64,000 bases of DNA from Gemmatimonadaceae bacterium (lineage in GTDB: Bacteria; Gemmatimonadota; Gemmatimonadetes; Gemmatimonadales; Gemmatimonadaceae): positions 1 to 64,000 of the forward strand of contig DASXKV010000011.1 of NCBI GenBank assembly GCA_036496605.1. The letters run 5' to 3'. Shown here in pieces: positions 1 to 64,000 of the stretch (positions within the stretch are counted from its first letter, which is position 1; the number at the start of each line of letters is the position of its first letter). Under the pieces are notes generated by a model, which was not told the DNA's origin, made no database searches, and saw only the letters and a program-made list of their open reading frames with translations. A program made the translations under genes and the position numbers.

Positions 1-73
1 CGAGCGTTGCTCGCCGGCCTTCGGTCTTCACGAACCAGCATCACCAACCCACGAATCACCAACGATCAGCCAC

Positions 74-1417
74 TCAATATCCGGGGTTCTGTACCAAGGC
101 CGCGGTACTCACGTCACTCGCCGGAATCGGGAACAGAGCGCGAAAGGCGGGAATGCCGAGCAACGTCGTCACCTGGCCGAGCCTAACGAGATCCGGCCAG
201 CGATCGCCCTCGAGAGCGAGCTCGAGACGCCGTTCCTTCTCGATCGCCGCCAGCACATCGGCCTGCGTCGTTACGTCCACGCCGAGTATATGCGGCGCAA
301 GCCCGGCGCGCACGCGTACCTTGTTGTACTCCTGCACCGCCTGAGCAAGCTGGCCGAGACGCGCAAGCGCTTCCGCCTTGATCAGCACCACCTCCGCCAG
401 ACGGATCACGTGCAGATGCTCGGCGCCGATCGTCGTCGGGAACTTCGTGCCCTGCAGATTGCTGCTCCCGCGCGGTTGGATCGTCCACGTCTTTCGCGCG
501 TCGCCCGTTTCATACGATGTGTTGAGATTCTTCGAGGGCTGCAGCTCGCGGCGCCCGGCGCCGAGATAGTAATACCCCATCTCGTTGTACTGCACTGGCG
601 TGAACGCGACGCGGAAGATGTCTTCGTCCGTGTCCGTACCCGTCGGAGTAAAAAGATCGGAGTACTTGACGGTCAACGTGTCGCGTCCAGCGAGCACGAT
701 GTTCGCCTCGTCGAGCGCGCCCTGATAGTCGCCTTGATAGAACAGCACGCGCGCACGGATCGCGTGCACGGCCATCACGGTTGCCTGACGAGTGTTGTCC
801 GTGTTCGTGATGAGCTGCCCCGCCTGGCTCAGGTCGGCGAGGATCTGCGTGTACACCTGCGGCACGGCGGCGCGTGGATATTTCGACGCATCGCTCGGGA
901 CGAGAATCGGCTGCAGTGGCAACGGAATCGCGCCCCAGTACTTCACGAGATTGTGAAAGCTGAGCGCGCGCAGGAAATACGCCTCGCCGAGGATCTCGTT
1001 CTTCTCCTCGGTCGAGAGGTCCGTCAGGCTCGGGACCTTCGTCAGGATCATGTTCGCGCGCGCGACGACCGCGTACACGGCGGTCCAGACACTCGTCGTC
1101 GTCGTGTTGTCGGCTTTGATCTCGTCGCGGCCGATGTCGTCGAGGTACTGAAAGGTGCCGCTGTGGATGGCGTTGTCGGCCGGTAGATCGCCGATGATCT
1201 CGAGATTGCGGCCGTAGTAGCCGAGTGCCTGCAAACCTGAATATGCGCCGGCGAGCGCCGCGCGCGCCGTCGGCGCGTCGACGATCGACTGGCTGGCGAG
1301 CACCTGATCGCTCGGCTCCGTCGCCAGCTCCTTGCTGCAAGCGCTGGCCGCGAATGCGATGATGAGCGCCGGAATGAAATGGCGAAGTTTCACGTTATGC
1401 TCCATGGCGAGCCTCAC
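74..1417 (-). CDS. SusD/RagB-family outer-membrane lipoprotein
   Basis: Surface lipoprotein that would cap its partner TonB-dependent channel and bind an oligomeric nutrient (glycan or peptide; the substrate cannot be read from sequence). The 447-residue product begins with a lipoprotein signal: a hydrophobic segment followed by ASAC, placing the lipidated Cys at residue 27. The body is helix-rich with TPR-like segments, and the C-terminal part has ERRLELALEGDRW, the conserved SusD-type signature. Its start overlaps the stop of the upstream susC-type gene by 4 bp, so the two are translationally coupled, the usual susCD arrangement. No glycoside hydrolase or regulator is adjacent on this side, but the window edge is close. 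Met5 is an alternative start. Confidence 0.93.
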   Translation of the reverse strand: MRLAMEHNVKLRHFIPALIIAFAASACSKELATEPSDQVLASQSIVDAPTARAALAGAYSGLQALGYYGRNLEIIGDLPADNAIHSGTFQYLDDIGRDEIKADNTTTTSVWTAVYAVVARANMILTKVPSLTDLSTEEKNEILGEAYFLRALSFHNLVKYWGAIPLPLQPILVPSDASKYPRAAVPQVYTQILADLSQAGQLITNTDNTRQATVMAVHAIRARVLFYQGDYQGALDEANIVLAGRDTLTVKYSDLFTPTGTDTDEDIFRVAFTPVQYNEMGYYYLGAGRRELQPSKNLNTSYETGDARKTWTIQPRGSSNLQGTKFPTTIGAEHLHVIRLAEVVLIKAEALARLGQLAQAVQEYNKVRVRAGLAPHILGVDVTTQADVLAAIEKERRLELALEGDRWPDLVRLGQVTTLLGIPAFRALFPIPASDVSTAALVQNPGY

Positions 1418-4400
1418 CAGCCCGCGTTGATGCCTATAGTGATCGTGCGTGGCTGCGGATACGCGTAGTAGTCGGTGCCGATGATGATATTCTCATCGGA
1501 TCCGGCGCTGTTCACGTCCGGATCGTAGCCGCTGTACTTGGTCCAGAGCTTCAGGTTGTGTCCCGAGACGTACACACGGGCGGAGGAGAGATAGGCACGA
1601 TTCGCCCAGCGCGCCGGCACGTTGTACGAGAGCGTCAGCTCGCTCAGTCGCACATAGGAGCCGTCTTCGAGGAAACGGCTCGAGATCTCGTCCGCGCCCG
1701 ACGTGCAGTCGTAGCTCATGCGAGGCATGTCGGTGATGTCGCCAGGCTTCTGCCACCGCGCGAGCACGTTCGTGGTCTTGTTGTCCCACGTACATGCGCC
1801 GTCGTCGGTGAAGATTCGCATCATGTTGAAGATCTTGTTGCCCTGGCTGAACGTGAAGAAGCCGCGCAGGGCGAAGTTGCCGTACGTGAATTCGTTGCTG
1901 AAACCGCCGTAGTAGTTCGGGTGCGGGCTGCCGACGTATGTCTTGTCGTTGCTATCGATCGAGCCGTCGCCGTTCACGTCTTGGAAGATCGCGTCGCCGG
2001 TTTGCGGATCCACGCCCTTGAAGTTGAGCATGTAGAATTCGCCTAACGGCTGTCCCGCAGCGACGATGGTCGCCTGACGACCGTTGATGCCGGTAATGAT
2101 CGGCTGGTTGCCGTACGTGCTGATGACGCGGTTACGGTTGAAGGTCAGATTCAAGCCGCTCGTCCAGCCCAGGCCGCGGGCGTTGCGTGGGCGCAGGTTC
2201 TCGGTGTTGATCGAGAGATCGACGCCGGCGTTCTTGATGTCGCCGACGTTGCCCCATGTCGTCGTGAAGCCGGTGAACGCCGGAATCGGACGCCGTACCA
2301 GCAAATCGTTCGTGCGCCGGTTGTAGTAGTCCGCGATCACGCTGACACGATTGTCGAAGAGGCCGATGTCGGCGCCTCCGTCGAACGCGCGTGTCGACTC
2401 CCAGCGGAGATCGGGATTGCCGATCGTCGTCTGCGCGATACCAGGTAGCGTCGTATAGGGTGCTGCCGACGCGAGCGAGAGCGACGCAAAGTCGCCGATG
2501 CCCTGATTGCCGGTGACGCCGTAGCTCGCGCGCAGCTTCACCGTCGCGTGACGCGCCAACGCCGCGGCGAACGGCTCTTCGGTCATGTTCCAGCCGACCG
2601 AAGCCGCCGGGAACGTTCCCCAGCGGTGATCGGCGCCGAAACGCGACGACCGGTCTGCGCGAAGACTCGCCGAGAGGAGATAGCGGTCGAGCAACGAATA
2701 GTTGGCACGTCCAAAGTACGACCCGAGCGTGTTGTCCGTGCTCGAGCCGTCGTAGCTCGTTATGACAGTCGCGTTCCGGATGTACTTGGTGAAGCCGCTC
2801 GTGAACCCTTCGCCGCGGATGAAATTCAGGTCGGAGTGATTGAGCTCCGTGCTCGCGCCGCCAACGACGGACAGCTTCTGTCGGTCGCTCGCGTACGCCT
2901 CGTACGTTCCGAAGACCTCGGAGACGTAGCGCGTCGCCGTCGTGTGGTCGCTCTTACCGACGCCGTCTGCGCTCTGCGCGTACGTCTGATCGACCTTGGG
3001 CGAATCCCACTGGAGCTCGTCGACCGACAACATATCGGCGCCGAAGCGGCCGGTGAGCGCGAGCTTGCTGTTCAGTGAGTACCGAGCCTCGACGTTGCCG
3101 AGCCCACGGAGCGTCCCGTACGTCGTGCTGTTGTACGCGGCGAGTGCGACGGGATTCGAGTACTTCAATCCGCTGTCAGCGCCCGCGTAGCCGTAGAAAT
3201 TGCCGAAGATCGGCCGCATAGGCTGCATGCCGATCGCGTTCGTCACGATGCCGTCGAGGCTTCCGTCGCCCTCGACGCGGTTGTTGTCTTCGCGCGACAA
3301 GCCCACTGAAGTGCGCAGCAGTAAGCGATTGGTCGCGTCAAAATCGATGTTCACTCGGCCCGTCTGCCGCTTGTAATCGGAGCCGATGACGATGCCCCGC
3401 TGATCGAAGGTCCCGCCGCTGAGATAGTATTTCACTCGATCGGTGCCGCCACTCATGCTGAGCTGCATGTCTCCCACCGGCGCGCTCCGGAAAACAGCCT
3501 TCTGCCAGTCGAAGCTGTGCGCATCGTCGGTACCGGCAGTGAAGGGAAGGTCTTCGTCGTCGTTCACGGCGCTCTCGTTGAAGATCTCGACGTACTGCTT
3601 GGCGTCGAGCAGCGCGAGCTTTTTCGGGTTCGTCTGATTGCCGTAGTAAGTGCTCAGATTCACCTTCGACTGGCCGGGCCGGCCGCGCTTCGTCGTGATG
3701 AGCACGACGCCATTCGACCCGCGCGATCCGTAGATCGCGGCCGCGGCCGCGTCCTTGAGGACGTCGATCGATTCGATCTCGTCAGGGTTCAGACTGGAGA
3801 TCGAAGTCACGTCCTGGCCGCCCATGCCTAGCTGGCCATAATCCTCTTGAATGATCGGTACGCCGTCGACGACGTAGAGTGGTTGGTTGCCCGCGTTCAC
3901 GGACGCCGGGCCGCGCACCCGAATCGAGATGCCATTACCGGGATTCCCAGCGTTCTGGGTGACCTGGACGCCAGCCATCTTCCCCTGAATCGCCGACTCG
4001 ATGCCGGCGAGTGGCTTATTCTCGATGTCGCTCGCGGTCACCGAGGCGACCGCGCTCGTCACATCGCGACGGCTGCTGGTTCCGTAGCCGATGGAAACGA
4101 CTTCGGAGAGCTGCACGGCGACGGCGCGCAGCTCGAACGACACGGACGCGGTGTCGCCGGCATTGACGGCAACGGTTCGCTCCAACGGCGCGTACCCGAT
4201 GCGCTGTGCACGGACTGCCGTGCTGCCGGCTGGCACATTGCGCAGGGTAAATCGGCCGGCATCGTCGGTCAGAGTTCCCCGCGTGGAGCCGGAGACGCTG
4301 ACTGAGACGCCAGGGATCCCGCGTTGTGAGGCGGAATCCACGACGCTGCCGCGGACGGTCCCCTGCTGCGCGGCAAGCGGCATCGCGAGGGCGGCGAGTG

Positions 4401-4446
4401 CGGCCAGCATACCGAACATGCGGCCGGACCTGCGGAAGAGACTCAT
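1414..4446 (-). CDS. SusC/RagA-family TonB-linked outer-membrane channel
   Basis: TonB-dependent transporter of the SusC/RagA family, partner of the SusD lipoprotein encoded just downstream. I place the start at 4446 (1010 residues), not at the longer open frame, because a clean signal peptide begins there (MSLFRRSGRM, hydrophobic core, LAAQQ cleavage region). Domains in order: carboxypeptidase-regulatory-like beta-sandwich (about 25-110), plug domain with the family hallmarks NPGNGISIRVRG and SIDVLKDAAAAAIYG, then a long 22-strand-type beta-barrel ending in an aromatic residue (AGW). Divergently transcribed from the amidohydrolase at 4699, with about 250 bp between the starts. Substrate unknown. 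The family assignment is firm. Confidence 0.95.
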   Translation of the reverse strand: MSLFRRSGRMFGMLAALAALAMPLAAQQGTVRGSVVDSASQRGIPGVSVSVSGSTRGTLTDDAGRFTLRNVPAGSTAVRAQRIGYAPLERTVAVNAGDTASVSFELRAVAVQLSEVVSIGYGTSSRRDVTSAVASVTASDIENKPLAGIESAIQGKMAGVQVTQNAGNPGNGISIRVRGPASVNAGNQPLYVVDGVPIIQEDYGQLGMGGQDVTSISSLNPDEIESIDVLKDAAAAAIYGSRGSNGVVLITTKRGRPGQSKVNLSTYYGNQTNPKKLALLDAKQYVEIFNESAVNDDEDLPFTAGTDDAHSFDWQKAVFRSAPVGDMQLSMSGGTDRVKYYLSGGTFDQRGIVIGSDYKRQTGRVNIDFDATNRLLLRTSVGLSREDNNRVEGDGSLDGIVTNAIGMQPMRPIFGNFYGYAGADSGLKYSNPVALAAYNSTTYGTLRGLGNVEARYSLNSKLALTGRFGADMLSVDELQWDSPKVDQTYAQSADGVGKSDHTTATRYVSEVFGTYEAYASDRQKLSVVGGASTELNHSDLNFIRGEGFTSGFTKYIRNATVITSYDGSSTDNTLGSYFGRANYSLLDRYLLSASLRADRSSRFGADHRWGTFPAASVGWNMTEEPFAAALARHATVKLRASYGVTGNQGIGDFASLSLASAAPYTTLPGIAQTTIGNPDLRWESTRAFDGGADIGLFDNRVSVIADYYNRRTNDLLVRRPIPAFTGFTTTWGNVGDIKNAGVDLSINTENLRPRNARGLGWTSGLNLTFNRNRVISTYGNQPIITGINGRQATIVAAGQPLGEFYMLNFKGVDPQTGDAIFQDVNGDGSIDSNDKTYVGSPHPNYYGGFSNEFTYGNFALRGFFTFSQGNKIFNMMRIFTDDGACTWDNKTTNVLARWQKPGDITDMPRMSYDCTSGADEISSRFLEDGSYVRLSELTLSYNVPARWANRAYLSSARVYVSGHNLKLWTKYSGYDPDVNSAGSDENIIIGTDYYAYPQPRTITIGINAGW

Positions 4447-4698
4447 GGCGGAGATGGGTAAAGTGATGAGAGGTACGCTATCGGGGACAAAACGTGGCGG
4501 ACGGCAGCCCACACGAGCTTGCTACGTAATTACTCGTTAGGTGCAGGTCGTCAGGCACCGCGGGCGGCCATTGTGTGTCCGCGCGCGGTGAGCGTCAAGG
4601 GTGTTGTGCCGATATAACGAGTCTATTTCCTCAGGAAGCAGTAGACGCGTCGCGGACCGGCCGTCATTATCCGCAACATCCCGAACCCACGATCCCAG

Positions 4699-6267
4699 AT
4701 GCACTTCCGCCGTCTTTTGCCCTTCGCAGTCCTCGCGCTCACGGGCGCAATGGTCACTCCCGGCAACACCGAAGACGTCGACGTCCTCCTCCGAGGCGGC
4801 ACAATCTTCGACGGGACGGGCAGCGCACCGCGCGTCGCCGATCTCGCCATTCGCGGCGATCGGATCGTCTTCATCGGCGACGCCGCCAAGGCGAATCTCA
4901 CGCCGAAGCGCACAGTCGACGTTCGCGGGCTCGTCGTGGCGCCGGGATTCATCGATCCGCACACCCACACGGCAGAAGACCTGAGCAACAGCGATCGCCG
5001 AGCGAACCTTGCGTATCTCATGCAGGGCGTCACGACCGTCATCACGAACAACGACGGCGGTGGCACGACGGAGATTGGAAAGACGCTCGACGTCTGGACG
5101 AAGAACGGTATCGGTACCAACGCGGCGCTCTACGTGCCTCAGGGCTCGGTCCGCCGCGCCGTCCTCGGTATGTCGGACGCCGCGCCGACTGCCGCACAAC
5201 TCGACTCGATGCGCTGGCTCGTTAGGCGCGGGATGGAAGAAGGGGCCATCGGGATGTCGACCGGCCTCTACTACGCGCCGGGGAGCTACGCGCGCACCGA
5301 AGAAGTCATCGAGCTCGCCAAGGTGGCATCGCAGTTCGGCGGCATCTACGACACGCACCTTCGCGACGAAAGCTCCTACACGATTGGCCTCATCGGCGCT
5401 GTCAACGAGGCAATTCGCATCGGCCGCGAGGCGAAAATCCCCATCCACATCTCGCACATCAAGGCACTCGGCGCCGATGTCTGGGGGCAGAGCGACGCCG
5501 TCATCGCACTCATGCGCTCGGCGCGCGCTCAGGGGATCGGCGTCACTGCCAGCCAGTACCCCTACGATGCATCGGGAACAAGCGTCGGTGCGTCGCTGCT
5601 CCCGCGCTGGGCGGAGGTCGGCGGACGCGACTCGCTGCGAACACGCATCGCCGACGTGCCGACGCACGCACGCCTAACGAAGGAGATGGAGGTAAACCTT
5701 CGGCGGCGCGGTGGCGCGTCAACGCTGCTGATCTCCTCGACGCGCGACACGAGCATCCTCGGCCGCACCCTGGAGCAGATCGCAGCGGTCAGGCACGAAT
5801 CGCCGATCGACGCCGCCCTGCAGATCATCCAGCAGGGCGACGCGTCGGTCGCCTCGTTCAACATGAACGAGAAGGACATCGAGAAGTTCATGGTTCAGGA
5901 CTTCATCATGACCTGCTCGGACGGCTCGGCGGGTCACCCGCGCAAATACGGCACGTTCCCACGCCTGTTGCGTGAGTACGTGTTTACGAAACACGTTCTG
6001 ACGCTGCCGCAAGCGATTCATCGGTCGAGTGCGCTGACCGCACGTACACTGCGGCTCCCCGAGCGCGGCGTCCTCGCCGTCGGTAACTTCGCTGATGTCA
6101 TCGCGTTCGATACGGCGACGGTCACCGATCGAGCGACCTACCGCGAGCCGACCCTGCTCGCCACGGGGATGCGCTATGTCTTCGTCAATGGCACATTAGC
6201 GGTCGATCAGGGGAATTACACTGGAGCACTGAGCGGCAGGTCACTCCGAAGAAGCTCGGGTCGTTAG
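4699..6267 (+). CDS. Secreted N-acyl-D-amino-acid deacylase / D-aminoacylase-family amidohydrolase
   Basis: Metal-dependent amidohydrolase of 522 residues, closest by motifs to D-aminoacylases (hydrolysis of N-acyl-D-amino acids). The N-terminus looks like a signal peptide (MHFRRLLPFAVLALTGAMV), so it probably acts in the periplasm. The segment DVLLRGGTIFDGTG is the small beta-sandwich entry of the amidohydrolase fold; DPHTHTAEDL carries the first metal-binding HxH; HISHIKALG and the later CSDG segment match other metal or catalytic loops of this family. The C-terminus returns to the composite domain (GNFADVIAFDTATV). Divergent from the SusCD pair, which could import related peptide material, but no direct link is visible. 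Exact substrate is inferred only. Confidence 0.88.
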   Translation: MHFRRLLPFAVLALTGAMVTPGNTEDVDVLLRGGTIFDGTGSAPRVADLAIRGDRIVFIGDAAKANLTPKRTVDVRGLVVAPGFIDPHTHTAEDLSNSDRRANLAYLMQGVTTVITNNDGGGTTEIGKTLDVWTKNGIGTNAALYVPQGSVRRAVLGMSDAAPTAAQLDSMRWLVRRGMEEGAIGMSTGLYYAPGSYARTEEVIELAKVASQFGGIYDTHLRDESSYTIGLIGAVNEAIRIGREAKIPIHISHIKALGADVWGQSDAVIALMRSARAQGIGVTASQYPYDASGTSVGASLLPRWAEVGGRDSLRTRIADVPTHARLTKEMEVNLRRRGGASTLLISSTRDTSILGRTLEQIAAVRHESPIDAALQIIQQGDASVASFNMNEKDIEKFMVQDFIMTCSDGSAGHPRKYGTFPRLLREYVFTKHVLTLPQAIHRSSALTARTLRLPERGVLAVGNFADVIAFDTATVTDRATYREPTLLATGMRYVFVNGTLAVDQGNYTGALSGRSLRRSSGR

Positions 6268-6283
6268 CCTTATTTACGTATTC

Positions 6284-6383
6284 TGTCATCCTGAGCGAAG
6301 CGAAGGATCTACTGTCCTTTCTTTGAGGCCAGCCACTATCGAAGGACGCTAGATCCTTCGTCGCGGCGCTCCTCAGGATGACA
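6284..6383. repeat. REP-like palindromic intergenic repeat
   Basis: Between the amidohydrolase stop and the rhomboid start lies a long imperfect inverted repeat. The left arm, 6284-6310, begins TGTCATCCTGAGCGAAG; the right arm, 6351-6383, is its near reverse complement ending CCTCAGGATGACA. Both arms contain the GAAGGATCT word. This sequence type is a familiar dispersed intergenic palindrome in several soil phyla and is often mistranslated as a small protein containing 'SFASLRMT'. It could fold in RNA or DNA; it has no clear T-tract, so a terminator role is not supported. Confidence 0.85.
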
Positions 6384-6400
6384 AGGAAAAACCGATCAGA

Positions 6401-7246
6401 ATGCTCTCCTTCCTGACACCCTGGGTAAAGCGACTCATCGCGGCGAACCTGATCGTGTTCGTCGTGAGCGAATACTTCCTCCCCGGTCTCAATAACTATC
6501 TCGCGTTCTATCCGCATTGGGCGTACATCCGCGCGATGCCGTGGACGTTCGTCACGTACATGTTCGCGCACGCGAGCTGGAGCCACATCATCTTCAACAT
6601 GATCACCTTGGGCTTTTTCGGGCCGAGGGTCGAAGCGCAGATGGGAGAGCGCCGCTTCATCACGATGTACTTCATCGCGGGCTTGGGCGGCGCCCTTCTG
6701 TCACTGGCATTGAAGAGCGTGGCGCCGTATCCGATCGTCGGCGCATCGGGAGCGATCTTCGGCGTCGAGCTGGTTTACGCCACGCTTTGGCCGCACGATC
6801 GCATCTACATCTGGGGCGCGCTCCCCGTTCAGGCGCGTTGGCTTGTGATCGGACAGACCGTGTACTCCATCTTCGGTGGCTTCGGTGGGCTCGGTTCCCT
6901 CGGGGGCGGCGTCGCTCACTTCGCGCACCTTGGCGGCTACGTTGGCGCGTTCTTGTACCTGAAATTCATCGACTTCCGCTCGCCTCTCCGCACCTATCAG
7001 CGCAAGCTCGACACGGCAACGTTCGGCAAGCGCGGCTGGGGGTTGAGCGGCGTCGATGAGGAAATCGCGCGCTGGGAGACGATCCCGCGCGCGGGACTCC
7101 ATCCCATGAACGTGGAGGAGCTCGACCGCGTGATCGCGAAGGCAAAGCGGGACGGCGTGCGAAGCCTCACGCCTGACGAGCGAGCGTTCCTCCACCGGAT
7201 GTCCCTGCGAGAATCACCTGCCGACGTCAAGCCTCCGATCCAGTGA
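6401..7246 (+). CDS. Rhomboid-family intramembrane serine protease
   Basis: 281-residue polytopic membrane protease expected to cleave transmembrane substrates. The catalytic serine is Ser116 in GASGAIFG, the oxyanion-side motif is HASWSHIIFNM (about 57-67), and the catalytic histidine is His176 in HLGGYVGAF. Six or so hydrophobic helices occupy residues 10-195; residues 200-281 form a charged cytosolic tail containing a short helical segment (NVEELDRVIAKAKRDG) that is common at the C-terminus of rhomboids in this type of organism. The stop overlaps the start of the downstream M20 hydrolase, so they may be cotranscribed, although no functional link is obvious. Confidence 0.93.
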   Translation: MLSFLTPWVKRLIAANLIVFVVSEYFLPGLNNYLAFYPHWAYIRAMPWTFVTYMFAHASWSHIIFNMITLGFFGPRVEAQMGERRFITMYFIAGLGGALLSLALKSVAPYPIVGASGAIFGVELVYATLWPHDRIYIWGALPVQARWLVIGQTVYSIFGGFGGLGSLGGGVAHFAHLGGYVGAFLYLKFIDFRSPLRTYQRKLDTATFGKRGWGLSGVDEEIARWETIPRAGLHPMNVEELDRVIAKAKRDGVRSLTPDERAFLHRMSLRESPADVKPPIQ

Positions 7247-8577
7247 TGAACCGCCGCCAGTTCACCGCAACGCTCGCCGGTGGACTTCTCGCCGGGCGCT
7301 TGAATAGTGACTCGTTAGCCAGCCTCACTCGGATCGTCAAGGGCATGGCTCCCCGCGTGAACGGCGATCGGCTGAACCGTCACCTCGCCGAGCTCTCGCG
7401 CTTCGGCGCGAATCCGCAGGGAGGAGTGACGCGGCTCGCGTACAGTGACGCGGACCGGCACGGGCGGGAGTACGTCCTCGGTCTGATGCGCGACGCGAAG
7501 CTGACGCCGACCATCGACGCCGCTGGGAACATCATCGCATCGCGGCCCGGACGCGATGCTTCGCTAGAGCCGATCCTCTTCGGCTCTCACATCGACTCGG
7601 TGCCGGAAGGCGGGAATTATGACGGCGATGTCGGCTCGCTATCGGCGATCGAAGTCGCCCAGACGTTAGGCGAACAGGGGATCACCACGAAGCATCCACT
7701 GCAGGTCGTCGTGTGGCAAAACGAGGAAGGGGGACTCTACGGCAGTCGCGCCGTGAGTGGACAGCTCACGACGGACGAGCTTCAGAACGTGAGTCGCAGC
7801 GGTAAGACCATCGCCGAAGGGATCGCTTTCCTTGGCGGCAATGTGCAGAAGCTCGCGACCGCGCGTCGCGCCAAGGGCGCCATCGCAGGCTATCTGGAAC
7901 TGCATATCGAGCAGGGCGGGACGCTCGAGCGCGATCACATCGACATCGGCATCGTCGAAGGAATCGTTGGAATCAAGCAGTGGGAAGTCACCGTCACCGG
8001 CTTCGCGAACCATGCTGGCACGACGCCAATGGACCAGCGCCATGACGCCCTCCTCGCGGCGGCGCGCTTCGTCGAAGCGGTGAATCGCATCGTGACGAGT
8101 GTTCCCGGACGCCAGGTCGGCACAGTCGGCAGGATCCAGGCACTGCCCGGCGCGCCTAACGTCATTCCGGGGCAAGTCGTCTGCACGCTCGAGCTGCGCG
8201 ATCTCGACGCCGCCAAAGTCGACTCGCTGTACTCGAGCATCTCGTCGGAGGCGACCCGCATCGGCGCGCAGAACGGAACGAGTTTCGCCTTCCACATGCT
8301 CCACGAGAACGCGCCGGCGCCAAGCGATCCGCGGGTGCGAACGCTGATCGCCGAGTCCGCGCGCGAGCTTGGCCTAACGAGCCGAGTGATGCCGAGCGGC
8401 GCTGGTCACGACGCCCAGGCGATGGCGACGATCGGTGCGATGGGAATGATCTTCATTCCGAGCATCGGCGGGATCAGCCACGCGCCGAAGGAATTCTCGA
8501 AGCCCGGCGACATCGTGAACGGCGCGAACGTCCTGTTGGCAACTCTGTTGCGTCTCGACGAGACGCGGTGGACGTGA
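7246..8577 (+). CDS. Zn-dependent M20-family amidase/hydantoinase (N-carbamoyl-L-amino-acid hydrolase or allantoate amidohydrolase type)
   Basis: Metallo-hydrolase of the M20 allantoate amidohydrolase/beta-ureidopropionase group, cleaving N-carbamoyl or ureido groups from amino acids. The ATG at 7246 (a GTG lies one codon upstream) gives a twin-arginine signal, NRRQFTATLAGG, so export in the folded state is predicted. Metal and catalytic motifs are intact: GSHIDSVPEGGNYDGDVG, WQNEEGG, ELHIEQGGTLE and the late SGAGHDAQAM. A dimerisation lid is inserted about residues 215-330. The overlap with the rhomboid stop suggests translational coupling. The precise substrate cannot be assigned. Confidence 0.9.
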   Translation: MNRRQFTATLAGGLLAGRLNSDSLASLTRIVKGMAPRVNGDRLNRHLAELSRFGANPQGGVTRLAYSDADRHGREYVLGLMRDAKLTPTIDAAGNIIASRPGRDASLEPILFGSHIDSVPEGGNYDGDVGSLSAIEVAQTLGEQGITTKHPLQVVVWQNEEGGLYGSRAVSGQLTTDELQNVSRSGKTIAEGIAFLGGNVQKLATARRAKGAIAGYLELHIEQGGTLERDHIDIGIVEGIVGIKQWEVTVTGFANHAGTTPMDQRHDALLAAARFVEAVNRIVTSVPGRQVGTVGRIQALPGAPNVIPGQVVCTLELRDLDAAKVDSLYSSISSEATRIGAQNGTSFAFHMLHENAPAPSDPRVRTLIAESARELGLTSRVMPSGAGHDAQAMATIGAMGMIFIPSIGGISHAPKEFSKPGDIVNGANVLLATLLRLDETRWT

Positions 8578-8590
8578 TCGCGATAGCCGA

Positions 8591-9964
8591 TCATTCGTAC
8601 AAGTCAGCTCGCGTGCGTGGCAGCTCCACCTGTCCCCCCGCACGCGGCTTCGCGAACAGCGACTGAACGATTCCGATGCGGCCGCTGCGGAAGCCGAACG
8701 CAGACGCGGACATGTACAGTCGCCACACACGGTACGTCGGCTTGCCGACGAGCGCGATTGCCTCACGACGACGCGCCTCGAGCCGCCGAATCCAGTTTTG
8801 TAGCGTGAGCACGTAATGCTCGCGAAGACTCTCGACGTCCCGCAGCTCGAAGCCACTTCGCTCGGCGCTCGCGATCACGGTGGCGGACGGCGGGAGCTCG
8901 CCATCCGGGAAGACATAGCGATCGATGAACTCGCCGCGCCGCCAGACCTTTGCCGCCGCGCGTGACGCGCGTGATTGCGGACGTGATGCTTCGATGCCGA
9001 CGATGCCATGATTCAGGAACAACCCACCCGGTCGCAACGCCGCGTAGGAACACGCGAAGTACTCGTCGAGTCGCTTCTGCCCGACGTGTTCCACCATGCC
9101 GACGCTCGAGATCTTGTCGAACTCGGGCAGGTCGGCCAGCCGGCGATAGTCGCGCAGCTCGACGCGACAGCGGTCGCTCAATCCCGCTGCGGCGATGCGC
9201 TCGCGGGCGAGTTCCGCCTGTGCTTCGCTGAGCGTGATCCCGAGGGCGAAAACGCCATATCGCTTTGCGGCATGCATGATGAGACCGCCCCAGCCACAGC
9301 CGATATCGAGCAGTCGCTCACCAGCACCGAGCCGCAGCTTCCGGCAGATCAGCTCGAGCTTCGATTCCTGAGCGCTGTCGAGATCGTCGTCGCCCCGCGC
9401 GAAGTAACCGCACGAGTAGACCATTCGCGCATCGAGCCAGAGCGAATAAAACGCGTTACCGACGTTGTAATGAAAGCGCACCGCGTCGCGATCACGCGCC
9501 GTCGAGTGCCGACGGCCGGCGAGATGCGAAGACGCCGGCATCACGGCGTCGCCGGCCCGCTCGGGTCGCTCATCGCGTGGCAGCGCGAGAACATGTCGTG
9601 CGAGCCGGAGGAGCGCGCGTGGCGATCGCAAACGCGACGCGGCCAGATCGCCGAGGTCGGCAGCCGCTTCCAGATCGCCTTCGACGTCGACGTCGCCAAA
9701 GATGTAGCTCTCCGCTATCGAGAGTTCCGAAGGCGGCAACAGCATGCGCCGCAGGGCACCGGGCGACTCGAGCACGATTGTGAAACGTGGCGCTTCCGCC
9801 GGCTCGTCGAGGGTACCGTCCCAGAACCGGACGCCAAATCGGCGCGCGGCGACTGGTCCGAAGGCGTCCTCCAGCACGACCCTCGCCGCGGCCAGAGCCC
9901 TCCCGTCTTTCTCGGGTGGCAGCGCCTCTGAGAACGACTGCTGCGTAGTGATCGGTTGCGCCAT
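8591..9964 (-). CDS. cfa: Cyclopropane-fatty-acyl-phospholipid synthase
   Basis: SAM-dependent enzyme that adds a methylene bridge to unsaturated acyl chains of membrane phospholipids, usually for stationary-phase or acid resistance. The 457-residue product has an N-terminal lipid-binding domain (about 30-130) and a C-terminal methyltransferase domain with YNVGNAFYSLWLD, the SAM loop LLDIGCGWGG, GITLSEAQ and VGMVEHVG, all hallmark Cfa motifs. A stretch rich in Arg and Ala near residues 125-160 separates the domains. Transcribed alone and convergent with the M20 gene, 13 bp between stops. The symbol rests on family motifs, not on operon context. Confidence 0.94.
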   Translation of the reverse strand: MAQPITTQQSFSEALPPEKDGRALAAARVVLEDAFGPVAARRFGVRFWDGTLDEPAEAPRFTIVLESPGALRRMLLPPSELSIAESYIFGDVDVEGDLEAAADLGDLAASRLRSPRALLRLARHVLALPRDERPERAGDAVMPASSHLAGRRHSTARDRDAVRFHYNVGNAFYSLWLDARMVYSCGYFARGDDDLDSAQESKLELICRKLRLGAGERLLDIGCGWGGLIMHAAKRYGVFALGITLSEAQAELARERIAAAGLSDRCRVELRDYRRLADLPEFDKISSVGMVEHVGQKRLDEYFACSYAALRPGGLFLNHGIVGIEASRPQSRASRAAAKVWRRGEFIDRYVFPDGELPPSATVIASAERSGFELRDVESLREHYVLTLQNWIRRLEARRREAIALVGKPTYRVWRLYMSASAFGFRSGRIGIVQSLFAKPRAGGQVELPRTRADLYE

Positions 9965-10132
9965 GGGTCGACCGCGGAGCTAACGGGTACTAACGAGAGT
10001 ATACGAGTGGAGGGAAGCGTCGAAAGTGGGAGGCCACCCCAAAGTCGGGGATACGTGACGTCGGAGCGGTCTTTCCCGTCGAGTCAGGTGAACGAACGGG
10101 ACCAATCCGCTTCCACTCAGCTGAAGATTTCT

Positions 10133-10855
10133 ATGCGCGTATCTCGCAGCCTTGATTCGGTATTCGCTGCCCTCGCTCTGGGCTTATCTGTCGCGCTGGC
10201 ACAGGGATGCGCGAGCTCCGGATCAACGCCTGTCATGCAGCAGGGATTGACCCGTTTGCCCGCTCCGCGTACTACCGAGAGCTTCGCGGTGCTCGAGCGC
10301 GGCGTGCTCGACGAAGTCAATCGCCTGCGCTCCGATCCACAGGATTACGCGGCCGGTCTCGAGCGCGACCTTCAGTACTACCACGGAAATCTGTTTCGCC
10401 GACCTGGAGACGAGAGCGCGCTCGAGACGCGAGAGGGCACCGCGGCGGTGCGCGAGGCGATTCGGGTTCTGCGCCAGACGAAGTCGATGGGTACGCTGCG
10501 TCCGTCTTCTGGAATGACGCTTGGCGCCCGTGATCACGTGAAGGATCAGGCGTCGCGTGGGCTCATGAACCACAAGGGCACCGACGGCAGCATGGCCTGG
10601 GACCGCGTGAGCCGCTACGGCGACTGGAAGACGAAGATCTCCGAGAACATGACCTTCGGGCCGTCGACGGCGCACGACGTCGTGGCAGCGCTCGTGATCG
10701 ACGACGGCATCACCGATCGGGGTCATCGCAAGAACATCCTCGATCCCGATGTAAAGGTGGTCGGGATCTCGTGCGGGCCGCACAAGGCGCTGCGAGTTAT
10801 GTGCGATATGGTGGAGGCGGGCGGATTCGTCGAGCACCAGGCCGAGCATCGCTAG
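10133..10855 (+). CDS. CAP (SCP/PR-1) domain lipoprotein
   Basis: Extracytoplasmic CAP-superfamily protein of 240 residues. The open frame extends further upstream, but the ATG at 10133 opens a lipoprotein signal with a Cys in LAQGCASSG, so I use it. The CAP fold starts with LDEVNRLRSDPQDYA and contains the conserved DHVKDQASRG..NHKGTDGS region, SENMTFGP, and the late DRGHRKNILDPD motif (the CAP HR.N signature), which supplies conserved His and acidic residues. Bacterial CAP proteins are secreted and bind lipids or peptidoglycan-associated ligands; this one's role is unknown. A second CAP gene lies 1.2 kb away beyond a GH18 gene. Confidence 0.85.
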   Translation: MRVSRSLDSVFAALALGLSVALAQGCASSGSTPVMQQGLTRLPAPRTTESFAVLERGVLDEVNRLRSDPQDYAAGLERDLQYYHGNLFRRPGDESALETREGTAAVREAIRVLRQTKSMGTLRPSSGMTLGARDHVKDQASRGLMNHKGTDGSMAWDRVSRYGDWKTKISENMTFGPSTAHDVVAALVIDDGITDRGHRKNILDPDVKVVGISCGPHKALRVMCDMVEAGGFVEHQAEHR

Positions 10856-10913
10856 GGCGGCGAGTGGCTGGAGCGAAACCTTTCGCGCGCGAGTCGTAAC
10901 CCGCCACTAACCA

Positions 10914-11963
10914 CTACTTGGTCGCGGTCGCTCTCGGCAGCGCGCTCCAAATATCCTCATCCTCCGTCCCGAGCACCCAGGCCGAGAATCCGCGCAACTT
11001 CTTCTCCTGCATCAGCGCGATCTTCTTCTGAAAGCTTCGCGCGTTCTCGAGGAAAAGCCATTCGTACGTCCCGCCGTTCGGGTAATACGCGAAAGGCACT
11101 TGATCCGTCTCCTCCCATCGCATCGGCGCGTTCGCGCGCTCCGCGAGGTGCGAGCCCCACCGCCAGGTAACCGTCTCGCTCCATGAGCGCACCTGCTCGG
11201 GAATCGACGGGTCCGCGCGCGCGAACCAGTGCTGTCCATAGAGCGGAATGCCGAGCGAGAGTTTTTCCGCCGGCACGTAGCGGAGGAAGTAATCGACGTT
11301 GTCTCGCACCCACGTGAGGCCAGCGACAGGGCCCGGTGGCGTGCGGCGCGTGTGCTGATCGTACGACATCATCGACACGAAATCACTCACCCGTCCGATG
11401 GCGCCCAGGTCGTAACCACCGCGCCAACTCTCCTGGAGGAATCGGTGATAGGCGGTGGGACCAACTGCTTCGTCCGTACGATGAACCACAGCGATCGAGA
11501 TGGCGAAGCCCGCGGCATGAAGTGCCGACGCGGCGTCGACGTACCACTTCGTAAAACGGTCGCGATCGAGCTCGTTGAGATTCTCGACGTCGAATTGAAT
11601 TCCCCAATAGCCGTTGCGACGGCACGCAGCGACCATGGACTCGATGCTCCGCCTCTGCGCGGCCGTGTCACCGAGTAGTCGTCGTAAGGCAGGCTGATTG
11701 AACCCCTCGTTCACAAAGAGCGGCATCACCTTCACGCGATGTTCCCTGGCAAGCTTCAGCACGCGCGCATCGACGCCGCCGAAGAAGGTGCCTAGCGAGT
11801 CGACCGTGTAGCTCTGGGGGCCGAGCACGCTGATCTGGTCGATGTGTGCGACCAGACTGCGGTACGCATCCTCGCGGTCGGTGTAATAGAACAAGCGCTC
11901 GCCCTGAGCGCCCAGACGGGCAACAGCGAGGACGAGCGTCAGCGCGACGAGGCGGTAACGCAT
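10914..11963 (-). CDS. Secreted glycoside hydrolase family 18 protein (chitinase/YaaH-like)
   Basis: 349-residue TIM-barrel hydrolase of the GH18 type. A signal peptide (MRYRLVALTLVLAVARLGAQ) precedes strand beta1 (LFYYTDRED). The catalytic strand beta4 reads GIQFDVEN, keeping the Glu expected to be the proton donor and the nearest Asp of the DxxDxDxE motif. SMMSYDQHT and LGIPLYGQHWF match the beta6/beta7 substrate strands of the YaaH-like spore-lysis/peptidoglycan branch. Such enzymes cut beta-1,4 links in chitin or peptidoglycan. Sandwiched between two CAP-domain genes, which suggests a cell-wall rather than a nutritional role, but that is inference. Confidence 0.85.
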   Translation of the reverse strand: MRYRLVALTLVLAVARLGAQGERLFYYTDREDAYRSLVAHIDQISVLGPQSYTVDSLGTFFGGVDARVLKLAREHRVKVMPLFVNEGFNQPALRRLLGDTAAQRRSIESMVAACRRNGYWGIQFDVENLNELDRDRFTKWYVDAASALHAAGFAISIAVVHRTDEAVGPTAYHRFLQESWRGGYDLGAIGRVSDFVSMMSYDQHTRRTPPGPVAGLTWVRDNVDYFLRYVPAEKLSLGIPLYGQHWFARADPSIPEQVRSWSETVTWRWGSHLAERANAPMRWEETDQVPFAYYPNGGTYEWLFLENARSFQKKIALMQEKKLRGFSAWVLGTEDEDIWSALPRATATK

Positions 11964-12043
11964 GTTGGAGGAGGGTTAGGTTTTAAATCTTCTAATCAGG
12001 GCTACTCGATACACAGTATGACAGTTAGCAGTACGACAAGATC

Positions 12044-12691
12044 TTACTGTGGAGCCCCGAACGTCTGAACGAAGATCAAGCGTCCGCGCGCGTCAGGCTC
12101 GAGCACGACGCCCGTCTCACTATAGCCACCGGCGAGGATGTTCGCTCGATGCCCCGGCGAGTGCATCCACGCTGCGACAGCGCTTGCCGCGTCGGTATAG
12201 CCCAGTGCGAGGTTCTCACCGAGCGCGTTCCAGGCGTATCCCGCCGCTTCGGCGCGCACGCGCGGCGTTGGATACTGGCCGCTCAGGATCACGTGATCCA
12301 GCACACCCGTCTCCGCGATCTGCGTCGCCTGAAGCTTCGCGTCGGTAACGAGCTTCCTATTGACGCGGAGCGGCGGCAGTGAGTGCTGCGCGCGCTGGAG
12401 ATTCACGAGATACACGACTTCGCGCGCCATGTGGTCGAGCGACATCGGCACCAGTATGCGCGCGGGTTTACTCGCCGCCGCCGTGCGTGTGTTGCCCGTA
12501 CTGGGAAGGAGAAAAGCAGATCCAAGACACAAGATCAGGGCGATGGCGATTTTCGTCGGCGTCGCGATGCGTGTCTTCTCACTCTGACGAATGTGCGTGA
12601 CCAGCAGGCGCCCGAATCCGGAGCGTGAGATCACTCCGGAGCGAACGTGGCGGCGAGCTGTCGTAAATGAACGTTGTGTCACTGAACCCAC
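12044..12691 (-). CDS. CAP-domain secreted protein
   Basis: Second CAP/SCP protein of this locus, up to 215 residues. The start is uncertain: the frame opens at GTG 12691, another GTG follows three codons later, and the hydrophobic segment (IAIALILCLGSAFLL) begins only about residue 47, so the true start may be internal. The CAP fold runs from VYLVNLQRAQHSLPPLRVN, through HVILSGQYPTPRVRAEAAGY and GENLALGY, to AAWMHSPGHRANIL, the canonical CAP signature with paired His residues. It is shorter and has a different anchor from the CAP lipoprotein at 10133. The gene is in line with the GH18 gene (80 bp apart), so the pair could be one unit. Confidence 0.85.
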   Translation of the reverse strand: MGSVTQRSFTTARRHVRSGVISRSGFGRLLVTHIRQSEKTRIATPTKIAIALILCLGSAFLLPSTGNTRTAAASKPARILVPMSLDHMAREVVYLVNLQRAQHSLPPLRVNRKLVTDAKLQATQIAETGVLDHVILSGQYPTPRVRAEAAGYAWNALGENLALGYTDAASAVAAWMHSPGHRANILAGGYSETGVVLEPDARGRLIFVQTFGAPQ

Positions 12692-12956
12692 CGAATAATA
12701 CGAAATGCGAGTGAAGCCTCGTGCTCGGCAGAACCAACACGAGCCAGCGGCGGCTCACGTCACGTTTCGACGGCACCTCTTGCCCTACGGCCGCGAAGCG
12801 CCGAGGTGTCGGCCCCGGCCTTCGGGCACTCCGGAATTGATCATGCACGCTGTCAACTCACTTTGGGCACGAGGGATTAGCGAAACGCCTCTGATCCTGT
12901 GACACTTAGGTGAGTCTCGACCCCCAGTGCCTTTCCCCGGTACCCGGCGCCTCTTC

Positions 12957-14576
12957 ATGTCTTTGCGCGTTCTCGTCACGGACGAAATCGATCCCGAAGG
13001 TGTGCAACTCCTCGCCGCGCAGCCTGAACTGCACGTCGACGAGGTGCCCACATTAGCCAAGCAAGAATTGCTCGCGCGCATCGGCGAGTACGACGCAATC
13101 GTTGGACGAAGCGCGACTCGAATTTCCGAAGAGCTCCTGCGCGCGGCAAAAAGACTGAAAGTCGTGGGACGTGCCGGCGTCGGCGTCGACAACATCGCGC
13201 TCGACGCCGCGACCGCGCTCGGCATCGCCGTCATCAATGCGCCGGCTGGCAACACTGTCGCCGTCGCCGAGCTGTTCTTCGGCGTGATGATTGGGCTCCT
13301 TCGTCATTTGCCGCAGGCAACGCAGACGATGCGAGAGGGCAAATGGGATCGCTCTCAACTACTCGGCAGTGAGCTCAAGGGTCGCACGCTCGGCATCGTT
13401 GGTGTCGGGCGCATCGGCAGTGAGATCGCAACGCGGGCACAAGCGTTCTGCATGGAAGCGGTCGGCTTCGATCCATATATCGCCGACGAACGATTTCGGG
13501 CGCTGCGGGTGCGTCGTGCACCGACGCTCGACGCGCTGCTGGAGGAAGCCGACATCGTCACGGTCCACACACCGCTGAACGACGAGACGAGGGGACTCAT
13601 CGGCCGCCGCGAGCTGTCGATACTGCGCCCCGGCAGTATCGTCGCGAATCTCGCCCGTGGCGGCATCGTCGACGATCAGGCGCTCCTGGCGGCGCTCGAC
13701 AGCGGCCATGTGCAGGGTGCGGCACTCGACGTCTATCAGGGCGAACCGCTCGCTGCCGATCACCCGATTCGCCGTGCGCCTAACGTCGTGCTCACCCCGC
13801 ACATCGGGGCGTCGACCGCCGAAGCGCAACGCAACGTCGCGGTCGATGTGTGTCGTGCGGTGCGCGACGCGCTGCTGCACGGCGAGCTCTCGCGGTCGAT
13901 CAACGTCGCCTCGGTTTCGTTGGGCGACGGCCGCTGGCGAGAAGTTCAGCCCGCGATGCTCGTCGCGCAGCGTGCGGCAATGGTGACGCGTGCCATCCTC
14001 GCCGATCAGGGGCTTCGGGCAGTGCGCCGGCTCTCCGTCCGCTGCGGTAGTTCCCTAATAGATGCGGGCGATCTCTTGTTATCGGCGGCGGCGGTCGGCG
14101 TGCTCGCGGGTGTCGTCGAGACCGATCGCTTGAACCTCATCAACGCGCGTACGTTGGCGGAAGCTCGTGGCCTCGAGCTCTCCGTCGCCGAGGCAGCGAC
14201 TGCTCATCCGTATTCGGTCGACGTCTCGCTTTCCGGCGGCATGCAGGAGCTTGGAGTGGCGGGAAGCGCCGGACCCGATAGCGGGCCGCGCCTAACGCGT
14301 ATCGGCAGCTTTCACGTGGACGTGACGCCGCGGCAGACGCTCATCGTGCTCACGAACAACGACGTCCCGGGCGTCATCGGGCGTGTCGGCACGCTCCTCG
14401 GCGACGCGGGCGTGAATATCGCCGAATATCACCAGGCACGTCTCGCTCAGGGTGGTGAAGCGCTCGCAGCGATCTCCGTCGACGGCACCGCGGGTGCAGA
14501 TATCCGTCGCAAGCTGCTCGAGCTGCACGATGTGATGACGGCGACGATCGTTCGGTTCGAGGGGCTAGGGGCGTAG
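12957..14576 (+). CDS. serA: D-3-phosphoglycerate dehydrogenase
   Basis: First enzyme of phosphorylated L-serine synthesis, oxidising 3-phosphoglycerate with NAD. The ATG at 12957 gives 539 residues starting SLRVLVTDEIDPEG, the usual N-terminus; the open frame reaches a little further upstream. The Rossmann loop is GIVGVGRIGSEIA, followed by the catalytic region NLARGGIVDDQAL and HIGASTAEAQ. Residues about 320-450 form the long intervening domain of type-I PGDH, and the C-terminus is an ACT domain (VLTNNDVPGVIGRVGTLLG), the usual site for serine feedback. The gene is followed by an FAD-linked oxidase, serB and a class V aminotransferase, making this a serine synthesis block. Confidence 0.95.
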   Translation: MSLRVLVTDEIDPEGVQLLAAQPELHVDEVPTLAKQELLARIGEYDAIVGRSATRISEELLRAAKRLKVVGRAGVGVDNIALDAATALGIAVINAPAGNTVAVAELFFGVMIGLLRHLPQATQTMREGKWDRSQLLGSELKGRTLGIVGVGRIGSEIATRAQAFCMEAVGFDPYIADERFRALRVRRAPTLDALLEEADIVTVHTPLNDETRGLIGRRELSILRPGSIVANLARGGIVDDQALLAALDSGHVQGAALDVYQGEPLAADHPIRRAPNVVLTPHIGASTAEAQRNVAVDVCRAVRDALLHGELSRSINVASVSLGDGRWREVQPAMLVAQRAAMVTRAILADQGLRAVRRLSVRCGSSLIDAGDLLLSAAAVGVLAGVVETDRLNLINARTLAEARGLELSVAEAATAHPYSVDVSLSGGMQELGVAGSAGPDSGPRLTRIGSFHVDVTPRQTLIVLTNNDVPGVIGRVGTLLGDAGVNIAEYHQARLAQGGEALAAISVDGTAGADIRRKLLELHDVMTATIVRFEGLGA

Positions 14577-14585
14577 GGGCCACGG

Positions 14586-15947
14586 ATGCTCTCTACCGAT
14601 GTCGGCGTTAGGCAATCGTTTGCGCGGGATGCGTCCGGGCTCGAGATGATACCGGAGGCCGTCGCGCGACCGGCGAACAACGGCGAGGTGCTCGAGGTCC
14701 TGCGGTCCGCGCACGCCGAAGGAGGGTTCGTAACAGCTGCCGGCGGGCAAACCAGCACCACTGGCGCGTCGATTGCCGACCGCGGCGTTCTCCTGTCCCT
14801 GCGAGGGCTCACCGAGATCGGCGAGATCGATCGTGACCACCTAACGGTTCGTGTTCAGGCCGGCGTCAACGTCGGCGATCTCAAACGCCGGCTCGCGACC
14901 GAAGGTCTGCTGTTCGCGCCCGATCCCACGAGCGAAGAGGACGTCACCGTCGGCGGCGCGATCGCGTGCAATGCATCCGGAGCGCGCAGTCTGCTTTATG
15001 GCGCGACGCGCCAGCATGTCGCTTCGCTCCGCGTCGCACTCGCCGACGGAAGCGTCCACGAGCTGCAGCGCATCCGTCTCGAGAAGAACACCGTTGGCTA
15101 TGCACCGATTCACGAGCCGGTCGATTGGTTCATCGGCAGCGAAGGAACGCTCGGCGTCGTACTCGAGGCCGAGCTCTCGTTGCTTCCGCTTCCGGCAAGT
15201 GTCACCGGCGTCGCGATTCCATTCGCTCGTGAGGCAGAGGCGCTCGACTTCGTCGTTTCGGCGCGCACGTCGACGGAGGTGTCGGCGCGCTGTCTCGAGT
15301 TCTTCGACAACGCGGCACTTGGCGTGGCGCGCGGCGCGGAGCGGAACGATCAATGGGTCGCGGGTGCCGGCGCGCTCGTGTACGTCGAACAGGCGGTCGC
15401 TGCCGGCTCCGATGTGCCGCTCGAACGCTGGCTCGCTTTGGGCCAGCAATTCGGCGCGGTGGAGGAAGACATGCTCGTCTATGAAGGGGAGTCTGCCTTA
15501 CGAGACGCTCGCCGGATCCGGCACAGCGTTCCCGCGACCATGAACGAGCGCGGCGCGAGATCGCGCGCGGCGGGTGGACGCAAAGTCTCTACCGACTGGG
15601 CCGTTCCCTTTCGACGGTTGAAGGATGCGATCGCCGCCGCGCGGCGCTTCGCCGGCGACGCGGGCCTCGAGCCACCCGTGATTTACGGCCACGCCGGCAA
15701 CGGTCACCCGCATCAGAACTTCATTGCCCGCGACGCAACGGAGCTCGCGCGCATCGAGCGGGTCGTCGAGTCGACACTGCGTCACGCGTTATCGTTAGGT
15801 GGAACCGTCGCGGCGGAGCACGGCATCGGGAAGCTCAAGCGTCGCTGGCTGCCCTTGCAGCTCACTCCGCTGCAGCTCGGTGTCATGCGCGCGATCAAAT
15901 GCGAGCTCGATCCACGGAGTATGCTCGCGCCGGGCAATCTGTTCTGA
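14586..15947 (+). CDS. FAD-linked oxidase (GlcD/D-lactate dehydrogenase family), candidate D-2-hydroxyglutarate dehydrogenase
   Basis: 453-residue flavoprotein of the vanillyl-alcohol-oxidase/GlcD superfamily. The FAD-binding domain has PANNGEVLEVLRSAH, AAGGQTSTTGASI and a pyrophosphate-contact region at FAPDPTSEEDVTVGGAIACNASG (discontinuous conserved positions); the cap domain ends with HGIGKLKRRWL, which carries the conserved His, and a C-terminal DPRSMLAPGNLF. Family members oxidise D-2-hydroxy acids (D-lactate, glycolate, D-2-hydroxyglutarate). It starts 10 bp after serA and ends 14 bp before serB. SerA can reduce 2-oxoglutarate to D-2-hydroxyglutarate, and in some bacteria a dedicated FAD dehydrogenase re-oxidises it to pull serine synthesis forward; this position fits that role, by inference. 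Confidence 0.82.
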   Translation: MLSTDVGVRQSFARDASGLEMIPEAVARPANNGEVLEVLRSAHAEGGFVTAAGGQTSTTGASIADRGVLLSLRGLTEIGEIDRDHLTVRVQAGVNVGDLKRRLATEGLLFAPDPTSEEDVTVGGAIACNASGARSLLYGATRQHVASLRVALADGSVHELQRIRLEKNTVGYAPIHEPVDWFIGSEGTLGVVLEAELSLLPLPASVTGVAIPFAREAEALDFVVSARTSTEVSARCLEFFDNAALGVARGAERNDQWVAGAGALVYVEQAVAAGSDVPLERWLALGQQFGAVEEDMLVYEGESALRDARRIRHSVPATMNERGARSRAAGGRKVSTDWAVPFRRLKDAIAAARRFAGDAGLEPPVIYGHAGNGHPHQNFIARDATELARIERVVESTLRHALSLGGTVAAEHGIGKLKRRWLPLQLTPLQLGVMRAIKCELDPRSMLAPGNLF

Positions 15948-15960
15948 GCACGACCTTGAC

Positions 15961-16629
15961 GTGACGCCAACGTTCTCTTCAGTCGTGATCGACGTCGACT
16001 CGACGCTCTGTGGTATCGAGGGAATCGACTTCCTCGCCGAGCGCCGCGGCGGTGACATCGGAGCGCGAATCGCCGCCCTCACCGATCGGGCGATGCGCGG
16101 CGACGTCGCGCTCGAATCGGTCTATGGCGAGCGCCTGGCGATCGTCCAGCCTTCGGAGGCCGATGTCGCCGCCCTCGCAGATGAATATCGAGAATCGCTC
16201 GCGCCCGGAGCGGCGGCTGCGATCACGTCGATGCGGAATGCCGGCCTGAGACTGAATCTCCTCAGCGGTGGCATTCGCCAGGCGATCGCTCCCGTCGCGC
16301 GCGCGCTCGGCTTCGAGGACAGAGATCTCTATGCCGTGTCGCTCGCCTTCGACTCGACAGGCAGTTACGTGACGTACGACAAGAGCTCGCCGCTCACGAC
16401 ACAACGTGGAAAATCTGAGGTCGTCGGTCGTCTCACGGCCGAAGGCAAGCTGAAGCGACCGATACTCGCCGTCGGTGACGGCGCGACGGATGTCCCGCTC
16501 CGAAGCATCGCTGACACCTTTGCCGCGTACACCGGTTTTGCACGGCGGCCGAGTGTTGTTGCGAACGCCGATCTCGAGATCGCGAGTTTCGCCGAGCTCG
16601 CGCGGTTCGTGCTCGCTGCGGAGGGCTAG
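15961..16629 (+). CDS. serB: Phosphoserine phosphatase (HAD family)
   Basis: HAD-superfamily phosphatase producing L-serine from phosphoserine. I use the GTG at 15961 (222 residues), since the longer frame overlaps the preceding gene heavily and lacks homology there. Motif I is VIDVDSTLC (nucleophile and acid/base Asp residues), followed by GIDFLAER; motif II is NLLSGGIRQAI; motif III Lys lies in the TTQRGKSEVV region; motif IV is VGDGATDVPL. Length and motifs fit SerB rather than a generic HAD enzyme. Placed between the FAD oxidase and the aminotransferase, completing a three-step serine pathway with serA. Confidence 0.9.
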   Translation: MTPTFSSVVIDVDSTLCGIEGIDFLAERRGGDIGARIAALTDRAMRGDVALESVYGERLAIVQPSEADVAALADEYRESLAPGAAAAITSMRNAGLRLNLLSGGIRQAIAPVARALGFEDRDLYAVSLAFDSTGSYVTYDKSSPLTTQRGKSEVVGRLTAEGKLKRPILAVGDGATDVPLRSIADTFAAYTGFARRPSVVANADLEIASFAELARFVLAAEG

Positions 16630-16684
16630 AGTAGCTTGATGCTACCACCTGGCACCCGGCACCTGGTCCCCAGCCATTTCTCCC

Positions 16685-17788
16685 ATTTCATTCGGAACTT
16701 TCTTCCTTCCCGGGCCCACTGAAGTACGCCCGGAAATCCTCGCCACGATGACGCGGCCGATGATCGCGCATCGTGGACGCGCGTTCGAGGAACTGTTCGC
16801 TCGGCTCGAGGCCGGCCTGCGTGACGTGTTGCTCACAGCGCGGCCGGTGTACATCAGCACGTCGTCGGCGAGCGGATTGATGGAGGGCGCGATTCGCAAC
16901 GCGCCGACCGGGCCGATTCTCTCTCTGGTGAATGGCGCGTTCTCAGGCCGCTTCGCCAAGATCGCCCAAGCATGCGCGCGCGAGGTGGACGTGATCGAGG
17001 CGCCCTGGGGCGAGACCTGCGACCTCGACGACGTGGACCGACGACTCGGTGCGCGTCGTTATGCAGCGGTAACGGTCGTGCACTCCGAGACCTCGACGGG
17101 CGCGCTCACGGATGTGCGCTCCGTGAGCGAGCTCGCGCATCACCATGGCGCGCTCTGCATCGTCGACAGCGTGAGCGGCGCCGGCGGCGCCGAGCTGCGC
17201 TTCGATGCATGGGGACTCGATTTCGCACTCACCGGGTCGCAGAAAGCGCTCGCGCTGCCGCCCGGCTTGGCGTTCGGCGTCGCTTCTGCCGAATTCGTTA
17301 GGCGCGCACGTGGAGTGACGGACCGCGGTCTCTACTTCGACGTCGTCGAGTTCGAGGAGTTTGCCGCGAAAAACCAGACGCCGGCGACGCCCGCCCTTTC
17401 GCTCCTCTACGCGCTCGACGCGCAGCTCGCGGACGTGCTGCGTGAGGGGATCGAACGGCGCTGGGAACGCCACGACTCGATGCGCGACGCGACGGTTGCG
17501 TGGCTCAAGCGCGCGGTGACGCGCGTCGACCTCGATATTGCGATCCTCGCTCCGGAGGATTCACGGTCGCCGACGGTCACAACGATCACTCTGCCGGAAG
17601 GACTGAAAAGCGCCGACGTCGTGAATGGCGTCGCCCGGCGCGGCTTCGTCATTGGTGGGGGCTATGGGAAACTCAAGGACACGACCATCCGCATCGGACA
17701 TATGGGCGATCACACGCTTGACACGTTGCGCGGATGTTTAGCAGAGTGTGAAGATGCGCTACGGGATGTGGGCGGGATCAAGTGGTGA
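16685..17788 (+). CDS. Class V PLP-dependent aminotransferase, likely phosphoserine aminotransferase of this pathway
   Basis: Fold-type I aminotransferase of the serine-pyruvate/alanine-glyoxylate group. The PLP Lys is in GSQKALALPPGLAFG, with Asp in VDSVSGAG. The family N-terminus (FLPGPTEVRPEIL) is encoded upstream of the first ATG (16748), in the same frame. The nearest plausible start is ATT at 16685 (or CTG at 16649), so the boundary given here (367 residues) is a best guess. It follows serB by about 55 bp. Because the block has serA and serB but no classical SerC in view, this enzyme probably transaminates 3-phosphohydroxypyruvate; serine-glyoxylate or alanine-glyoxylate activity is the alternative. 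Confidence 0.82.
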   Translation: MSFGTFFLPGPTEVRPEILATMTRPMIAHRGRAFEELFARLEAGLRDVLLTARPVYISTSSASGLMEGAIRNAPTGPILSLVNGAFSGRFAKIAQACAREVDVIEAPWGETCDLDDVDRRLGARRYAAVTVVHSETSTGALTDVRSVSELAHHHGALCIVDSVSGAGGAELRFDAWGLDFALTGSQKALALPPGLAFGVASAEFVRRARGVTDRGLYFDVVEFEEFAAKNQTPATPALSLLYALDAQLADVLREGIERRWERHDSMRDATVAWLKRAVTRVDLDIAILAPEDSRSPTVTTITLPEGLKSADVVNGVARRGFVIGGGYGKLKDTTIRIGHMGDHTLDTLRGCLAECEDALRDVGGIKW

Positions 17789-17898
17789 TGTTGGTGGTTG
17801 GTGATTGGTAGTTGGTGATTCGTGAATAAGAAAAGGCCGGCGCAAAGCACCGGCCTTCTCCGATTTCACCAACAACCAATGACGAACTACCAATCACT
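17788..17898. repeat. Self-complementary GT-rich intergenic segment between convergent genes
   Basis: After the aminotransferase stop comes a tract of repeated words (ttggt, ggtgattgg) at 17788-17822. Its near reverse complement, ending CTACCAATCACT, lies at 17867-17898 and includes the stop codon of the opposite gene. The arms enclose the GC-rich terminator stem at 17833-17857, so the whole 110 bp can fold into one long two-part hairpin. Confidence 0.75.
17831..17860. terminator. Bidirectional intrinsic terminator
   Basis: Perfect 8-bp stem AAGGCCGG (17833-17840) / CCGGCCTT (17850-17857) with a 9-base loop, flanked by A-rich sequence on the left and TTCTCC on the right. It lies between two convergent genes, so it can serve the aminotransferase on the plus strand and the sortilin-like gene on the minus strand. 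The T-tract is short on the plus side and better on the minus side (CTTTTC). Confidence 0.75.
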
Positions 17899-20800
17899 TC
17901 TTCGGATCGTGATCATCATCCGATCCAAAATTGAACCCCGTATCATCGCCGCCACTCATCCGCTCGACGCGTAGCACCTGTTTGTACGTGCGACCGCCGA
18001 CTGTAAGCGTTACGAGATAGTCGCCCGTGTTGACCACAGGCGCCTGGCCCGCGCCGCGACCGCCGCCGCCGAAGCCGAACAGCGCCCCGAATCCACCACC
18101 GCGGCCGCCACGCTGGCCCGCCGGACGCAAAAGGTCACCAAATTCCTGCGCGCCGCCAGGAAATGACGCGAGCATATCCTGTATGTTCTCCTCGCCACCG
18201 GCCTGCGCACGTTCGCCCTGCGCCGCTGCACCCCGGGCGCCGGCGCCGACGAATGCGCCTTCGCCTGGTCGCGCGACCCAGGCACCGCCTGCGCCACCGC
18301 GACCACCGCCGCCACCGCCGCGGCCGAAGCCGGGGTTGCCGCTCGCGATCATCTGACGAATGCGATCGAGCTGCGCCTTCGGCATCGTTCCCGCCTTCTC
18401 GAGCGAGTCGAATACGAAGTTCATCCGGTTCGCCTGGACGATGCTGTCGCGCTTCTGCGAGATCGACAGCACGCGCACCGGCGCCTTGCCGCGGAAATCC
18501 CACGTGACTCGATGCAGACCAGCCGTCATCGGACCGTTGAGCGTTCTCACCGTGTCGCCACGCGCGTCAGTGACGACGATCCGCGCCTGTTCGCGCGGTG
18601 CGCGACCGCCGCGACCGCCGCTCGGCGTCGAGCCATTCGCGTCGCTCGCGTTGCCCGCCTGCGCGGCCGCCATGCCCGCCCCCGGAGCGATGCGATACAC
18701 GATCTCCGCGCCGTATGGCGGGCTCGGTGCGTTGAAGAACTTCTGACCCTCTCCGTTCGACGAGGCACCGATTGCCGGACCCTGTCCGTACTCGAACGCC
18801 GTCGTCGGCGCGAACAGATGCGTGTTCTCCGCTATGACCCTCTTGCCTGAGTCACCGGCCATCTGCTCGAGCGGAGCGACGTCGACGATCCAGAACCCAC
18901 GGCCGTGCGTCGCCGCGATCAGCTCGCGATCGCGTGGATGAATCTTGAGATCGTACACCGGCACCGTCGGCATACCGCCGTTGAACTTGTGCCAGCCCGC
19001 TCCGCGATCGAGTGAGACGTACGCCGAGCGTGACGTGCCGATGTAAAGCAGATCGCGGTTATAAGGATCCTCACGCACGACGTGCACGAAGTCAGCGGGA
19101 CTGTCGTGAGGTAGCCCGCCTGCTATTGATCTGAACGTCTTACCGGCGTCGTTCGTGACATAGACATACGGCGTGAAGTCATTCCACCGGTGATTGTCGA
19201 AGGTGATATAGAACGTCGTGGTATCGAAGTGCGAAGGCTCGATGCGGCTCACGTACACATCGCCCGTCGGCAGGCCCGCGAAGCGCGTCGTCGGAATCTG
19301 CTGCCACGTCGAGCCGTCGTTCTGCGTCGTCCACACATTGCCGTCGTCCGTGCCGGCATAGAGGAATCCCGGCCGGACGTACGATTCTGCTAACGCGACG
19401 ACGGTGCCGTATGTCTCTGCACCTGTCGCATCGAGACTGATTCCTCCCGTCTTGTTCATGCTCGTGTCGATCCGACCGAGATTCTTCTTCGAGAGATCAG
19501 GCGAGATCGGATACAGATTGTCTCCGCGCTGCGTCGACTTGAGCACGCGGTTGCCTCCGATATAGAAGACGTCCGCGTTGTGCGGCGACAGGAAGTACGG
19601 CGTCTCCCAGTTGAAGCGCAGGTCGAGCTCGGCCGAGTCAGCCTTCTGACGGTCGCGGTACGCTGCGATGCGCTGGCTCTGCTCCTTCGTCGCCGGCGAG
19701 TTCGAGTCGCCACGCGTGATGAGAATCGAATCCTCGAGCGTCTGATACAGTGGACGCCACGACGGCTTCACGAGCGACGTGCGCTCACCCGTCTTGAGAT
19801 TCAATCGCGAGACGTTTCCGCCTTGCGACTCCCCCCACACGATCCACGGCTCGGTCGGATGTTGAGCGGTGTAGAAACCGTCGCCGCCGGAGATCGTGAA
19901 CCAATACGCGTTGGTGACGGGACCATTCTTGCGACGGCTCGGCCCGCACCAGGCGCCGTTATCCTGCGCGCCGCCGCAGATGTTGTACGGAACCTCGAAA
20001 TCGTAGCTGACGTCGTAGAACTGCCCGATGGGAAGGTTCGCGGGGAAGTCGAAGTTTCCGCCGCCGTCCCACGTGATCGAGATGCCGCCGTCGTCACCGA
20101 CAATGAAGTGATCCGGATCGCCGGGATCCACCCACATCGCGTGATGGTCGACGTGAATGCCCTGCGTCGCCGTGCGGGCCGTCTTGCCGCCGTCGCTCGA
20201 GACGAGCACAGGCGTCGACGAGAACCACACGTGCTCCGAATTGCGCGGGTCGACGCGAACCTGCGAGTAGTAGAACGGCCGAGTGTCGGCGTCGCTCCTC
20301 TTCTCCCATGTCTTGCCGCCATCCGTGGTGCGGTAGAGACCATTGCCGAGCTTCTGCCGCTTCGCGCCCGCCACGGCCTTCTGGCCGCGGATCGAGTCGG
20401 CCTCGACCATCGCGTAGACGATGTCCGGGTTACCAGCGAAGATCGAGAAGCTGATGCGTCCCTTCTGAGTTTCGGGGAAGCCGCCGCCTTTGATCTCCGT
20501 CCAGGTGTTGCCGGCGTCGGGGGACTTCCACAGGCCGGAGCCAGGACCACCCGAGGTGAGGAAGTACGGACCGCGCACGCGCTGCCAGCTCGACGCCCAG
20601 ATCACGTTCGGGTTCTTGGGGTCGATGCCGACGTCGATGAAGCCCGTCTTGTCGTTGATGAACTTCACGAGCTTCCACGTCGCGCCGCCGTCCTCGGTCC
20701 TATAAAGCCCGCGCTCGGGATTGGACTTCCACGCAGCGCCCAACGCGGCAACGTAAACGATGTTCGGATTCGTCGGGTTGACGGCGATGCGGCCGATATG

Positions 20801-21232
20801 CTGGGTCTTCTCCAACCCAGCGAGCTTCCACGTCACGCCGCCGTCCGTGGACTTGTAAATACCGGCGCCGGGCTCGATGGTGTTTCGAGAATTCTGTTCG
20901 CCAGTACCGGCCCAGACCTGCATCGTGTCCGAGGGCGCAATCGCGAGCGCGCCCATGGCGACGACGGGGTAGTTGTCGAAGACGGGGCGGAAAGTCACGC
21001 CGGCGTTCGTGGTCTTCCAGATGCCGCCACCAGCCGTGGCGACGAAGAAGGTCCTCGATGGGCTGGGGATGCCGGCGACATCAGCGACGCGCCCCTCGAA
21101 GTTGGCTGGTCCGACGGTTCGCCAACGGAAACCGGCGAGTGTGAGGGAATCGAGAGTCTGTGCCTCGGCCGTCATCGCAACGCTCGTAAGGGCGACGCCG
21201 GCGAGGAGTGGAAGGATTCGGGAACGATGCAT
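17894..21232 (-). CDS. Sortilin/VPS10-like BNR-repeat beta-propeller secreted protein
   Basis: Large exported protein (1112 residues) made of repeated BNR/Asp-box segments such as STDGGVTW, TEDGGATW, TTDGGKTW and NDGSTW, which build the ten-bladed VPS10 propeller. I set the start at 21232 because a GGGAG ribosome-binding site sits 7 nt upstream and a signal peptide ending AEAQ follows. After the propeller (to about residue 800) there is a region resembling a FlgD/Ig-like module (ITDARGDTVRTLNG-type, DARGDTVRTLNGPM here), then an extremely Gly/Arg-rich linker (about 990-1060) and a short C-terminal strand segment ending in an Asp/His-rich tail. Such proteins are abundant in Gemmatimonadota and Bacteroidota; the molecular role is unknown, binding or peptidase-associated functions being guesses. 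Confidence 0.9.
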   Translation of the reverse strand: MHRSRILPLLAGVALTSVAMTAEAQTLDSLTLAGFRWRTVGPANFEGRVADVAGIPSPSRTFFVATAGGGIWKTTNAGVTFRPVFDNYPVVAMGALAIAPSDTMQVWAGTGEQNSRNTIEPGAGIYKSTDGGVTWKLAGLEKTQHIGRIAVNPTNPNIVYVAALGAAWKSNPERGLYRTEDGGATWKLVKFINDKTGFIDVGIDPKNPNVIWASSWQRVRGPYFLTSGGPGSGLWKSPDAGNTWTEIKGGGFPETQKGRISFSIFAGNPDIVYAMVEADSIRGQKAVAGAKRQKLGNGLYRTTDGGKTWEKRSDADTRPFYYSQVRVDPRNSEHVWFSSTPVLVSSDGGKTARTATQGIHVDHHAMWVDPGDPDHFIVGDDGGISITWDGGGNFDFPANLPIGQFYDVSYDFEVPYNICGGAQDNGAWCGPSRRKNGPVTNAYWFTISGGDGFYTAQHPTEPWIVWGESQGGNVSRLNLKTGERTSLVKPSWRPLYQTLEDSILITRGDSNSPATKEQSQRIAAYRDRQKADSAELDLRFNWETPYFLSPHNADVFYIGGNRVLKSTQRGDNLYPISPDLSKKNLGRIDTSMNKTGGISLDATGAETYGTVVALAESYVRPGFLYAGTDDGNVWTTQNDGSTWQQIPTTRFAGLPTGDVYVSRIEPSHFDTTTFYITFDNHRWNDFTPYVYVTNDAGKTFRSIAGGLPHDSPADFVHVVREDPYNRDLLYIGTSRSAYVSLDRGAGWHKFNGGMPTVPVYDLKIHPRDRELIAATHGRGFWIVDVAPLEQMAGDSGKRVIAENTHLFAPTTAFEYGQGPAIGASSNGEGQKFFNAPSPPYGAEIVYRIAPGAGMAAAQAGNASDANGSTPSGGRGGRAPREQARIVVTDARGDTVRTLNGPMTAGLHRVTWDFRGKAPVRVLSISQKRDSIVQANRMNFVFDSLEKAGTMPKAQLDRIRQMIASGNPGFGRGGGGGGRGGAGGAWVARPGEGAFVGAGARGAAAQGERAQAGGEENIQDMLASFPGGAQEFGDLLRPAGQRGGRGGGFGALFGFGGGGRGAGQAPVVNTGDYLVTLTVGGRTYKQVLRVERMSGGDDTGFNFGSDDDHDPKK

Positions 21233-21381
21233 ACGCACTCCCAATGGGTGGGACGGGTGGAGTGGAAACGATACAGTTACGGAGCGTCCCCGGGGAGTGT
21301 TGAAGCCCGGTTTAGCGGGGTCGGATTTTCGCGCAAGGGTCTGGCGGGCGCGCCGACCAACCCCGTATTGTCCGGCACTCG

Positions 21382-22110
21382 ATGACCTCAATGACTACCG
21401 CTCGAATAGCGCTCCCGTTCGCTGTCGCCTTCACGGTACTTCCTGCTCCCTGCAAGGCGCAGACAGTCCAGGGAATTCTCGTCAGCGAGAAGACGCGCCA
21501 GCCGATCGGGAATGCTCGGGTGTTGCTCGTCGACAGCCTCGGTCGCGTCGCGTCCGAAGCTGTTACCGACACCGGGCTAGCGGGCGCTTTCTATCTCACG
21601 GCAGAAGTTCCCGGCCGATACGAAGTGCGCATCCTTGTGGGGCGCGGCGGCCTGTCGTTCAGCCCCCGCTTCTCACTCGACTCGAATCAAGTCGTCGAGA
21701 AGACTTTTGTCGCGCCTGATTGGCCGAAGGAGATACTCGAGGCCTATCTGCCTGACGATGTCGCCAAGCCCGTCGCGCTTCTGCGGGACATGCCACGACC
21801 GCGCTATCCCGATCGGTTGCGCGCCCGGAGACGCGCAGGAGTTGCGCACGTAAGATTCGTCGTTGACTCGGAAGGACGCCCGGTCATCCCCACGTTCCAA
21901 GTGATAGAATCCGACGATCAGATGTTCTCGCAGGCGGTCCTTACCTGCGTCACACAATCGCGGTTTGCTCCCGCCGAGCGCGATGGTGTGCCCGTACCGC
22001 AGATTTTTGATTTCACAGTCGATTTCGGCTTCGGCGACGCACCGCCGAAGATCAGTGTCAAGAACGGCGTCATTGTGCGTGCCCTCGGCGTCATCCGGTG
22101 GTCGCCATAA
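21382..22110 (+). CDS. Exported protein with carboxypeptidase-regulatory-like and TonB C-terminal domains
   Basis: 242-residue product with a signal peptide (PFAVAFTVLPAPCKAQ). The first half (about 28-110) is a CarboxypepD_reg/Ig-like beta-sandwich (VQGILVSEKTRQPIGNARVLL); the second half (about 140-225) is a TonB C-terminal fold starting PRYPDRLRARRRAGVAHVRF, with the usual YP and V.FVVD..G pattern. No N-terminal transmembrane anchor or Pro-rich spacer is present, so it is not a classical energising TonB; proteins with this layout are periplasmic and of unknown role. Divergent from the sortilin-like gene, 149 bp between starts. ATG at 21391 is an equally good start. Confidence 0.85.
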   Translation: MTSMTTARIALPFAVAFTVLPAPCKAQTVQGILVSEKTRQPIGNARVLLVDSLGRVASEAVTDTGLAGAFYLTAEVPGRYEVRILVGRGGLSFSPRFSLDSNQVVEKTFVAPDWPKEILEAYLPDDVAKPVALLRDMPRPRYPDRLRARRRAGVAHVRFVVDSEGRPVIPTFQVIESDDQMFSQAVLTCVTQSRFAPAERDGVPVPQIFDFTVDFGFGDAPPKISVKNGVIVRALGVIRWSP

Positions 22111-22158
22111 CACGCCTGCTCAACACTCATGAACAACAGGATCGAGGAGGACAGCACG

Positions 22159-24261
22159 ATGTTACGTGTTCATAAGGTCACCACCACCGCTGCACTGGCG
22201 CTCATTTCGCTGGCCGGACTGGCGATGGCGCAAGGCGCCGCCGCCCAATCGGCCAAGCGCCCGATGACGATCGACGACATGATGGCTTTAAAGAACGTCG
22301 GCGGGGTCGCGATCTCGCCGAATGGCTCTCTTGTCGTTCACACCGTCAGTGGCTGGGAACACCCCGCCGCCAACCCGGCGAAAGGCGATACCGCGCTCGG
22401 AGATAAGCACGAGGTGAGATCGCACCTCTGGCTCGTCCCTGCCGACGGGTCCCGACCACCACGACAGATCACATTCAGCGAGCGCGGCGAGTCCCAGCCC
22501 CAATGGTCGCCCGATGGCTCGGCCATCGCCTTTCTCTCGGCGCGCGGTGCCGCAGCTGGAGACGAGCAGCCACGCCCGGAAATCCATCTCTTGCGCCTCG
22601 ATGGCGGCGAGGCCGAGAAAATCACGAACGCCAAGGACGGTGTCACGGGCTTCAGCTGGTCGCCCGACGGCAAGCGTATCGCCTTCCTGAGCGTCGACTC
22701 GCTGACAAAGACGACCGACGCCGCGCGCAAGCGAAAGGACGACGCGCAGGTGTACGAGGGAGACTTCCGACTCTCCCACGTCTGGGTCGTCGACGTCGCC
22801 ACGAAGAAGGAGAACGAGCTGCTGCACACGACGGAGTTCACGGTGCGCGGCGCGCCGACCTGGTCGCCTGATTCGCGGCGCATCGCCTACGTGACGACGC
22901 CGTCCACGCTGCTGCGTGACGAGCGCCGTAATGCGTTCATCGTCGACGCGACGACCGGTCAGGCCGAGCGCATCGACGCTGGCGCAGCTGTACAGGGGAC
23001 GCCGGCGTGGTCGCCGGATGGACGCACGCTCGCACTGGAGACACTGCGGCAAACGCACCCGATGGTGCCGGACAGCATGCAGTTCCGGGAGATTCTGGAC
23101 TCCCATCTCGAGCTCTACGACGTCGCAACGAAGCGCAGCCGCGACATGAGCGCCGGCTTCGATAATTCGCCGGGCGCGATGACCTGGAGCGCCGATAGCA
23201 AGTCGCTCTATTTCACGGCGGGCGACCACGTTTACTCGAGCGTTTTCCGCTTCGACGTCGCCAGCAGCAAGTACAGCCAACTCACGCAACGGGAGATCGT
23301 GCGCGGCGTGTCGTTCGACAAGAGCGGCGCGCACGTCGCTTTCGTGATGGACTCCCCGATATCGCCCGGCAACGTCTATGCGTCCGACGCGACATTCGCC
23401 TCGGCGCGCAAGCTGACTGACGCCAACCCGCAGCTCGTGAACTTCGCGTTAGGCGAGAGCGAAGTCGTCACGTGGAAGAGCTCCGATGGTCAGCAGGTCG
23501 AAGGCGTACTGCTCAAGCCTGTGGGATATCGCGCTGGCCAGCGCTACCCGCTGCTGGTCGACATCCACGGTGGCCCGACGGGCGCGCACAACATCGGATT
23601 CAAGGCGAACTGGGGCTCGCCCGGCCAGTTCTGGGCGGGCCAGGGATGGGCGGTGCTGTATCCGAACCCGCGCGGCTCGACGGGCTATGGCGAGAAGTTC
23701 ATGCGCGGCAACGTCCCGGATTGGGGCGGCGGCGACTACCGCGACATCATGGCGGGCGTCGACGCGATGGTCGCGAGGGGCGTCGCGGATAACGACAAAC
23801 TCGCGGTGAGCGGGTGGAGCTACGGCGGCTACATGACGTCGTGGGTGGTGACACAGACGAATCGCTTCAAGGCGGCGATGGAAGGCGCGGGGCTCACGGA
23901 TCTCGTGAGCATGTATGGAACGACGGACATTCCGGGCTACATCGCGTCGTTCTTCAACGGCGTGCCTAACAAGCAGACGATGGAGTTCTACCGGCAGCGT
24001 TCGGCAATCACTTTTGTCGACAACGTGACGACGCCCTTGCTCATCCTCCACGGCGGCAACGACCAGCGCGTCCCGATCGGCCAACCGATGGAGTACTTCC
24101 GTCAGCTCAAGGATCGCGGCAAGACGGTGCAGCTCGTGTTCTTCCCGCGCGAGGGCCACGGCTTTAGCGAATACTATCACCAGATGGACAAGGTTCGCCG
24201 CGAGTTCGACTGGATCAACCGCTACACGTTAGGTGCTCCGAAGAGTGTTTCCTCCCGCTGA
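22159..24261 (+). CDS. S9-family prolyl oligopeptidase / acylaminoacyl-peptidase-like serine peptidase
   Basis: Exported serine peptidase (700 residues) that would trim oligopeptides in the periplasm. The start at 22159 has GGAGG 9 nt upstream and opens a signal peptide (ALALISLAGLAMAQ). The N-terminal part (about 35-430) is a WD40/TolB-like propeller with WSPDG repeats. The C-terminal alpha/beta-hydrolase has the HGGPTG oxyanion loop, the nucleophile in GWSYGGYM, Asp in GGNDQRVP and His in REGHGFSE. Complete and typical in length. Neighbouring peptidase-like and TonB-C genes suggest protein scavenging, by inference. Confidence 0.93.
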   Translation: MLRVHKVTTTAALALISLAGLAMAQGAAAQSAKRPMTIDDMMALKNVGGVAISPNGSLVVHTVSGWEHPAANPAKGDTALGDKHEVRSHLWLVPADGSRPPRQITFSERGESQPQWSPDGSAIAFLSARGAAAGDEQPRPEIHLLRLDGGEAEKITNAKDGVTGFSWSPDGKRIAFLSVDSLTKTTDAARKRKDDAQVYEGDFRLSHVWVVDVATKKENELLHTTEFTVRGAPTWSPDSRRIAYVTTPSTLLRDERRNAFIVDATTGQAERIDAGAAVQGTPAWSPDGRTLALETLRQTHPMVPDSMQFREILDSHLELYDVATKRSRDMSAGFDNSPGAMTWSADSKSLYFTAGDHVYSSVFRFDVASSKYSQLTQREIVRGVSFDKSGAHVAFVMDSPISPGNVYASDATFASARKLTDANPQLVNFALGESEVVTWKSSDGQQVEGVLLKPVGYRAGQRYPLLVDIHGGPTGAHNIGFKANWGSPGQFWAGQGWAVLYPNPRGSTGYGEKFMRGNVPDWGGGDYRDIMAGVDAMVARGVADNDKLAVSGWSYGGYMTSWVVTQTNRFKAAMEGAGLTDLVSMYGTTDIPGYIASFFNGVPNKQTMEFYRQRSAITFVDNVTTPLLILHGGNDQRVPIGQPMEYFRQLKDRGKTVQLVFFPREGHGFSEYYHQMDKVRREFDWINRYTLGAPKSVSSR

Positions 24262-24264
24262 GCA

Positions 24265-25365
24265 GTGAAGCAAACGTACCGGGCCTGCGTCATGCCCGGT
24301 GCGCACCAACCGCTCGAGATTCGTGAGCTCCCTGCTCCCGATCTCGAGCCCGGTGCGGCGCTGCTCCATACGATGTACTCCGAGGTGTGCGGCACCGACG
24401 TGCACCTGCATCATGGCCGTCTGGACGTTCCCTTTCCAATCGTCCCCGGCCACGTATCGGTCGGGACCATCGCCACATTACGAAACGGCAACGTCAAAGT
24501 CCGCGATGTGGAAGGGGAGCTATTGAAAGAAGGCGACGTCGTCACCTTCCTCGATGTCCACGAGACGTGCAACGCCTGCTATCACTGTCTCGTGGCCCAA
24601 CAGCCGACGCGCTGCACGAAGCGTCGCGTCTACGGCATCACCTACAGCGCGAACGATGGCTTGTTAGGCGGCTGGGCACAGGGTATCTGGATGAAGCCCG
24701 GTGTGAAGATGATCCGTCTGCCGAAGAATCTCACGCCGGAGACATTCATCGGCGGCGGCTGTGGTCTTGTTACCGCGCTTCATGCCATCGATCTCGCTCA
24801 CGTTAGGCTGGGCGAGTCTGTCGCCGTCCTGGGCGTCGGACCGGTTGGGCAATCGATCGTGGCTCTCTCGGCGCTCTCGGGCGCGAGCGATGTGATCGCC
24901 GTCGGCGCGCCGGACGATCGTCTCGCCTTTGCGCGCCGCATGGGAGCAACGCAAACACTCGGCCTCGACCTAACGAGTGGCGACCGCGTTGCCGCAGTGC
25001 GTGATGCAACGAGGAGCCGCGGCGCCGACATCGTGATCGAGGCGAGCGGCAGCGCTGACGCAGTGTCCCAGGCGCTCGACATGGTGCGTGACGGCGGACG
25101 CGTCGTCATCTGCGGCCACTACACCGACAACGGTCCCGTCCAGATTCATCCCCACTGGCAGATCAACCGCAAGCACGTCGAGATCCACGGCTGCTGGGGA
25201 TCGCAGTACCATCACTTTCACCGCGCGGTGCAGCTCGCGTCTCGATTTGCCGATCGCGTGCCCTGGGCCGAAATGGTCAGCGGACGGTATGAGCTCGATC
25301 ATGCCGGTGACGCTCTCGCAGCCGTCGAATCGCGAGCTGCGATCAAGGCGCTGATCGTGCCCTGA
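24265..25365 (+). CDS. Zinc-dependent alcohol dehydrogenase (MDR superfamily)
   Basis: 366-residue medium-chain dehydrogenase. Catalytic zinc ligands: Cys in EVCGTDVH and His in VPGHVSVG (the usual GHE has become GHV). The structural zinc lobe is complete, CNACYHC followed by a fourth Cys in PTRC. The NAD(P) Rossmann loop is VLGVGPVGQS. It begins with a GTG four bases after the S9 peptidase stop. Substrate unknown; threonine- or sorbitol-dehydrogenase-like enzymes are the nearest functional groups by motif. The insertion around WAQGIWMKPGVKMIRLP is typical of threonine/2,3-butanediol dehydrogenase relatives. Confidence 0.9.
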   Translation: MKQTYRACVMPGAHQPLEIRELPAPDLEPGAALLHTMYSEVCGTDVHLHHGRLDVPFPIVPGHVSVGTIATLRNGNVKVRDVEGELLKEGDVVTFLDVHETCNACYHCLVAQQPTRCTKRRVYGITYSANDGLLGGWAQGIWMKPGVKMIRLPKNLTPETFIGGGCGLVTALHAIDLAHVRLGESVAVLGVGPVGQSIVALSALSGASDVIAVGAPDDRLAFARRMGATQTLGLDLTSGDRVAAVRDATRSRGADIVIEASGSADAVSQALDMVRDGGRVVICGHYTDNGPVQIHPHWQINRKHVEIHGCWGSQYHHFHRAVQLASRFADRVPWAEMVSGRYELDHAGDALAAVESRAAIKALIVP

Positions 25366-25463
25366 CCGCTCTCCGCGATAACGGTTGGTCCCGGCCGAGC
25401 CGGTGTCCGCAAATGGGACGGCGCGAGTTGCGCCACCAGAGCGGTTTTGCAGTATTGCGGGCG

Positions 25464-26636
25464 ATGTACTCGACTTGCCTCTTCTGCAACACATCACTCG
25501 GGACCAACGACCAGATAGCGGCGTTTCCCGTCGGCCATCGCCTCGCGTACGACCCCGCGCGCGGACGGTTCTGGGTCATTTGCATCCGTTGCGGACGATG
25601 GAACCTCTCGCCTCTCGAGGAGCGCTGGGAGGCGATCGACGAGTGCGAGCGCTTGTTCCGCGGAACACGTTTGCGCTACTCGACTGACAACATCGGTCTC
25701 GCCCGCATCGCCGAGCATCTCGAGCTCGTGCGCATCGGGCCTGCCTTGCTGCCCGAGATCGCGTCGTGGCGCTACGGCGCCAGGATCGAGCGCCACGCTG
25801 CCGAGACCAATGGCAGTCGGCAGAGGAAAGCACTCGTCCGCGGCGGCGCTCGGCTTCCCGTCTGGATTGCGCGTCGCGCCGCCGCTGCTCTTGCCGGGTA
25901 CGCGACGACCGTCGGCTTGAGCGATGAGGCGATGCTCAGGCTTCGCACCTTTCGCCGCGGCGACGCCGTCCTGGCGCGTGCCCTCGACGAATCCGGCTTG
26001 CCCATCGTCATTCGTTATGCACACCTCGGCGCCGCCGAGCTGATTCGCCCGGACCGTGATGCGCCGTGGCGGCTCGTCGTTCGCCACGATAGCGGCGTCT
26101 CGCGACTTTCCGAAGGCACTGGGCTGCGCACCGCGGGCAAGATGCTCGCCTCGCTCAATTTTGGCGTCGCGAGCAACGCGGAAGTGCACCACGCGATCGC
26201 GAAGCTCGACGAAGCGGGCGATCGCGAAGGCTACTTCTCGCGTGTGGCCTCGCTCGCGATGCGCACGCATTGGGGACGCGTCCCGGACGCGCCGGACGAG
26301 GGACTCATCGAGCCGGCGGGGTCCAGCTTCGCCGAGCGCATCGCACTGCAGCTCGCCAACCGATCATTCTGGGGGCGCGGTGGTACCGGCAGCGACGAGA
26401 CGACACCACTTTTCCGGCTGCCCTCGGTGGATCGTCTCGCGCTGGAAATGGCATCGAACGAAGACATCGAGCGCCGCGCCCTCGAGGGCGAGCTCGCATC
26501 GCTCGCCGAAGCGTGGAAAGAAGCAGAAGAGATCGCGCACATCTCGGACGAGCTGTTCGCGGACGAAGTGTTCGAGGAATTCAAGCTACAATACAAGCAG
26601 CGTGTGAGACGGGCTGACGAGACGGACGGAGAGTGA
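25464..26636 (+). CDS. Uncharacterised zinc-ribbon protein
   Basis: Product of 390 residues from the ATG at 25464 (the frame is open about 50 bp further upstream). I do not recognise a named family. The N-terminus has two CxxC pairs, CLFC at residues 5-8 and CIRC about residues 43-46, spaced as in a zinc ribbon. The middle (about 90-250) is basic with aromatic strands (WRYGARIERHAAE, PWRLVVRHDSG), and the C-terminus is a long acidic helical tail ending in charged residues. No signal peptide or membrane segment, so cytosolic; nucleic-acid or protein binding is possible but unproven. It stands between the dehydrogenase and a hairpin repeat. Confidence 0.75.
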   Translation: MYSTCLFCNTSLGTNDQIAAFPVGHRLAYDPARGRFWVICIRCGRWNLSPLEERWEAIDECERLFRGTRLRYSTDNIGLARIAEHLELVRIGPALLPEIASWRYGARIERHAAETNGSRQRKALVRGGARLPVWIARRAAAALAGYATTVGLSDEAMLRLRTFRRGDAVLARALDESGLPIVIRYAHLGAAELIRPDRDAPWRLVVRHDSGVSRLSEGTGLRTAGKMLASLNFGVASNAEVHHAIAKLDEAGDREGYFSRVASLAMRTHWGRVPDAPDEGLIEPAGSSFAERIALQLANRSFWGRGGTGSDETTPLFRLPSVDRLALEMASNEDIERRALEGELASLAEAWKEAEEIAHISDELFADEVFEEFKLQYKQRVRRADETDGE

Positions 26637-26708
26637 GGTGCTTGGTGCGAGGGTGATAGGTGTTGGCCTTGCGCCGTTATCCTTCTAGCACCCATGACCT
26701 AGCACCTC
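26635..26708. repeat. Self-complementary intergenic segment
   Basis: Overlapping the stop of the zinc-ribbon gene, GAGGTGCTTGGTGCGAGGG at 26635-26653 pairs imperfectly with the reverse complement of 26684-26708 (ends CCTAGCACCTC). The two arms are built from the same short words and enclose about 25 bases, giving a plausible long hairpin before the PQQ dehydrogenase gene. There is no T-tract after it, so a Rho-independent terminator is uncertain. Confidence 0.6.
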
Positions 26709-26715
26709 TTCATCA

Positions 26716-28572
26716 ATGCTCAGGGTCCTAATGCGAAAATGGCACGTCTTCGTCGTCTCGCTAGGTGTTGCGGCCTGTAAGCAGGTAGGAACGAACGCCG
26801 ACACGACCGCGGCGCGGAATGCACAGAGCGGCACGCCGATCGTGGCGGACGCGCGCATCGGCACGCCAAATCCGCCAACGGGCGTCGCCGAAGGCGACTG
26901 GGCGATGCCGGCGCGCGATTACGCGAGCAGCCGATACAGCTCCCTCACGCAAGTCACGTCCGCGAACGCCAAGAATCTCAAGGCATCGTGGACATTCTCG
27001 ACCGGTGTACTGCGCGGCCACGAAGGACAGCCGCTGGTCGTGAACAAGACGATGTATCTGGTGACACCCTACCCTAACGTCGCCTACGCCATCGATCTCA
27101 CTCAGCCCGGATATCCGCTGAAGTGGAAGTATCGGCCGGAGAATTCACAGGCTGCCGTTGGCACGGCGTGTTGCGACGTGGTCAACCGCGGCGCGGCGTA
27201 CGCCGAGGGTAAGCTCGTTTATAACTTGCTCGACGGCCACACGGTCGCCGTCGACGCCGAGAACGGCAAGCAGCTCTGGCGCGTGCAGATGGCGGATCTC
27301 AATCGCGGCGAGACGATCACGATGGCTCCGATCATCGTGAAGAACCGTGTCATCGTTGGCTCGAGCGGTGGCGAGATGGGCGTCCGTGGCTGGATCGCCG
27401 CGCTCGACCTCGCTACGGGTCGTGAGCTCTGGCGCGCCTACAACACCGGCTCCGACGCCGACGTCAAGATCGGTCCCCGCTTCAAGCCGTTTTACGCAAC
27501 CGAGCGTGGCAAGGACCTCGGCCTAACGAGTTGGCCCGGTGACGCGTGGAAGATCGGCGGCGGCGCGGTGTGGGGCTGGCTCTCGTACGACCCGGCGCTC
27601 AACCTCGTGTATCACGGAACGTCGAACCCGGGACCGTGGAACCAGGATGTCCGCCCCGGCGACAACAAATGGACGTGCGCGATTCTCGCGCGCGATGCCG
27701 ACACTGGGGAACTTGTCTGGGCGTTCCAGGTCACGCCGCACGATCTCTGGGATTACGACGCGGTCAACGAGAACATCCTCGTCGACATGCCGGTGAAGGG
27801 ACAGGCGCGCAAAGCCCTTGTCCACTTCGATCGCAACGGCTTTGCGTACACGTTGGATCGAGCCACTGGCGAGGTTTTGCTCGCGCAGCCCTTCGTCCCG
27901 ATGAACTGGGCGAAGTACATCAATCTGCAAACTGGCCGTCCGGAAATCGATACGAGTAAGGCCACGAAGCAAGGCAAGCTCGTGAAGAACATCTGCCCGT
28001 CGCTCGAGGGCGGAAAGAACCAGCAGCCGGCAGCGTTCTCGCCGCAGACGGGACTCTTCTACGTGCCGACGAACAATCTCTGTATGGATTTCGAAAGTCG
28101 GCCCGTGAGCTACATCGCGGGAACGCCGTACATCGGTGCAAACGCCCCGGAGACGGGCGGTCCCGGCAACTACAAAGGCGAGTTCATCGCGTGGGACGCG
28201 GCGAACGGACGGAAAGTCTGGGGCGTTCCTGAGCCGTTTCCGGTCTGGGGCGGCGCTCTCGTCACGGCGGGTAACGTCGTTTTCTACGGCACGCTGGATG
28301 GTTGGTTCAAGGCCGTGAACGCGCGCACGGGCGAGCTGCTCTGGCAATTCCGCGTCGGATCGGGAGTCGTTGGGAATCCGATCACGTACCTGGGCCCGGA
28401 TGGCAAGCAGTACGTCGCGGTGTACTCGGGCATCGGTGGCGATATGGGTTTGCTCATCGCCGGCGACGTGGCGGCAAACTTGCCATTCGATGTTCGCGAA
28501 CGCGGGACGACGCTGCCAGATCTGGCGCGATACACGTCATGGGGGGGAATGCTGTTCGTGTTCGCGCTGTAA
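26716..28572 (+). CDS. PQQ-dependent methanol/ethanol-type dehydrogenase lipoprotein
   Basis: Pyrroloquinoline-quinone dehydrogenase (618 residues) of the eight-bladed propeller family, oxidising an alcohol or sugar in the periplasm. The N-terminus has a lipobox (SLGVAACKQ, Cys near residue 21), so it is probably membrane-tethered rather than soluble. Family features: adjacent cysteines in GTACCDVVNRGAAY (disulfide over PQQ), W-type repeats such as LDLATGRELWRA and FDRNGFAYTLDRATGEVL, and the acidic region WDYDAVNEN. A c-type cytochrome gene follows 55 bp downstream, the expected electron acceptor. Substrate is unknown, and no PQQ biosynthesis genes are in the window. Confidence 0.9.
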   Translation: MLRVLMRKWHVFVVSLGVAACKQVGTNADTTAARNAQSGTPIVADARIGTPNPPTGVAEGDWAMPARDYASSRYSSLTQVTSANAKNLKASWTFSTGVLRGHEGQPLVVNKTMYLVTPYPNVAYAIDLTQPGYPLKWKYRPENSQAAVGTACCDVVNRGAAYAEGKLVYNLLDGHTVAVDAENGKQLWRVQMADLNRGETITMAPIIVKNRVIVGSSGGEMGVRGWIAALDLATGRELWRAYNTGSDADVKIGPRFKPFYATERGKDLGLTSWPGDAWKIGGGAVWGWLSYDPALNLVYHGTSNPGPWNQDVRPGDNKWTCAILARDADTGELVWAFQVTPHDLWDYDAVNENILVDMPVKGQARKALVHFDRNGFAYTLDRATGEVLLAQPFVPMNWAKYINLQTGRPEIDTSKATKQGKLVKNICPSLEGGKNQQPAAFSPQTGLFYVPTNNLCMDFESRPVSYIAGTPYIGANAPETGGPGNYKGEFIAWDAANGRKVWGVPEPFPVWGGALVTAGNVVFYGTLDGWFKAVNARTGELLWQFRVGSGVVGNPITYLGPDGKQYVAVYSGIGGDMGLLIAGDVAANLPFDVRERGTTLPDLARYTSWGGMLFVFAL

Positions 28573-28627
28573 GCTGGCATCTCGTGGGTCCGACGACTCG
28601 ATCACGAATTACGCGCGGGGGCTCGTT

Positions 28628-29155
28628 ATGCGGCGATGGCTTGGCTGGACGGCAATGGCATTCTTGGGCGCCTTGGCCGCATGCGCCCGAACCGGTGACG
28701 CCGCCGAGGCGCGCGAGCCCGGGATTGTTAGGCGCCAACAGCAGGCGACCGCCGCGCCGCCCACCTTCGTTCAACACCCTGACAACATCCAGCCCGGGCT
28801 CACCCTCCACGGCGGATTCGCCCAGCTCACCAATCCCTTCGACGGCGATCGCGGAAAAATCAAGGAGGGCGCCGCGCTCTTCGTCTCCTACAATTGCATG
28901 GATTGCCACGGCGCCGACGGCTCCGGTGCGATGGGACCGAGCCTCGCCGACGGGCGCTGGCATTTCGGTGGAACCCCTGGCGAAATCTTCCAGTCCATTT
29001 ACGAAGGGCGGCCCGAGGGCATGCCCGCGTGGGGAGGTCGCATCGCCGACGACCAGATCTGGCGACTCGTCGCCTATGTTCAATCGTTAGGCGTTGGCAA
29101 GGACGTCTCGACCGAGAACTTCACTGGCAAGACGATTCAGAAGATGGGACACTGA
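28628..29155 (+). CDS. c-type cytochrome lipoprotein (electron acceptor of the PQQ dehydrogenase)
   Basis: 175-residue cytochrome c. The ATG at 28628 opens a lipoprotein signal with lipobox ALAACAR; the longer frame upstream overlaps the PQQ gene and is spurious there. One haem site, CMDCH, in FVSYNCMDCHGADGSG; the distal Met is probably in PEGMPAWGG. A spacer of about 60 low-complexity residues (rich in Ala, Gln, Pro) separates the anchor from the haem domain. By position it takes electrons from the preceding PQQ dehydrogenase and passes them to the respiratory chain. Confidence 0.9.
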   Translation: MRRWLGWTAMAFLGALAACARTGDAAEAREPGIVRRQQQATAAPPTFVQHPDNIQPGLTLHGGFAQLTNPFDGDRGKIKEGAALFVSYNCMDCHGADGSGAMGPSLADGRWHFGGTPGEIFQSIYEGRPEGMPAWGGRIADDQIWRLVAYVQSLGVGKDVSTENFTGKTIQKMGH

Positions 29156-29156
29156 T

Positions 29157-29687
29157 TCATCGACCGGCAGCGTTTTCGGCGACCTCGGGAAATCGCGTCC
29201 CCACCGCACTCAGGTATTGCTTGATCGTCGCGTCGTGTCCCATCACGAAACGCGACACGAATCGAAAGATCGGATTGTACACCTCGCCATCCTCGGTAAT
29301 CCGAAGTGTCGTCGCGCCGTCCCCTGCCGGTGTCAGCTCGTAGGTCCACGCACCGCCAAAGGGAAGATTCGTGTCTGCAATCCGTCCGACGAGCAATTCA
29401 TCCGGGACCGATCGCTCCACGACATAGGTAATCGGCGGTCCGTTCTTCGTTTTCTCCCGCCAGCGTGCGCGCCCATTGTCGTCGGGAAGGACTTCGACTC
29501 CCGCTACCTCGCGCCGCCAGACGGGGAACGAGCCGACGTCCGTGATCAGTCCGAATAACGCGCGAGGCGACGCCTTGTAGGTCCTCGCGACGCTCGCACT
29601 GTGACGAGCCGGCAGCATCCAACCCCCCACGGCGATAATCGCGATTACCACGACGAGCGTCCCGATGCCGATGTACACAAAACGCAT
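29157..29687 (-). CDS. SRPBCC-family protein with N-terminal membrane anchor
   Basis: 176-residue START/Bet v 1-like protein. Residues 1-24 form a transmembrane anchor (VYIGIGTLVVVIAIIAVGGW), and the rest is the SRPBCC hydrophobic-pocket fold (VARTYKASPRALFGLITDVGSFPVW, typical entry). The reading frame continues upstream for nearly 300 codons, but that extension runs through the MarR gene in another frame and has no family resemblance. The MarR stop overlaps this start by one base (TGATG), so the two are cotranscribed. Lipid or hydrophobic-ligand binding is inferred from the fold. Confidence 0.85.
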   Translation of the reverse strand: MRFVYIGIGTLVVVIAIIAVGGWMLPARHSASVARTYKASPRALFGLITDVGSFPVWRREVAGVEVLPDDNGRARWREKTKNGPPITYVVERSVPDELLVGRIADTNLPFGGAWTYELTPAGDGATTLRITEDGEVYNPIFRFVSRFVMGHDATIKQYLSAVGTRFPEVAENAAGR

Positions 29688-30199
29688 CAGGTCCTGCCTC
29701 CTTTCGAGGACGCGATGCCCTCGCGAAAACGCCGGCACGCATCGGCCAGCGCCGTGAATCCGGCGGCGATTGCGGCGCGATCCGCGTGTGTCGCACAGCG
29801 AAGCACCGCCTCGAGCCTGACCGCTTCGAGGACCGACGTATCGCGTACGGCCCGAAGTCCTTCCAGCGTCAGGAGAATGCCCACTTGGCGTCCGTCCCCC
29901 TTCGCGCCGGCGACGCGACGGACATAACCAAGGAGCTCGAGCTTCTTGAGTGCTTCCGAAAGCGTCGACCTCGCAATGGCGAGATGCCGCGCAAGTTGCG
30001 CCGGCACACGCGCTGCATCGGGGCTGCAGTGGGCAAGGATCGCCGCGTCTCGTTGCGAGAGTCGGTGATCCGTTGACCGCTTCCGCTGGTGCCGCGTGTG
30101 ACACGCGTGGTACACCTGCGGGTAGGTGAGCTGAACCTGTTCGACTGCTTGATCGAGCGTCATACCGGCAAGGTAGGACGGCGCAGGCGTATTCGTCAA
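29687..30199 (-). CDS. MarR-family transcriptional regulator
   Basis: 170-residue winged-helix regulator. The DNA-binding core is LSQRDAAILAHCSPDAARVPAQLARHLAIARSTLSEALKKLE (discontinuous conserved positions), with the wing region GYVRRVAGAKGDGRQVGILLT and a C-terminal dimerisation helix. The first 12 residues are poorly conserved in type, and Met13 (MTLDQAVEQVQLTYP) may be the true start. Overlaps the start of the SRPBCC gene by one base; the pair is probably autoregulated from the 220-bp region shared with the gene at 30421, which is transcribed away from it. Confidence 0.85.
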   Translation of the reverse strand: MTNTPAPSYLAGMTLDQAVEQVQLTYPQVYHACHTRHQRKRSTDHRLSQRDAAILAHCSPDAARVPAQLARHLAIARSTLSEALKKLELLGYVRRVAGAKGDGRQVGILLTLEGLRAVRDTSVLEAVRLEAVLRCATHADRAAIAAGFTALADACRRFREGIASSKGGRT

Positions 30200-30420
30200 A
30201 GGAACAATGTGGAGGTCGTGAGATAACTCCCGCCGTTAGGCGGAGACTGGCCGCCCGGCGAATCAGTCCATCGAAGGACAACAATCCCAAAGATGCCGCA
30301 CTGGGGAGGGTCCCTCGGTATTGGTTGAAAGCCATCGCGTTAGAACCGTGAATTCGTAGGGGTTTGGCAACGTCTGTGTGTCTAGAGCAAGAGCGACCAC
30401 GAGACAGCTGAGGCAGAATT

Positions 30421-31662
30421 ATGAAGCAGCTAAAGATTTCAAGCCACCGTGCCCTGCTCGTTGCTAGCGCTCTGATGTTGTTCTTTCCCCAACGACCACT
30501 CACCGCGCAAGGACCAGGTCTGTTCGACTTCTTTTTCGCGCGGAAGGACTCACCGACCGATCCTCTCTTCGCCGGCCTGAGCCTCACTGGCTACAGTGGT
30601 GTCTGGGGATTCCGAGTGGGCGGCGCACTCAACTTCAACAACGGCGACAACGGTTCCAGTCAGAACGACCCGTACAATTACCGCTGCGATCGATCTCAAT
30701 GTCGGTACTACGGCGGTCAGAGCTACGACTACGGCTATGGTTTGCCGATTGGCGTCAGCGGCTGGTCCGTCGACGCGGATCTGATTCTCGCTCCATTTCG
30801 CAATTTGCCAGTCGGTAAATCAATTCTGCTCGGCTTTTCGCCGTATGCCTTCGTCGGCATTGGCGGCGTGGGTGTGAGTCCCAACAATGCGCCCGACACG
30901 AGCCAGGCGACGTGGAGCTACGGAGTCGGCGTTCATCACGATGTGCTTGGCTGGCTCGGTCTGAGTGCGGAGGCGCGCAGCCGCAGGTCGTTACATAGCG
31001 ACAGCGTCATCGCAATTGGCTCGACACGCAATTGGGAATTCCGCGCGGGATTGTCGATCAGCTTCGGTGGACATCATGAAGAATCGGTCGCAACCACCGC
31101 GACCGGAGTCATCATGCCTATCGAGTCTGCGGAACTGGATCATTTCGAGACGGCGGAGTCGGCGGCACGAATTACTGCCCGAGTTCTCGATCGTGCAGAG
31201 GGTTTGGTGGAAACGCCGTACCTCCTGGGCGGGACGGATCCAAATACGGGATTTGACGCGGCGGGGTTCGTGCAGTACGTCTTTGCACAGGAAGGCGTGT
31301 CTTTGCCGCGCACGGCGCACGCGATGGCAGAACTGGGCGATGAAATCTCGACGCAAGCTGGTTCGCTGCGTCCTGGTGATTTGCTCTTCTTCGGCAACGA
31401 TGGAACCAACATCGATCACGTCGCGATCTTCGCCGGTCACGACCGAATCATTCACTCGACGGCGAGTGGAGGTGGCGTCCGCTACGACGTACTCGATGAA
31501 GGTCGGCGTGGCGAGTGGTTCTCGAACCATCTGATCATCGCGCGTCGAATCGTCGCCGAAGGCAAAGCACGGCCGCGCGTGCGGCAAGACGACTCGCGCG
31601 GCGAGGGCGAGCTCGATCCACCGGATCAGGCGCCGCGCTCCAATCGCTCGAGTGAAGAATAG
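30421..31662 (+). CDS. Outer-membrane-like beta-domain fused to an NlpC/P60 domain lacking the catalytic Cys
   Basis: 413-residue exported protein (signal peptide, cleavage region PLTAQG). Residues about 45-215 are Gly- and aromatic-rich beta-strands in an OmpA/OMP-beta-barrel pattern, ending GLSISFGG. Residues about 245-385 are an NlpC/P60 peptidase domain: GLVETPYLLGGTDPNTGFD, RPGDLLFFG, IDHVAIFAG with His333. In active enzymes the nucleophile is in D-C-S-G; here it reads D279-A-A-G282, so the Cys is replaced by Ala. The protein is therefore predicted to bind peptidoglycan without cutting it. The C-terminal 30 residues are charged and disordered. Followed 40 bp later by a PDZ gene. Confidence 0.87.
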   Translation: MKQLKISSHRALLVASALMLFFPQRPLTAQGPGLFDFFFARKDSPTDPLFAGLSLTGYSGVWGFRVGGALNFNNGDNGSSQNDPYNYRCDRSQCRYYGGQSYDYGYGLPIGVSGWSVDADLILAPFRNLPVGKSILLGFSPYAFVGIGGVGVSPNNAPDTSQATWSYGVGVHHDVLGWLGLSAEARSRRSLHSDSVIAIGSTRNWEFRAGLSISFGGHHEESVATTATGVIMPIESAELDHFETAESAARITARVLDRAEGLVETPYLLGGTDPNTGFDAAGFVQYVFAQEGVSLPRTAHAMAELGDEISTQAGSLRPGDLLFFGNDGTNIDHVAIFAGHDRIIHSTASGGGVRYDVLDEGRRGEWFSNHLIIARRIVAEGKARPRVRQDDSRGEGELDPPDQAPRSNRSSEE

Positions 31663-31702
31663 TCGCTGGAACCGACAATCGATTGTTCAACAGGAAGCAG
31701 AC

Positions 31703-32740
31703 ATGAGAGGATACACAACATTGTTCGCCGCGGCGGTGCTCGCTCTGAGCACCGCCCCGTGCTCCGCGCACGCGCAATTTCGCCGCTTTCCGACTGATCA
31801 AGGATCGCCGCGGCGCACGAGCACGAACACGCCCAGCGACAACGATGCGCCTGATACGCGCACGTTGCTCGGCCTCACCCTCGGATCATCGGGCACCGAT
31901 CGCGACACCTTGGGTCTGCTCGTCACCCAAGTGATGCGCGACGGGCCCGCGGATCGCGCCGGCATCGATGAGGGGAATCGCCTCGCCGACATCGATGGCG
32001 TCAGCTTGCGGCTCGATCCGTCAGACATCGGCCGTACCGGCGCGGCCGACGCCGTGATGCGCCGGCTGAACCGCACGCTCAAAGGCTTGCGTGATGGCGA
32101 ACAGGCGACAATTCGTCTCTTCGGCGCCGGTCGCTTCAAAACCGTCACGGTCCAGGTGAGCCTACCAACGCCTAACGGTGGGATCACGGCGGCAACGCCG
32201 ATGGCGACTCCACCATCGGCTCCCACCGCCGTCGCCGTCGCCACCGATGCATCGACTCGCGCGAACACGGTGGCCACCGCGCTCCAGACGCTCGCCGATC
32301 TGCAGGCGCAGCTCCGGCGCATGTCCGACGACGAAGGCATGTCGCCGCTCGGCGACTCGCTCGCACAGTCGGCGCGCGATCTCGCCGCGATTCAGCGGCG
32401 GCTTCGTGCCGCGCAGGAGATGCGTCGTCGCAACGACGACGTCGGTGATCGCTCATCGACGCGCCGTGCTGGCAACGTCGACGTTCCCGGGCTCACGCTA
32501 AGCCCGGTGAGCGACGACCTCGCCGATTACTTCGGCGATGGCAGCGAGCGTGGCTTGCTCGTGCTACAGGCGGATGCCTCGTGGTCGCCAATTCGGAACG
32601 GCGACGTGCTCCTCAGCATCGATGGCGCGCCGGTGAGCGCCGATCGTCTGCGGGCCGCGTTGGAATCGCGTCAGCCCGCGCGCCTCGATTTGCTTCGTCG
32701 TCGCCGGCAGATGACCGTCACGCTAAACGGTCGCGAATAA
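31703..32740 (+). CDS. Exported protein with two PDZ domains
   Basis: 345-residue periplasmic protein starting at ATG 31703, 7 nt after AGGAAG, with a signal peptide (LFAAAVLALSTAPCSAHAQ). PDZ 1 spans about 45-155 (LGLTLGSS, GLLVTQVMRDGPADRAGIDEGNRL in pieces, IDGVSL). A middle helical region (about 190-260) contains the ALQTLADLQAQLRR and DLAAIQRRLRAAQE helices, possibly coiled coil. PDZ 2 spans about 275-345 (GLTLSPVSDDLADYFG, GLLVLQADA, GDVLLSIDGAPV). There is no protease domain, so it is a scaffold or adaptor. It sits between the NlpC-like gene and a small beta-barrel gene on the same strand. Confidence 0.88.
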   Translation: MRGYTTLFAAAVLALSTAPCSAHAQFRRFPTDQGSPRRTSTNTPSDNDAPDTRTLLGLTLGSSGTDRDTLGLLVTQVMRDGPADRAGIDEGNRLADIDGVSLRLDPSDIGRTGAADAVMRRLNRTLKGLRDGEQATIRLFGAGRFKTVTVQVSLPTPNGGITAATPMATPPSAPTAVAVATDASTRANTVATALQTLADLQAQLRRMSDDEGMSPLGDSLAQSARDLAAIQRRLRAAQEMRRRNDDVGDRSSTRRAGNVDVPGLTLSPVSDDLADYFGDGSERGLLVLQADASWSPIRNGDVLLSIDGAPVSADRLRAALESRQPARLDLLRRRRQMTVTLNGRE

Positions 32741-32860
32741 GTTCACGAAGGCGAGCACAACAGGACCGAACTGGAACGGGGAGTGCGAGAACGATGCGCC
32801 GACAACGTCGGCGCACCTGATCGCGCCCCGTTCTTCAATTCGACCCTCGGAGATCTGGCA

Positions 32861-33448
32861 ATGACCGCACGTCCCCGTCACCTCACGTTACGAACATTGC
32901 TTTCCATCAGTGGCTGTATTCTCGCGGCCGACATCACGTGTCCCAAGAACGTGCAAGCCCAGCTTCCGGGCTCCACGAGCTATTCGTTCACCGCCGCCGC
33001 CGGCCTCGCGGTGCCAACAGGTGACCTCTCGAACACAGTGAACTCGGGCTACAACGTCTCGGTCGCACTGGGAATGCATCAGGCGCTCACGCCCTTTAGC
33101 CTGCGCGTCGAGGGCAGCTTCACCGAGATGCCATGGAGCGACAACACAGGCGAGTCCGGCGCAAAACATCGCATCTTCGGACTCGCGCTCGACGGTCTCT
33201 TTAACGTCGGCACGCCGTCGACGAATGGGGGACTCTATCTCACGGGCGGTGTCGGGACGTACGGCACAAACGACGTGAACACCTTTTTCGGTGACACGAA
33301 TCGTGACTGGAATTTCGGCTTCAACGCGGGGCTCGGCTACTATCTCCCGCTCACCGGGTTCAGCGTGATCTTCGAAGGCCGCTACACGTACATCGGTAGC
33401 AACCCGAGTCAGAGTTTCTTTCCGATTACGGTTGGGGTGACGTTCTAG
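32861..33448 (+). CDS. Small outer-membrane beta-barrel protein
   Basis: 195 residues from the ATG at 32861, preceded by a GGAG ribosome-binding site. Signal peptide up to about residue 33 (NVQAQLPG). The mature part is a run of amphipathic strands with Gly turns (YSFTAAAGLAVPTGDLSN, GLYLTGGVGTYGT, NFGFNAGLGYYLPL) and a C-terminal strand ending VTF, the classical Bam-recognition aromatic end. Resembles OmpW/OmpX-size eight-stranded barrels. Function unknown. Last gene of the 30.4-33.4 kb envelope run; a palindromic segment follows. Confidence 0.85.
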   Translation: MTARPRHLTLRTLLSISGCILAADITCPKNVQAQLPGSTSYSFTAAAGLAVPTGDLSNTVNSGYNVSVALGMHQALTPFSLRVEGSFTEMPWSDNTGESGAKHRIFGLALDGLFNVGTPSTNGGLYLTGGVGTYGTNDVNTFFGDTNRDWNFGFNAGLGYYLPLTGFSVIFEGRYTYIGSNPSQSFFPITVGVTF

Positions 33449-33451
33449 AGT

Positions 33452-33549
33452 AGAGGGTGAAGAGGGCTGAGGGTTGAGAGCTGCGGCAGAGGGTTTCACT
33501 CTCAACCCTCTGCCCGCAACCCTCTGCCCTCAACGCTCAACCCTCTTCA
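33452..33549. repeat. Self-complementary AGGGTTGAG-type segment between convergent genes
   Basis: AGAGGGTGAAGAGGGCTGAGG begins the left side at 33452, and the words AACCCTCTGCC and CTCAACCCTC recur on the right side up to the stop codon of the opposite gene. The segment contains direct repeats (CAACCCTCTGCCC twice) as well as inverted repeats, so several alternative hairpins can form. It lies exactly between two convergent stop codons and may work as a transcription end region in both directions. Confidence 0.7.
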
Positions 33550-36500
33550 GGGCGTCCCCGTACTCACCGCGCCCGGCGCGCCGTCCTGCCACACGAAGTG
33601 CTGCAGCGCCTTCTTCGTCGGGTACACCTCGTCGAGCGTGTTGCCGTCGTACATCCGCCCGTTCTTCATCACGAATCGAATCGCATTCGTGTTCCTGATG
33701 TCATCGAGCGGATTCTTGTCGAGCACGACGAGATCGGCGAGCTTGCCATTCTCGATCGAGCCGAGGTCGGCGCCCATACCGATGCCCTCGGCGCCGAGGA
33801 TCGTGGCGGTGCGCAGTACGTCGTGGTTCGACATACCGCCAGAGGCCATCATCCACATCTCCCACTGGTAGCCGAGACCCTGGAGTTGCCCGTGGCTACC
33901 GATACCGATTCGGCCCCCAGCCTCGACGACCTTCTTCGCGAACTGCGCGTGTAACGGGAACGCGTACTCTTCGTCCATGAACCAGCCGCCTGGTCCCGGG
34001 CTGCCGCCTGAGCCGAGTCCTCGACGACGTGTCTTCGCGTCGAGCTCTGCTTCCGGTGTGAAGCGACGGAGCTTCGCGTCGCCGTGCACGTCGGTGTGAG
34101 TGTACCAGTAATTCTCACCAAATGGCCCGCCGTACGACACGATGAGCGTCGGCGTGTTCGTCACGCCCGTCTGCTTGAACAGCTGGACGACGTCGTCGTA
34201 CAGCGGCGCGATCGGTAGCGCGTGCTCGATGCCAGAATATCCGTCTATGGCGTGCGTGAGGTTGAGCTTGAAGTCGAGGCCGCCCTCGGTTGTCGGCATC
34301 AGGCCGAGGTCTTTCGCCGCCATGATCACCCACTCGCGCTGTTGGCGGTTGCCTGTCATGTACATCTTGAGCGTTTTCGTATCATAGTACGTCGCGTACC
34401 GCTTCAGCACGTTGCGCGTCTGCTCGAAGTCCTTGAGGTTCTCGCCACTGAACACGCCCGGGCCCGTCGAGTAGATGCGAGGGCCGATCATGTGGCCGGC
34501 CTCGACCTCGTCCTCGTACGTGAGCACATCCGTCGTCGCAGTCTGCGGATCGCGCGTCGTCGTGACGCCGTATGCCAGCTGCGCGAGGTACTGCCACACC
34601 TGCGCCGTGTGAATGCGCGGAATGAGCCACTGTGGGTGATAGTGAATGTCGACGAAGCCCGGCACGATCGTCTTTCCGGCGACGTCGATCACCTGCGCCC
34701 CTGCCGGCACGGTGACGCTGCCCCGCTTACCGACGGCGACGATGCGATTCTCGTGGACGACGATGTCCGCATCATCGATGACTTCGCTTCCCTTCATCGT
34801 AATCACGCGGGCGCCGCGCAGCACCGCGTTGCTTTGCGGAATGTCGCGACTCACGCCAATCGTTATGCGGCGCTCCACGGGCTTGTATCCCGTCGGCGCC
34901 GGAGCCTTCTTCGTCGAATCTGGCTTCGTGCTGTCCGGCTTTGCCGCGGGCGTGACGGATGCGCTGTCACCTTTCGCACGTGCAACGACCTTGAGACTGT
35001 CGTCGACGACCTTTGCACGATCCAGGTCGAAGGATACGAAAGCGTTCCCGATCGCCCAGTGCACGCTCTTACTATCCGCGCTCCACGCCGGAAACTCGCC
35101 GCCGATGTCGGTCAGGCGGCGCACGGGGAATGAAGCCGCAGCCGGATTCGCGACGGAGACCGTGGGCGTTGGGCCGCCGAGGTACGGAACGGTCACGACG
35201 TAGATGTCGTTGCCGACCTGCGCCAGCGCTCGGTCGCCGTGAGGAGCCATGACAACGGCCGCCGCGGGCGGGGGTGTTGGGTTCTGCTCCAGCTCATAGT
35301 GCGTCGGCATCGGCATGTCGACGCTCGTCGTATGATCGTCGTCGAGCGTGCCCGCTGGCGGCAGCGGACCCGTGACCTTGATGAGCGACTTTACATCGGT
35401 GCCGTCCCACCGCATGGAGACGAGGCCTTCCTCCTGACTGTACGCGAAGATCCGCGTCGAATCGCTCGTGAAGTGGGGATGCGTGCGGTTCCCACTCGGC
35501 CCGATGACGACCATGTCGCCGCCACTCGCCGGCACCCATACGAACTCCGTCCCCAATCCACCGCCGAAGAAGCCTAACGCTTCCTGCATATCGCGCGCGG
35601 CTGCTTTCACCGCGACGATCCGCTTCGCGTCTGGCGACCAGGCGATCTGGGAGTAGAGGGCAGGCGCCCTCGTCAACTGCTGCGGCGCACTCTTGCCGTC
35701 CGCGGCGACCCTGTAGATCTGGCCGCCGGCCTTGTCGTTCCAGGTTACGAACGCGATCGACTTGCCATCGGGAGACCAGGTTGGATCGAACTCGCCGACA
35801 TCCTCGGTCGTGACGCGTCGCGGCGCACCGTTAGGCAAATCCGCAAGATAGAGCCGATTCAATGTCACGAACGCGAGTCGCTTGCCATCCGGCGAGGGCG
35901 CGATATCGCGAATCTGATGCGCCGTGAAGCTCCCCGCATCGTCGACCTTGTAGGCGAAGCGCACTTCCGGACCCACGTCGACCGACACGTCCGCCGTGAA
36001 CGAGATCTTCTCCGGCTTCGACTTGTCGACGGGCACGCGCCAGATCTCACCGCCGTAGGAAATGACCACGGCCTTGTCGTCCGGTGTGAACGCATAACCC
36101 GGCAGCACGTCGAGCGGAGCGCGCGACTCCTGATCGTCGCGCTGGATGGGATAGATCAGCCAATCCTCGACACCACTTTCAACGTTGCGGATGCGCAAAC
36201 CCGTGTTCGTCTCGAAACGCGTGCCGTACACCAGCCACTTGCCGTCGTGCGACAGTTGCGGCCGGAAGGCCGAGCCGTAACGGGATGACATGACCGTGTT
36301 CGTTCCCGTTTCACGGTCATAGACTGCGAGCTGGTACTGCGGGAAGATGGCGTTGTATTGCCAATCGCCCTGCCGCCGCGCGTACCAGACGTAACGTCCG
36401 TTGTGGCTCACCGTCGGGCCCGTGACCTTGAGCGCCGCCGGCTCGCGCACCAACGCCGCACCCGATCCGCCGTCGACGTGATAGATCCAGAGCTTCGCCG

Positions 36501-36987
36501 CGCCGCCAAGGCCGCCCGACTTCGCCGCGACGATGTACTTCCCGTCCGGCGTGAACTCCGGCGACGTGTACAGGTTGTCGTTTCCCTTCGTGAGCTGGAC
36601 GGTATCCCGTTTGTCGAGCGACAGCGTCCAGATGTTATCGCCGCCGCTGCGGTCCGATACAAAAACAATCTTCTTGCCATCGGGACTGAAACGGGGCTGG
36701 ACGTCCATCGCGAGGCCGCTCGTTAGGCGCGTCGCCGTCCCGCCCGTGATGGGCAGCGTATAGAGGTCGCCGAGCAGGTCGAACACGATCGTACGGCCAT
36801 CCGAACTCACGTCCAGCGAGATCCAGGACCCCTTCGTTGTCGTGAAGTTCACGTGTCGCGCGACGCTCAACGGTAAATCGGGCTTCTTTCCTTTGATGGC
36901 GTCAGGCTGTTGGCCGCGTGCGGCAGCGGGGATGCTGGCGAGCAGGAACGCCGCGCCGATCCCGAGGATACGACGGAGTGACCGCAT
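33547..36987 (-). CDS. Secreted TolB-propeller amidohydrolase
   Basis: Very large exported protein (1146 residues from the ATG at 36987; signal peptide ending AAARGQQ). The N-terminal two thirds (about 45-680) are TolB/WD40-like PD40 repeats such as FSPDGKKIVFVSDRSGG, FTPDGKYIV and WSPDGKSIAFV. A Ser/Lys/Pro-rich linker (KPDSTKPDSTKKAP) leads to an amidohydrolase domain (about 760-1140) with DIHYHPQW as the first metal HxH, GIGSHGQLQG and a C-terminal GKLADLVVLDKNPLD. Length and layout match propeller-amidohydrolase fusions common in Gemmatimonadota. Likely acts on peptides or imides in the periplasm; the substrate is unknown. Confidence 0.9.
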   Translation of the reverse strand: MRSLRRILGIGAAFLLASIPAAARGQQPDAIKGKKPDLPLSVARHVNFTTTKGSWISLDVSSDGRTIVFDLLGDLYTLPITGGTATRLTSGLAMDVQPRFSPDGKKIVFVSDRSGGDNIWTLSLDKRDTVQLTKGNDNLYTSPEFTPDGKYIVAAKSGGLGGAAKLWIYHVDGGSGAALVREPAALKVTGPTVSHNGRYVWYARRQGDWQYNAIFPQYQLAVYDRETGTNTVMSSRYGSAFRPQLSHDGKWLVYGTRFETNTGLRIRNVESGVEDWLIYPIQRDDQESRAPLDVLPGYAFTPDDKAVVISYGGEIWRVPVDKSKPEKISFTADVSVDVGPEVRFAYKVDDAGSFTAHQIRDIAPSPDGKRLAFVTLNRLYLADLPNGAPRRVTTEDVGEFDPTWSPDGKSIAFVTWNDKAGGQIYRVAADGKSAPQQLTRAPALYSQIAWSPDAKRIVAVKAAARDMQEALGFFGGGLGTEFVWVPASGGDMVVIGPSGNRTHPHFTSDSTRIFAYSQEEGLVSMRWDGTDVKSLIKVTGPLPPAGTLDDDHTTSVDMPMPTHYELEQNPTPPPAAAVVMAPHGDRALAQVGNDIYVVTVPYLGGPTPTVSVANPAAASFPVRRLTDIGGEFPAWSADSKSVHWAIGNAFVSFDLDRAKVVDDSLKVVARAKGDSASVTPAAKPDSTKPDSTKKAPAPTGYKPVERRITIGVSRDIPQSNAVLRGARVITMKGSEVIDDADIVVHENRIVAVGKRGSVTVPAGAQVIDVAGKTIVPGFVDIHYHPQWLIPRIHTAQVWQYLAQLAYGVTTTRDPQTATTDVLTYEDEVEAGHMIGPRIYSTGPGVFSGENLKDFEQTRNVLKRYATYYDTKTLKMYMTGNRQQREWVIMAAKDLGLMPTTEGGLDFKLNLTHAIDGYSGIEHALPIAPLYDDVVQLFKQTGVTNTPTLIVSYGGPFGENYWYTHTDVHGDAKLRRFTPEAELDAKTRRRGLGSGGSPGPGGWFMDEEYAFPLHAQFAKKVVEAGGRIGIGSHGQLQGLGYQWEMWMMASGGMSNHDVLRTATILGAEGIGMGADLGSIENGKLADLVVLDKNPLDDIRNTNAIRFVMKNGRMYDGNTLDEVYPTKKALQHFVWQDGAPGAVSTGTP

Positions 36988-37200
36988 GATGATACGGGTA
37001 AAGGGTGGCGTTGCGAGGGCGGAGGGAATCGCGGCCCAATATGCCGGCCGAGTGCGCTTCAACGCCAGTCAGGGCCTGGAAGTTGACGAATCGCAAACGA
37101 ATCGCGCCCGTCGATGAGGGGTAGACGCACCTTCACGTGTCTGAATCTGGAACGTCAAACCATCCTGATATCCGTTCTCGATCCATCAGTTCTCAATTCC

Positions 37201-38988
37201 ATGCACAGAAATCCGCTCTATTCGCTGGCGATTGCCATTATTGCAGCCGCCGGTTGCTCGAGTCACGACTCCACGACGGGGCCCAATACCACGTCATTTG
37301 CGAACAATCCCTGCTCGATTAGTGGGACGCTGCAGCTGAGCGTCGCGCAGACGGCCGTCGCCGATTGTACCAATGGCGGCACGACCCTCACCGTCGCCGG
37401 CAATGGGGCGAGCTACCTTGTGGTCGCTCAGTTTCCTGTCGATCTCGTACCGGACAACTTCGTCCAGTATCACGTGAGCTCGGGAACGGCGATCTCCGCG
37501 TCCCTTGGTCTCCCCAAGACGAGCCCATTCGCCGCCCGTGCGAACAACTCCCTGAGCTCGGCCGCCGCGCAACTCGCGATAATGCGACCGCGCGCGAAAC
37601 AGCTCGCCTTCGATCGAATGCTCCGCGGCCGCGCGCGACAGCAGCTCGAGAGTGGCCGTTGGAAGCCCTCGCTTTCCCTGTCGCGCGCGGTCACGGCCAG
37701 CAAAGCGCAAGCATCGATCAGCGCGACGAGCGTCCCGGCGCTCGGGAGCGTCCGTAATTTTCAGGTCCTCTCGAACGCTACGGGCACAGCGACGTCGACG
37801 GTATCGGCGCGTCTCGCCTACTCGGGCACCGACGTGTTGATCTACGTCGACACGCTCGCTCCCGCCAATGGGTTCACCTCCGCTCAGCTCCAGGCGTTCG
37901 GTCAACTGTTCGACCAAACGCTCTATCCGATCGACATCGCGGCCTTCGGTCCGCCATCCGACATCGATCAGAACGGGCACGTGATCATGTTGATGACTCC
38001 GGTTGTCAATGGGCTCACGTCAACGGCCGACTGCGCGTCGGGCTACGTCGCGGGTTTCTTCGACGAGGAAGATCTTGGCGGCGGACCGAACGACCCCACC
38101 TCGAACAACGGCGAGATATTCTACTCGATCGTGCCCGACCCAAACCACACGAAGAGCTGTACGCATTCCGTCGATGACGTGGGCTCCAGTGTGCCGGCGG
38201 TGTTCATGCACGAGCTGCAACATCTCATCTCCTTCTCGCAGCACGTCCTCATCCACGGTGGTGACCCCGAATACGGCTGGCTCGATGAAGGACTGAGCAT
38301 CGTCGCCGAGGAATTGGGTTCGCTGTACTACGAGAACAAGTGTCCGGGCACGGCCTGTCGCACCGATCCGAGTCAGCTCTTCCCCGATTCGTCTCAGGGC
38401 TTCATCTCCGACTTCCTGTACGACTCGTATCAGTATGCACTGCTCCCTGACACCGCGAGCGTTACGCTGCACAGCGACGCGGATGATGGATTTTCCTGGC
38501 GCGGTGGTGACTGGCTGCTCATGCGCTGGCTGGGCGACCAGATGGGTCCGGGTATCTTCAAGCGGCTCGACGAGAATACGCTCACGGGTGTCGCCAACAT
38601 CGTGAATGTGAGTGGCCAATCCTTTCCGTCACTCTTCGCTAACTTCGGCTTGTCGCTCGTGACGGACAGCCTTCCTGGACAGCCACGCACACTCGCACCG
38701 GCGGCGGATCGGTTCGTGACGCGCAACGTTCGGCAGCTCTGGAATCGTTTGTATGTCACGTCGGGAGGAAGTTCGGACGTCCCGCTCCCCTATCCAGTTC
38801 AGCTGTTCGCGATCACCGGCGATACGTCGACCGCAATCATGGATCCAGGCACTGGATCCTACTTCCGGCTCGATACGCCGACGAGCGCCGCAACCGTGAC
38901 GATTCAGTTCGCCGGCCCCGGCGGCGCCGCCTTGCCCGCCGCGGTGCATCCGCAGCTCAGTATCTTCCGTCTGCCATCAGGTCAATGA
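37201..38988 (+). CDS. M30 (hyicolysin)-like zinc metallopeptidase lipoprotein
   Basis: 595-residue lipoprotein from the ATG at 37201 (lipobox IAAAGCSS). The catalytic motif HELQHL places His337, Glu338 and His341 in an HExxH helix, and the following GWLDEGLSIVAEEL gives a downstream acidic ligand candidate, as in hyicolysin-type peptidases. An N-terminal beta-sandwich (about 40-140, GTLQLSVAQTAVADC) and a basic helical linker precede the catalytic region. The C-terminal 100 residues look like a PPC/beta-sandwich module. Divergent from the propeller-amidohydrolase, with about 210 bp between starts. Family assignment from motif spacing only. Confidence 0.8.
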   Translation: MHRNPLYSLAIAIIAAAGCSSHDSTTGPNTTSFANNPCSISGTLQLSVAQTAVADCTNGGTTLTVAGNGASYLVVAQFPVDLVPDNFVQYHVSSGTAISASLGLPKTSPFAARANNSLSSAAAQLAIMRPRAKQLAFDRMLRGRARQQLESGRWKPSLSLSRAVTASKAQASISATSVPALGSVRNFQVLSNATGTATSTVSARLAYSGTDVLIYVDTLAPANGFTSAQLQAFGQLFDQTLYPIDIAAFGPPSDIDQNGHVIMLMTPVVNGLTSTADCASGYVAGFFDEEDLGGGPNDPTSNNGEIFYSIVPDPNHTKSCTHSVDDVGSSVPAVFMHELQHLISFSQHVLIHGGDPEYGWLDEGLSIVAEELGSLYYENKCPGTACRTDPSQLFPDSSQGFISDFLYDSYQYALLPDTASVTLHSDADDGFSWRGGDWLLMRWLGDQMGPGIFKRLDENTLTGVANIVNVSGQSFPSLFANFGLSLVTDSLPGQPRTLAPAADRFVTRNVRQLWNRLYVTSGGSSDVPLPYPVQLFAITGDTSTAIMDPGTGSYFRLDTPTSAATVTIQFAGPGGAALPAAVHPQLSIFRLPSGQ

Positions 38989-39007
38989 TGCATAACGAGC
39001 TCCGCCG

Positions 39008-41119
39008 TCAGCGTGTCGAGATGGCTGCGGAGGTTGCGAGCGACGTCGAATAGGGCACGAACGCGATCGACGTGTCCGTGAGCGACGCGGGAGGACGATA
39101 GCGATACCACGCCCGGTCGCCGAAACGCTCGCGCAGCAGCTCGTCTCTCGGGCCAAGGTCGCGCGCGAACACGACGTCTCCTCCAATGCGTCCGTCAGGA
39201 CCGATACGCTGATTGGCGAGAAAGAGCGCGTACGGCATGCTCCCGAATGCGTCTTGCTCGACTTCGCGAAGACACGCGGGTGTCGGCGACGAGCCTCGCA
39301 CGAGCGCGATCGTCTGATCAGCTGCGAGCCCCGGTACCAGTTGAGCCTTGCCGAAACGGCGCGCACGCGTCAGCACACGGCTCTGGCGCTCGCCGGCAGT
39401 GCGAGCGGGCAGACTGTCTTCAGCATCCAGAGCGGTCTGTAACGCGCAGGCATCGAGCGTACTGGCGACGTGATCCGCCTCGAACTGCTGCACCCCGAGC
39501 ACGCGCAGTCGCGCCAGCAGCCGGCCGCGCCAGGATTCGTTGACGAACACCAGGGCGTGATGCAGTCCCGCCTGACGAATCTGCTCGTCGACGTCCGTTT
39601 TGAGCTTCGTGCGCTGTTCGCGATAGAGCAGGACGCGAGCGCCCGCGCTCGAGATGCCTAACGGTCCAAGCCACGACACGACAACGCAGAGTGGAAGCAC
39701 GAGGAGAGTCACGCGTCGAGCCACCGGTATCTCACGCCACGCGTACGACGCAATGGCTGGCGCCTGCGCCGCGAAATAGACGAATGCGGGCAACGCGGTG
39801 AAGAGAAAGCGCGGCCCGGCGAAGAAGCCATCGAACCAGTACGCGCCGTATCCCGCGAGAAATGACGTCGCGAGTGCCGCGAGTAGCACGTCCCATCGGG
39901 ATGAAATTTTCGTCGCGACAAGCCCGAGCACCCCAACGAGAACGATGACGAGCGCCGGAATCGGCCACTCGAAGAGGAACCGGTCGAGGCGCATCAGATA
40001 GCCCGATGCGAGAATCACGCCGTGCAACGGCGTGTGCAACTCGCCATTCGGTGCGAGGTGAAAGCCAATGCGGTGCGCGGCCCCGTTCAGCGCGTCGTAG
40101 CCGAAGAGGAATGGATCACCTGTCGTCCGCGCATTTGCCCAGAGGAGCAACACGACCGGCACGGCAGCCGTCGCAATCTGAATGCCGATGTCGCGCCAAC
40201 GCTCGGATGCACTCGTGAGGCGCCACAGCTGAAAGCCACCTATCACGAGGCCGACCAGCGCGGCGTCCAGTGGACGCACGGTCGCGACGATGCCTAACGC
40301 GACCCCGATCATGCCGGCGCACATCCATCGCTTGCGCAATGTGGTCGCTCGATCCCAACGCGTCAGCGACGCCAGTGCCAGCATCGAGAACGCGAGCGCT
40401 GGCACGTGGTCCATCTGGCTCGCGCCCATGATCAACACCATTGGACTCAACGCGAAGAGCAGCGTTGTCGAACGCGCCGAGAGCTCGTCGACGACATCGG
40501 TCGCGAAGCGGTACATCTGCCACGTAGCGAAACCAAGCAGCAGTGGATTCACCAGCCAGGCTGCGCCCGCCGCCAGACCCACCGCCACGAACGCTGGACC
40601 GCCGATCGGATATTGCGAGAACCAGTGTCCTGCCTGATCGATGACCGGCGCGGTATTGAAGAACTCTCGATGCGCTTCGGCGGCGAGCATCAGCCGGCCC
40701 GAGAGCAGAATTCGGGCGTGCCACAGCTGCGCCATTTCGTCGCTCGTGAATGGCTGGCCGGCGAAGCAGTACTGGGCCAGCACGGCGCTGAGCACAAAAG
40801 CAAACGCCGAGACACCGACCGCGAATGCCCGCGCGGATGGTCCCAGCAACAGTTGGCGCGCGCGCCCGAGGAGACCATCCACACGCCGTCCACCCACGAT
40901 CGCAGCGCCTAACGCGATTGCGACCACGATGCCGCCACGAATCATCCATTCGCGCACCGCACCGCCCCACCACCCGATTGCGCGGCCGTCCGTCAGCAGA
41001 TTCGCGAGCGGCACGAGGCCAAGCACTGCGCAGAGCGCGGCGAAGCCGCCGAGCGGAGCGGCTCGAAGCAGTTGATCTCGCCGAGGGGCGTCCGGTTTCT
41101 CCAAACGTGGCGCGGACAT
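39008..41119 (-). CDS. Polytopic GT-C-type glycosyltransferase-like membrane protein
   Basis: 703 residues with about ten to twelve hydrophobic helices in residues 25-500, then a soluble C-terminal domain of about 200 residues. The first periplasmic loop has FTSDEMAQLWHARILLSG, the acidic motif typical of GT-C/PMT-type enzymes that use polyprenyl-phosphate sugars; the FSQYPIGGPAF loop is also seen in this group. Acceptor unknown. The C-terminal domain contains Cys residues and a DUF-like arrangement with no recognised motif. Downstream of the PBP2 gene on the same strand, but separated by a terminator, so probably not the same transcript. Confidence 0.8.
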   Translation of the reverse strand: MSAPRLEKPDAPRRDQLLRAAPLGGFAALCAVLGLVPLANLLTDGRAIGWWGGAVREWMIRGGIVVAIALGAAIVGGRRVDGLLGRARQLLLGPSARAFAVGVSAFAFVLSAVLAQYCFAGQPFTSDEMAQLWHARILLSGRLMLAAEAHREFFNTAPVIDQAGHWFSQYPIGGPAFVAVGLAAGAAWLVNPLLLGFATWQMYRFATDVVDELSARSTTLLFALSPMVLIMGASQMDHVPALAFSMLALASLTRWDRATTLRKRWMCAGMIGVALGIVATVRPLDAALVGLVIGGFQLWRLTSASERWRDIGIQIATAAVPVVLLLWANARTTGDPFLFGYDALNGAAHRIGFHLAPNGELHTPLHGVILASGYLMRLDRFLFEWPIPALVIVLVGVLGLVATKISSRWDVLLAALATSFLAGYGAYWFDGFFAGPRFLFTALPAFVYFAAQAPAIASYAWREIPVARRVTLLVLPLCVVVSWLGPLGISSAGARVLLYREQRTKLKTDVDEQIRQAGLHHALVFVNESWRGRLLARLRVLGVQQFEADHVASTLDACALQTALDAEDSLPARTAGERQSRVLTRARRFGKAQLVPGLAADQTIALVRGSSPTPACLREVEQDAFGSMPYALFLANQRIGPDGRIGGDVVFARDLGPRDELLRERFGDRAWYRYRPPASLTDTSIAFVPYSTSLATSAAISTR

Positions 41120-41160
41120 CTGTCGCTCTCATGACGCCCGGTCCGCGCAACCCGTTACCA

Positions 41161-41196
41161 AACAAAAAGGCTCGGCGCGATGAATTGCGCCGAGCC
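41161..41196 (-). terminator. Intrinsic terminator after the PBP2 gene
   Basis: Perfect 10-bp stem GGCTCGGCGC (41169-41178) / GCGCCGAGCC (41187-41196) with an 8-base loop. On the minus strand the stem is followed by TTTTTG, giving a textbook Rho-independent terminator for the gene at 41230-43008. Confidence 0.85.
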
Positions 41197-41229
41197 CCAT
41201 CGCCTAACCTCCAGCCCCTAGCCTCTCAC

Positions 41230-43008
41230 TCATCCCTCGGTTTGCAGCGTGCTCGTGATATTCGAGTGCAGATAGTGCGCGATGATCGCCGAGGCGATGT
41301 TCGCCGCGCGCGTTCCGTGGCCGCCGAACTCCAACATCACCGCGACGACAATCTTTGGATTGTCGGCTGGGGCGAAGCCCACGAACCACGCATGATTCAG
41401 TTCGACGCCGTTCTTCCGCGTTCCGCTCTGCGCCGTCCCTGTCTTTCCCGCCAGAAGGCCCTTGAGCGCCTCACCCGCGACCGCCGCGGTTCCACCAGCC
41501 TGCGCGACGTTGGCCAACGCCGTACGCAGCTGATTCATCTGGTCGACGCTCAGGTTTAGTACCTTCGTACGCTCTTCCTTCTCGCGCGCCACGTGCGGCT
41601 TGGCGGCGTAGCCGTCAGTCGCCAGGGCCGAGTAGAAATGCGCCATGTTCACGACCGTCTGTGAGTTCTCACCCTGACCGATCGCGAGGTTCAGCGACAC
41701 TGCCTGCGTCCAGCCGCCAGGATATTTCTCGTTGTAGTACTGCACCGTCGGCGGGAAGCTCGGCCGACGCTCCTCGGGAAGGTCAATTCCCGATTTCTGC
41801 CCGAAGCCGAGGTTCACGCCGCCGGCGACGAGCCGTGACACCTGGAGTCTCAATCCGAGCTGATAGAAGTAGACATCGCACGACTTCGCGATCGCGCCAC
41901 TCAGATTCAAACTGCCGTGGCCATTCTTGTCCCAACAGCGCCAGGCGCGGTTGCCGAAGTAGTAGTAGCCTTTGCACGGCTCCGGCATGTGCTCGTTGAA
42001 GTTGACGGCATTGTTCTGAAGGGCGATTACGGCCGTTGCGAGCTTCCAAGTCGAGCCGGGCGGATACGTTCCCTGCAGTGCCTTGTTGTAGAGCGGCTTT
42101 CGCGGATCGGTGCGCAGCGAGTCGTAGTATTCCGACGAGACGCCACCGATGAAGCGATTCGGATCGAAGCTTGGCGCGCTGTACAGCGCGAGCACTTCGC
42201 CACTCTGCGGAACCATCGCCACGACGCCGCCTTGCAGTGAATCAGCGAACAGCTTCGCGACGAACCGCTGCAGATCCAGATCGATATTCGTGTACAGTGG
42301 CGGCGCGCCGACCGGGTCCAGCTGTCGGTCCGTCACCTCGCGCAGCACGGAGTTGCGTGCATCGACCTCGACGAATCGGCTGCCCTCGCGGCCCCGTAGC
42401 TCCGTCTCGTATTGCTTCTCGAGACCCTGCTTACCGATCTGTTGTCCCGCCTTGTAGCCCTGATATTGCGGTGATGCGAGCTCGCTCTCGTTGATTTCGC
42501 CCGTATACCCGACGAATGCCGCAACCGCGCCAGAATCCGGATAGTACCGCTTCGGTGCGGATTGAATGATCAAACTTGGAAAATCGATGCGATGCTCCTC
42601 GAGCACCGACACGACGTCGAATGACGCGTCAGGTATGATCACCGCGGGACGCGCACGATCGCGACGATATCGCCGAATGGCGGCGTCGATTTGGTTTGGC
42701 GTGAGCTCGATCGTTCCCTTCAGTCTCACCAGCGTCGCGCGGAGTGAGTCCTCCGATTTTGGCAACAGCGAGACCGAGTACCCCACGGCATTTTCGGCGA
42801 TGATGCGGCCAGCGCGGTCGTAGATGATTCCCCGTGCCGCCGGCAGCGGCACTTCACGCAGTCGATTTTCCTCCGACTGCAGAACCCATTGCTGATTGCG
42901 AAGGATTTGCGTGCGGAAGAATGCGCTGAGCAGGAAGCCGATCACGATCAACAGCAGCACGCTCGCCTGCCGGCCGCGGCGCGCGACGTCGTTCGGGTGG
43001 AAACTCAT
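41230..43008 (-). CDS. mrdA: Penicillin-binding protein 2 (elongasome transpeptidase)
   Basis: Class B PBP of 592 residues that cross-links peptidoglycan during side-wall growth. One N-terminal transmembrane helix (SVLLLIVIGFLLSAFF, about 16-31), the dimerisation/pedestal domain with AARGIIYDRAGRIIAEN, and the transpeptidase domain with the nucleophile in PGSTWKLAT (SxxK), SCD in AKSCDVYFYQLG (SxN-equivalent), and KTGTAQSG (KTG). These motifs and the length fit PBP2 rather than FtsI. The usual neighbours mreBCD or rodA are not adjacent here. Terminator immediately downstream. Confidence 0.93.
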   Translation of the reverse strand: MSFHPNDVARRGRQASVLLLIVIGFLLSAFFRTQILRNQQWVLQSEENRLREVPLPAARGIIYDRAGRIIAENAVGYSVSLLPKSEDSLRATLVRLKGTIELTPNQIDAAIRRYRRDRARPAVIIPDASFDVVSVLEEHRIDFPSLIIQSAPKRYYPDSGAVAAFVGYTGEINESELASPQYQGYKAGQQIGKQGLEKQYETELRGREGSRFVEVDARNSVLREVTDRQLDPVGAPPLYTNIDLDLQRFVAKLFADSLQGGVVAMVPQSGEVLALYSAPSFDPNRFIGGVSSEYYDSLRTDPRKPLYNKALQGTYPPGSTWKLATAVIALQNNAVNFNEHMPEPCKGYYYFGNRAWRCWDKNGHGSLNLSGAIAKSCDVYFYQLGLRLQVSRLVAGGVNLGFGQKSGIDLPEERRPSFPPTVQYYNEKYPGGWTQAVSLNLAIGQGENSQTVVNMAHFYSALATDGYAAKPHVAREKEERTKVLNLSVDQMNQLRTALANVAQAGGTAAVAGEALKGLLAGKTGTAQSGTRKNGVELNHAWFVGFAPADNPKIVVAVMLEFGGHGTRAANIASAIIAHYLHSNITSTLQTEG

Positions 43009-43184
43009 GCTGAAATCATAATCGACGTTCGACTCGGCGTCCCCGCACTACATCACAGTTCGAGCTTGATCCGCTTTCACAGAGACACTGACGAGCATGG
43101 CCTCCCCGCGATACGACCTATTGCGCACTGGTCTACTCAATCTTCGTCAGAGAGTTTTCACCAGTCCATCGCATCGAGGTACGC

Positions 43185-43712
43185 GTGAAAACGGCCGCTA
43201 CTCTACTCATCAGCCTGCTCGCCGGTTCCACGGTGGCGGCGCAATCGCCCGCCGCGAGACCGGCGGCGGACACCGTGATCAGTGGAAGTCACTTCGCCGC
43301 TGCAGAGCAGTTTCTCGAGGTCGCGCAGACCGAAAAAGGTCTACGCGACGGAATTCGGATGTACTTCGATGCGCAGGTGCAGCAGAATCCGCTGATGACG
43401 CCATATCGCCCGACGATGGAAGCGTTCGCCGCGAAGTATCTTGTCTGGAGCGATCTCAAGCCCCGCCTCGCCCGCATCTACGCGCAAGCTCTTACCGAGG
43501 ATCAGCTCCGTACCGCGATTGCCTTCCAACAGTCACCGGCAGGACAGGCGTTCACGGCGCATCAGGCCGAGCTTCAGGTGGCGCTCATGCAGATCGTGCA
43601 GGAACAGCTGCGTGCCCATGGCAGCGAGCTTCAGGAGATGATCCAGGCTCGAGCCGCCGAGCTGGACAAGCAAACTAGTCCCGCGAGTAAGAAGCCGCGC
43701 GAGGATCGTTAG
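43185..43712 (+). CDS. DUF2059-type exported helical protein
   Basis: 175-residue secreted protein starting with GTG at 43185; signal peptide AATLLISLLAGSTVAAQ. The mature part matches DUF2059 in pattern: FLEVAQTEKGLRDGIRMYFDAQV, then YLVWSDLKPRLARIYAQALTEDQLRTAIAFQQSPAGQAF in pieces, a helical unit found at the C-terminus of many periplasmic proteins. The function of the family is unknown. Its 3' end overlaps, tail to tail, the HTH-like gene on the opposite strand by 38 bp. Confidence 0.85.
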   Translation: MKTAATLLISLLAGSTVAAQSPAARPAADTVISGSHFAAAEQFLEVAQTEKGLRDGIRMYFDAQVQQNPLMTPYRPTMEAFAAKYLVWSDLKPRLARIYAQALTEDQLRTAIAFQQSPAGQAFTAHQAELQVALMQIVQEQLRAHGSELQEMIQARAAELDKQTSPASKKPREDR

Positions 43713-44064
43713 GCTTCGCGCCGTCGTTCTTTCCGAGAACGCTGTGCAACCGGCGCTGCAGCGTCAGTGTCGTACCGAGGTCGGAGAGAAGATTCAGTGT
43801 TCCGACTCGGCGATCGGCCGGAAGACCGACTCCATGGTCGTCCTCGCCGCAGATGAGCCACCAGGTATCCACGTCATAGCCGCGTACGATCGCCGATAGC
43901 GCAGCGAGACTCGGGCGGCTGGTCTGGCCGGCGAGTATCACTCGCAGGTCCGCTTCGCGAGTGCCGATTCGCCGCGCGGCAGTCGCGACATCGCCTCTGT
44001 CAAATCGATCGACCAGCTCGCGAACGCGAGCAGCCAGTTCTCGCCCCTCGATTGCCTCTGACAT
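43675..44064 (-). CDS. Putative XRE/HTH-type DNA-binding protein
   Basis: 129 residues from the ATG at 44064 (the frame continues 13 codons upstream). The stretch DVATAARRIGTREADLRVILAGQ followed by SLAALSAIVRGYDVDTWWLICGED resembles an XRE-type helix-turn-helix with its last helix and the 'typical HTH tail' (L..I...GV...WLL.G). The C-terminal 35 residues are basic (LTLQRRLHSVLGKND). Cytosolic. Convergent and overlapping with the DUF2059 gene by 38 bp. A regulator role is a guess from the fold only. Confidence 0.65.
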   Translation of the reverse strand: MSEAIEGRELAARVRELVDRFDRGDVATAARRIGTREADLRVILAGQTSRPSLAALSAIVRGYDVDTWWLICGEDDHGVGLPADRRVGTLNLLSDLGTTLTLQRRLHSVLGKNDGAKPNDPRAASYSRD

Positions 44065-44106
44065 GCCCGTGGAAAGGAAAGTAGGAATGTACCTTCTCTT
44101 CACGCC

Positions 44107-44400
44107 TTACGTATGATCCGAGGAGTCGGAATCGACGCCGGTTGGCGGCGTGACGCGTCTCATCGGCCCCGTGTGGCGCGGGACGACCGTGGACTTTTCC
44201 AATAAATGAAACAGGCGTTCCGCGGGAAGATCTTCCCACTCGGCCGGAACGGGTGCGAGCCGTCTCAGCGCTCCGGATTCGGACTCGAAGGTGAGCCATC
44301 CTTTCTCGAAGCCAGGATTGATCACGGCGCCGCTGATCGGAACAGTGTTCCACACGTGCCAGTGCATTCCGGATGCGTCCGCGAAGTTCCTGCTTGCCAT
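44107..44400 (-). CDS. Small uncharacterised protein, paralogue of the product at 57834
   Basis: 97 residues from the ATG at 44400; the open frame continues to 44640 but there overlaps the start region of the divergent ATPase gene, so I prefer the short form. No known family. The pattern W.VWN..PI, GWLTFESESGALRRLAPVP, WEDLP and a final LFHLLEK is shared with the 131-residue protein at 57834-58229 (W.VWD, GWLAFQSGSEWRRLAPIP, WES, LLSLLK). The two therefore define a small domain of about 60 residues. Function unknown; soluble; sits directly upstream of and divergent from the exopolysaccharide operon. Confidence 0.7.
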   Translation of the reverse strand: MASRNFADASGMHWHVWNTVPISGAVINPGFEKGWLTFESESGALRRLAPVPAEWEDLPAERLFHLLEKSTVVPRHTGPMRRVTPPTGVDSDSSDHT

Positions 44401-44614
44401 ACATCCGAGCTGAAGCAAACTCGATTCCACAGCGAATTCGTCGGGCACGATCGGACCTGCTTGGGGTCGTAAGCGCTCGGCAGCCAATGGGCTTGGGCGC
44501 GAAGTGTGCTCCTCGTCACCACGCACGCGGTATCGCGAACAGGGCAAAGCCAGCCATGTCGTGGTCGGCACGTGAATTGACTGCCTTTTCAGGGCGTTCG
44601 CACAACCTCGCTGA

Positions 44615-46051
44615 ATGATTCGAAGCGGAATCGTAGCCATAGATCAGCTGTGTGATGGCTTCCGGCCCCGCCGACCGTACCTGCTCACTGGAGGTGCCGG
44701 CGCGGGCAAGACGATGTACGCCCTCCAGTTCCTCAATCAGGGGCTGCGCTCTGGTGAGAAGGTACTGATGCTCACGCATGCCGATCGCACGGACGTTCTG
44801 TCGCAAGCCGACCATCTCGGCGTTCAGCTACACGACGCGCTTCGTGAGAATCGTGCAGTCGTCATGCGCTACCGGCCGGACTTTGCCAGGCGCCTTGCGC
44901 GCGCCGGCACGAGCGAGGGCGCGTTCGCCGACCTGCGGCGGGTCATCGGTGAGCTGCGCCCACGCCGCATTGCAATCGATCCGTTCGCGCCGCTCCTCGA
45001 GGACGGCTCTGCTTCGCCTGTCCCCGCCTCAGCGCTCGCGGAATTGCTCGAGCTCAGCCAGGCGACAGCTCTGCTGACCTATTCAGAGGATCTCGGCGCA
45101 AGCTACGATCGTCGGCTCGAGCCGCTGTTGCACGCTGCCGCGGGCGTCTTTCGCATTGCGCGCGAGCATGGGCCGCTCCGCACACTCGAGATCGTGTCGC
45201 TCCGTCAGCCGGCGGTGGCAACGGGCGTGCTGCTAGAGGCGACTTCGCTGCCTAACGAATCGGTGACGTCGCCCACGAGGCCGCTGCATCTCGTCCATGT
45301 CGTCGAAGCGCCGACCGAGGAGCTGTTGACGACGCTCCGCCTCCAGCACGAAGTCGAGGTGTATCGAGATGTGTCGAGCCCCACGGCCGTGGCTGGGGCG
45401 ACGCTGATCATCGAGACGGATCATGCTACGCTCGATCGCGCTCGCGAACTGCTGCGGTCGAGCCTGCACGAGAGGCGGACGCCGATCGTGGTCGTCACGC
45501 GCTTCAATCTTCGCTCGCTCGACCGTGCGCGGCTTCTCCGCGACGGTGCGGACGAGGTGCTCGCCGGCGATATGGGCGCTCCGGAGCTGCTGCAGCGCCT
45601 TGCCGCAGCGCTGCGTCGTGGCCACCTCGAACGTCCGCCGGTTGCCGTGCACGAAGACGAAGGGCTCACGCAGGCGAGCTTCGCCGCGCCGGGGGAGCTA
45701 CTCGACGCCGAGCGTTTCTCGGCGGCCTTGCGCGAGCGCGCGGCACACGACGACGCTGTACCGTTCGCCGTCGCGCGCCTAACGATTAGTGGCGACACGA
45801 CCGCACTTCGGGCACTCGGCGTTCTCGCCCTTGGATCGATGCGCGTTTCCAGCGGTGATCTGGCTGCCCTCGTCGACGAGAGCATCGCCGTATATCTCCA
45901 CGGCGCAGGCCGCCGTGACGTGCCGGCATTTGTCGATCGACTGCGTGGACGGCGCCCTCCGGGTGCGCCGCCACTCCGTGTTACCTCCGCATATTTTCCA
46001 AGCGATGGTGCTGCCGTGCGGCAGCTCGTTGAGCCGTTGAAGGTTCGTTGA
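44615..46051 (+). CDS. KaiC/RAD55-like ATPase fused to receiver-like and degenerate GGDEF-like domains (exopolysaccharide operon regulator)
   Basis: 478-residue cytosolic protein heading the exopolysaccharide operon. Residues 1-210 form a RecA/KaiC-like ATPase: Walker A GGAGAGKT (26-33), Walker B ending Asp122 (RRIAIDP). Residues 222-335 have the alternating hydrophobic strand/helix pattern of a response-regulator receiver domain (LHLVHVVEAP, GATLIIETD, PIVVVTRFN, GADEVLAGDMGAPELL), but the phospho-acceptor Asp is not evident. Residues 360-446 match the topology of GGDEF domains (DAERFSAALRERA, FAVARLTI, DLAALVDESIAVYL, PAFVDRLR); the GGDEF loop is replaced by VDES, so cyclase activity is not expected. 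The stop is 4 bp before the next gene. Domain reading beyond the ATPase is inference. Confidence 0.78.
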   Translation: MIRSGIVAIDQLCDGFRPRRPYLLTGGAGAGKTMYALQFLNQGLRSGEKVLMLTHADRTDVLSQADHLGVQLHDALRENRAVVMRYRPDFARRLARAGTSEGAFADLRRVIGELRPRRIAIDPFAPLLEDGSASPVPASALAELLELSQATALLTYSEDLGASYDRRLEPLLHAAAGVFRIAREHGPLRTLEIVSLRQPAVATGVLLEATSLPNESVTSPTRPLHLVHVVEAPTEELLTTLRLQHEVEVYRDVSSPTAVAGATLIIETDHATLDRARELLRSSLHERRTPIVVVTRFNLRSLDRARLLRDGADEVLAGDMGAPELLQRLAAALRRGHLERPPVAVHEDEGLTQASFAAPGELLDAERFSAALRERAAHDDAVPFAVARLTISGDTTALRALGVLALGSMRVSSGDLAALVDESIAVYLHGAGRRDVPAFVDRLRGRRPPGAPPLRVTSAYFPSDGAAVRQLVEPLKVR

Positions 46052-46055
46052 CATC

Positions 46056-46547
46056 ATGCGCTACGCGCTCGCGTTTCTTCTCGCTGCCGTTTGCCTCACG
46101 GCCGGAGCGATCGCCACCTTCGCCCACATCAGCGCCGTGTCGCTCGCGTCGGCGTCCGCGCCGAGCGGGCAGCTTGTCGCCGACACCGTGCCGACACGAG
46201 AAATCGCGACGCCCATCTCGCCGACCGCTGCGGACTACGCTCGTTATGCGGAAGGCGATCGCGCGTGGCGTGAGAAGTACGCGCGGCAGTATTCCATTGC
46301 CGAGCTGCGCGCCCGCGGTAATGGCAGGCGGACGCCGCGCGAATCGATGCAGGACTCCGTCTTCATGCTTACCCGACATGGCGATCGCGACGGTGCGATC
46401 AGGGAGCTCGAGCGGTGGGTTCGTGGCCATCCGCGGGATCGCGAGTCCTTGCTGTCTCTCGCGCGATTGCTGAATGAGGTCGGCCGCACCAATGACGCGG
46501 TCGTCCGCTATCGCGAGATTCTCGCTCTTCAACAGCACGTCAACTAG
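46056..46547 (+). CDS. Small exported TPR-containing protein
   Basis: 163 residues. An N-terminal hydrophobic segment (ALAFLLAAVCLTAGAIATFAHI) acts as a signal or anchor; a low-complexity spacer follows, and about residues 105-160 hold one to two tetratricopeptide units (DGAIRELERWVRGHPRDRESLLSLARLLNEVGRTNDAVVRYREI in pieces). Starts 4 bp after the ATPase gene and ends 3 bp before the barrel gene, so it belongs to the operon. Probably an adaptor or assembly factor for the export machinery; no homologous pga gene is known to me. Confidence 0.82.
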   Translation: MRYALAFLLAAVCLTAGAIATFAHISAVSLASASAPSGQLVADTVPTREIATPISPTAADYARYAEGDRAWREKYARQYSIAELRARGNGRRTPRESMQDSVFMLTRHGDRDGAIRELERWVRGHPRDRESLLSLARLLNEVGRTNDAVVRYREILALQQHVN

Positions 46548-46550
46548 CCG

Positions 46551-48485
46551 ATGCGCCTTGCCGTTCGCGCCGCGTTGATCGGCCTCGGACTCTGTGTCGC
46601 CGCGTCGCCGGTACACGCGCAGCGGACGAATCGCGGTCGACGCGCGCCGTCGAGTCAGGGTAGTGCGACGGTTCGCGCCGAGCTCGCGACGGTCCTGCTC
46701 CAATCTGGGCGCTATGACGAGGCCGCCCGTGAGTTCCGGCAGTTGCTGTCGCGCGACCCATCGAGTTTCGAATATCGGCTTGGTCTCGCGCACGCCCTCG
46801 CGTGGGGAAATCATCCGCACGAGGCCGAACCCGAGCTCGTGCAGCTCCTCGCAAAGCGTCCGGCTACTCCCGGGCTCGACTCACTCTTGCGCGCCGTCCG
46901 CGATGCGTACGATCCGCGCGCCGTCGATGCGGCGCAGTGGGTCGCAAGCGATCCGTGGTACGCGCCCTATCGACTCGCTCTCGCGCGTGCCCTCGCGCGC
47001 GAGGGAATGTCTCGCTTGGCGATCGCGCATTACGACACGCTGCTCGCGCGTCCAACGACGGACCACATTCCCGACCGCGGCGCGCTCCTGCGTGAGATGG
47101 CGGACGCGTACGTCGTCGCAGGTGATCGGCTCGGTGGCGTGGACAAACTGCGCGCCGCGTTGGCGCTTGCTCCCACGGATACGGCGCTGCGTCACACGAT
47201 TGCATCGATGCTCGCCGACGCGCGGCGCAACGCGGATGCCCGCGCACAGTACGACACGCTGCTCGTTGAGGCACCCACCGGCCCGCTGCTGCTCGAGCGG
47301 GCGCGTCTTCGTCTCGCGTTAGGCGATCGCGCCGGTGCCGATTCCGATCTCTGGGCATCGGCGAAGCTGCAGCCGACCGCCGATGCGTATCGCTTGCTTG
47401 GTGACCTGCTCCGCGAGCGTGGCGACTACCGCGGTGCGCGCTCGATGTACGCCGCCGCGCGCCAGGGTGCTTCGCGCGATCAGCGTACGGCCGTGGCCGA
47501 GGCTCTCGCGCAGCTCGACCGCGAAGAGCGGCCGGCGATGCTCGCACCGTCGATCGGCGACGATCCGGGCTGGCGGCTGTCCGAGGACGCCGCCGCCGAC
47601 AACCTCGGTGTCGCCTACTCCGTCCTTCGCCTCGCACGCACCATCCCGCTCACCGAGGCGACGCGGGTGACGTTAGGCGGCGACTGGCGCGAGTTGTCCC
47701 AGCACACGACGGCGCATCGGGTCGACGCGAGCGGCTTCGGCGGAACGATCGGCGCATGGCAGGAAGCTGGCTATGGCCCGGTGCTCGGGCGCCTCGAGGT
47801 CGAGGGCGGCGGGGTGCAGCATCCGAGTGTCGGCACGTTGGGCGAGGGAAGAGCGGCGCTCTCAGCGTGGCTTTTCGCCTGGCAATCGACGCTGGAGCTC
47901 GCGACCATGCCGGCGTACCCGTCGCTCTTTTCGATCGATGCGCTCCTCCCCGCAGCCGGCGGGCCGCCACTCACCGAGCGCGATGCCGCGGTCACGCTGG
48001 GCGGACCAATCGGTCCGCTCGACGTCGGCCTGCGATGGGAACGCTCCATCGTCAGCGACGGTAATCGTCGCCTAACGATCGATGGCTACGCGCGCTATCC
48101 ACTCGGTGGGAATCTGTTCGCGGTGTATTCGGGGAATGGCGTTGCCTTCGCCGATCGCAGCGTGTTGTACTGGGATCCCGAGCAGTATTCGGCTCAAGGC
48201 GCCGGGCTCGAATACGCCGTTAGGCAGGCGCGCGGGTTGTCCTTCTCGGCGCGCGTGTTGCCGAGTTACGCCTGGAGCGACGAGTCCGCCATCATACCGT
48301 CGCCGGACGGTTCGATCACGCGCGGCCCCCTCAGCCGGCACACGGCCAAGCAGATCGCCGCCTCTGCCGAGGCGGGCTACCGAGTCCACGGCTGGGAAGC
48401 AGCGGGGGCGGTAAGCTACGGTCGCGGGCGCGCCGGCGATTATCAGCGCTTCGGCGCGTCGATCACTGTTCGGATGGGGAGCTGA
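46551..48485 (+). CDS. PgaA/BcsC-like TPR plus outer-membrane beta-barrel exporter
   Basis: 644-residue exported protein (signal ending VHAQ). Residues about 35-330 are tandem TPR units (LLQSGRYDEAAREFRQLLSRDPSSFEYRLGLAHALAWG and later repeats, in pieces). Residues about 345-644 are amphipathic strands of a beta-barrel, with VLYWDPEQYSAQG, a motif position recalling the barrel region of PgaA and BcsC, and a C-terminal strand ITVRMGS. In PNAG and cellulose systems this two-part protein guides nascent polymer through the periplasm and outer membrane. Stop and next start are 1 bp apart. Shorter than E. coli PgaA (about 800 residues). Confidence 0.82.
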   Translation: MRLAVRAALIGLGLCVAASPVHAQRTNRGRRAPSSQGSATVRAELATVLLQSGRYDEAAREFRQLLSRDPSSFEYRLGLAHALAWGNHPHEAEPELVQLLAKRPATPGLDSLLRAVRDAYDPRAVDAAQWVASDPWYAPYRLALARALAREGMSRLAIAHYDTLLARPTTDHIPDRGALLREMADAYVVAGDRLGGVDKLRAALALAPTDTALRHTIASMLADARRNADARAQYDTLLVEAPTGPLLLERARLRLALGDRAGADSDLWASAKLQPTADAYRLLGDLLRERGDYRGARSMYAAARQGASRDQRTAVAEALAQLDREERPAMLAPSIGDDPGWRLSEDAAADNLGVAYSVLRLARTIPLTEATRVTLGGDWRELSQHTTAHRVDASGFGGTIGAWQEAGYGPVLGRLEVEGGGVQHPSVGTLGEGRAALSAWLFAWQSTLELATMPAYPSLFSIDALLPAAGGPPLTERDAAVTLGGPIGPLDVGLRWERSIVSDGNRRLTIDGYARYPLGGNLFAVYSGNGVAFADRSVLYWDPEQYSAQGAGLEYAVRQARGLSFSARVLPSYAWSDESAIIPSPDGSITRGPLSRHTAKQIAASAEAGYRVHGWEAAGAVSYGRGRAGDYQRFGASITVRMGS

Positions 48486-48486
48486 C

Positions 48487-49698
48487 ATGCAGACGACCGC
48501 GCTCCAAATAGCGATCGCGTTTGTGTTGACGTTTCTTGTCGTCCTCATCGTCCGCTACGTGCTGCTGTTGTGGTTGAGCTATTTGCAACATATCGAGAAT
48601 CGCGGTCGTGACGCGGAGTGCACGCACCAACCACCCGTGACGATCCTCGTCCCCGTGTTCAACGAAGAGGCGGTGATTGCGCCTGCGCTGCGCAGTCTTC
48701 TCGAGCTTCGGTATCCGGTTTTTCACGTCATCGTCATCGACGACGGCTCGAGCGATCGCACCTTCGAGCGCGCGTCGGCAGTCGCCGGCCAGTACGGTGA
48801 ATCGACGATTCGAGTCGTTCGCAAGAACAACGGTGGCAAGGCCGCCGCGCTGAACACCGGCATGACGCTCGCGACCACAGAGTTCGTTCTGTGCATGGAC
48901 GGCGACTCTCGCCTCCATCCGGACACGCTGCGCTTTGCGATGCGGCACTTCATCGACCCGCGCGTCGGCGCGGTTGCGGGAAACGTGAAGGTGGTCAATC
49001 GCCAGAACCTCTGGACGAAGCTGCAGGCGCTCGAGTACGTCGAAGGGCTCAATACGGCTCGGCGCGCTCAGGGCTTCCTGCGCGTCGTGAACATCATTCC
49101 CGGGCCGATCGGCGTGTTTCGTCGCGACGCGCTGTTGCGCGCCGGCGGATACGACACCGACACATTCGCCGAGGACGCCGATCTTACGCTCAAGCTGCTC
49201 ACGGCCGGCTGGCACGTCGCCTACGAGGAGCGCGCCATCGCGTACACGGAAGCGCCGGAGCACTTCCTCGATCTCGTGCAGCAGCGCTACCGCTGGACGC
49301 GCGGTATCCTGCAGGCGTTGCGCAAGCGCGCATCATGGCTCCGTGCTCCACAACGAGGCGTGGCGCTCTGGCTTTCACTGCTCGTTATGCTCTTCGAGGC
49401 AGTCGTCTGGCCGACGATGAACGTGGTCGGCAACCTGCTCTTCACGGTGGCAGCGCTCTCTGCCGGCGCGGCGTCGGGCGTGCTCTACTGGTGGGCGTTG
49501 CTCACCATGCTCGACGTCGCCGCGGCACTCTACGCGGTCGGCATGGAAGGAGAGGATTTGCGGCTGATCCCGTACGCCGTTGGCTATCGATTCTTTTTCA
49601 TAACGATGATCGACGTCGCGAAGCTCCTCGCGACGGCGGAAGAAGTTGCTCGCGTACGCATGACATGGGGGAAACTCGAACGTGCAGGCCGCTTGTGA
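48487..49698 (+). CDS. GT2 processive beta-glycosyltransferase (PgaC/IcaA-like polysaccharide synthase)
   Basis: 403-residue inner-membrane synthase. One N-terminal membrane helix pair (residues 8-30), then the GT-A domain with all motifs of processive GT2 enzymes: VIDDGSSD (Asp85/86), MDGDS (Asp138-x-Asp140), FAEDAD (catalytic Asp near 230) and QQRYRW (QxxRW, Trp270). At least three more helices occupy residues 290-385. Most like N-acetylglucosamine or chitin-type polymerases (PgaC, IcaA, NodC). Followed 29 bp later by a small membrane protein and then a deacetylase. No PilZ domain is attached. Confidence 0.9.
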   Translation: MQTTALQIAIAFVLTFLVVLIVRYVLLLWLSYLQHIENRGRDAECTHQPPVTILVPVFNEEAVIAPALRSLLELRYPVFHVIVIDDGSSDRTFERASAVAGQYGESTIRVVRKNNGGKAAALNTGMTLATTEFVLCMDGDSRLHPDTLRFAMRHFIDPRVGAVAGNVKVVNRQNLWTKLQALEYVEGLNTARRAQGFLRVVNIIPGPIGVFRRDALLRAGGYDTDTFAEDADLTLKLLTAGWHVAYEERAIAYTEAPEHFLDLVQQRYRWTRGILQALRKRASWLRAPQRGVALWLSLLVMLFEAVVWPTMNVVGNLLFTVAALSAGAASGVLYWWALLTMLDVAAALYAVGMEGEDLRLIPYAVGYRFFFITMIDVAKLLATAEEVARVRMTWGKLERAGRL

Positions 49699-49727
49699 GT
49701 TGGTTGTCACCCGAGACTGGATGTTGA

Positions 49728-49907
49728 GTGTCTATTAATATCTTGCTCTCCACGATCATTCTCGTGTCGTTTCTCGTCACGATCGTGATGGCCGTCGGCA
49801 GTTACGTCGCCTATAAGTTGCGTGAAGCGCGACGCCCACGGCTCGAGCTTCCTGCTGCAGACGGCGAATCAGCGTACTTCGAACGCATCGTCGCCGACGA
49901 GAAATGA
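49728..49907 (+). CDS. Small single-pass membrane protein, positional PgaD counterpart
   Basis: 59-residue product found by reading the gap between the synthase and deacetylase genes: GTG at 49728, stop TGA 49905-49907. Residues 3-28 form one hydrophobic helix (INILLSTIILVSFLVTIVM in part), followed by a positively charged turn (YKLREARRPR) and an acidic tail (GESAYFERIVADEK). Its stop overlaps the ATG of the deacetylase gene (ATGA at 49904-49907), a strong sign that it is translated and coupled. In E. coli PgaD is a small membrane partner of PgaC; similarity in sequence is not claimed. No good ribosome-binding site is visible, which lowers certainty. Confidence 0.75.
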   Translation: MSINILLSTIILVSFLVTIVMAVGSYVAYKLREARRPRLELPAADGESAYFERIVADEK

Positions 49908-51796
49908 ATCGCCCGCGCCCGACGTCCCTTGGCTTCTCGCTCGCGGCGGCGCTCGTCGTCGTCGTGTCGGTCATGCTGACGCTGCGCCGGGGAGACGCCG
50001 CGACACGCCCGGAGCCAGCGCGCTTTTCCGGTTCCCGCGTCGTACAGCGAATGCCATCGCTCCTCGCCGACTCCCGTCTGCCGTCCCGGGTAGTCGTTGA
50101 CGTGCTGCGTGACGAGTCCGCAGCGTCTTTTTATAGCGCAGCTGGAGCCCTCGATTCGATTACCGGCACTTGGCGAGCCGCGCTCTCGGCCGCAGGTGCT
50201 GAAGCACGCATCGTGACCGCCGGCGAGGCGAGTACCGATCGCACCGCTCGGGTTCTCGTCATCCCCTCCTCACCATGCCTAACGGTGCAGGCTCATGAGG
50301 CGATCGATGGCTTTGCTGCTCGAGGCGCGGGCGTCATCATCACGGGCCTCACCGGCGTCTACGACGCCGGCTGTCGGCCGATCGGATATGGACTGATCGT
50401 TGGCTCGACCGGCGCCGCCCGCGCCGACACGCTCGACTCGCGCCCGATGGCGTACGTAACGATCCCCGCTGGCAGCCCGCTCACGGTCGACATTCCGCCC
50501 GGCTCCCGAATCGATCTCAACCCGGGTCGACAGGTCGCGCTGCGCCTGCCGCAGCGCGACGCATTCTTCTCGGACTACGCCCTACAGCCGCAACCCGCAG
50601 GCAACCTGCCGCTGCTCGACGTCGCCATCACGCACGCACCGTTAGGTAAAGGGCGGCTCGTCTACTGGGGCTTCGAGCTGCGCGACGTCGTGCATTTGCC
50701 CTGGGACCGCGCGCTGAGTGCACTCCTCGTCCGCAACAGCGTCGCGTGGGTGGCTGGCCTGCCGCTCGGCAGCATCGAGCCCTGGCCGAAGGGGCGAATC
50801 GCCGCCGCCGCAATCGCTCAGGACGTCGAGGCCGGCTTTCCCAATGCGCAGTACGCACTCGATTCACTCGAGGCGGCCCATGTCCGCTCGACGTTCTTTC
50901 TCACGTCGGATCTCGCGCGTAGCTATCCCAGACTGTCGCGCGACCTTGCCAACGCTGGCGAAGTTGGAAGTCACACCGAAAATCATCGCTTGTTAGGCGG
51001 GCTGCCGCTCGCGAACCAGCAGGCTCGCCTCGAAACGTCGGAGCACGATCTCGCGCGGCTCCTTGGGCTGCCCGTCGACGGCTTGCGCCCACCGCAGGAA
51101 CAGTTCGACGTCGCGACCATGAGCGCATGGCTCGCCCTCGGCGGCCGATATCTCTTCGGCGCCAACGATTCGCGCTCGGTCTCGCCGGAGTTGCTTCCGG
51201 TCGGACGTGATACGCTCGTGCTGATTGGCCGGGTGGGTAGCGACGACTTTGCTGCCGCGGCGGCCGCGCATAACGATGCGACCGCGACCGCGAGATTGCT
51301 GCTCGACGAGTATGCGCGGTACCGTGCTCTCGGCGGTCTCTATGCGCTCAGCTATCACTCCCAGTTGCTCGCCGGACCCAATCTCGTCCCGGCGCTCGCG
51401 CGTGTTGCGCGCACGCTCGCGGCCGACACGGTGGTCTGGCTCGCGACCACCGGTGAGATCGCCGATTGGTGGCGCGTCCGCGCTCAGCTCGATGCACGCG
51501 TATCATCACGTGCCGACGGTTTCGATGTCACCGTCCGCAATCGCGGCGAGCGTCTCGTTGGCGGTGCGGTCGTTCGCGTTGATTTCCCCTCGTCGCGCCC
51601 GTTGGGCATGGCGACGGCGGCACTCCTTCGCTCGAGCCAGGGCTCGGCGCGATTGTTGTTGCCGCCCATTCCGGGGAAGACGACGCGGACGTACCACGTG
51701 TACTACGCCGGCGCACGTCCCACCGCGGCGCGGAGTCGCGCTCGCGTTCGAGCGACGCCGCGCAAGCACAAACGCTTCTGGTGGCTTCCGTTTTAG
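49904..51796 (+). CDS. Membrane-anchored polysaccharide deacetylase (NodB/CE4-like) with N-terminal accessory domain
   Basis: 630 residues. N-terminal anchor (LGFSLAAALVVVVSVMLTL). Residues about 60-290 resemble a GATase1-like/DUF accessory domain. Residues about 298-480 are the NodB-type deacetylase: metal Asp307 in AQDVEAG, His357 and His361 in GSHTENH, and Arg395 in RPPQ. A beta-rich tail (about 525-610) may bind polymer. The usual TFDDG motif 1 is replaced by QDVE, as in some divergent CE4 branches, so activity is likely but not certain. The cognate polymer would be an N-acetylated glycan made by the upstream synthase. Ends 15 bp from the convergent kinase gene. Confidence 0.83.
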   Translation: MNRPRPTSLGFSLAAALVVVVSVMLTLRRGDAATRPEPARFSGSRVVQRMPSLLADSRLPSRVVVDVLRDESAASFYSAAGALDSITGTWRAALSAAGAEARIVTAGEASTDRTARVLVIPSSPCLTVQAHEAIDGFAARGAGVIITGLTGVYDAGCRPIGYGLIVGSTGAARADTLDSRPMAYVTIPAGSPLTVDIPPGSRIDLNPGRQVALRLPQRDAFFSDYALQPQPAGNLPLLDVAITHAPLGKGRLVYWGFELRDVVHLPWDRALSALLVRNSVAWVAGLPLGSIEPWPKGRIAAAAIAQDVEAGFPNAQYALDSLEAAHVRSTFFLTSDLARSYPRLSRDLANAGEVGSHTENHRLLGGLPLANQQARLETSEHDLARLLGLPVDGLRPPQEQFDVATMSAWLALGGRYLFGANDSRSVSPELLPVGRDTLVLIGRVGSDDFAAAAAAHNDATATARLLLDEYARYRALGGLYALSYHSQLLAGPNLVPALARVARTLAADTVVWLATTGEIADWWRVRAQLDARVSSRADGFDVTVRNRGERLVGGAVVRVDFPSSRPLGMATAALLRSSQGSARLLLPPIPGKTTRTYHVYYAGARPTAARSRARVRATPRKHKRFWWLPF

Positions 51797-51811
51797 GGAG
51801 ATTCTCTTGCC

Positions 51812-53497
51812 TTAATCTTGGCTCACGATGCGCAGTGGCAGATCGCGATCGCGCTTTCGGCCTTTATCGTCGGTGACGACCACCGTTAGGCGGTAATTAC
51901 CGGCAGGCAGCGGCGCGACGGCAAGCGAATGCTGACGCCGCGTTCCTGCTCCGACGGCCGCATCGTCGAAGCTCGCCATCATGCGATCCGCGGCATGGCG
52001 AGTGCCTTCGCGGACGACCGACATCCGCACCTTGAATGCTGTGCCATCGTCCAAACCGCAGACGTCATAGCTCACCTTCACGTCCTTGCCTTGGGGCGCG
52101 CTGCCAACCGAGTCGACGAGTATGCCGAACGGTCGCCTACCATCCATCGCGACGCCCGGCGGACAGCGCGACTGGCTGCGTGGCGCGCCGGCGGTCATGC
52201 GAAACGCCGAGAAGGTCAGAACGGCCACGGCAATAATGAAGGCGCTCGCAATCGAAACGGTCGAACCGCGAGACGTCAGAATCCGTCTCGCCCATTCCGA
52301 GACGCGGCGCCCATAACGGCCGAGGAGTCTTGCGGCAGCACGCGCTGTCGGTTGCAGCCCCGACGCCGCTCGGCGCATCGCAGCGAACACGGGACGCATG
52401 CCGCGAATCCCGCCTCGCATGCTCGCTAGCAGTTCTCGCAGTTTGGGTCGGTGCCGCTTGAGCATCTGAACGCTCGCATCGAACGCCGCGTCGAGCGCCG
52501 GTGTCGAGTGCGACTGTGCTCCGTCGAAGCCCTCGATGCGGGACATCGGTGCCGTCCTGGCCGTCGGGTCGGCAACGGACAGCGGTGCCGGAGTCGGCAC
52601 CCATCGCCGATGTTCGCCCGTTCCGACACTGATCTCGCGGCCCCCCAGCGCCGCGATCAACTCGTCGGCGTCCCGGTAGCGATCCTCGGGATGTTTGGCG
52701 AGCATCCGCTCGATCACGGTGAAGAGCGCGCGATCGTCGGCGGTGTCGAGAGTAGGCACCGGTAGCGGCGCCTGAATGTGCTTCATGAGCGTGCCGAGCG
52801 CGTCACCGGCATCGAACGGCGGATTGCCCGTTATGCACTCGTAACCCACGATGCCAAGGCTGTAAATATCGCTGCGCCCGTCGACGTCCTTCGCCCGCGC
52901 CTGCTCGGGGCTCATGTACTTCGGCGTACCGACGGACATGCCCGTCGTCGTCAGGCGTGTCGCCCCCGCGGACCGCGCGATCCCGAAGTCCGTCACGACG
53001 ACGCGGCCATCCTCGTCGTGGCGCAGGTTGTCCGGCTTCACGTCGCGATGCACGACACCGCGGCGATGCGCGTACCCAAGGGCCGCCGCCGTTTCGATGA
53101 TGATCTGTCGCGCATCCGCCGCCGAAATCCGCCCCCGCGCGCGCAAGCGATCGGACACGGATTGGCCCCGCAGCAACTTCATTACGAAGAAGATCACGTC
53201 GCCACGGCGGCCAACGCGATAAATCGGCACGATGTTCGTGTGCTCGAGCGCCGCTGCCGTGCGTGCCTCGCGCAGGAACCGCTCGACCAGTTCGCGGTCA
53301 AAGGCGAGCGTGAAAGGAAGCACCTTGATCGCGACCTCGCGCTCGAGCTGTCGCTCACGCGCGCGATAGACGATCCCCATTCCGCCGCGGCCGAGCTCCT
53401 CGAGAATCTCGTATTCGTCGTCGAGTCCCGAGCGCACGAGATCGAGGTCGGTGACCTCCAGCTTTCGGCGCGCCTTTCCCTGATGTCGATTGGTCAT
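51812..53497 (-). CDS. Membrane-anchored PknB-type serine/threonine protein kinase
   Basis: 561-residue kinase from the ATG at 53497, which overlaps the HPP stop (ATGA). N-lobe: GRGGMGIVY glycine loop and AIKVL Lys; C-lobe: HRDVKPDN catalytic loop, DFGIARS, and MSPEQARAK activation segment. A Ser/Thr- and Arg-rich juxtamembrane region precedes a single transmembrane helix (ASAFIIAVAVLTFSAFRM, about 430-448) and an extracytoplasmic beta-sandwich of about 110 residues, likely a sensor. It is divergent from an FHA-domain protein, an expected phosphothreonine reader, with the HPP gene between them. Confidence 0.93.
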   Translation of the reverse strand: MTNRHQGKARRKLEVTDLDLVRSGLDDEYEILEELGRGGMGIVYRARERQLEREVAIKVLPFTLAFDRELVERFLREARTAAALEHTNIVPIYRVGRRGDVIFFVMKLLRGQSVSDRLRARGRISAADARQIIIETAAALGYAHRRGVVHRDVKPDNLRHDEDGRVVVTDFGIARSAGATRLTTTGMSVGTPKYMSPEQARAKDVDGRSDIYSLGIVGYECITGNPPFDAGDALGTLMKHIQAPLPVPTLDTADDRALFTVIERMLAKHPEDRYRDADELIAALGGREISVGTGEHRRWVPTPAPLSVADPTARTAPMSRIEGFDGAQSHSTPALDAAFDASVQMLKRHRPKLRELLASMRGGIRGMRPVFAAMRRAASGLQPTARAAARLLGRYGRRVSEWARRILTSRGSTVSIASAFIIAVAVLTFSAFRMTAGAPRSQSRCPPGVAMDGRRPFGILVDSVGSAPQGKDVKVSYDVCGLDDGTAFKVRMSVVREGTRHAADRMMASFDDAAVGAGTRRQHSLAVAPLPAGNYRLTVVVTDDKGRKRDRDLPLRIVSQD

Positions 53498-54099
53498 CGC
53501 CGCACCGGCTCGTCTTTCAGCCTGATGCGCTGGAACCACTCACCCATGAGCGCGATCACGACCACGCCGCCCATCATGCTCATCGAATTTTTCCACGTGA
53601 GGTGGTACGCGCCGAGCGTGACGAGCAGCGCGGTCGCCGCGGAGGGCGGATGATTTGCCCGGAGCGTTGGTTGAAGCAACGCGGTCATTGCAACCGCCAT
53701 TGCGCTTGCCCACACGCGCGCGACAGTGATGTTGCCGTCTCCCAGGCTGGAGCCCGACGCGCCAACGAGAACCACAATAAGCCAGGCGCAGAGGAGCGCC
53801 GAGAGATGACCGATGACAACGCTATGAAACCGTGAGGTTGGTTGCCCAGGTAAGGTCACGATGACAACGATGCTCGGCCCCAGCGCGGCGAAGAGCCACG
53901 GCTGAGACGTCGCGAGTGCAAGCGCACCGGCAACGAGTACCAGAATCGCCGACATTGCGGCACCCCAAGCGGTGTCGCCGGCGATCAACCGCGGACGGGC
54001 GCGCGCTGGCCGGGCGGCAGGCCGCCGCTCCGAAGGTGCAACCGGAGCGATGCGGGTCGGGCCCGTGACGGCGGGAGTGGGAACGGTGGGAGTGATCAT
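53494..54099 (-). CDS. HPP-family integral membrane protein
   Basis: 201 residues, about four to five transmembrane helices after a Pro/Arg-rich N-terminal segment of about 40 residues. The family signature HPPSAATALL is intact, and the SQPWLFAALGPS segment also matches. Members have been linked to nitrite transport in chloroplasts, but most bacterial members are uncharacterised. The stop overlaps the kinase start, so the two are one translational unit; a functional tie to signalling is possible. The start at 54099 lacks a convincing ribosome-binding site. Confidence 0.88.
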   Translation of the reverse strand: MITPTVPTPAVTGPTRIAPVAPSERRPAARPARARPRLIAGDTAWGAAMSAILVLVAGALALATSQPWLFAALGPSIVVIVTLPGQPTSRFHSVVIGHLSALLCAWLIVVLVGASGSSLGDGNITVARVWASAMAVAMTALLQPTLRANHPPSAATALLVTLGAYHLTWKNSMSMMGGVVVIALMGEWFQRIRLKDEPVRR

Positions 54100-54266
54100 G
54101 TTGTGCGTCGGAGGCTTTCGCGGCGCCGCGAACCTCGCCGGTTAAAGACGGTCCCCTGGTAGAGGCCGTCACGAAATCGGTATCGGTTCGTCTCACATCG
54201 GGATACCGTGTGGCGGTGTCTCCCGGCGCGCCCGTATGTCAGCGCCGTGCCACCATTTGGAACTCC

Positions 54267-55313
54267 ATGTCGTTTCTGGTTATCGCGCGGGAGCGCTATC
54301 CGCTTCGAATTGGCGAGAACATGCTCGGAGGGCGGGCTGCGGGAGCGGTGAACGCACCCGCGCTCAATGCCTTGCCCGTGTTCGCGATCATCACGGTCAT
54401 CCCTGGTACGCCGGCCTCGATTCGTGCGGCGGGTTCGATGCCGGTTCGCGTCGAGGGGTTCATTCTCGGGTCGGAGCCGAGGCAACTGTCACATGGAGCC
54501 CGCATCGAAGTGCGCGATTGCCGGATTCGTTACGGCGAGTTGTCTCTAGTCGAAAGCACCTCCTCGGTCGTCGGAATCGAAGTCGAAGACGAACCACGGC
54601 CAGCCATCCCGCCAGTCCTGCCCGAGCCCGCGACGGATGACTTCGGAGCGAGAATCATCGACCTGAGCAAAGGATCTGTGCACGGCGTGCCGCCGAGTGG
54701 ATTGCATATCGGTCGCGACCCTGTCTGTCAGGTCGTGCTTCCTTCTACCTCAGTATCACGCCAGCACGCCCTCATTGCTCCCTCATTGCATGGTTACATC
54801 GTCACCGACCGGAGCACGAACGGCGTGCTCGTGAATGGGACAAAAGTCCGCGGTTCACAACAGCTTGGTCAGGGTGACGTGATCCGAATTGGAGATCACG
54901 AATTTCGATTCGAGATCCTGGCGCCTGTGTCGATGCCGGGGCCGACGGAAGCCGATCGCCGAGCCCTCGCTACGATCGAAATCCTGAGCGATGGTCCTCT
55001 GAAAGGCGCGAGATTCCCCGTCGAGCGGCCCGTCATTCACATCGGCCGGAGCGCCGAGAACGACGTTCGCATCGCTGACGACAGCGTCTCGGGGGCGCAC
55101 GCGACACTGCTGCGCCGGGGCTCAGTCTGGCACCTCATCGATCTTGCCTCGACAAACGGCACCTTCGTCGATGGCAGGCGCATCGATGGCGAAGCGATCA
55201 TTCAGGGAGCTGCCGAGCTTCGATTTGGCGGTGTGAAGGTGAGCTTCCGTCCCGGACGCTCCGGCGACGTCGACGGCGAGCGAACCGAGGCCCTTCGGCG
55301 CGAGTCCGCGTAG
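54267..55313 (+). CDS. Protein with two FHA domains and a degenerate N-terminal FHA-like region
   Basis: 348 cytosolic residues from the ATG at 54267. FHA 1 spans about 130-220 (LHIGRDPVCQVVLPSTSVSRQHALI, in pieces GRDPVC and SRQHAL; DRSTNGVLVNG). FHA 2 spans about 245-330 (IHIGRSAENDVRIADDSVSGAHATL in pieces; LASTNGTFVDG). Residues 1-100 also read as a weak FHA or beta-sandwich. FHA domains bind phosphothreonine, so this is a likely target reader of the divergent Ser/Thr kinase at 51812. No transmembrane segment. The next gene encodes a prepilin-like protein 143 bp downstream. Confidence 0.9.
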   Translation: MSFLVIARERYPLRIGENMLGGRAAGAVNAPALNALPVFAIITVIPGTPASIRAAGSMPVRVEGFILGSEPRQLSHGARIEVRDCRIRYGELSLVESTSSVVGIEVEDEPRPAIPPVLPEPATDDFGARIIDLSKGSVHGVPPSGLHIGRDPVCQVVLPSTSVSRQHALIAPSLHGYIVTDRSTNGVLVNGTKVRGSQQLGQGDVIRIGDHEFRFEILAPVSMPGPTEADRRALATIEILSDGPLKGARFPVERPVIHIGRSAENDVRIADDSVSGAHATLLRRGSVWHLIDLASTNGTFVDGRRIDGEAIIQGAAELRFGGVKVSFRPGRSGDVDGERTEALRRESA

Positions 55314-55382
55314 CGCACACGACCCGGAAGCGCCGTCGCGCGCGCCCGATTCATTTTCATAGCTCTCATAACGACTTCCGCT

Positions 55383-55388
55383 TATAAT
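55383..55388 (+). promoter_or_regulatory. Putative sigma-70 -10 element
   Basis: TATAAT lies about 70 bp upstream of the prepilin-like gene in an AT-richer stretch, unusual for this GC-rich window. A clear -35 hexamer at 16-18 bp is not visible, so this is tentative. Confidence 0.35.
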
Positions 55389-55456
55389 AGGCGGCGTTTC
55401 GGCACTACCCGTGCACTTTTGATGCGGGCGAGTGCCAGCAGCCAAGGAGGCCGTTC

Positions 55457-55891
55457 GTGAGCCGTGCCGTGCGCAACGGATTCTCGATATTCGAGACCGT
55501 CGCCATTTTCGTGATCATCGCGATCCTGTTGTTGATCGCCATTCCGCAGTTCACGAGGCCCACGCTCGCGGCAGTCGCCGTTCCTGATTCAGTCGTCAGT
55601 CCGGGATCGTTTGGCAGCCTGTCGGTGAAGGTCTCCGATTCGCGCGGAACACCTCAGCGCGGCGTAACGGTGCGGTTCGACGTCGAGGGCAAGGGAAGCG
55701 TTACGCCTGTCGAGGCGTCGACGGATAGCACTGGCGTTGCCCACGTAGTCTGGCAGGCAGCAGCCGATACCGGCGCGTTGAGCGTGACAGCCCGCGCCGC
55801 GGGCCGATCCCGACCGGAGCTCGTCATTCGTACGAATGTTCGCGGAAAGCCCGCGGCGCCGCCGCCGGCATCAGGCACCACGAAGTCCTAA
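55457..55891 (+). CDS. Prepilin-like protein fused to a bacterial Ig-like domain
   Basis: 144 residues, GTG start with a strong AAGGAGG ribosome-binding site at 55444-55450. The N-terminus is a type III (prepilin) signal: NG followed by FSIFETVAIFV, giving cleavage after Gly8, Phe at +1 and Glu at +5, then a hydrophobic alpha1-N helix IIAILLLIAIPQF as in type IV pilins and pseudopilins. The rest (about 45-130) is not a pilin head but a Big-1-like Ig fold (GTPQRGVTVRFDVEGKG, STDSTGVAHVVWQA). A Pro/Ala/Ser tail ends the protein. Predicted minor pilin or pseudopilin-anchored adhesin-like subunit. Clustered with LspA-like and pilin-like genes. Confidence 0.82.
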   Translation: MSRAVRNGFSIFETVAIFVIIAILLLIAIPQFTRPTLAAVAVPDSVVSPGSFGSLSVKVSDSRGTPQRGVTVRFDVEGKGSVTPVEASTDSTGVAHVVWQAAADTGALSVTARAAGRSRPELVIRTNVRGKPAAPPPASGTTKS

Positions 55892-55908
55892 CGAGTCGAT
55901 TATCGATC

Positions 55909-56802
55909 GTGCGCAGGGATCCCATCGATCGGCTCGTGGCAACCGCGGGTCTCGTCTTCATCGCCGATTTCGCGACCAAGCAATGGGCGATTCGCGGGCT
56001 TGGCACCGGCGACCAAGTGCTCGGCGCGGGCTGGCATCTCACAATAGTCCGTAACACGCATCTGGCCGGTGGACTCGATAGCGGCGGCTTCGAGCTGCCG
56101 CTCACCGCGTTCCTCACGATTGCCGTGGCCGCTCTCGTGGTGACGGTCTGCCGGCAACTGGAAGCGGTCGACCCAAGCGCGCCGATTACACTCGGTTTGC
56201 TCCTCGGTGCGGGCGCGGCGAATCTCGCCGACGCGCTTCTCCCGCCGCACGGAGTGGTGGACTTCATCGCATTTACGAGCGTGCGCGGCCTAACGACGAA
56301 TTTCAATGTTGCGGACGTGTTCTTCGCGATCGCGATTGGCCTCTGCGCGCGAACGATTTGGCGCATCGCACTCACCATGCGCGGTCGGGTCTTCTCCGGC
56401 AACTCCGAGCAGGACGATCGATTCTCAGGAGCCTTTCCAATGCGCGAACGTGTGCTGCTCTCGGCGGGTCATGGTTTGCTCGCGATGTGCGTCTTCGTGT
56501 GGCTGTACTCGATGGCGATTGCCTTCACCCCGGACGCCGGCCGCTCCGCGCCGAACAGCCTGCTCTGCGGCGTCGGCGTGTTCGCGATCGCGTTTCTCAC
56601 CTCACAGGCGCGGATGCGATTCGCCGACCGTAGGTTCACCGACCGGCTCCGTTCCTCTCCGAATCGTTCGGTCGAGCGCGTCGTCCTCGACAGTTCCATT
56701 CCGGTCGTGGGCGATCAGCAACGGACACGACTCGTCCCTCGTGGAGACCTCATTCCGCGTGATGATCGCGAGACGCCGCTGTATCGGTCGGACAAAGCCT
56801 AA
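55909..56802 (+). CDS. LspA-like (signal peptidase II fold) membrane protein with C-terminal extension
   Basis: 297 residues, GTG start 17 bp after the previous stop. The first 150 residues follow the LspA plan: FIADFATKQWAI (D20, K24), VRNTHLAGGLDSGG, then the aspartyl dyad in ANLADAL (Asp108) and FNVADVFF (Asp136), as in GNxxDR...FNxADxxI, but the Arg of NxxDR is Ala here. LspA is about 160 residues; this one has an additional 130 residues with two more hydrophobic helices and a cytosolic basic tail. It may process lipoproteins or be a dedicated or inactive paralogue; the regular lspA is probably elsewhere. The next start is 6 bp downstream. Confidence 0.78.
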   Translation: MRRDPIDRLVATAGLVFIADFATKQWAIRGLGTGDQVLGAGWHLTIVRNTHLAGGLDSGGFELPLTAFLTIAVAALVVTVCRQLEAVDPSAPITLGLLLGAGAANLADALLPPHGVVDFIAFTSVRGLTTNFNVADVFFAIAIGLCARTIWRIALTMRGRVFSGNSEQDDRFSGAFPMRERVLLSAGHGLLAMCVFVWLYSMAIAFTPDAGRSAPNSLLCGVGVFAIAFLTSQARMRFADRRFTDRLRSSPNRSVERVVLDSSIPVVGDQQRTRLVPRGDLIPRDDRETPLYRSDKA

Positions 56803-56808
56803 CGAGCT

Positions 56809-57303
56809 ATGACGGGGAGTCCCGCGGGCGGCGCACCGGCGCCGACGCCGAAGCGGCAAGTGTCGCTGAAGTCACTCCTCACGCGGCGCAACGGCGTGAT
56901 CACCGGGGCCGCGCTCGTCTGTGTGATCGTCGTCATTTCGATCGCGCGTTATGAGAGCGGGGGTCGGCGTCGGCGGTACGAGTCCCTCCTTGCGAGCTCG
57001 CTCGATCACATCGTCACGGCGCAGGAAGGATTCTTTTACGATTCGACGCGATACGTTGCCTCGCTCCGCGCATTGCCAACGATTCATCTTCCGCCTGGCG
57101 TCCATGTGACGCTGTACACGCCCGATCCGCGCAGCTGGTGGGGAATCGCGACGCACGATCGCCTGCCGGCGCGTCATTGCGTCGTCTGGGTTGGTAAGCC
57201 TCCGCCGTCCCTTCCCGCCACAGCGCGCTCGCCGGAAAACGAAACACGACCTCTGTGCTTTGACGACAAAGGCTCGGGCGCAACGCAGGTCAAACGCTCC
57301 TGA
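56809..57303 (+). CDS. Membrane-anchored pilin-like protein
   Basis: 164 residues. One transmembrane helix after a short cytosolic segment (GVITGAALVCVIVVISIARY, about 29-48), then a globular domain whose pattern matches type IV pilin heads of related bacteria: a helix with TAQEGFFYDSTRYVASLRAL, then GVHVTLYT, WWGIATHD, and ARHCVVWVG with one Cys and another in RPLCFDD. The prepilin cleavage site (G-F....E) is not present, so it may be a non-processed relative. Overall pilin reading is inference. Only one base separates this stop from the next gene's GTG start. Confidence 0.7.
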   Translation: MTGSPAGGAPAPTPKRQVSLKSLLTRRNGVITGAALVCVIVVISIARYESGGRRRRYESLLASSLDHIVTAQEGFFYDSTRYVASLRALPTIHLPPGVHVTLYTPDPRSWWGIATHDRLPARHCVVWVGKPPPSLPATARSPENETRPLCFDDKGSGATQVKRS

Positions 57304-57304
57304 A

Positions 57305-57802
57305 GTGCGGTGGTCCGCGAGCCGAGTAGAGCGTCTCGGCGTCTTGGGTGTCCTTGCCCTCGCCGTCGTCATCGTGCTCTTTCCACCTTGGCGGGCACGC
57401 GCCATTCGGACGACGACGCGGTACGCGACGATGCCCGGTGTGGCGCCATCGGTACTTACCGACAGCCTGCGCTGGAGTTTGGCGTTTGCACCCATGTATT
57501 CGCCTCCGCGTGCTCTGGTGGACGGACAACGGATGCAACAGCTGGCAACGCGATCTCTGGCCGGCGATACAAGCGCCGCAATCGAGTTGCGTCGATCGAC
57601 TAACGAGACGGAGCGCCGCTATCACGCGCCCGAAGTCCTCCGCGCCGGCGGAGCGCTCTGGCGCGACAGCGTCCTCGCGAAGGCTGGGATTCCGTCAGTG
57701 ACCAGCTATGACCTCACCTTCGCTGTCGATCGACGGTGGATGGCCGCCCGACTCGCCGTTTTGGCCATTGTCGGAGTGTTGATACTCCGACGTCGCCGGT
57801 GA
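57305..57802 (+). CDS. Uncharacterised two-helix membrane protein
   Basis: 165 residues from the GTG at 57305, one base after the previous stop; the longer frame overlaps the pilin-like gene and is less likely. Two hydrophobic segments: near the N-terminus (LGVLGVLALAVVIVLFPPW) and at the C-terminus (LAVLAIVGVLIL), leaving about 110 residues between them outside the cytoplasm. I recognise no domain. Operon position suggests a role with the LspA-like and pilin-like proteins. Confidence 0.7.
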   Translation: MRWSASRVERLGVLGVLALAVVIVLFPPWRARAIRTTTRYATMPGVAPSVLTDSLRWSLAFAPMYSPPRALVDGQRMQQLATRSLAGDTSAAIELRRSTNETERRYHAPEVLRAGGALWRDSVLAKAGIPSVTSYDLTFAVDRRWMAARLAVLAIVGVLILRRRR

Positions 57803-57833
57803 CCGAGGTCATGCCGATTCAGCTAAATCGTCG

Positions 57834-58229
57834 ATGAACGCCGCGGCCCAAATCTTCCAGAAAACAACCGAATCATCGAGTCAACGCCGCAGCCGATGCG
57901 CGTGGGAGTCGCTTGGAGATATGCCTCATCGCCGGGTTCAGGACGAAAGCGGGCGTTGGTGGGATGTCTGGGACTCGCGGCCGACGATTATCGATCGTCG
58001 CGCGGGGCGTGATCGCCGTTCGGGAAGCCGAGTCGCGAGCGAGCGCCGTCAAAAAAGCGAGCCACGGGTTACTGTTGAGCCTCAGTATCGCAAAGGCTGG
58101 CTCGCCTTCCAGAGCGGCAGCGAATGGCGCCGTCTCGCGCCAATCCCCGATGCCTGGGAGTCGATGAACGAGGGCGCTTTACTGTCGCTGCTCAAGCGTG
58201 CCGCCGCCAGCGCGGCGCAAAGGGCCTAG
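57834..58229 (+). CDS. Small uncharacterised protein, paralogue of the product at 44107
   Basis: 131 residues with an Arg-rich first half (two RRxxRD/ERR blocks) and a compact C-terminal domain (about 70-125): W.VWD, GWLAFQSGSEWRRLAPIPDAWE, LLSLLKRA. The same pattern appears in the 97-residue protein at 44107, with the order WxVW, GWLxFxSxS, RRLAPxP, WE, LLxLLxK kept. No family name known to me. Soluble. It precedes the frameshifted glycosyltransferase gene by 43 bp. Confidence 0.7.
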   Translation: MNAAAQIFQKTTESSSQRRSRCAWESLGDMPHRRVQDESGRWWDVWDSRPTIIDRRAGRDRRSGSRVASERRQKSEPRVTVEPQYRKGWLAFQSGSEWRRLAPIPDAWESMNEGALLSLLKRAAASAAQRA

Positions 58230-58272
58230 CGAGCAAGGCTCTCTGGGAACTGTAGGCACACCCGGAGCTCAC

Positions 58273-59491
58273 ATGCGCGTACTGCTGTCGACGATCGGGT
58301 CACGTGGCGATGTGCAGCCGTTGGTCGCACCGGCGTTGCAGCTGAAGGCAGTCGGCCAGGATGTTCGCCTTTGCGTGCCGCCCGATTTCCAGGACTGGAT
58401 CGACAACCTGGGGATGGAAGTCACTCCGATTGGGCCGGAGTTGCGCAAGATGACCGCATCGAGTCACACGGCGACGTCGAATCCGCTCCTGCCTGAGCGC
58501 CGGCGCCAAATGGCGGAAGCAAGCGTCGCAACACAATTCGAGACGATTGCCGCTGCCGCGAAGGACTGTGACATGATTGTCGCAGCGACCGCACTACAGA
58601 TTGCCGCTCGTTCCGTCGCCGAGACGATGGGCATCCCGTATGTCTTCGCCGCGTACTGCCCAACGGTGCTGCCGTCGCAGCATCATGCTCCGCCGCCTTT
58701 GCCGCCGGTCCCGGGGCAGCCCGCCGCTCACGCGACGGATGACAATCGCGAGCTCTGGGCGCGCGACACGCAGCGATTCAACGATCTGTTCGGTGCTGTG
58801 CTCAACACCCATCGCGCATCGATCGGCCTCGCCTGTCACCAATGTGCGCGCGCACATTTTCACCGATCGGCCCTGGCTCGCAGCCGACCCTACCTTGGGG
58901 CCGTGGCCGGAAGGGGCCGACGCGTCGGTCTTTCAAACGGGCGCCTGGGTCGTGTCCCATGACCGCGCACTCTCGAGTGAGATCGAGGCATTTCTCGACG
59001 CCGGAGATCCGCCGGTGTACTTCGGATTCGGCAGCATTCGCGCGCCGAAAGATCTGAGTCGGATAATGGTCCAAGTAGCGCGGACGCTTGGCCGCCGCGC
59101 AATCGTTTCACGAGGCTGGGCCGATCTCGCACTGGCGGACAAAGAAGTCGATTGCGTGGCTATCGGCGTAGTGAACCAGCGGGCGCTCTTCGAGCGAGTC
59201 GCAGCCGTCGTCCACCATGGCGGCGCGGGAACAACAACGGCCGCCGCGTTAGGCGCCGCACCGCAAGTCGTCGTGCCTCACATGTACGATCAGCACTACT
59301 GGGCACGTAGAGTCGAACAGCTCGGCATTGGTGTCGCGCACGCCTCCGGCGCACCGACCACTGATTCCCTGTCGAAGGCGCTCGAGCAAGCGCTCGAATC
59401 AGAGGTGGCTGCTCGTGCGCGGTCCATCGCGACCGCGGTACGCATCGACGGCGCACAGGTTGCCGCCGAGCGCTTGATCGCAGCGCGTTAG
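58273..59491 (+). pseudogene. GT1-family glycosyltransferase interrupted by a frameshift
   Basis: UGT/vancomycin-type glycosyltransferase gene read in two frames. From ATG 58273 the protein is normal to about HRASIGL (near 58830); there the plus-one frame takes over with VTNVRAHIFTDRPWLAADP and continues to 59491, including the donor-binding signature NQRALFERVAAVVHHGGAGTT in pieces (HHGGAGTT). Removing one base, for example the T at 58834, joins the halves (total about 405 residues, the usual family length). Both halves are intact otherwise, so a recent mutation or a sequence error is more likely than old decay. Donor and acceptor unknown; such enzymes glycosylate lipids or aglycones. The stop overlaps the convergent protease gene by 4 bp. 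Confidence 0.8.
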
Positions 59492-60480
59492 GTGCTTTCC
59501 GCAGGCCGGACGCGAATCATCCGCTGCGTCCCCGCTCGAAGGATCGAGAGATCCGTCTCGCGTCCGATCAGGTCTTCGGTGAGCAGACGCTGCAGGTCGT
59601 CTATACTTCCGACCACGCCGCTACCGATTGCGATAATGATGTCCCGCGGTCGGAGTCCGGCGCGTTCGCCGGGGCTGTTTGATCCGACATCGGTAACGAG
59701 CACGCCACCTTGCACGGCCAGATGAAAACGCTGCGCGTGTCGTCGTGTCAGCGCGATCGTTTGCCCAACGACGCCGATGTAGCTCCGCCGCACTCGGCCG
59801 TCGCGAATGAGCCGCGATGCGACGAACTGGGCCGTGCTCGCGGGGATCGCGAAGCAAATCCCTTGCGCGCCGGCAATGATCGCGGTGTTGACTCCCACGA
59901 CCTCAGCCCGCGAGTTGACGAGCGGCCCGCCGGAATTTCCCGGATTGAGCGCGGCGTCCGTCTGAATGACGCCGTCGATCAAACGACCAGATTGCGAACG
60001 CATCGTTCGCCCGAGAGCACTCACGACACCGGCGGTAACTGTAGCCTGAAATCCTAGAGGGTTACCAATCGCTACCACCAACTGACCTTGCCGAATTTGA
60101 CTTGAATCGCCCAGAGCCGCGAACGCTGGCGCCGGATAGTCGACCTTGAGCACGGCGAGATCCGTCGACGGATCATCACCCACGGGATACGCAACGTGTG
60201 TGGTACCGTCGACGAAGTTGGCGCGGACCTCGCGTGCCCCATGAACGACGTGACTGTTCGTCAGCAGAAAACCGTCGGGCGTGAAGAAAAAACCCGATCC
60301 GGTACCGCTCGTCTCACTGGGCGTACCGCGACGCCGAGCCGGCGAGGGAACGCCGGCCACTTCGAGGTGGACCACGGCGGGCCCGACTCGATCGACCGCC
60401 CCGACCACCGCGCGTGAGTAGGCGTCGAGCACCTCGCTGTCGGGAGAGACGAGGGGCTCGAGCTCTGCACCTGCAATCAC
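59488..60480 (-). CDS. HtrA/DegP-like serine protease with PDZ domain, no signal peptide
   Basis: 330-residue S1C protease. Catalytic triad: His in LTNSHVVHG, Asp in DPSTDLAVLK, Ser in NPGNSGGPLV. One C-terminal PDZ domain (GVLVTDVGSNSPGERAGLRPRDIIIAIG, in pieces). No N-terminal signal or membrane helix is present, so it is probably cytosolic or the export signal has been missed. The start is GTG at 60480, overlapping the sigma-factor stop by 4 bp, so it is translated with the sigma factor. Handles misfolded proteins or has a regulatory substrate. Confidence 0.92.
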   Translation of the reverse strand: MIAGAELEPLVSPDSEVLDAYSRAVVGAVDRVGPAVVHLEVAGVPSPARRRGTPSETSGTGSGFFFTPDGFLLTNSHVVHGAREVRANFVDGTTHVAYPVGDDPSTDLAVLKVDYPAPAFAALGDSSQIRQGQLVVAIGNPLGFQATVTAGVVSALGRTMRSQSGRLIDGVIQTDAALNPGNSGGPLVNSRAEVVGVNTAIIAGAQGICFAIPASTAQFVASRLIRDGRVRRSYIGVVGQTIALTRRHAQRFHLAVQGGVLVTDVGSNSPGERAGLRPRDIIIAIGSGVVGSIDDLQRLLTEDLIGRETDLSILRAGTQRMIRVRPAEST

Positions 60481-61406
60481 GCCGCCGACTCCTGGAACAG
60501 CTGACGCGCCTTGTCGCTGCGCAGCCGACCGAGCGCCCGCTCGCGAAGTTGGCGCACCCGCTCGCGGCTAACCCCAAAGGCGTGACCGATCTGCTTGAGC
60601 GTCATCGGCTCGTCCCCGCCCAGCCCGTAGTACATGACCAGAACCTGACGCTCACGCGGGCTGAGAACATCCATTGCCCGATCGAGCGCCGCGCGACGGG
60701 ACTCGTCCTCGAGCGTCGGTGCTCCGCTTGGAGCGTCGTCCGCCGGCTCGACGGCGATGACGTCCGCGAGAGTGAGACGAGACGGATCGCCACGACGACC
60801 CGCCACTGGCTCATCGAACGAGTGAGTCGGTTGCGACAGCGCGCGTATGCTGCGCACCAACTCGACGTCCAGCTCCGCGATCTGAGCAACTTCGTCATCG
60901 CTGGGTTCCCGACCGAGCTTGTCCCGAAGGACGTGCTGAGCGCGGGCGATACGCGAGACATCGGTCGCGCGCCCAAGCGGGACACGAACGGCGTGGCCGT
61001 GCTTCGTCACCGCCGACGAGAGCGCCTGCCGAATCCACCAAACGGCGTAGCTGATGAAGTTGACGCCGACATCCGGATCGTACTTGTCGGCGGCGCGCAC
61101 CAGACCAGCATTCGCCTCGCTCACGAGATCCTCGAGGCCAAGACCGCGGTGTTGGTACTGCTTCGCGATTGAAAATGCGAACCGAAGGTTCGCGCGGATG
61201 AGCTCTGCACGCGCCGCTTCGCGATCGGCCAGCGACAACGACTCCTCGCGATAGCGACGAGCAAGATCCTTCTGGTCGGTTGCCGTGCGAACAGGGGCCC
61301 GCGACAGCTCAGCAATGTAGAGATCGAGCAGCTCGGCGCCCTCCGCTGCCGAAATGTCGGCACGCGCAGGTAGTCTCTTCGCCGCTCTTGAATTCTTGGA
61401 CTTCAT
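60477..61406 (-). CDS. RpoD/SigA-type (group 2) RNA polymerase sigma factor
   Basis: 309 residues, no region 1.1. Region 1.2/2: ELLDLYIAELSRAP, ELIRANLRFAFSIAKQYQHRGLGLEDLVSEANAG in pieces, YDPDVGVNFISYAVWWIRQAL in pieces (2.3-2.4, melting and -10 recognition). Region 3 and region 4 with HTH SPRERQVLVMYYGLGGDEPMTLKQIGHAFGVSRERVRQLRE in pieces. Short length and context (trxA, HtrA) point to an alternative, stress-linked sigma factor rather than the primary one. A GGAGG ribosome-binding site lies 10 nt before the ATG. The gap to trxA is 36 bp. Confidence 0.93.
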   Translation of the reverse strand: MKSKNSRAAKRLPARADISAAEGAELLDLYIAELSRAPVRTATDQKDLARRYREESLSLADREAARAELIRANLRFAFSIAKQYQHRGLGLEDLVSEANAGLVRAADKYDPDVGVNFISYAVWWIRQALSSAVTKHGHAVRVPLGRATDVSRIARAQHVLRDKLGREPSDDEVAQIAELDVELVRSIRALSQPTHSFDEPVAGRRGDPSRLTLADVIAVEPADDAPSGAPTLEDESRRAALDRAMDVLSPRERQVLVMYYGLGGDEPMTLKQIGHAFGVSRERVRQLRERALGRLRSDKARQLFQESAA

Positions 61407-61442
61407 ATACCTGTCCTCCCCGCCCTTCCGTCACCCTCCTCC

Positions 61443-61787
61443 TCAGGCCGCGAGCTTGGCGATGCGCGCGGCGAGCTCGTTCTTCGAACGTAGTCCGACA
61501 ACGGATTCAACGAGCCTTCCGTCACGGAAGAAGAGAAGCGTCGGGATCGACCGCACGTTGTAGCGCGCGGTGGTCACCGGATTGTTGTCGATGTCCAGCT
61601 TGGCGACTTTCACTCGCCCGTCAAAATCGCGCGCGAGATCTTCCACTATCGGACCCAGTGCTCGGCACGGGCCACACCACTCTGCCCAAAGATCGACGAT
61701 CGCTGCACCGCGATGCGACTCGATCTCGGCAGAGAAATTCTCGTCCGTTACCTCGACCACTGGAGCTTCGCTCCTGACTTCGTTCAT
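61443..61787 (-). CDS. trxA: Thioredoxin
   Basis: 114-residue thioredoxin. Active site WAEWCGPCRALGP; cis-Pro in SIPTLLFF; a strong GGAGGTGAAGG ribosome-binding site precedes the ATG. The sequence after the fold (KLDIDNNPVTTARYNVRSIPT in pieces) is normal. First gene of an apparent trxA-sigma-HtrA operon; the region upstream has candidate binding sites like those near the arsR-type gene. A general thiol reductant; the operon suggests redox/protein-stress service. Confidence 0.95.
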   Translation of the reverse strand: MNEVRSEAPVVEVTDENFSAEIESHRGAAIVDLWAEWCGPCRALGPIVEDLARDFDGRVKVAKLDIDNNPVTTARYNVRSIPTLLFFRDGRLVESVVGLRSKNELAARIAKLAA

Positions 61788-61806
61788 CCTTCACCTCCGC
61801 CGATTC

Positions 61807-61838
61807 ATAGAATCGGCATTTCTATATCCATCTATATA
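61807..61838. promoter_or_regulatory. Candidate ArsR-type operator in the trxA promoter region
   Basis: ATAGAA (61807-61812) and TTCTAT (61820-61825) form a perfect 6-bp inverted repeat with a 7-base gap, and TCTATATCCATCTATATA (61821-61838) contains two direct TCTATAT-type half-sites. This AT-rich block differs sharply from its surroundings. The same ATAGA/TCTAT half-sites lie at 62257-62272 upstream of the arsR-type gene. Confidence 0.5.
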
Positions 61839-61886
61839 ACTACCAAATACCTAAAGAAGATCCCGTGCCGTTGGTGCTCGGAAGAC

Positions 61887-62249
61887 TCAGCTTCTCGTCT
61901 CTCGACGAAGACGTGCCTCTGCCTCACGGGAGCTGTTCTCCGCGACGCGTCGCGCGTTCCCTGGAGTGCCCATACCAAGCCGAGCCTCGAGCGCCGTGAC
62001 ATAGTCGTGCAGCACATCAGCGCGGAAGCGATAGAACGCGAACTGTCCTTCTCGCCAGGGCTCGATCAGGCCGGCCCTCGCTAACTCCTTCAGATGGTGC
62101 GACATCGTCGGTTGCGCCACCGGAAACTGTTCGCACAACCGCTGGCAGCCGACTTCACGACAATTGGCGATCTCTTCGAGGATCTGAAATCGCCTTGGAT
62201 CGGCGAGCGCCTTGGCAATGCGGGCGAAGCGTTCGGGATCGATCGGCAT
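61887..62249 (-). CDS. ArsR/SmtB-family transcriptional regulator
   Basis: 120-residue winged-helix repressor. HTH and wing: LADPRRFQILEEIAN, VAQPTMSHHLKELARAGLIEPWREGQFAFYRF in pieces. Cys30, Cys35 and Cys39 sit in the region of the ArsR alpha3 metal/thiol site (NCREVGCQRLC), so it could sense metal, metalloid or thiol oxidation; the classic CVC motif is not present. Transcribed toward the trxA operon (99 bp away) and preceded by a palindrome overlapping the stop codon of the kinase gene, so it may be autoregulated. Confidence 0.92.
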   Translation of the reverse strand: MPIDPERFARIAKALADPRRFQILEEIANCREVGCQRLCEQFPVAQPTMSHHLKELARAGLIEPWREGQFAFYRFRADVLHDYVTALEARLGMGTPGNARRVAENSSREAEARLRRETRS

Positions 62250-62254
62250 CGCGT

Positions 62255-62274
62255 ATATAGATAGCCGTCTATGT
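62255..62274. promoter_or_regulatory. Candidate operator upstream of the ArsR-type gene
   Basis: ATAGA (62257-62261) and TCTAT (62268-62272) form an inverted repeat with a 6-base centre, 5 bp upstream of the start codon and overlapping the stop codon of the histidine kinase gene. The half-sites match those upstream of trxA, the basis for a shared-regulon guess. Confidence 0.5.
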
Positions 62275-64000
62275 GGCTTTAGTCAACTGAGCCGAACGAT
62301 TTCGATCGAGAACCTCGCGCACCTTGAAAGCGAGTTGATCCGGCGTGAACGGCTTCTGCAGAAAGGCGGCACGACGATCGAGTATACCACGGCGAACGAC
62401 CTCGTCATCGGTGTAGCCCGACATGAAGAGCACATGAATGTCGGGAACAACCGATAGGAGCCGTTCGACGAGCACGGTACCGCTCATTTCCGGCATCACG
62501 ACGTCGGTTGTGACGAGGTCGATCCTGCCAGTGAATGCATCGACCAGAGTGAGAGCGCGTTGCCCCGTGCTCGCCACGAGCACCGTGTACCCGAAACTGC
62601 GGAGGATCCGTTCAGCAAGCGTCCGCAGGGACGGATCGTCTTCGACGAGGAGAATCGTCTCCGTGCCCCGCGGCGGCAGCGGTGCGGTCCGCTCGATCTC
62701 GGACCGAGGGTCGTGATCCACGACGTGCCGGGGCAGGAAGATCTTGAAGGTCGCGCCTTTTCCTGATTCCGCCTGCACGGCGATGTCGCCGCCCGATTGC
62801 TTGACGATGCCATAGACGGTCGACAGTCCGAGTCCCGTTCCTTTGCCACGCTCCTTCGTCGTGAAGAAGGGCTCGAAGAGGTGGGCGCGGATTTCCGGCG
62901 TCATCCCCACGCCGGTGTCGCTGATCGCCAGCATAACGTAGGATCCTGCGTCACGCGGCACGTTCTCGGTCTCGATCGTTAGGTGACCGCCGTTCGGCAT
63001 CGCGTCTCGCGAGTTCACGACGAGGTTCACGATCACTTGCTCGATCTGACCAGGATCGGCATGGACGAGCCATAGTTCTGGATCGAGGCGCGTGAGGAGC
63101 GCGATGTCTTCGCCAATGAGGCGGCGCAGCATCTTCTCGACGTCGGTCACGACTGCATTCAGATGCAGGGCTCGGGGCTGCATCATCTGGCGGCGACTGA
63201 ACGCGAGTAACTGCCGCGTGAGGGCGGCGGCGCGATCGGCGGCGGCGGCGATCTCCTCGACGTCTTCGCGCCGTGCGTCGCCCTCGAGCGCCGAGAGCAG
63301 GATCGTGCTGTAGCTCTTGATGACGGTTAAGAGATTGTTAAAATCGTGCGCGACGCCACCAGCGAGCCTGCCCACGGCCTCCATTCGCTGGGATTGCGCG
63401 AGCTGCAGCTCGAGCTCCTTGCGTTCCGTCGTGTCTTCGACGAGCACGCCGATGACCGTCGGGAGTGTCCCATCCCCCGGAACGGGGTAGTAGCTCGCGA
63501 TGCCGTGGCGTATCCGCGCCGCGTCGTCCGCGGCAGCCGCCGTCATCTCGAGGCCCAGCACGGGGCGCCCGGTTCTCAGAACGTGCTCGAGCACGTCCTT
63601 CAATCTGGGCGCCAGCTCGCTCGGAATGCGCTCGAACACCTGACGGCCAATGTGCTCGGATACCGGGAATCCGTTCATCGCCGCAAGGGTTTCGTTGATG
63701 CTCACGAACCGAAGCTGCTCGTCGAGCAACGCGAAGCCGATGGACGCCCGCGACAGGACGAGCTCGAATAGCCGGAGAGTCTCCTGTCGTTCTCGCGCCG
63801 AATGCTCCGCAGCGCGGCGCGCGTCTTCGGCATCTGCGAGCGCAGTGCCGAGAGACTGATTGGCGATCTCGAGCTCGTCGGAGATAGCCTGGGCCTCGGC
63901 TGTCTCCTGTTCGAGTGTCATGGCCTGGCTATGTATTTCCGCGGCTCGATCCGTCAATTCCAGCGAGTGTTGCTCCAGGCGATCCGTCTGCCTCACGAGC
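62269..64000 (-). CDS. Hybrid histidine kinase (PAS, HisKA, HATPase, receiver), 5' end beyond the window
   Basis: Partial gene; the frame is still open at the window edge, so the N-terminus is missing. The visible 575 residues comprise a coiled-coil (about 1-65), a PAS domain ([25 protein letters not shown] in pieces), the HisKA region with the phospho-His in [11 protein letters not shown], HATPase with [10 protein letters not shown] (N box), DTGVGM and [13 protein letters not shown] (G boxes), and a C-terminal receiver domain with acidic pocket VEDD, phospho-Asp in [11 protein letters not shown] and Lys in LQKPF. Hybrid PAS kinases of this FxHDFNN type are common in soil bacteria. The stop codon lies inside the arsR-side palindrome. 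Confidence 0.93.

Follow-up and report, generated by a model that had tools for sequence, protein, structure and literature searches.

The window, i.e. the whole stretch of 64,000 nt analysed here (contig DASXKV010000011.1 of a Gemmatimonadaceae bacterium, a soil bacterium), carries a gene encoding a protein with an N-terminal domain modelled as a small outer membrane barrel and a C-terminal NlpC/P60 domain lacking the catalytic Cys. The start of a gene for a secreted PDZ protein lies 40 bases past its stop codon (Table 1). Full-length orthologues sharing 68-69% identity are encoded in two other genomes of the same genus. The protein belongs to the NlpC/P60 family (PF00877): its Pfam NLPC_P60 match at residues 265-362 (E 8.9e-23) scored 80.7 bits against a gathering cut-off of 23, and a sequence search matched this domain to 39 PDB chains. 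In the N-terminal part the match to OMP_b-brl (PF13505) was weak (E 0.002; 18.7 bits, below the cut-off of 28.7), and the OmpA C-terminal domain (PF00691) was not among the Pfam matches up to E 1. Cleavage of the putative signal peptide is suggested by the sequence near A29-Q30; both residues are invariant in the seven aligned members of the clade described below, and the structural model shows a helix at residues 8-20.

Table 1. Coordinates of the genes and protein features at the locus (window positions).
Feature	Position	Strand	Basis or remark
Barrel and Cys-less NlpC/P60 gene, 413 aa, ATG start, stop included	30421..31662	+	ORF list
Residues 1-29, N-terminal hydrophobic segment, putative Sec signal peptide	30421..30507	+	Sequence
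Residues 33-215, predicted OmpA/OprF-like 8-stranded barrel	30517..31065	+	AlphaFold2, VIA-align, Foldseek
C89-x4-C94, in the long loop joining strands 3 and 4	30685..30702	+	Invariant in 7/7 aligned clade members
Residues 216-246, fast-evolving linker	31066..31158	+	dN/dS 0.31-0.79 within genus
Residues 247-378, NlpC/P60 fold lacking the nucleophile Cys	31159..31554	+	Pfam, VIA-align
Y267-L268-L269, equivalents of YkfC Tyr226/Trp228, aromatic at 269 lost	31219..31227	+	Column counts
D279-A280-A281-G282, altered D-C-S-G, nucleophile and S1 serine both gone	31255..31266	+	
R297-T298-A299, equivalents of YkfC Arg255-Asp256-Ser257	31309..31317	+	Second carboxylate-binding Ser lost in 7/8
H333, catalytic His equivalent	31417..31419	+	Kept in 8/8 of clade
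H345, third triad residue equivalent	31453..31455	+	Kept in 8/8 of clade
C-terminal tail D-P-P-D-Q-A-P, family-wide motif	31615..31635	+	
Secreted PDZ protein gene, 345 aa, conserved partner	31703..32740	+	Pfam PDZ E 4.5e-9, two PDZ_6 stretches

The AlphaFold2 model, built from the window protein and four homologues, has a mean pLDDT of 57.7, with about 75-88 in the NlpC part and about 30-66 in the barrel. It shows eight long strands over residues 33-215 (33-42, 50-59, 62-73, 111-123, 139-148, 164-174, 179-190 and 205-215), followed by an NlpC fold at 238-376. Foldseek ranked NlpC/P60 enzymes first and then small outer membrane barrels (AlkL, E 3.2e-5; OmpX, E 4.2e-4; OmpA, E 4.9e-4). VIA-align superposed residues 29-216 on the barrels of OprF (4rlc; Z 15.4, rmsd 2.6 over 130 residues) and OmpA (1bxw; Z 14.5, rmsd 3.2 over 150 residues), and residues 247-378 on RipD (4jxb; Z 16.8, rmsd 1.6 over 117 residues), while 7cfl gave Z 20.6 with the NlpC part. 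The N-terminal region, taken for a barrel-like beta-domain in the preliminary description, is thus modelled as an 8-stranded barrel of the kind that heads OmpA family proteins, at moderate confidence and with the PF13505 match below its cut-off. The loops between strands 1-2, 3-4, 5-6 and 7-8 comprise 7, 37, 15 and 14 residues, and the turns between strands 2-3, 4-5 and 6-7 comprise 2, 15 and 4 residues. Such a pattern is usual for barrels whose N- and C-termini both face the periplasm, which implies that the NlpC domain should be periplasmic. Moreover, the final strand ends in G-L-S-I-S-F, which fits the outer membrane assembly signal G-x-x-hydrophobic-x-hydrophobic. Outer membrane location and a periplasmic NlpC domain are therefore what the model predicts. 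The C89/C94 pair in the predicted outer loop possibly forms a surface disulphide, and the linker following the barrel retains an identity of 0.37-0.50 within the genus (residues 217-246).

In the NlpC domain the motif region reads G277-F278-D279-A280-A281-G282, and H333 and H345 are intact. Direct reading and the Pfam match thus bear out the initial observation that D-C-S-G had been replaced while His333 and the surrounding fold were conserved. Since the four codons are GAC GCG GCG GGG and at least two base changes separate TGT or TGC from GCG, a single sequencing error is excluded as the cause. A substitute for the nucleophile close by was looked for: the only cysteines of the 413 aa protein are C89 and C94, both in the N-terminal part, so that there is no nearby Cys able to take over. 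Neither same-genus orthologue has an intact Cys, both reading DAAG.

To place this loss within the family, homologue searches covered 60 relatives, 179 genomes of the family, 395 of the phylum and 288 of the order; counts of Cys-containing proteins given here refer to the loci returned by these searches, i.e. the best 30 per search and not every match. Removal of duplicates and contained sequences before counting left 61 non-redundant homologues. Seventeen of these scored below 140 bits, all of them DCSG, and were left out of both the column counts and the tree, which comprised 44 rows with the motif columns removed. A profile of the clade matched in seven of the 288 order genomes at E 1e-90, with nine matches in total. 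Eight of the nine, from six genomes with four genus codes and two family codes, lack the Cys; the ninth (G004) is DCSG. Across these eight members position 280 is occupied by Ala (6), Ser (1) or Gly (1): DAAG in the window gene, in the two same-genus genomes and in G286 of another family, and DAPG in G032 and G126; a second paralogue present in the window genus reads DGAG and DSPG. The eight sequences form a single branch with bootstrap/SH-aLRT support of 100/100. One more row without the Cys, L050 (DAPG), is placed elsewhere, a one-clade topology being rejected (p-AU 1.3e-8), and the remaining 35 rows are all DCSG among the matches listed. This indicates that the Cys was lost anciently in one lineage and again in another. 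L050 and L140 (G146:C178) represent a Cys-less barrel-NlpC protein that groups among DCSG sequences and has no adjacent PDZ gene. Besides the gene studied here, the window genome encodes L001, a DCSG paralogue on contig 69, and L004 (G000:C33:103744-104955), a second Cys-less paralogue whose type (DGAG, DSPG) also occurs as L057 (G001:C88), in both cases without a PDZ gene behind. In a search of genome contigs a single query sequence gave no matches, and alignment A1 recovered four clade members and 41 matches confined to the NlpC domain. A phage or mobile origin was also considered and discarded: no relative was found in viral contigs, and the PHROG matches concerned only the NlpC domain of tail proteins.

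With Cys present in none of the eight clade members and both His in all of them, the triad of active C40 peptidases (Cys-His-His/polar) is incomplete throughout the clade, in agreement with the earlier view that the domain no longer cuts. Within the genus, dN/dS of the NlpC domain was about 0.11-0.21 in three pairs compared to 0.31-0.79 in the linker, i.e. the domain is under purifying selection; values for more distant pairs reached 0.55 (L009 and L036) and are less useful because dS saturates. The notion that the missing Cys reflects a sequencing error, or has only recently gone from a gene decaying into a pseudogene, could appeal to the draft state of the window genome (70 contigs). However, identical residues occur in independent assemblies and in two families, the codon is at least two changes away from Cys, and selection is maintained; we therefore consider this notion refuted by the Cys-less clade, with practically nothing left in its favour.

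According to the accessible part of PMC2954226, the structure of YkfC in complex with L-Ala-gamma-D-Glu shows contacts through Tyr226, Trp228, Asp237, Ser239 and Ser257, with Arg255 in the network. Mapped onto the alignment behind the 44-row tree, the equivalents of Tyr226, Trp228 (Tyr or Trp), Asp237, Ser239 and Arg255 are present in all 35 Cys-containing rows among the matches listed, and that of Ser257 in 30 of them. In the Cys-less clade, Asp237 is kept by all eight members and Tyr226 and Arg255 by six each, whereas Ser257 persists in one, and neither the aromatic residue (replaced by Leu in two, Thr in two, Ser in two, Phe in one and Gln in one) nor the S1 serine (Ala in five, Pro in three) persists in any. 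Hence, the S1 gamma-D-Glu site formed by Tyr226, Trp228, Asp237 and Ser239 is complete in no clade member. In L050, the independent loss, the Trp228 and Ser239 columns hold Arg and Pro, and Ser257 is kept. Among the columns invariant in the 35 Cys-containing rows listed (280 excluded), only 269 and 281 are kept by none of the eight; L050 differs at three such columns, these two included. The argument for decay of the pocket leans on these two columns, as a per-column Fisher test of the pocket against other conserved columns did not reach significance at any of three thresholds (p 0.061, 0.084 and 0.136), the columns being few. The preliminary description had the protein bind peptide stems or peptidoglycan and tether the wall to the outer membrane. 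A non-catalytic NlpC domain, predicted to be held in the periplasm by an outer membrane barrel, is supported, but since the residues that hold gamma-D-Glu were lost along with the Cys (Ser239, Trp228 and Ser257 equivalents in 8/8, 8/8 and 7/8), binding of stem peptides as proposed has become doubtful.

The PDZ protein has a clear N-terminal and a weaker C-terminal PDZ domain; two such stretches, counting PDZ_2 or PDZ_6, appeared in four of five PDZ protein tables, and Pfam reported no protease domain in these proteins. The gene lies directly downstream in all five testable clade loci of the DA[AP]G type (window, G001, G002, G032 and G286), which span two families, the contig of G126 ending at the corresponding position. 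In G032 and G286 it is the only neighbour shared with the window according to homology search, and here the barrel-NlpC and PDZ genes overlap by four bases (GTGA and ATGA, respectively), the usual sign of coupled translation. No PDZ gene directly follows L054 and L057 (DGAG/DSPG), L061 and L055 (DCSG), or L050 (L140). Relatives of the PDZ protein occur in 132 of the 179 family genomes at E 1e-6, and no barrel-NlpC gene was present in the stretches fetched around nine loci with the best non-adjacent matches. These widespread unpaired relatives imply that the pairing belongs to the DA[AP]G lineage and not to the PDZ family, and the idea of the PDZ protein as a dedicated partner everywhere was abandoned. 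A structural model of the partner (mean pLDDT 39.8, three sequences) was too poor for use; it is gene order that suggests contact between the two proteins. At three loci (L161, L162 and L163 in G133, G028 and G005), PDZ relatives adjoin a putative leucyl-tRNA synthetase gene recognised by eye. In the window, the PDZ gene is followed at 32783-33448 by a gene for a small outer membrane barrel protein (OMP_b-brl, E 1.7e-7), an order kept in the two same-genus genomes. Between 30200 and 32900 no promoter-like sites were found; there are three terminator-like sites, compared with 2.1 expected, and each of them lies on the minus strand.

Several known systems resemble parts of this arrangement. OmpA and OprF likewise have an N-terminal 8-stranded barrel followed by a periplasmic domain, which is however OmpA-C (PF00691) instead of NlpC/P60. 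The fold of the periplasmic domain is shared with MepS/Spr of E. coli (Foldseek E 1.1e-8), an active NlpC/P60 endopeptidase anchored as a lipoprotein. As the title of 8xud has it, the control system of MepS also includes a PDZ protein, the protease Prc, acting with NlpI; unlike Prc, the window PDZ protein has no protease domain in Pfam. Gemmatimonadota also have active barrel-NlpC proteins (e.g. L010, L015 and L001 of the same genome), which are homologous over most of their length but retain DCSG, the S1 serine and the aromatic residue (35/35 among the matches listed), and two of their loci (L061 and L055) have no PDZ gene downstream. Among LytM domains (EnvC, NlpD, DipM), the conversion of dead wall hydrolases into regulators of other enzymes is well established; these proteins share the inactive hydrolase domain but differ in fold (LytM/M23). 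DipM provides a precedent for a dead wall hydrolase domain that regulates via protein contact, as far as the available text of PMC10336132 shows.

The closest counterpart is RipD (Rv1566c) of M. tuberculosis, a secreted, non-catalytic NlpC/P60 protein in which the nucleophile Cys is likewise Ala, and whose fold agrees with the window domain at VIA-align Z 16.8-18.1. RipD lacks an outer membrane barrel, and the score against the RipD family model (NF033743) was 59.5 bits, below its cut-off of 215. In the portions of the literature available, the RipD triad is given as Ala83-Ser132-Glu144 with the His lost (PMC12067865), its non-catalytic core as binding peptidoglycan (PMC3987819, PMC12067865), and MAP1272c as ripD (PMC3987819). 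This orthologue (3gt2) reads GFDASG and LPRSS, i.e. both pocket serines are present, whereas the window clade kept both His and lost the serines and the aromatic residue. RipD and the window clade were thus disarmed in opposite ways, and wall binding by RipD is not simply transferable.

This opposition bears directly on the reading in which the dead domain binds the wall as in RipD and the barrel links the wall to the outer membrane, making the protein an OmpA analogue. The OmpA/OprF-like layout, the RipD-like fold, the peptidoglycan binding of RipD and the retained Tyr226 and Asp237 equivalents speak for it. Against it stand the loss of the gamma-D-Glu-contacting aromatic and serine residues, the retention of both serines in 3gt2 and the loss in RipD of the His that the clade retains. 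Furthermore, the genome already contains seven OmpA-C domain matches, so that a replacement tether is not obviously needed. Altogether we regard this reading as possible but less likely than the one favoured below, and wall tethering might involve another peptidoglycan-binding surface. A dead domain could also act as decoy or inhibitor, pairing or competing with active members of the barrel-NlpC family, for instance L001 (DCSG, contig 69). Consistent with this, active-type L001 and Cys-less L004 are encoded in the same genome; but the genes are not linked, the active paralogue lying on a different contig, and with the substrate-contact residues gone simple competition for substrate is unlikely, as is this reading as a whole.

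An even less probable explanation, which we rate as very remote, is a new catalytic or metal site formed by Asp279, His333, His345 and a gained Asp327. All four are invariant in the clade (8/8) and L050 (9/9), and Asp327 is otherwise found in only two of the 35 Cys-containing rows among the matches listed. However, Asp279 and both His are equally present in all 35 of these rows and may thus be retained for the fold, and Gly and Ser alternate with Ala at position 280. In addition, among 41 further, unrelated loci, partly retrieved with the pattern DLLFF.ND itself, 20 combine DCSG with this pattern, i.e. Asp at 327 alongside an intact motif, while one was a false regular expression match and 20 did not fit the expression. 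Asp at 327 therefore does not require loss of the Cys, and its interpretation as a compensating change was dropped.

The reading we favour over a tether gripping stem peptides, and give about an even chance of being correct, is an outer membrane-anchored, non-catalytic docking or scaffold module acting with the PDZ partner: the dead NlpC domain probably docks things rather than cuts them, and was retained, usually beside the partner gene. It draws on the clade-wide loss of the Cys, the loss of the pocket along with it, purifying selection, the recognised folds, the linkage to the PDZ gene and the DipM precedent. It is weakened by the Fisher test (p 0.06-0.14), by L054 and L057 lacking a PDZ neighbour, and by the many unpaired PDZ relatives. 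The protein would be exported via Sec, its OmpA-type 8-stranded barrel would insert in the outer membrane, and a flexible linker would hold the NlpC/P60 domain in the periplasm, where docking would take place. This domain would derive from the active barrel-NlpC endopeptidases of Gemmatimonadota, having shed the nucleophile and the part of the pocket that grips gamma-D-Glu while keeping the fold and Asp-His-His. Docking may then involve a surface outside the canonical substrate cleft and proceed jointly with the secreted PDZ protein encoded alongside, and may place or restrain cell envelope proteins, probably those of wall remodelling, at the outer membrane. A bolder version, in which NlpC/P60 became a docking domain for PDZ, Asp-His-His with Asp327 a new ligand or metal site, and such outer membrane adaptors arose by at least two independent conversions in Gemmatimonadota, seems improbable to us.

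In the literature searched, as far as it was available, RipD was the only precedent for a dead NlpC/P60 domain. A barrel fused to NlpC/P60, whether active or dead, was not found in that largely open-access literature, and the accessible part of a classification of papain-like proteinases (PMC10318531) mentions no such fusion. Attaching a dead NlpC domain to an OmpA-like barrel would represent a different route for positioning such a module at the outer membrane, in a phylum whose envelopes are little studied. Active and dead forms in one genome, together with at least two losses of the Cys, make the family a natural setting in which to compare which residues of the pocket disappear after catalysis has ceased.

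The DPPDxAP-type tail lies near the C-terminus in all eight Cys-less clade members and in 27 of the 35 Cys-containing relatives among the matches listed. It is common to active, dead and short barrel-less members of the family (L007, L008, L010, L012, L013, L015, L017 and others).

Follow-up and report, generated by a model that had tools for sequence, protein, structure and literature searches.

In the window analyzed here, a stretch of 64,000 nucleotides from a Gemmatimonadaceae bacterium, a six-gene operon encodes a PgaC-type GT2 polysaccharide synthase that is probably regulated by a BcsE-type putative c-di-GMP receptor, either in place of the PgaC/PgaD mechanism or in addition to it. The candidate receptor, here termed REG, was shown by profile comparison to be homologous to BcsE, with a three-domain architecture common to both proteins. 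No description of a BcsE-type regulator combined with a PgaC-type synthase was found in the open-access literature.

Operon and polysaccharide genes

The operon comprises positions 44615-51796 of the window; its six adjoining open reading frames were present where the preliminary description had placed them, with intergenic gaps of 4, 3, 1 and 29 bp followed by a 4-bp overlap, i.e. none above 29 bp. The genes, all on the plus strand, encode REG (44615-46051; 478 amino acids), a small TPR protein with an N-terminal hydrophobic segment (46056-46547; 163 amino acids), a TPR protein that is the probable beta-barrel exporter in the role of PgaA/BcsC (46551-48485; 644 amino acids), the GT2 synthase (48487-49698; 403 amino acids), a single-pass membrane protein, termed TM (49728-49907; 59 amino acids), and a NodB-type deacetylase (49904-51796; 630 amino acids). 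The TPRs of the small protein and of the exporter were found by domain search; the small TPR protein is restricted to near relatives of the window locus. Within the six-gene operon, no bcsA and no genes for BcsB, BcsQ, BcsR or BcsG were found. The host is a soil bacterium.

The synthase has a GT2 domain (E 1e-34), and the signature residues DD, DxD, ED and QxxRW, which had been read from the single sequence, were confirmed as invariant in the family alignment. It is 36% identical to E. coli PgaC over 228 amino acids and matches PgaC (E 4e-42) far better than BcsA (E 2e-13); the synthase profile matches E. coli PgaC with E 1e-53, and the best NCBIfam model is PgaC_IcaA, with 208 bits, which is below the cut-off of this model (422). 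The PilZ input of PgaC that had been listed as missing from the locus was a misconception, for PgaC carries no PilZ domain.

The deacetylase matches PF01522 (E 3e-12) with D307, H357 and H361 intact, and its N-terminal domain is weakly like the GH42 trimerisation domain. Homology to PgaB was rejected, as the comparison with PgaB gave no match; the protein contains a NodB domain and a different N-terminal domain, with no hydrolase domain, in line with the preliminary description, which had noted the absence of the glycosidase half of PgaB. For TM, one membrane helix is predicted, followed by a short C-terminal tail with the family motif AYFER/PRYF; likeness to PgaD was rejected, as there is no match by sequence and PgaD has two helices. 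The place and topology of TM are BcsF-like, and the profile match to BcsF is too weak to establish homology (hhalign, Prob 5, E 0.008). REG and TM are kept as a pair in three genomes without the synthase.

The resemblance to pgaABCD for the synthesis of PNAG, as it had been proposed for this locus, holds for the PgaC-like GT2, the TPR/barrel exporter and the NodB-type deacetylase, and fails for the 59-residue protein; the locus differs from pgaABCD also in the missing PgaB match, in the order of the genes and in the addition of a BcsE-type regulator.

Relationship of REG to BcsE

The N-terminal domain of REG (residues 3-202; 44621..45220) has the KaiC/RecA fold (PF06745, E 1.4e-19) and includes the Walker A motif GGAGAGKT (residues 26-33; 44690..44713), which is intact in the window protein. 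It is followed by a degenerate receiver domain (about residues 222-340; 45278..45634), identified by profile and model, which has lost the acidic pair and has Glu267 in place of the phospho-Asp, and by a degenerate GGDEF domain (about residues 362-474; 45698..46036) that lacks the GGDEF signature. Residues 237-475 of the REG profile (42 sequences) match the REC-GGDEF tandem of PleD (151-397) with E 4e-32, and the receiver-like and GGDEF-like parts noticed in the preliminary description are thereby real; unrelated folds of the C-terminal domains are contradicted also by the BcsE profile comparison and by Foldseek.

The same domains in the same order, i.e. a KaiC-like NTPase domain followed by degenerate receiver and GGDEF domains, constitute BcsE of E. 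coli cellulose secretion (PMC7439463, PMC11470070), so that the earlier view that this kind of regulator was new to exopolysaccharide loci had to be given up. An alignment of 42 REG homologues against 8 BcsE sequences was colinear over the full length (hhalign, Prob 98.2, E 5.5e-14, 436 columns), with both I-sites aligned; the lone E. coli BcsE sequence matches REG profiles weakly (Prob 8 and 1), and significance is reached only with the BcsE alignment. With the Pfam model PF10995 (CBP_BcsE), the host genome yielded no hit at E values of up to 10. In a Foldseek search of the PDB, the five best matches of the REG AlphaFold model (pLDDT 87.7; an earlier, poor model from an 8-sequence alignment, pLDDT 70, was superseded) were BcsE chains, with E 7e-17 to 7e-15 and with low overall TM-scores (0.33-0.38), the latter because the domain orientations differ.

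The likeness could have arisen by convergence, if a KaiC domain and a REC-GGDEF tandem had been fused twice with no common three-domain ancestor. Each of the domains is common alone, and the REG domains strongly match ordinary KaiC proteins (E 2e-37) and diguanylate cyclases (E 9e-11). However, domain by domain BcsE is closer to REG than to these proteins (N-terminal domain, E 6e-9 against REG and 6e-4 against ordinary KaiC; GGDEF domain, E 3e-9 against REG and 0.03 against diguanylate cyclases), in a comparison whose control alignments were unequal in size and diversity. Furthermore, REG and BcsE have an extra receiver RxxD motif with identical spacing (11 residues from R to G), and both are encoded in exopolysaccharide operons together with a single-pass peptide. 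We consider two separate fusions unlikely, and common descent the better account.

BcsE acts on BcsA through BcsQ/BcsR, and the lack of these partners in the six-gene operon weighs against the proposed regulation. The BcsE-BcsF system (E. coli type II, bcsEFG) and the window locus are alike in the domain order, in RxxD-like sites in both C-terminal domains, in a regulator gene that is the first of its operon in a synthase-dependent exopolysaccharide system, and in a single-pass peptide of ~60 amino acids with a cytosolic tail. They differ in that Walker A is degenerate in BcsE, in that REG accompanies a PgaC-type GT2 without PilZ instead of BcsA, and in that the REG operon is devoid of the further Bcs components. 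With the KaiC clock ATPases, REG shares the N-terminal fold, but it has a single KaiC domain that does not keep the catalytic Glu pair and is fused to the degenerate tandem; with the diguanylate cyclase PleD it shares that tandem, but neither the GGDEF signature nor the phospho-Asp. PelD of the Pel system is membrane-anchored and contains a GAF domain. It is comparable in that a degenerate GGDEF I-site receptor controls an exopolysaccharide synthase, but it has no KaiC or REC domain. PelD is the closest fold to the GGDEF domain of BcsE in the literature (PMC7439463).

Predicted ligand sites

Two c-di-GMP sites are predicted in REG: the motif R300-S-L-D303 (45512..45523) in the receiver domain, aligned to R306ATD of BcsE, and the I-site equivalent R410-VSSG-D415 (45842..45859) in the GGDEF domain, aligned to R415TGD of BcsE. 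R300 and D303 are kept in 34 of 47 three-domain REG homologues. Unlike BcsE, and unlike the REG relatives outside Gemmatimonadota with their plain RxxD, the Gemmatimonadota proteins have two additional residues between the Arg and the Asp of the I-site (RVSSGD in the window) and lack an Arg at position -3, for which reason the c-di-GMP affinity of the window protein could be reduced or lost.

These features of the I-site could indicate that REG descends from a c-di-GMP receptor and now serves as a scaffold only, with the signal lost or acting directly on the synthase as with PgaC/PgaD. In Ignavibacteria, REG lacks the receiver domain entirely, and PgaC of E. coli is responsive to c-di-GMP in the absence of such a receptor; there, c-di-GMP binds the PgaC/PgaD complex, and the Pga proteins have no known c-di-GMP motif (PMC8461298). 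A pure scaffold does not explain, however, that Arg410 and Asp415 are near-invariant despite the insertion (46/47 of the three-domain homologues), and we judge this account improbable, on a par with convergence.

Alternatively, binding and hydrolysis of ATP by the KaiC fold could be the controlling input, with the receiver and GGDEF domains being structural, in accordance with the intact Walker A motif of the window protein and with a Walker Lys that 36 of 64 homologues retain. This Lys is replaced by Arg in 27/64, however, and the motif is otherwise lost in several Gemmatimonadota (GPPGPAKM, GAPGPEKM); the catalytic Glu pair of KaiC is A56-D57 in REG, at a position that varies across the family, and the I-site Arg and Asp, which belong to the best-conserved residues of the family, speak against this reading. 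The ATPase control suggested in the preliminary description is weakly founded in view of these substitutions, and it appears more doubtful still than a scaffold; the replacement of the Walker Lys makes c-di-GMP the likelier input of REG, compared with ATP turnover.

Distribution and proposed function

Among 395 Gemmatimonadota genomes, the synthase subfamily was found in 34, REG in 40, and both in 31; this co-occurrence exceeds chance (Fisher p 1e-34). The REG search over these genomes corrects, within the phylum, a bias of the multi-phylum survey towards synthase-bearing loci, for which the synthase was the query; in that survey (n=80), REG was found upstream in 56/59, TM in 78/78, the exporter in 65/69 and the deacetylase in 61/67 loci. 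REG heads PgaC-type operons in Gemmatimonadota, in Myxococcota/deltaproteobacterial MAGs and in other phyla, and the gene order regulator, exporter, GT2, small membrane protein, deacetylase was seen again in several phyla; the regulator is conserved beside the synthase, and the preliminary reading is not refuted on this count. An ordinary pga operon preceded by an unrelated KaiC gene, for which it could be said that KaiC-type domains are common (five matches above the Pfam cut-off in the host), is refuted by this conservation and can practically be disregarded; the presence of the TM partner and the missing PgaD and PgaB matches also speak against it.

The host genome contains 11 GGDEF and three EAL domain matches, and c-di-GMP is therefore probably present. 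In the regulation by a BcsE-type receptor that we favor, TM would tether REG to the inner membrane next to the synthase, and its aromatic tail would add a strand to the KaiC-fold domain of REG, as BcsF does for BcsE. The receiver-GGDEF tandem would bind c-di-GMP via R300/D303 and R410/D415, and REG in the bound state would favor the active synthase; the KaiC-fold domain would be mainly an oligomerisation and docking platform that may bind ATP in this lineage. The chain would be polymerised by the GT2 from a UDP-sugar (probably UDP-GlcNAc), partly deacetylated by the NodB enzyme in the periplasm and exported by the TPR/barrel protein.

In descriptions to date, BcsE regulates one cellulose-secretion branch; the pairing of REG with the synthase in several bacterial phyla indicates that the BcsE-type sensor module is probably not limited to cellulose, and a BcsE homologue heading PgaC-type operons suggests a general module of receptor and tether. 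The odds are even that an older, exchangeable module of this kind (putative c-di-GMP receptor plus tether), serving PgaC-type synthases across many phyla, includes BcsE-BcsF as a special case, and that REG-type proteins, often still with Walker A, are intermediate forms on the way from KaiC/PleD-like ancestors to the degenerate enterobacterial BcsE; the three degenerate domains of BcsE are thereby given an origin that can be tested. Through the module, a PgaC-type synthase that lacks PgaD could respond to c-di-GMP, and its recognition improves the annotation of REG genes, which would otherwise be named circadian-clock proteins.

The six-gene operon and its conservation

The six open reading frames of the preliminary description (44615-51796, plus strand) were all found in place, in a Gemmatimonadota genome. 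Family scans of the encoded proteins identified the KaiC ATPase domain, the TPR proteins, the GT2 synthase and the NodB-type deacetylase, and gave no match for the 59-residue single-pass membrane protein (49728-49907). The nearest public relative sharing the gene order is a Gemmatimonas MAG (locus L044; 88% synthase identity in the synthase scan).

The operon is real and conserved. The survey comprised 80 synthase loci (Gemmatimonadota, deltaproteobacterial/Myxococcota MAGs, Acidobacteria, Ignavibacteria/Bacteroidetes, Caldithrix, and others), and each gene was counted only at loci with enough flank: the regulator gene lies upstream of the synthase in 56/59 loci, and the small membrane protein (78/78), the exporter (65/69) and the deacetylase (61/67) are present likewise. 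With the regulator itself as query, 395 Gemmatimonadota genomes yielded the synthase in 34, the regulator in 40 and both in 31 (p 1e-34). The regulator is divergent in Acidobacteria, encoded downstream in one MAG, and shorter in Ignavibacteria, where the degenerate receiver (REC*) is absent; the latter co-varies with a long Pro/Gln-rich tail on the small membrane protein (about 120-170 residues in total; L080, L087, L090 and other Ignavibacteria loci).

The synthase is PgaC-like by sequence: a stretch of 228 residues is 36% identical to E. coli PgaC, and its profile match to BcsA (E 7e-20) is weaker than that to PgaC (E 1e-53), though it scores below NCBI's PgaC cut-off. PgaD and PgaB are missing, and the operon is therefore not classed as a pga operon. 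Proteins of about 1170 residues with a related GT2 domain (E about 1e-80 to 1e-94; e.g. contig G000:C68, 69638-70837, minus strand) form a separate group, widespread in many other Gemmatimonadota.

The exporter combines TPRs with a probable beta barrel; clear orthology to PgaA or BcsC was not found. The deacetylase lacks a hydrolase half, and its N-terminal domain weakly resembles a GH42 trimerisation domain. Deacetylation is likely in this system and not general to orthologues, since D307, H357 and H361 are intact here and catalytic residues are missing in several orthologues. The deacetylases of loci L035, L036, L037, L079 and L080, in which NodB active-site His or Asp residues are gone, are perhaps non-catalytic. 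A Ser/Thr protein kinase gene (51812-53539, minus strand) is convergent with the operon; its end and the stop codon of the deacetylase gene are about 16 bp apart.

Likeness of the regulator to BcsE

As a single sequence, the regulator (44615-46051; 478 residues) gave a KaiC match and a weak receiver match in family scans. A profile of 42 sequences, with homologues taken from the phylum and the synthase scan, matched the REC-GGDEF tandem of PleD (E 4e-32) as well as KaiC (E 3e-59). The same architecture is found in BcsE, the c-di-GMP receptor of E. coli cellulose secretion, in which REC* and a degenerate GGDEF domain, GGDEF*, follow an NTPase domain of KaiC-like fold whose Walker A is degenerate (PMC7439463, PMC11470070). 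Compared with eight aligned BcsE proteins, this profile matched over 436 colinear columns (Prob 98.2, E 5.5e-14), and in a control, BcsE parts matched the regulator better than they matched ordinary KaiC domains or a set of diguanylate cyclases (the latter mostly host-genome sequences). The best PDB matches of its AlphaFold model (pLDDT 87.7, pTM 0.60) were five BcsE chains, followed by KaiC; TM-scores against the BcsE chains were low (0.33-0.38) because the domains differ in placement, and the match therefore concerns the domains and their order, not the overall pose. By architecture and sequence, the regulator is a BcsE homologue paired with a PgaC-type synthase; it is placed outside the strict BcsE family, because the curated Pfam model does not match it and its operon lacks the cellulose genes.

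The window regulator has an intact Walker A motif, whose Lys is replaced by Arg in 27 of 64 homologues; the motif is decayed in some Gemmatimonadota, and the KaiC catalytic Glu pair is not conserved among the homologues. We read the KaiC-fold domain as a putative docking and oligomerisation platform, partway towards the degenerate domain of BcsE; in some lineages it may bind ATP.

Predicted c-di-GMP sites

In BcsE, R306ATD (REC*) and R415TGD (GGDEF*) bind a dimer of c-di-GMP. At the former position the window regulator carries R300SLD303, with both R300 and D303 kept in 34 of the 47 three-domain homologues and a spacing to the next Gly (11 residues) identical in regulator homologues and BcsE. 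In the receiver of the window protein the acidic pair is gone, and Glu267 occupies the phospho-Asp position; canonical receiver residues are retained in some deltaproteobacterial relatives. The GGDEF* site is a plain RxxD outside Gemmatimonadota (LRFED, LRSED, CRQED), with a remnant NGEF signature in two of these relatives, and is two residues longer (RxxxGD) in Gemmatimonadota; Arg410 and Asp415 are retained in 46/47 three-domain homologues. The regulator is thus predicted from its motifs to bind c-di-GMP, and the two-residue insertion casts real doubt on this prediction for the window protein. Signalling by c-di-GMP is probably present in the host, since its genome has 11 GGDEF and three EAL domain matches.

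Pairing of the regulator with the small membrane protein

In three genomes, the regulator and the small protein are paired as a two-gene unit on the minus strand with no adjoining exporter, synthase or deacetylase (L134, 2625-4338; L135, 10234-11914; L136, 4575-6246). The unit is flanked by genes for a POT peptide transporter on one side and a GCS2-CBS protein on the other (L134 and L135 are the loci where both neighbours were identified), and the small protein of such pairs retains the terminal motif (SRYFVRYAPP, SWFFVHYAPE). Locus L039 (16743-18449, minus strand) encodes a full-length regulator homologue, and matches to the synthase, exporter and small protein are absent within its 20-kb neighbourhood.

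The synthase-less pairs are the best evidence that the two proteins work together, like BcsE and its single-pass membrane peptide BcsF, to which sequence homology of the small protein was looked for and not established. The BcsE-like regulator is used with a PgaC-type synthase, probably through a BcsF-like tether.
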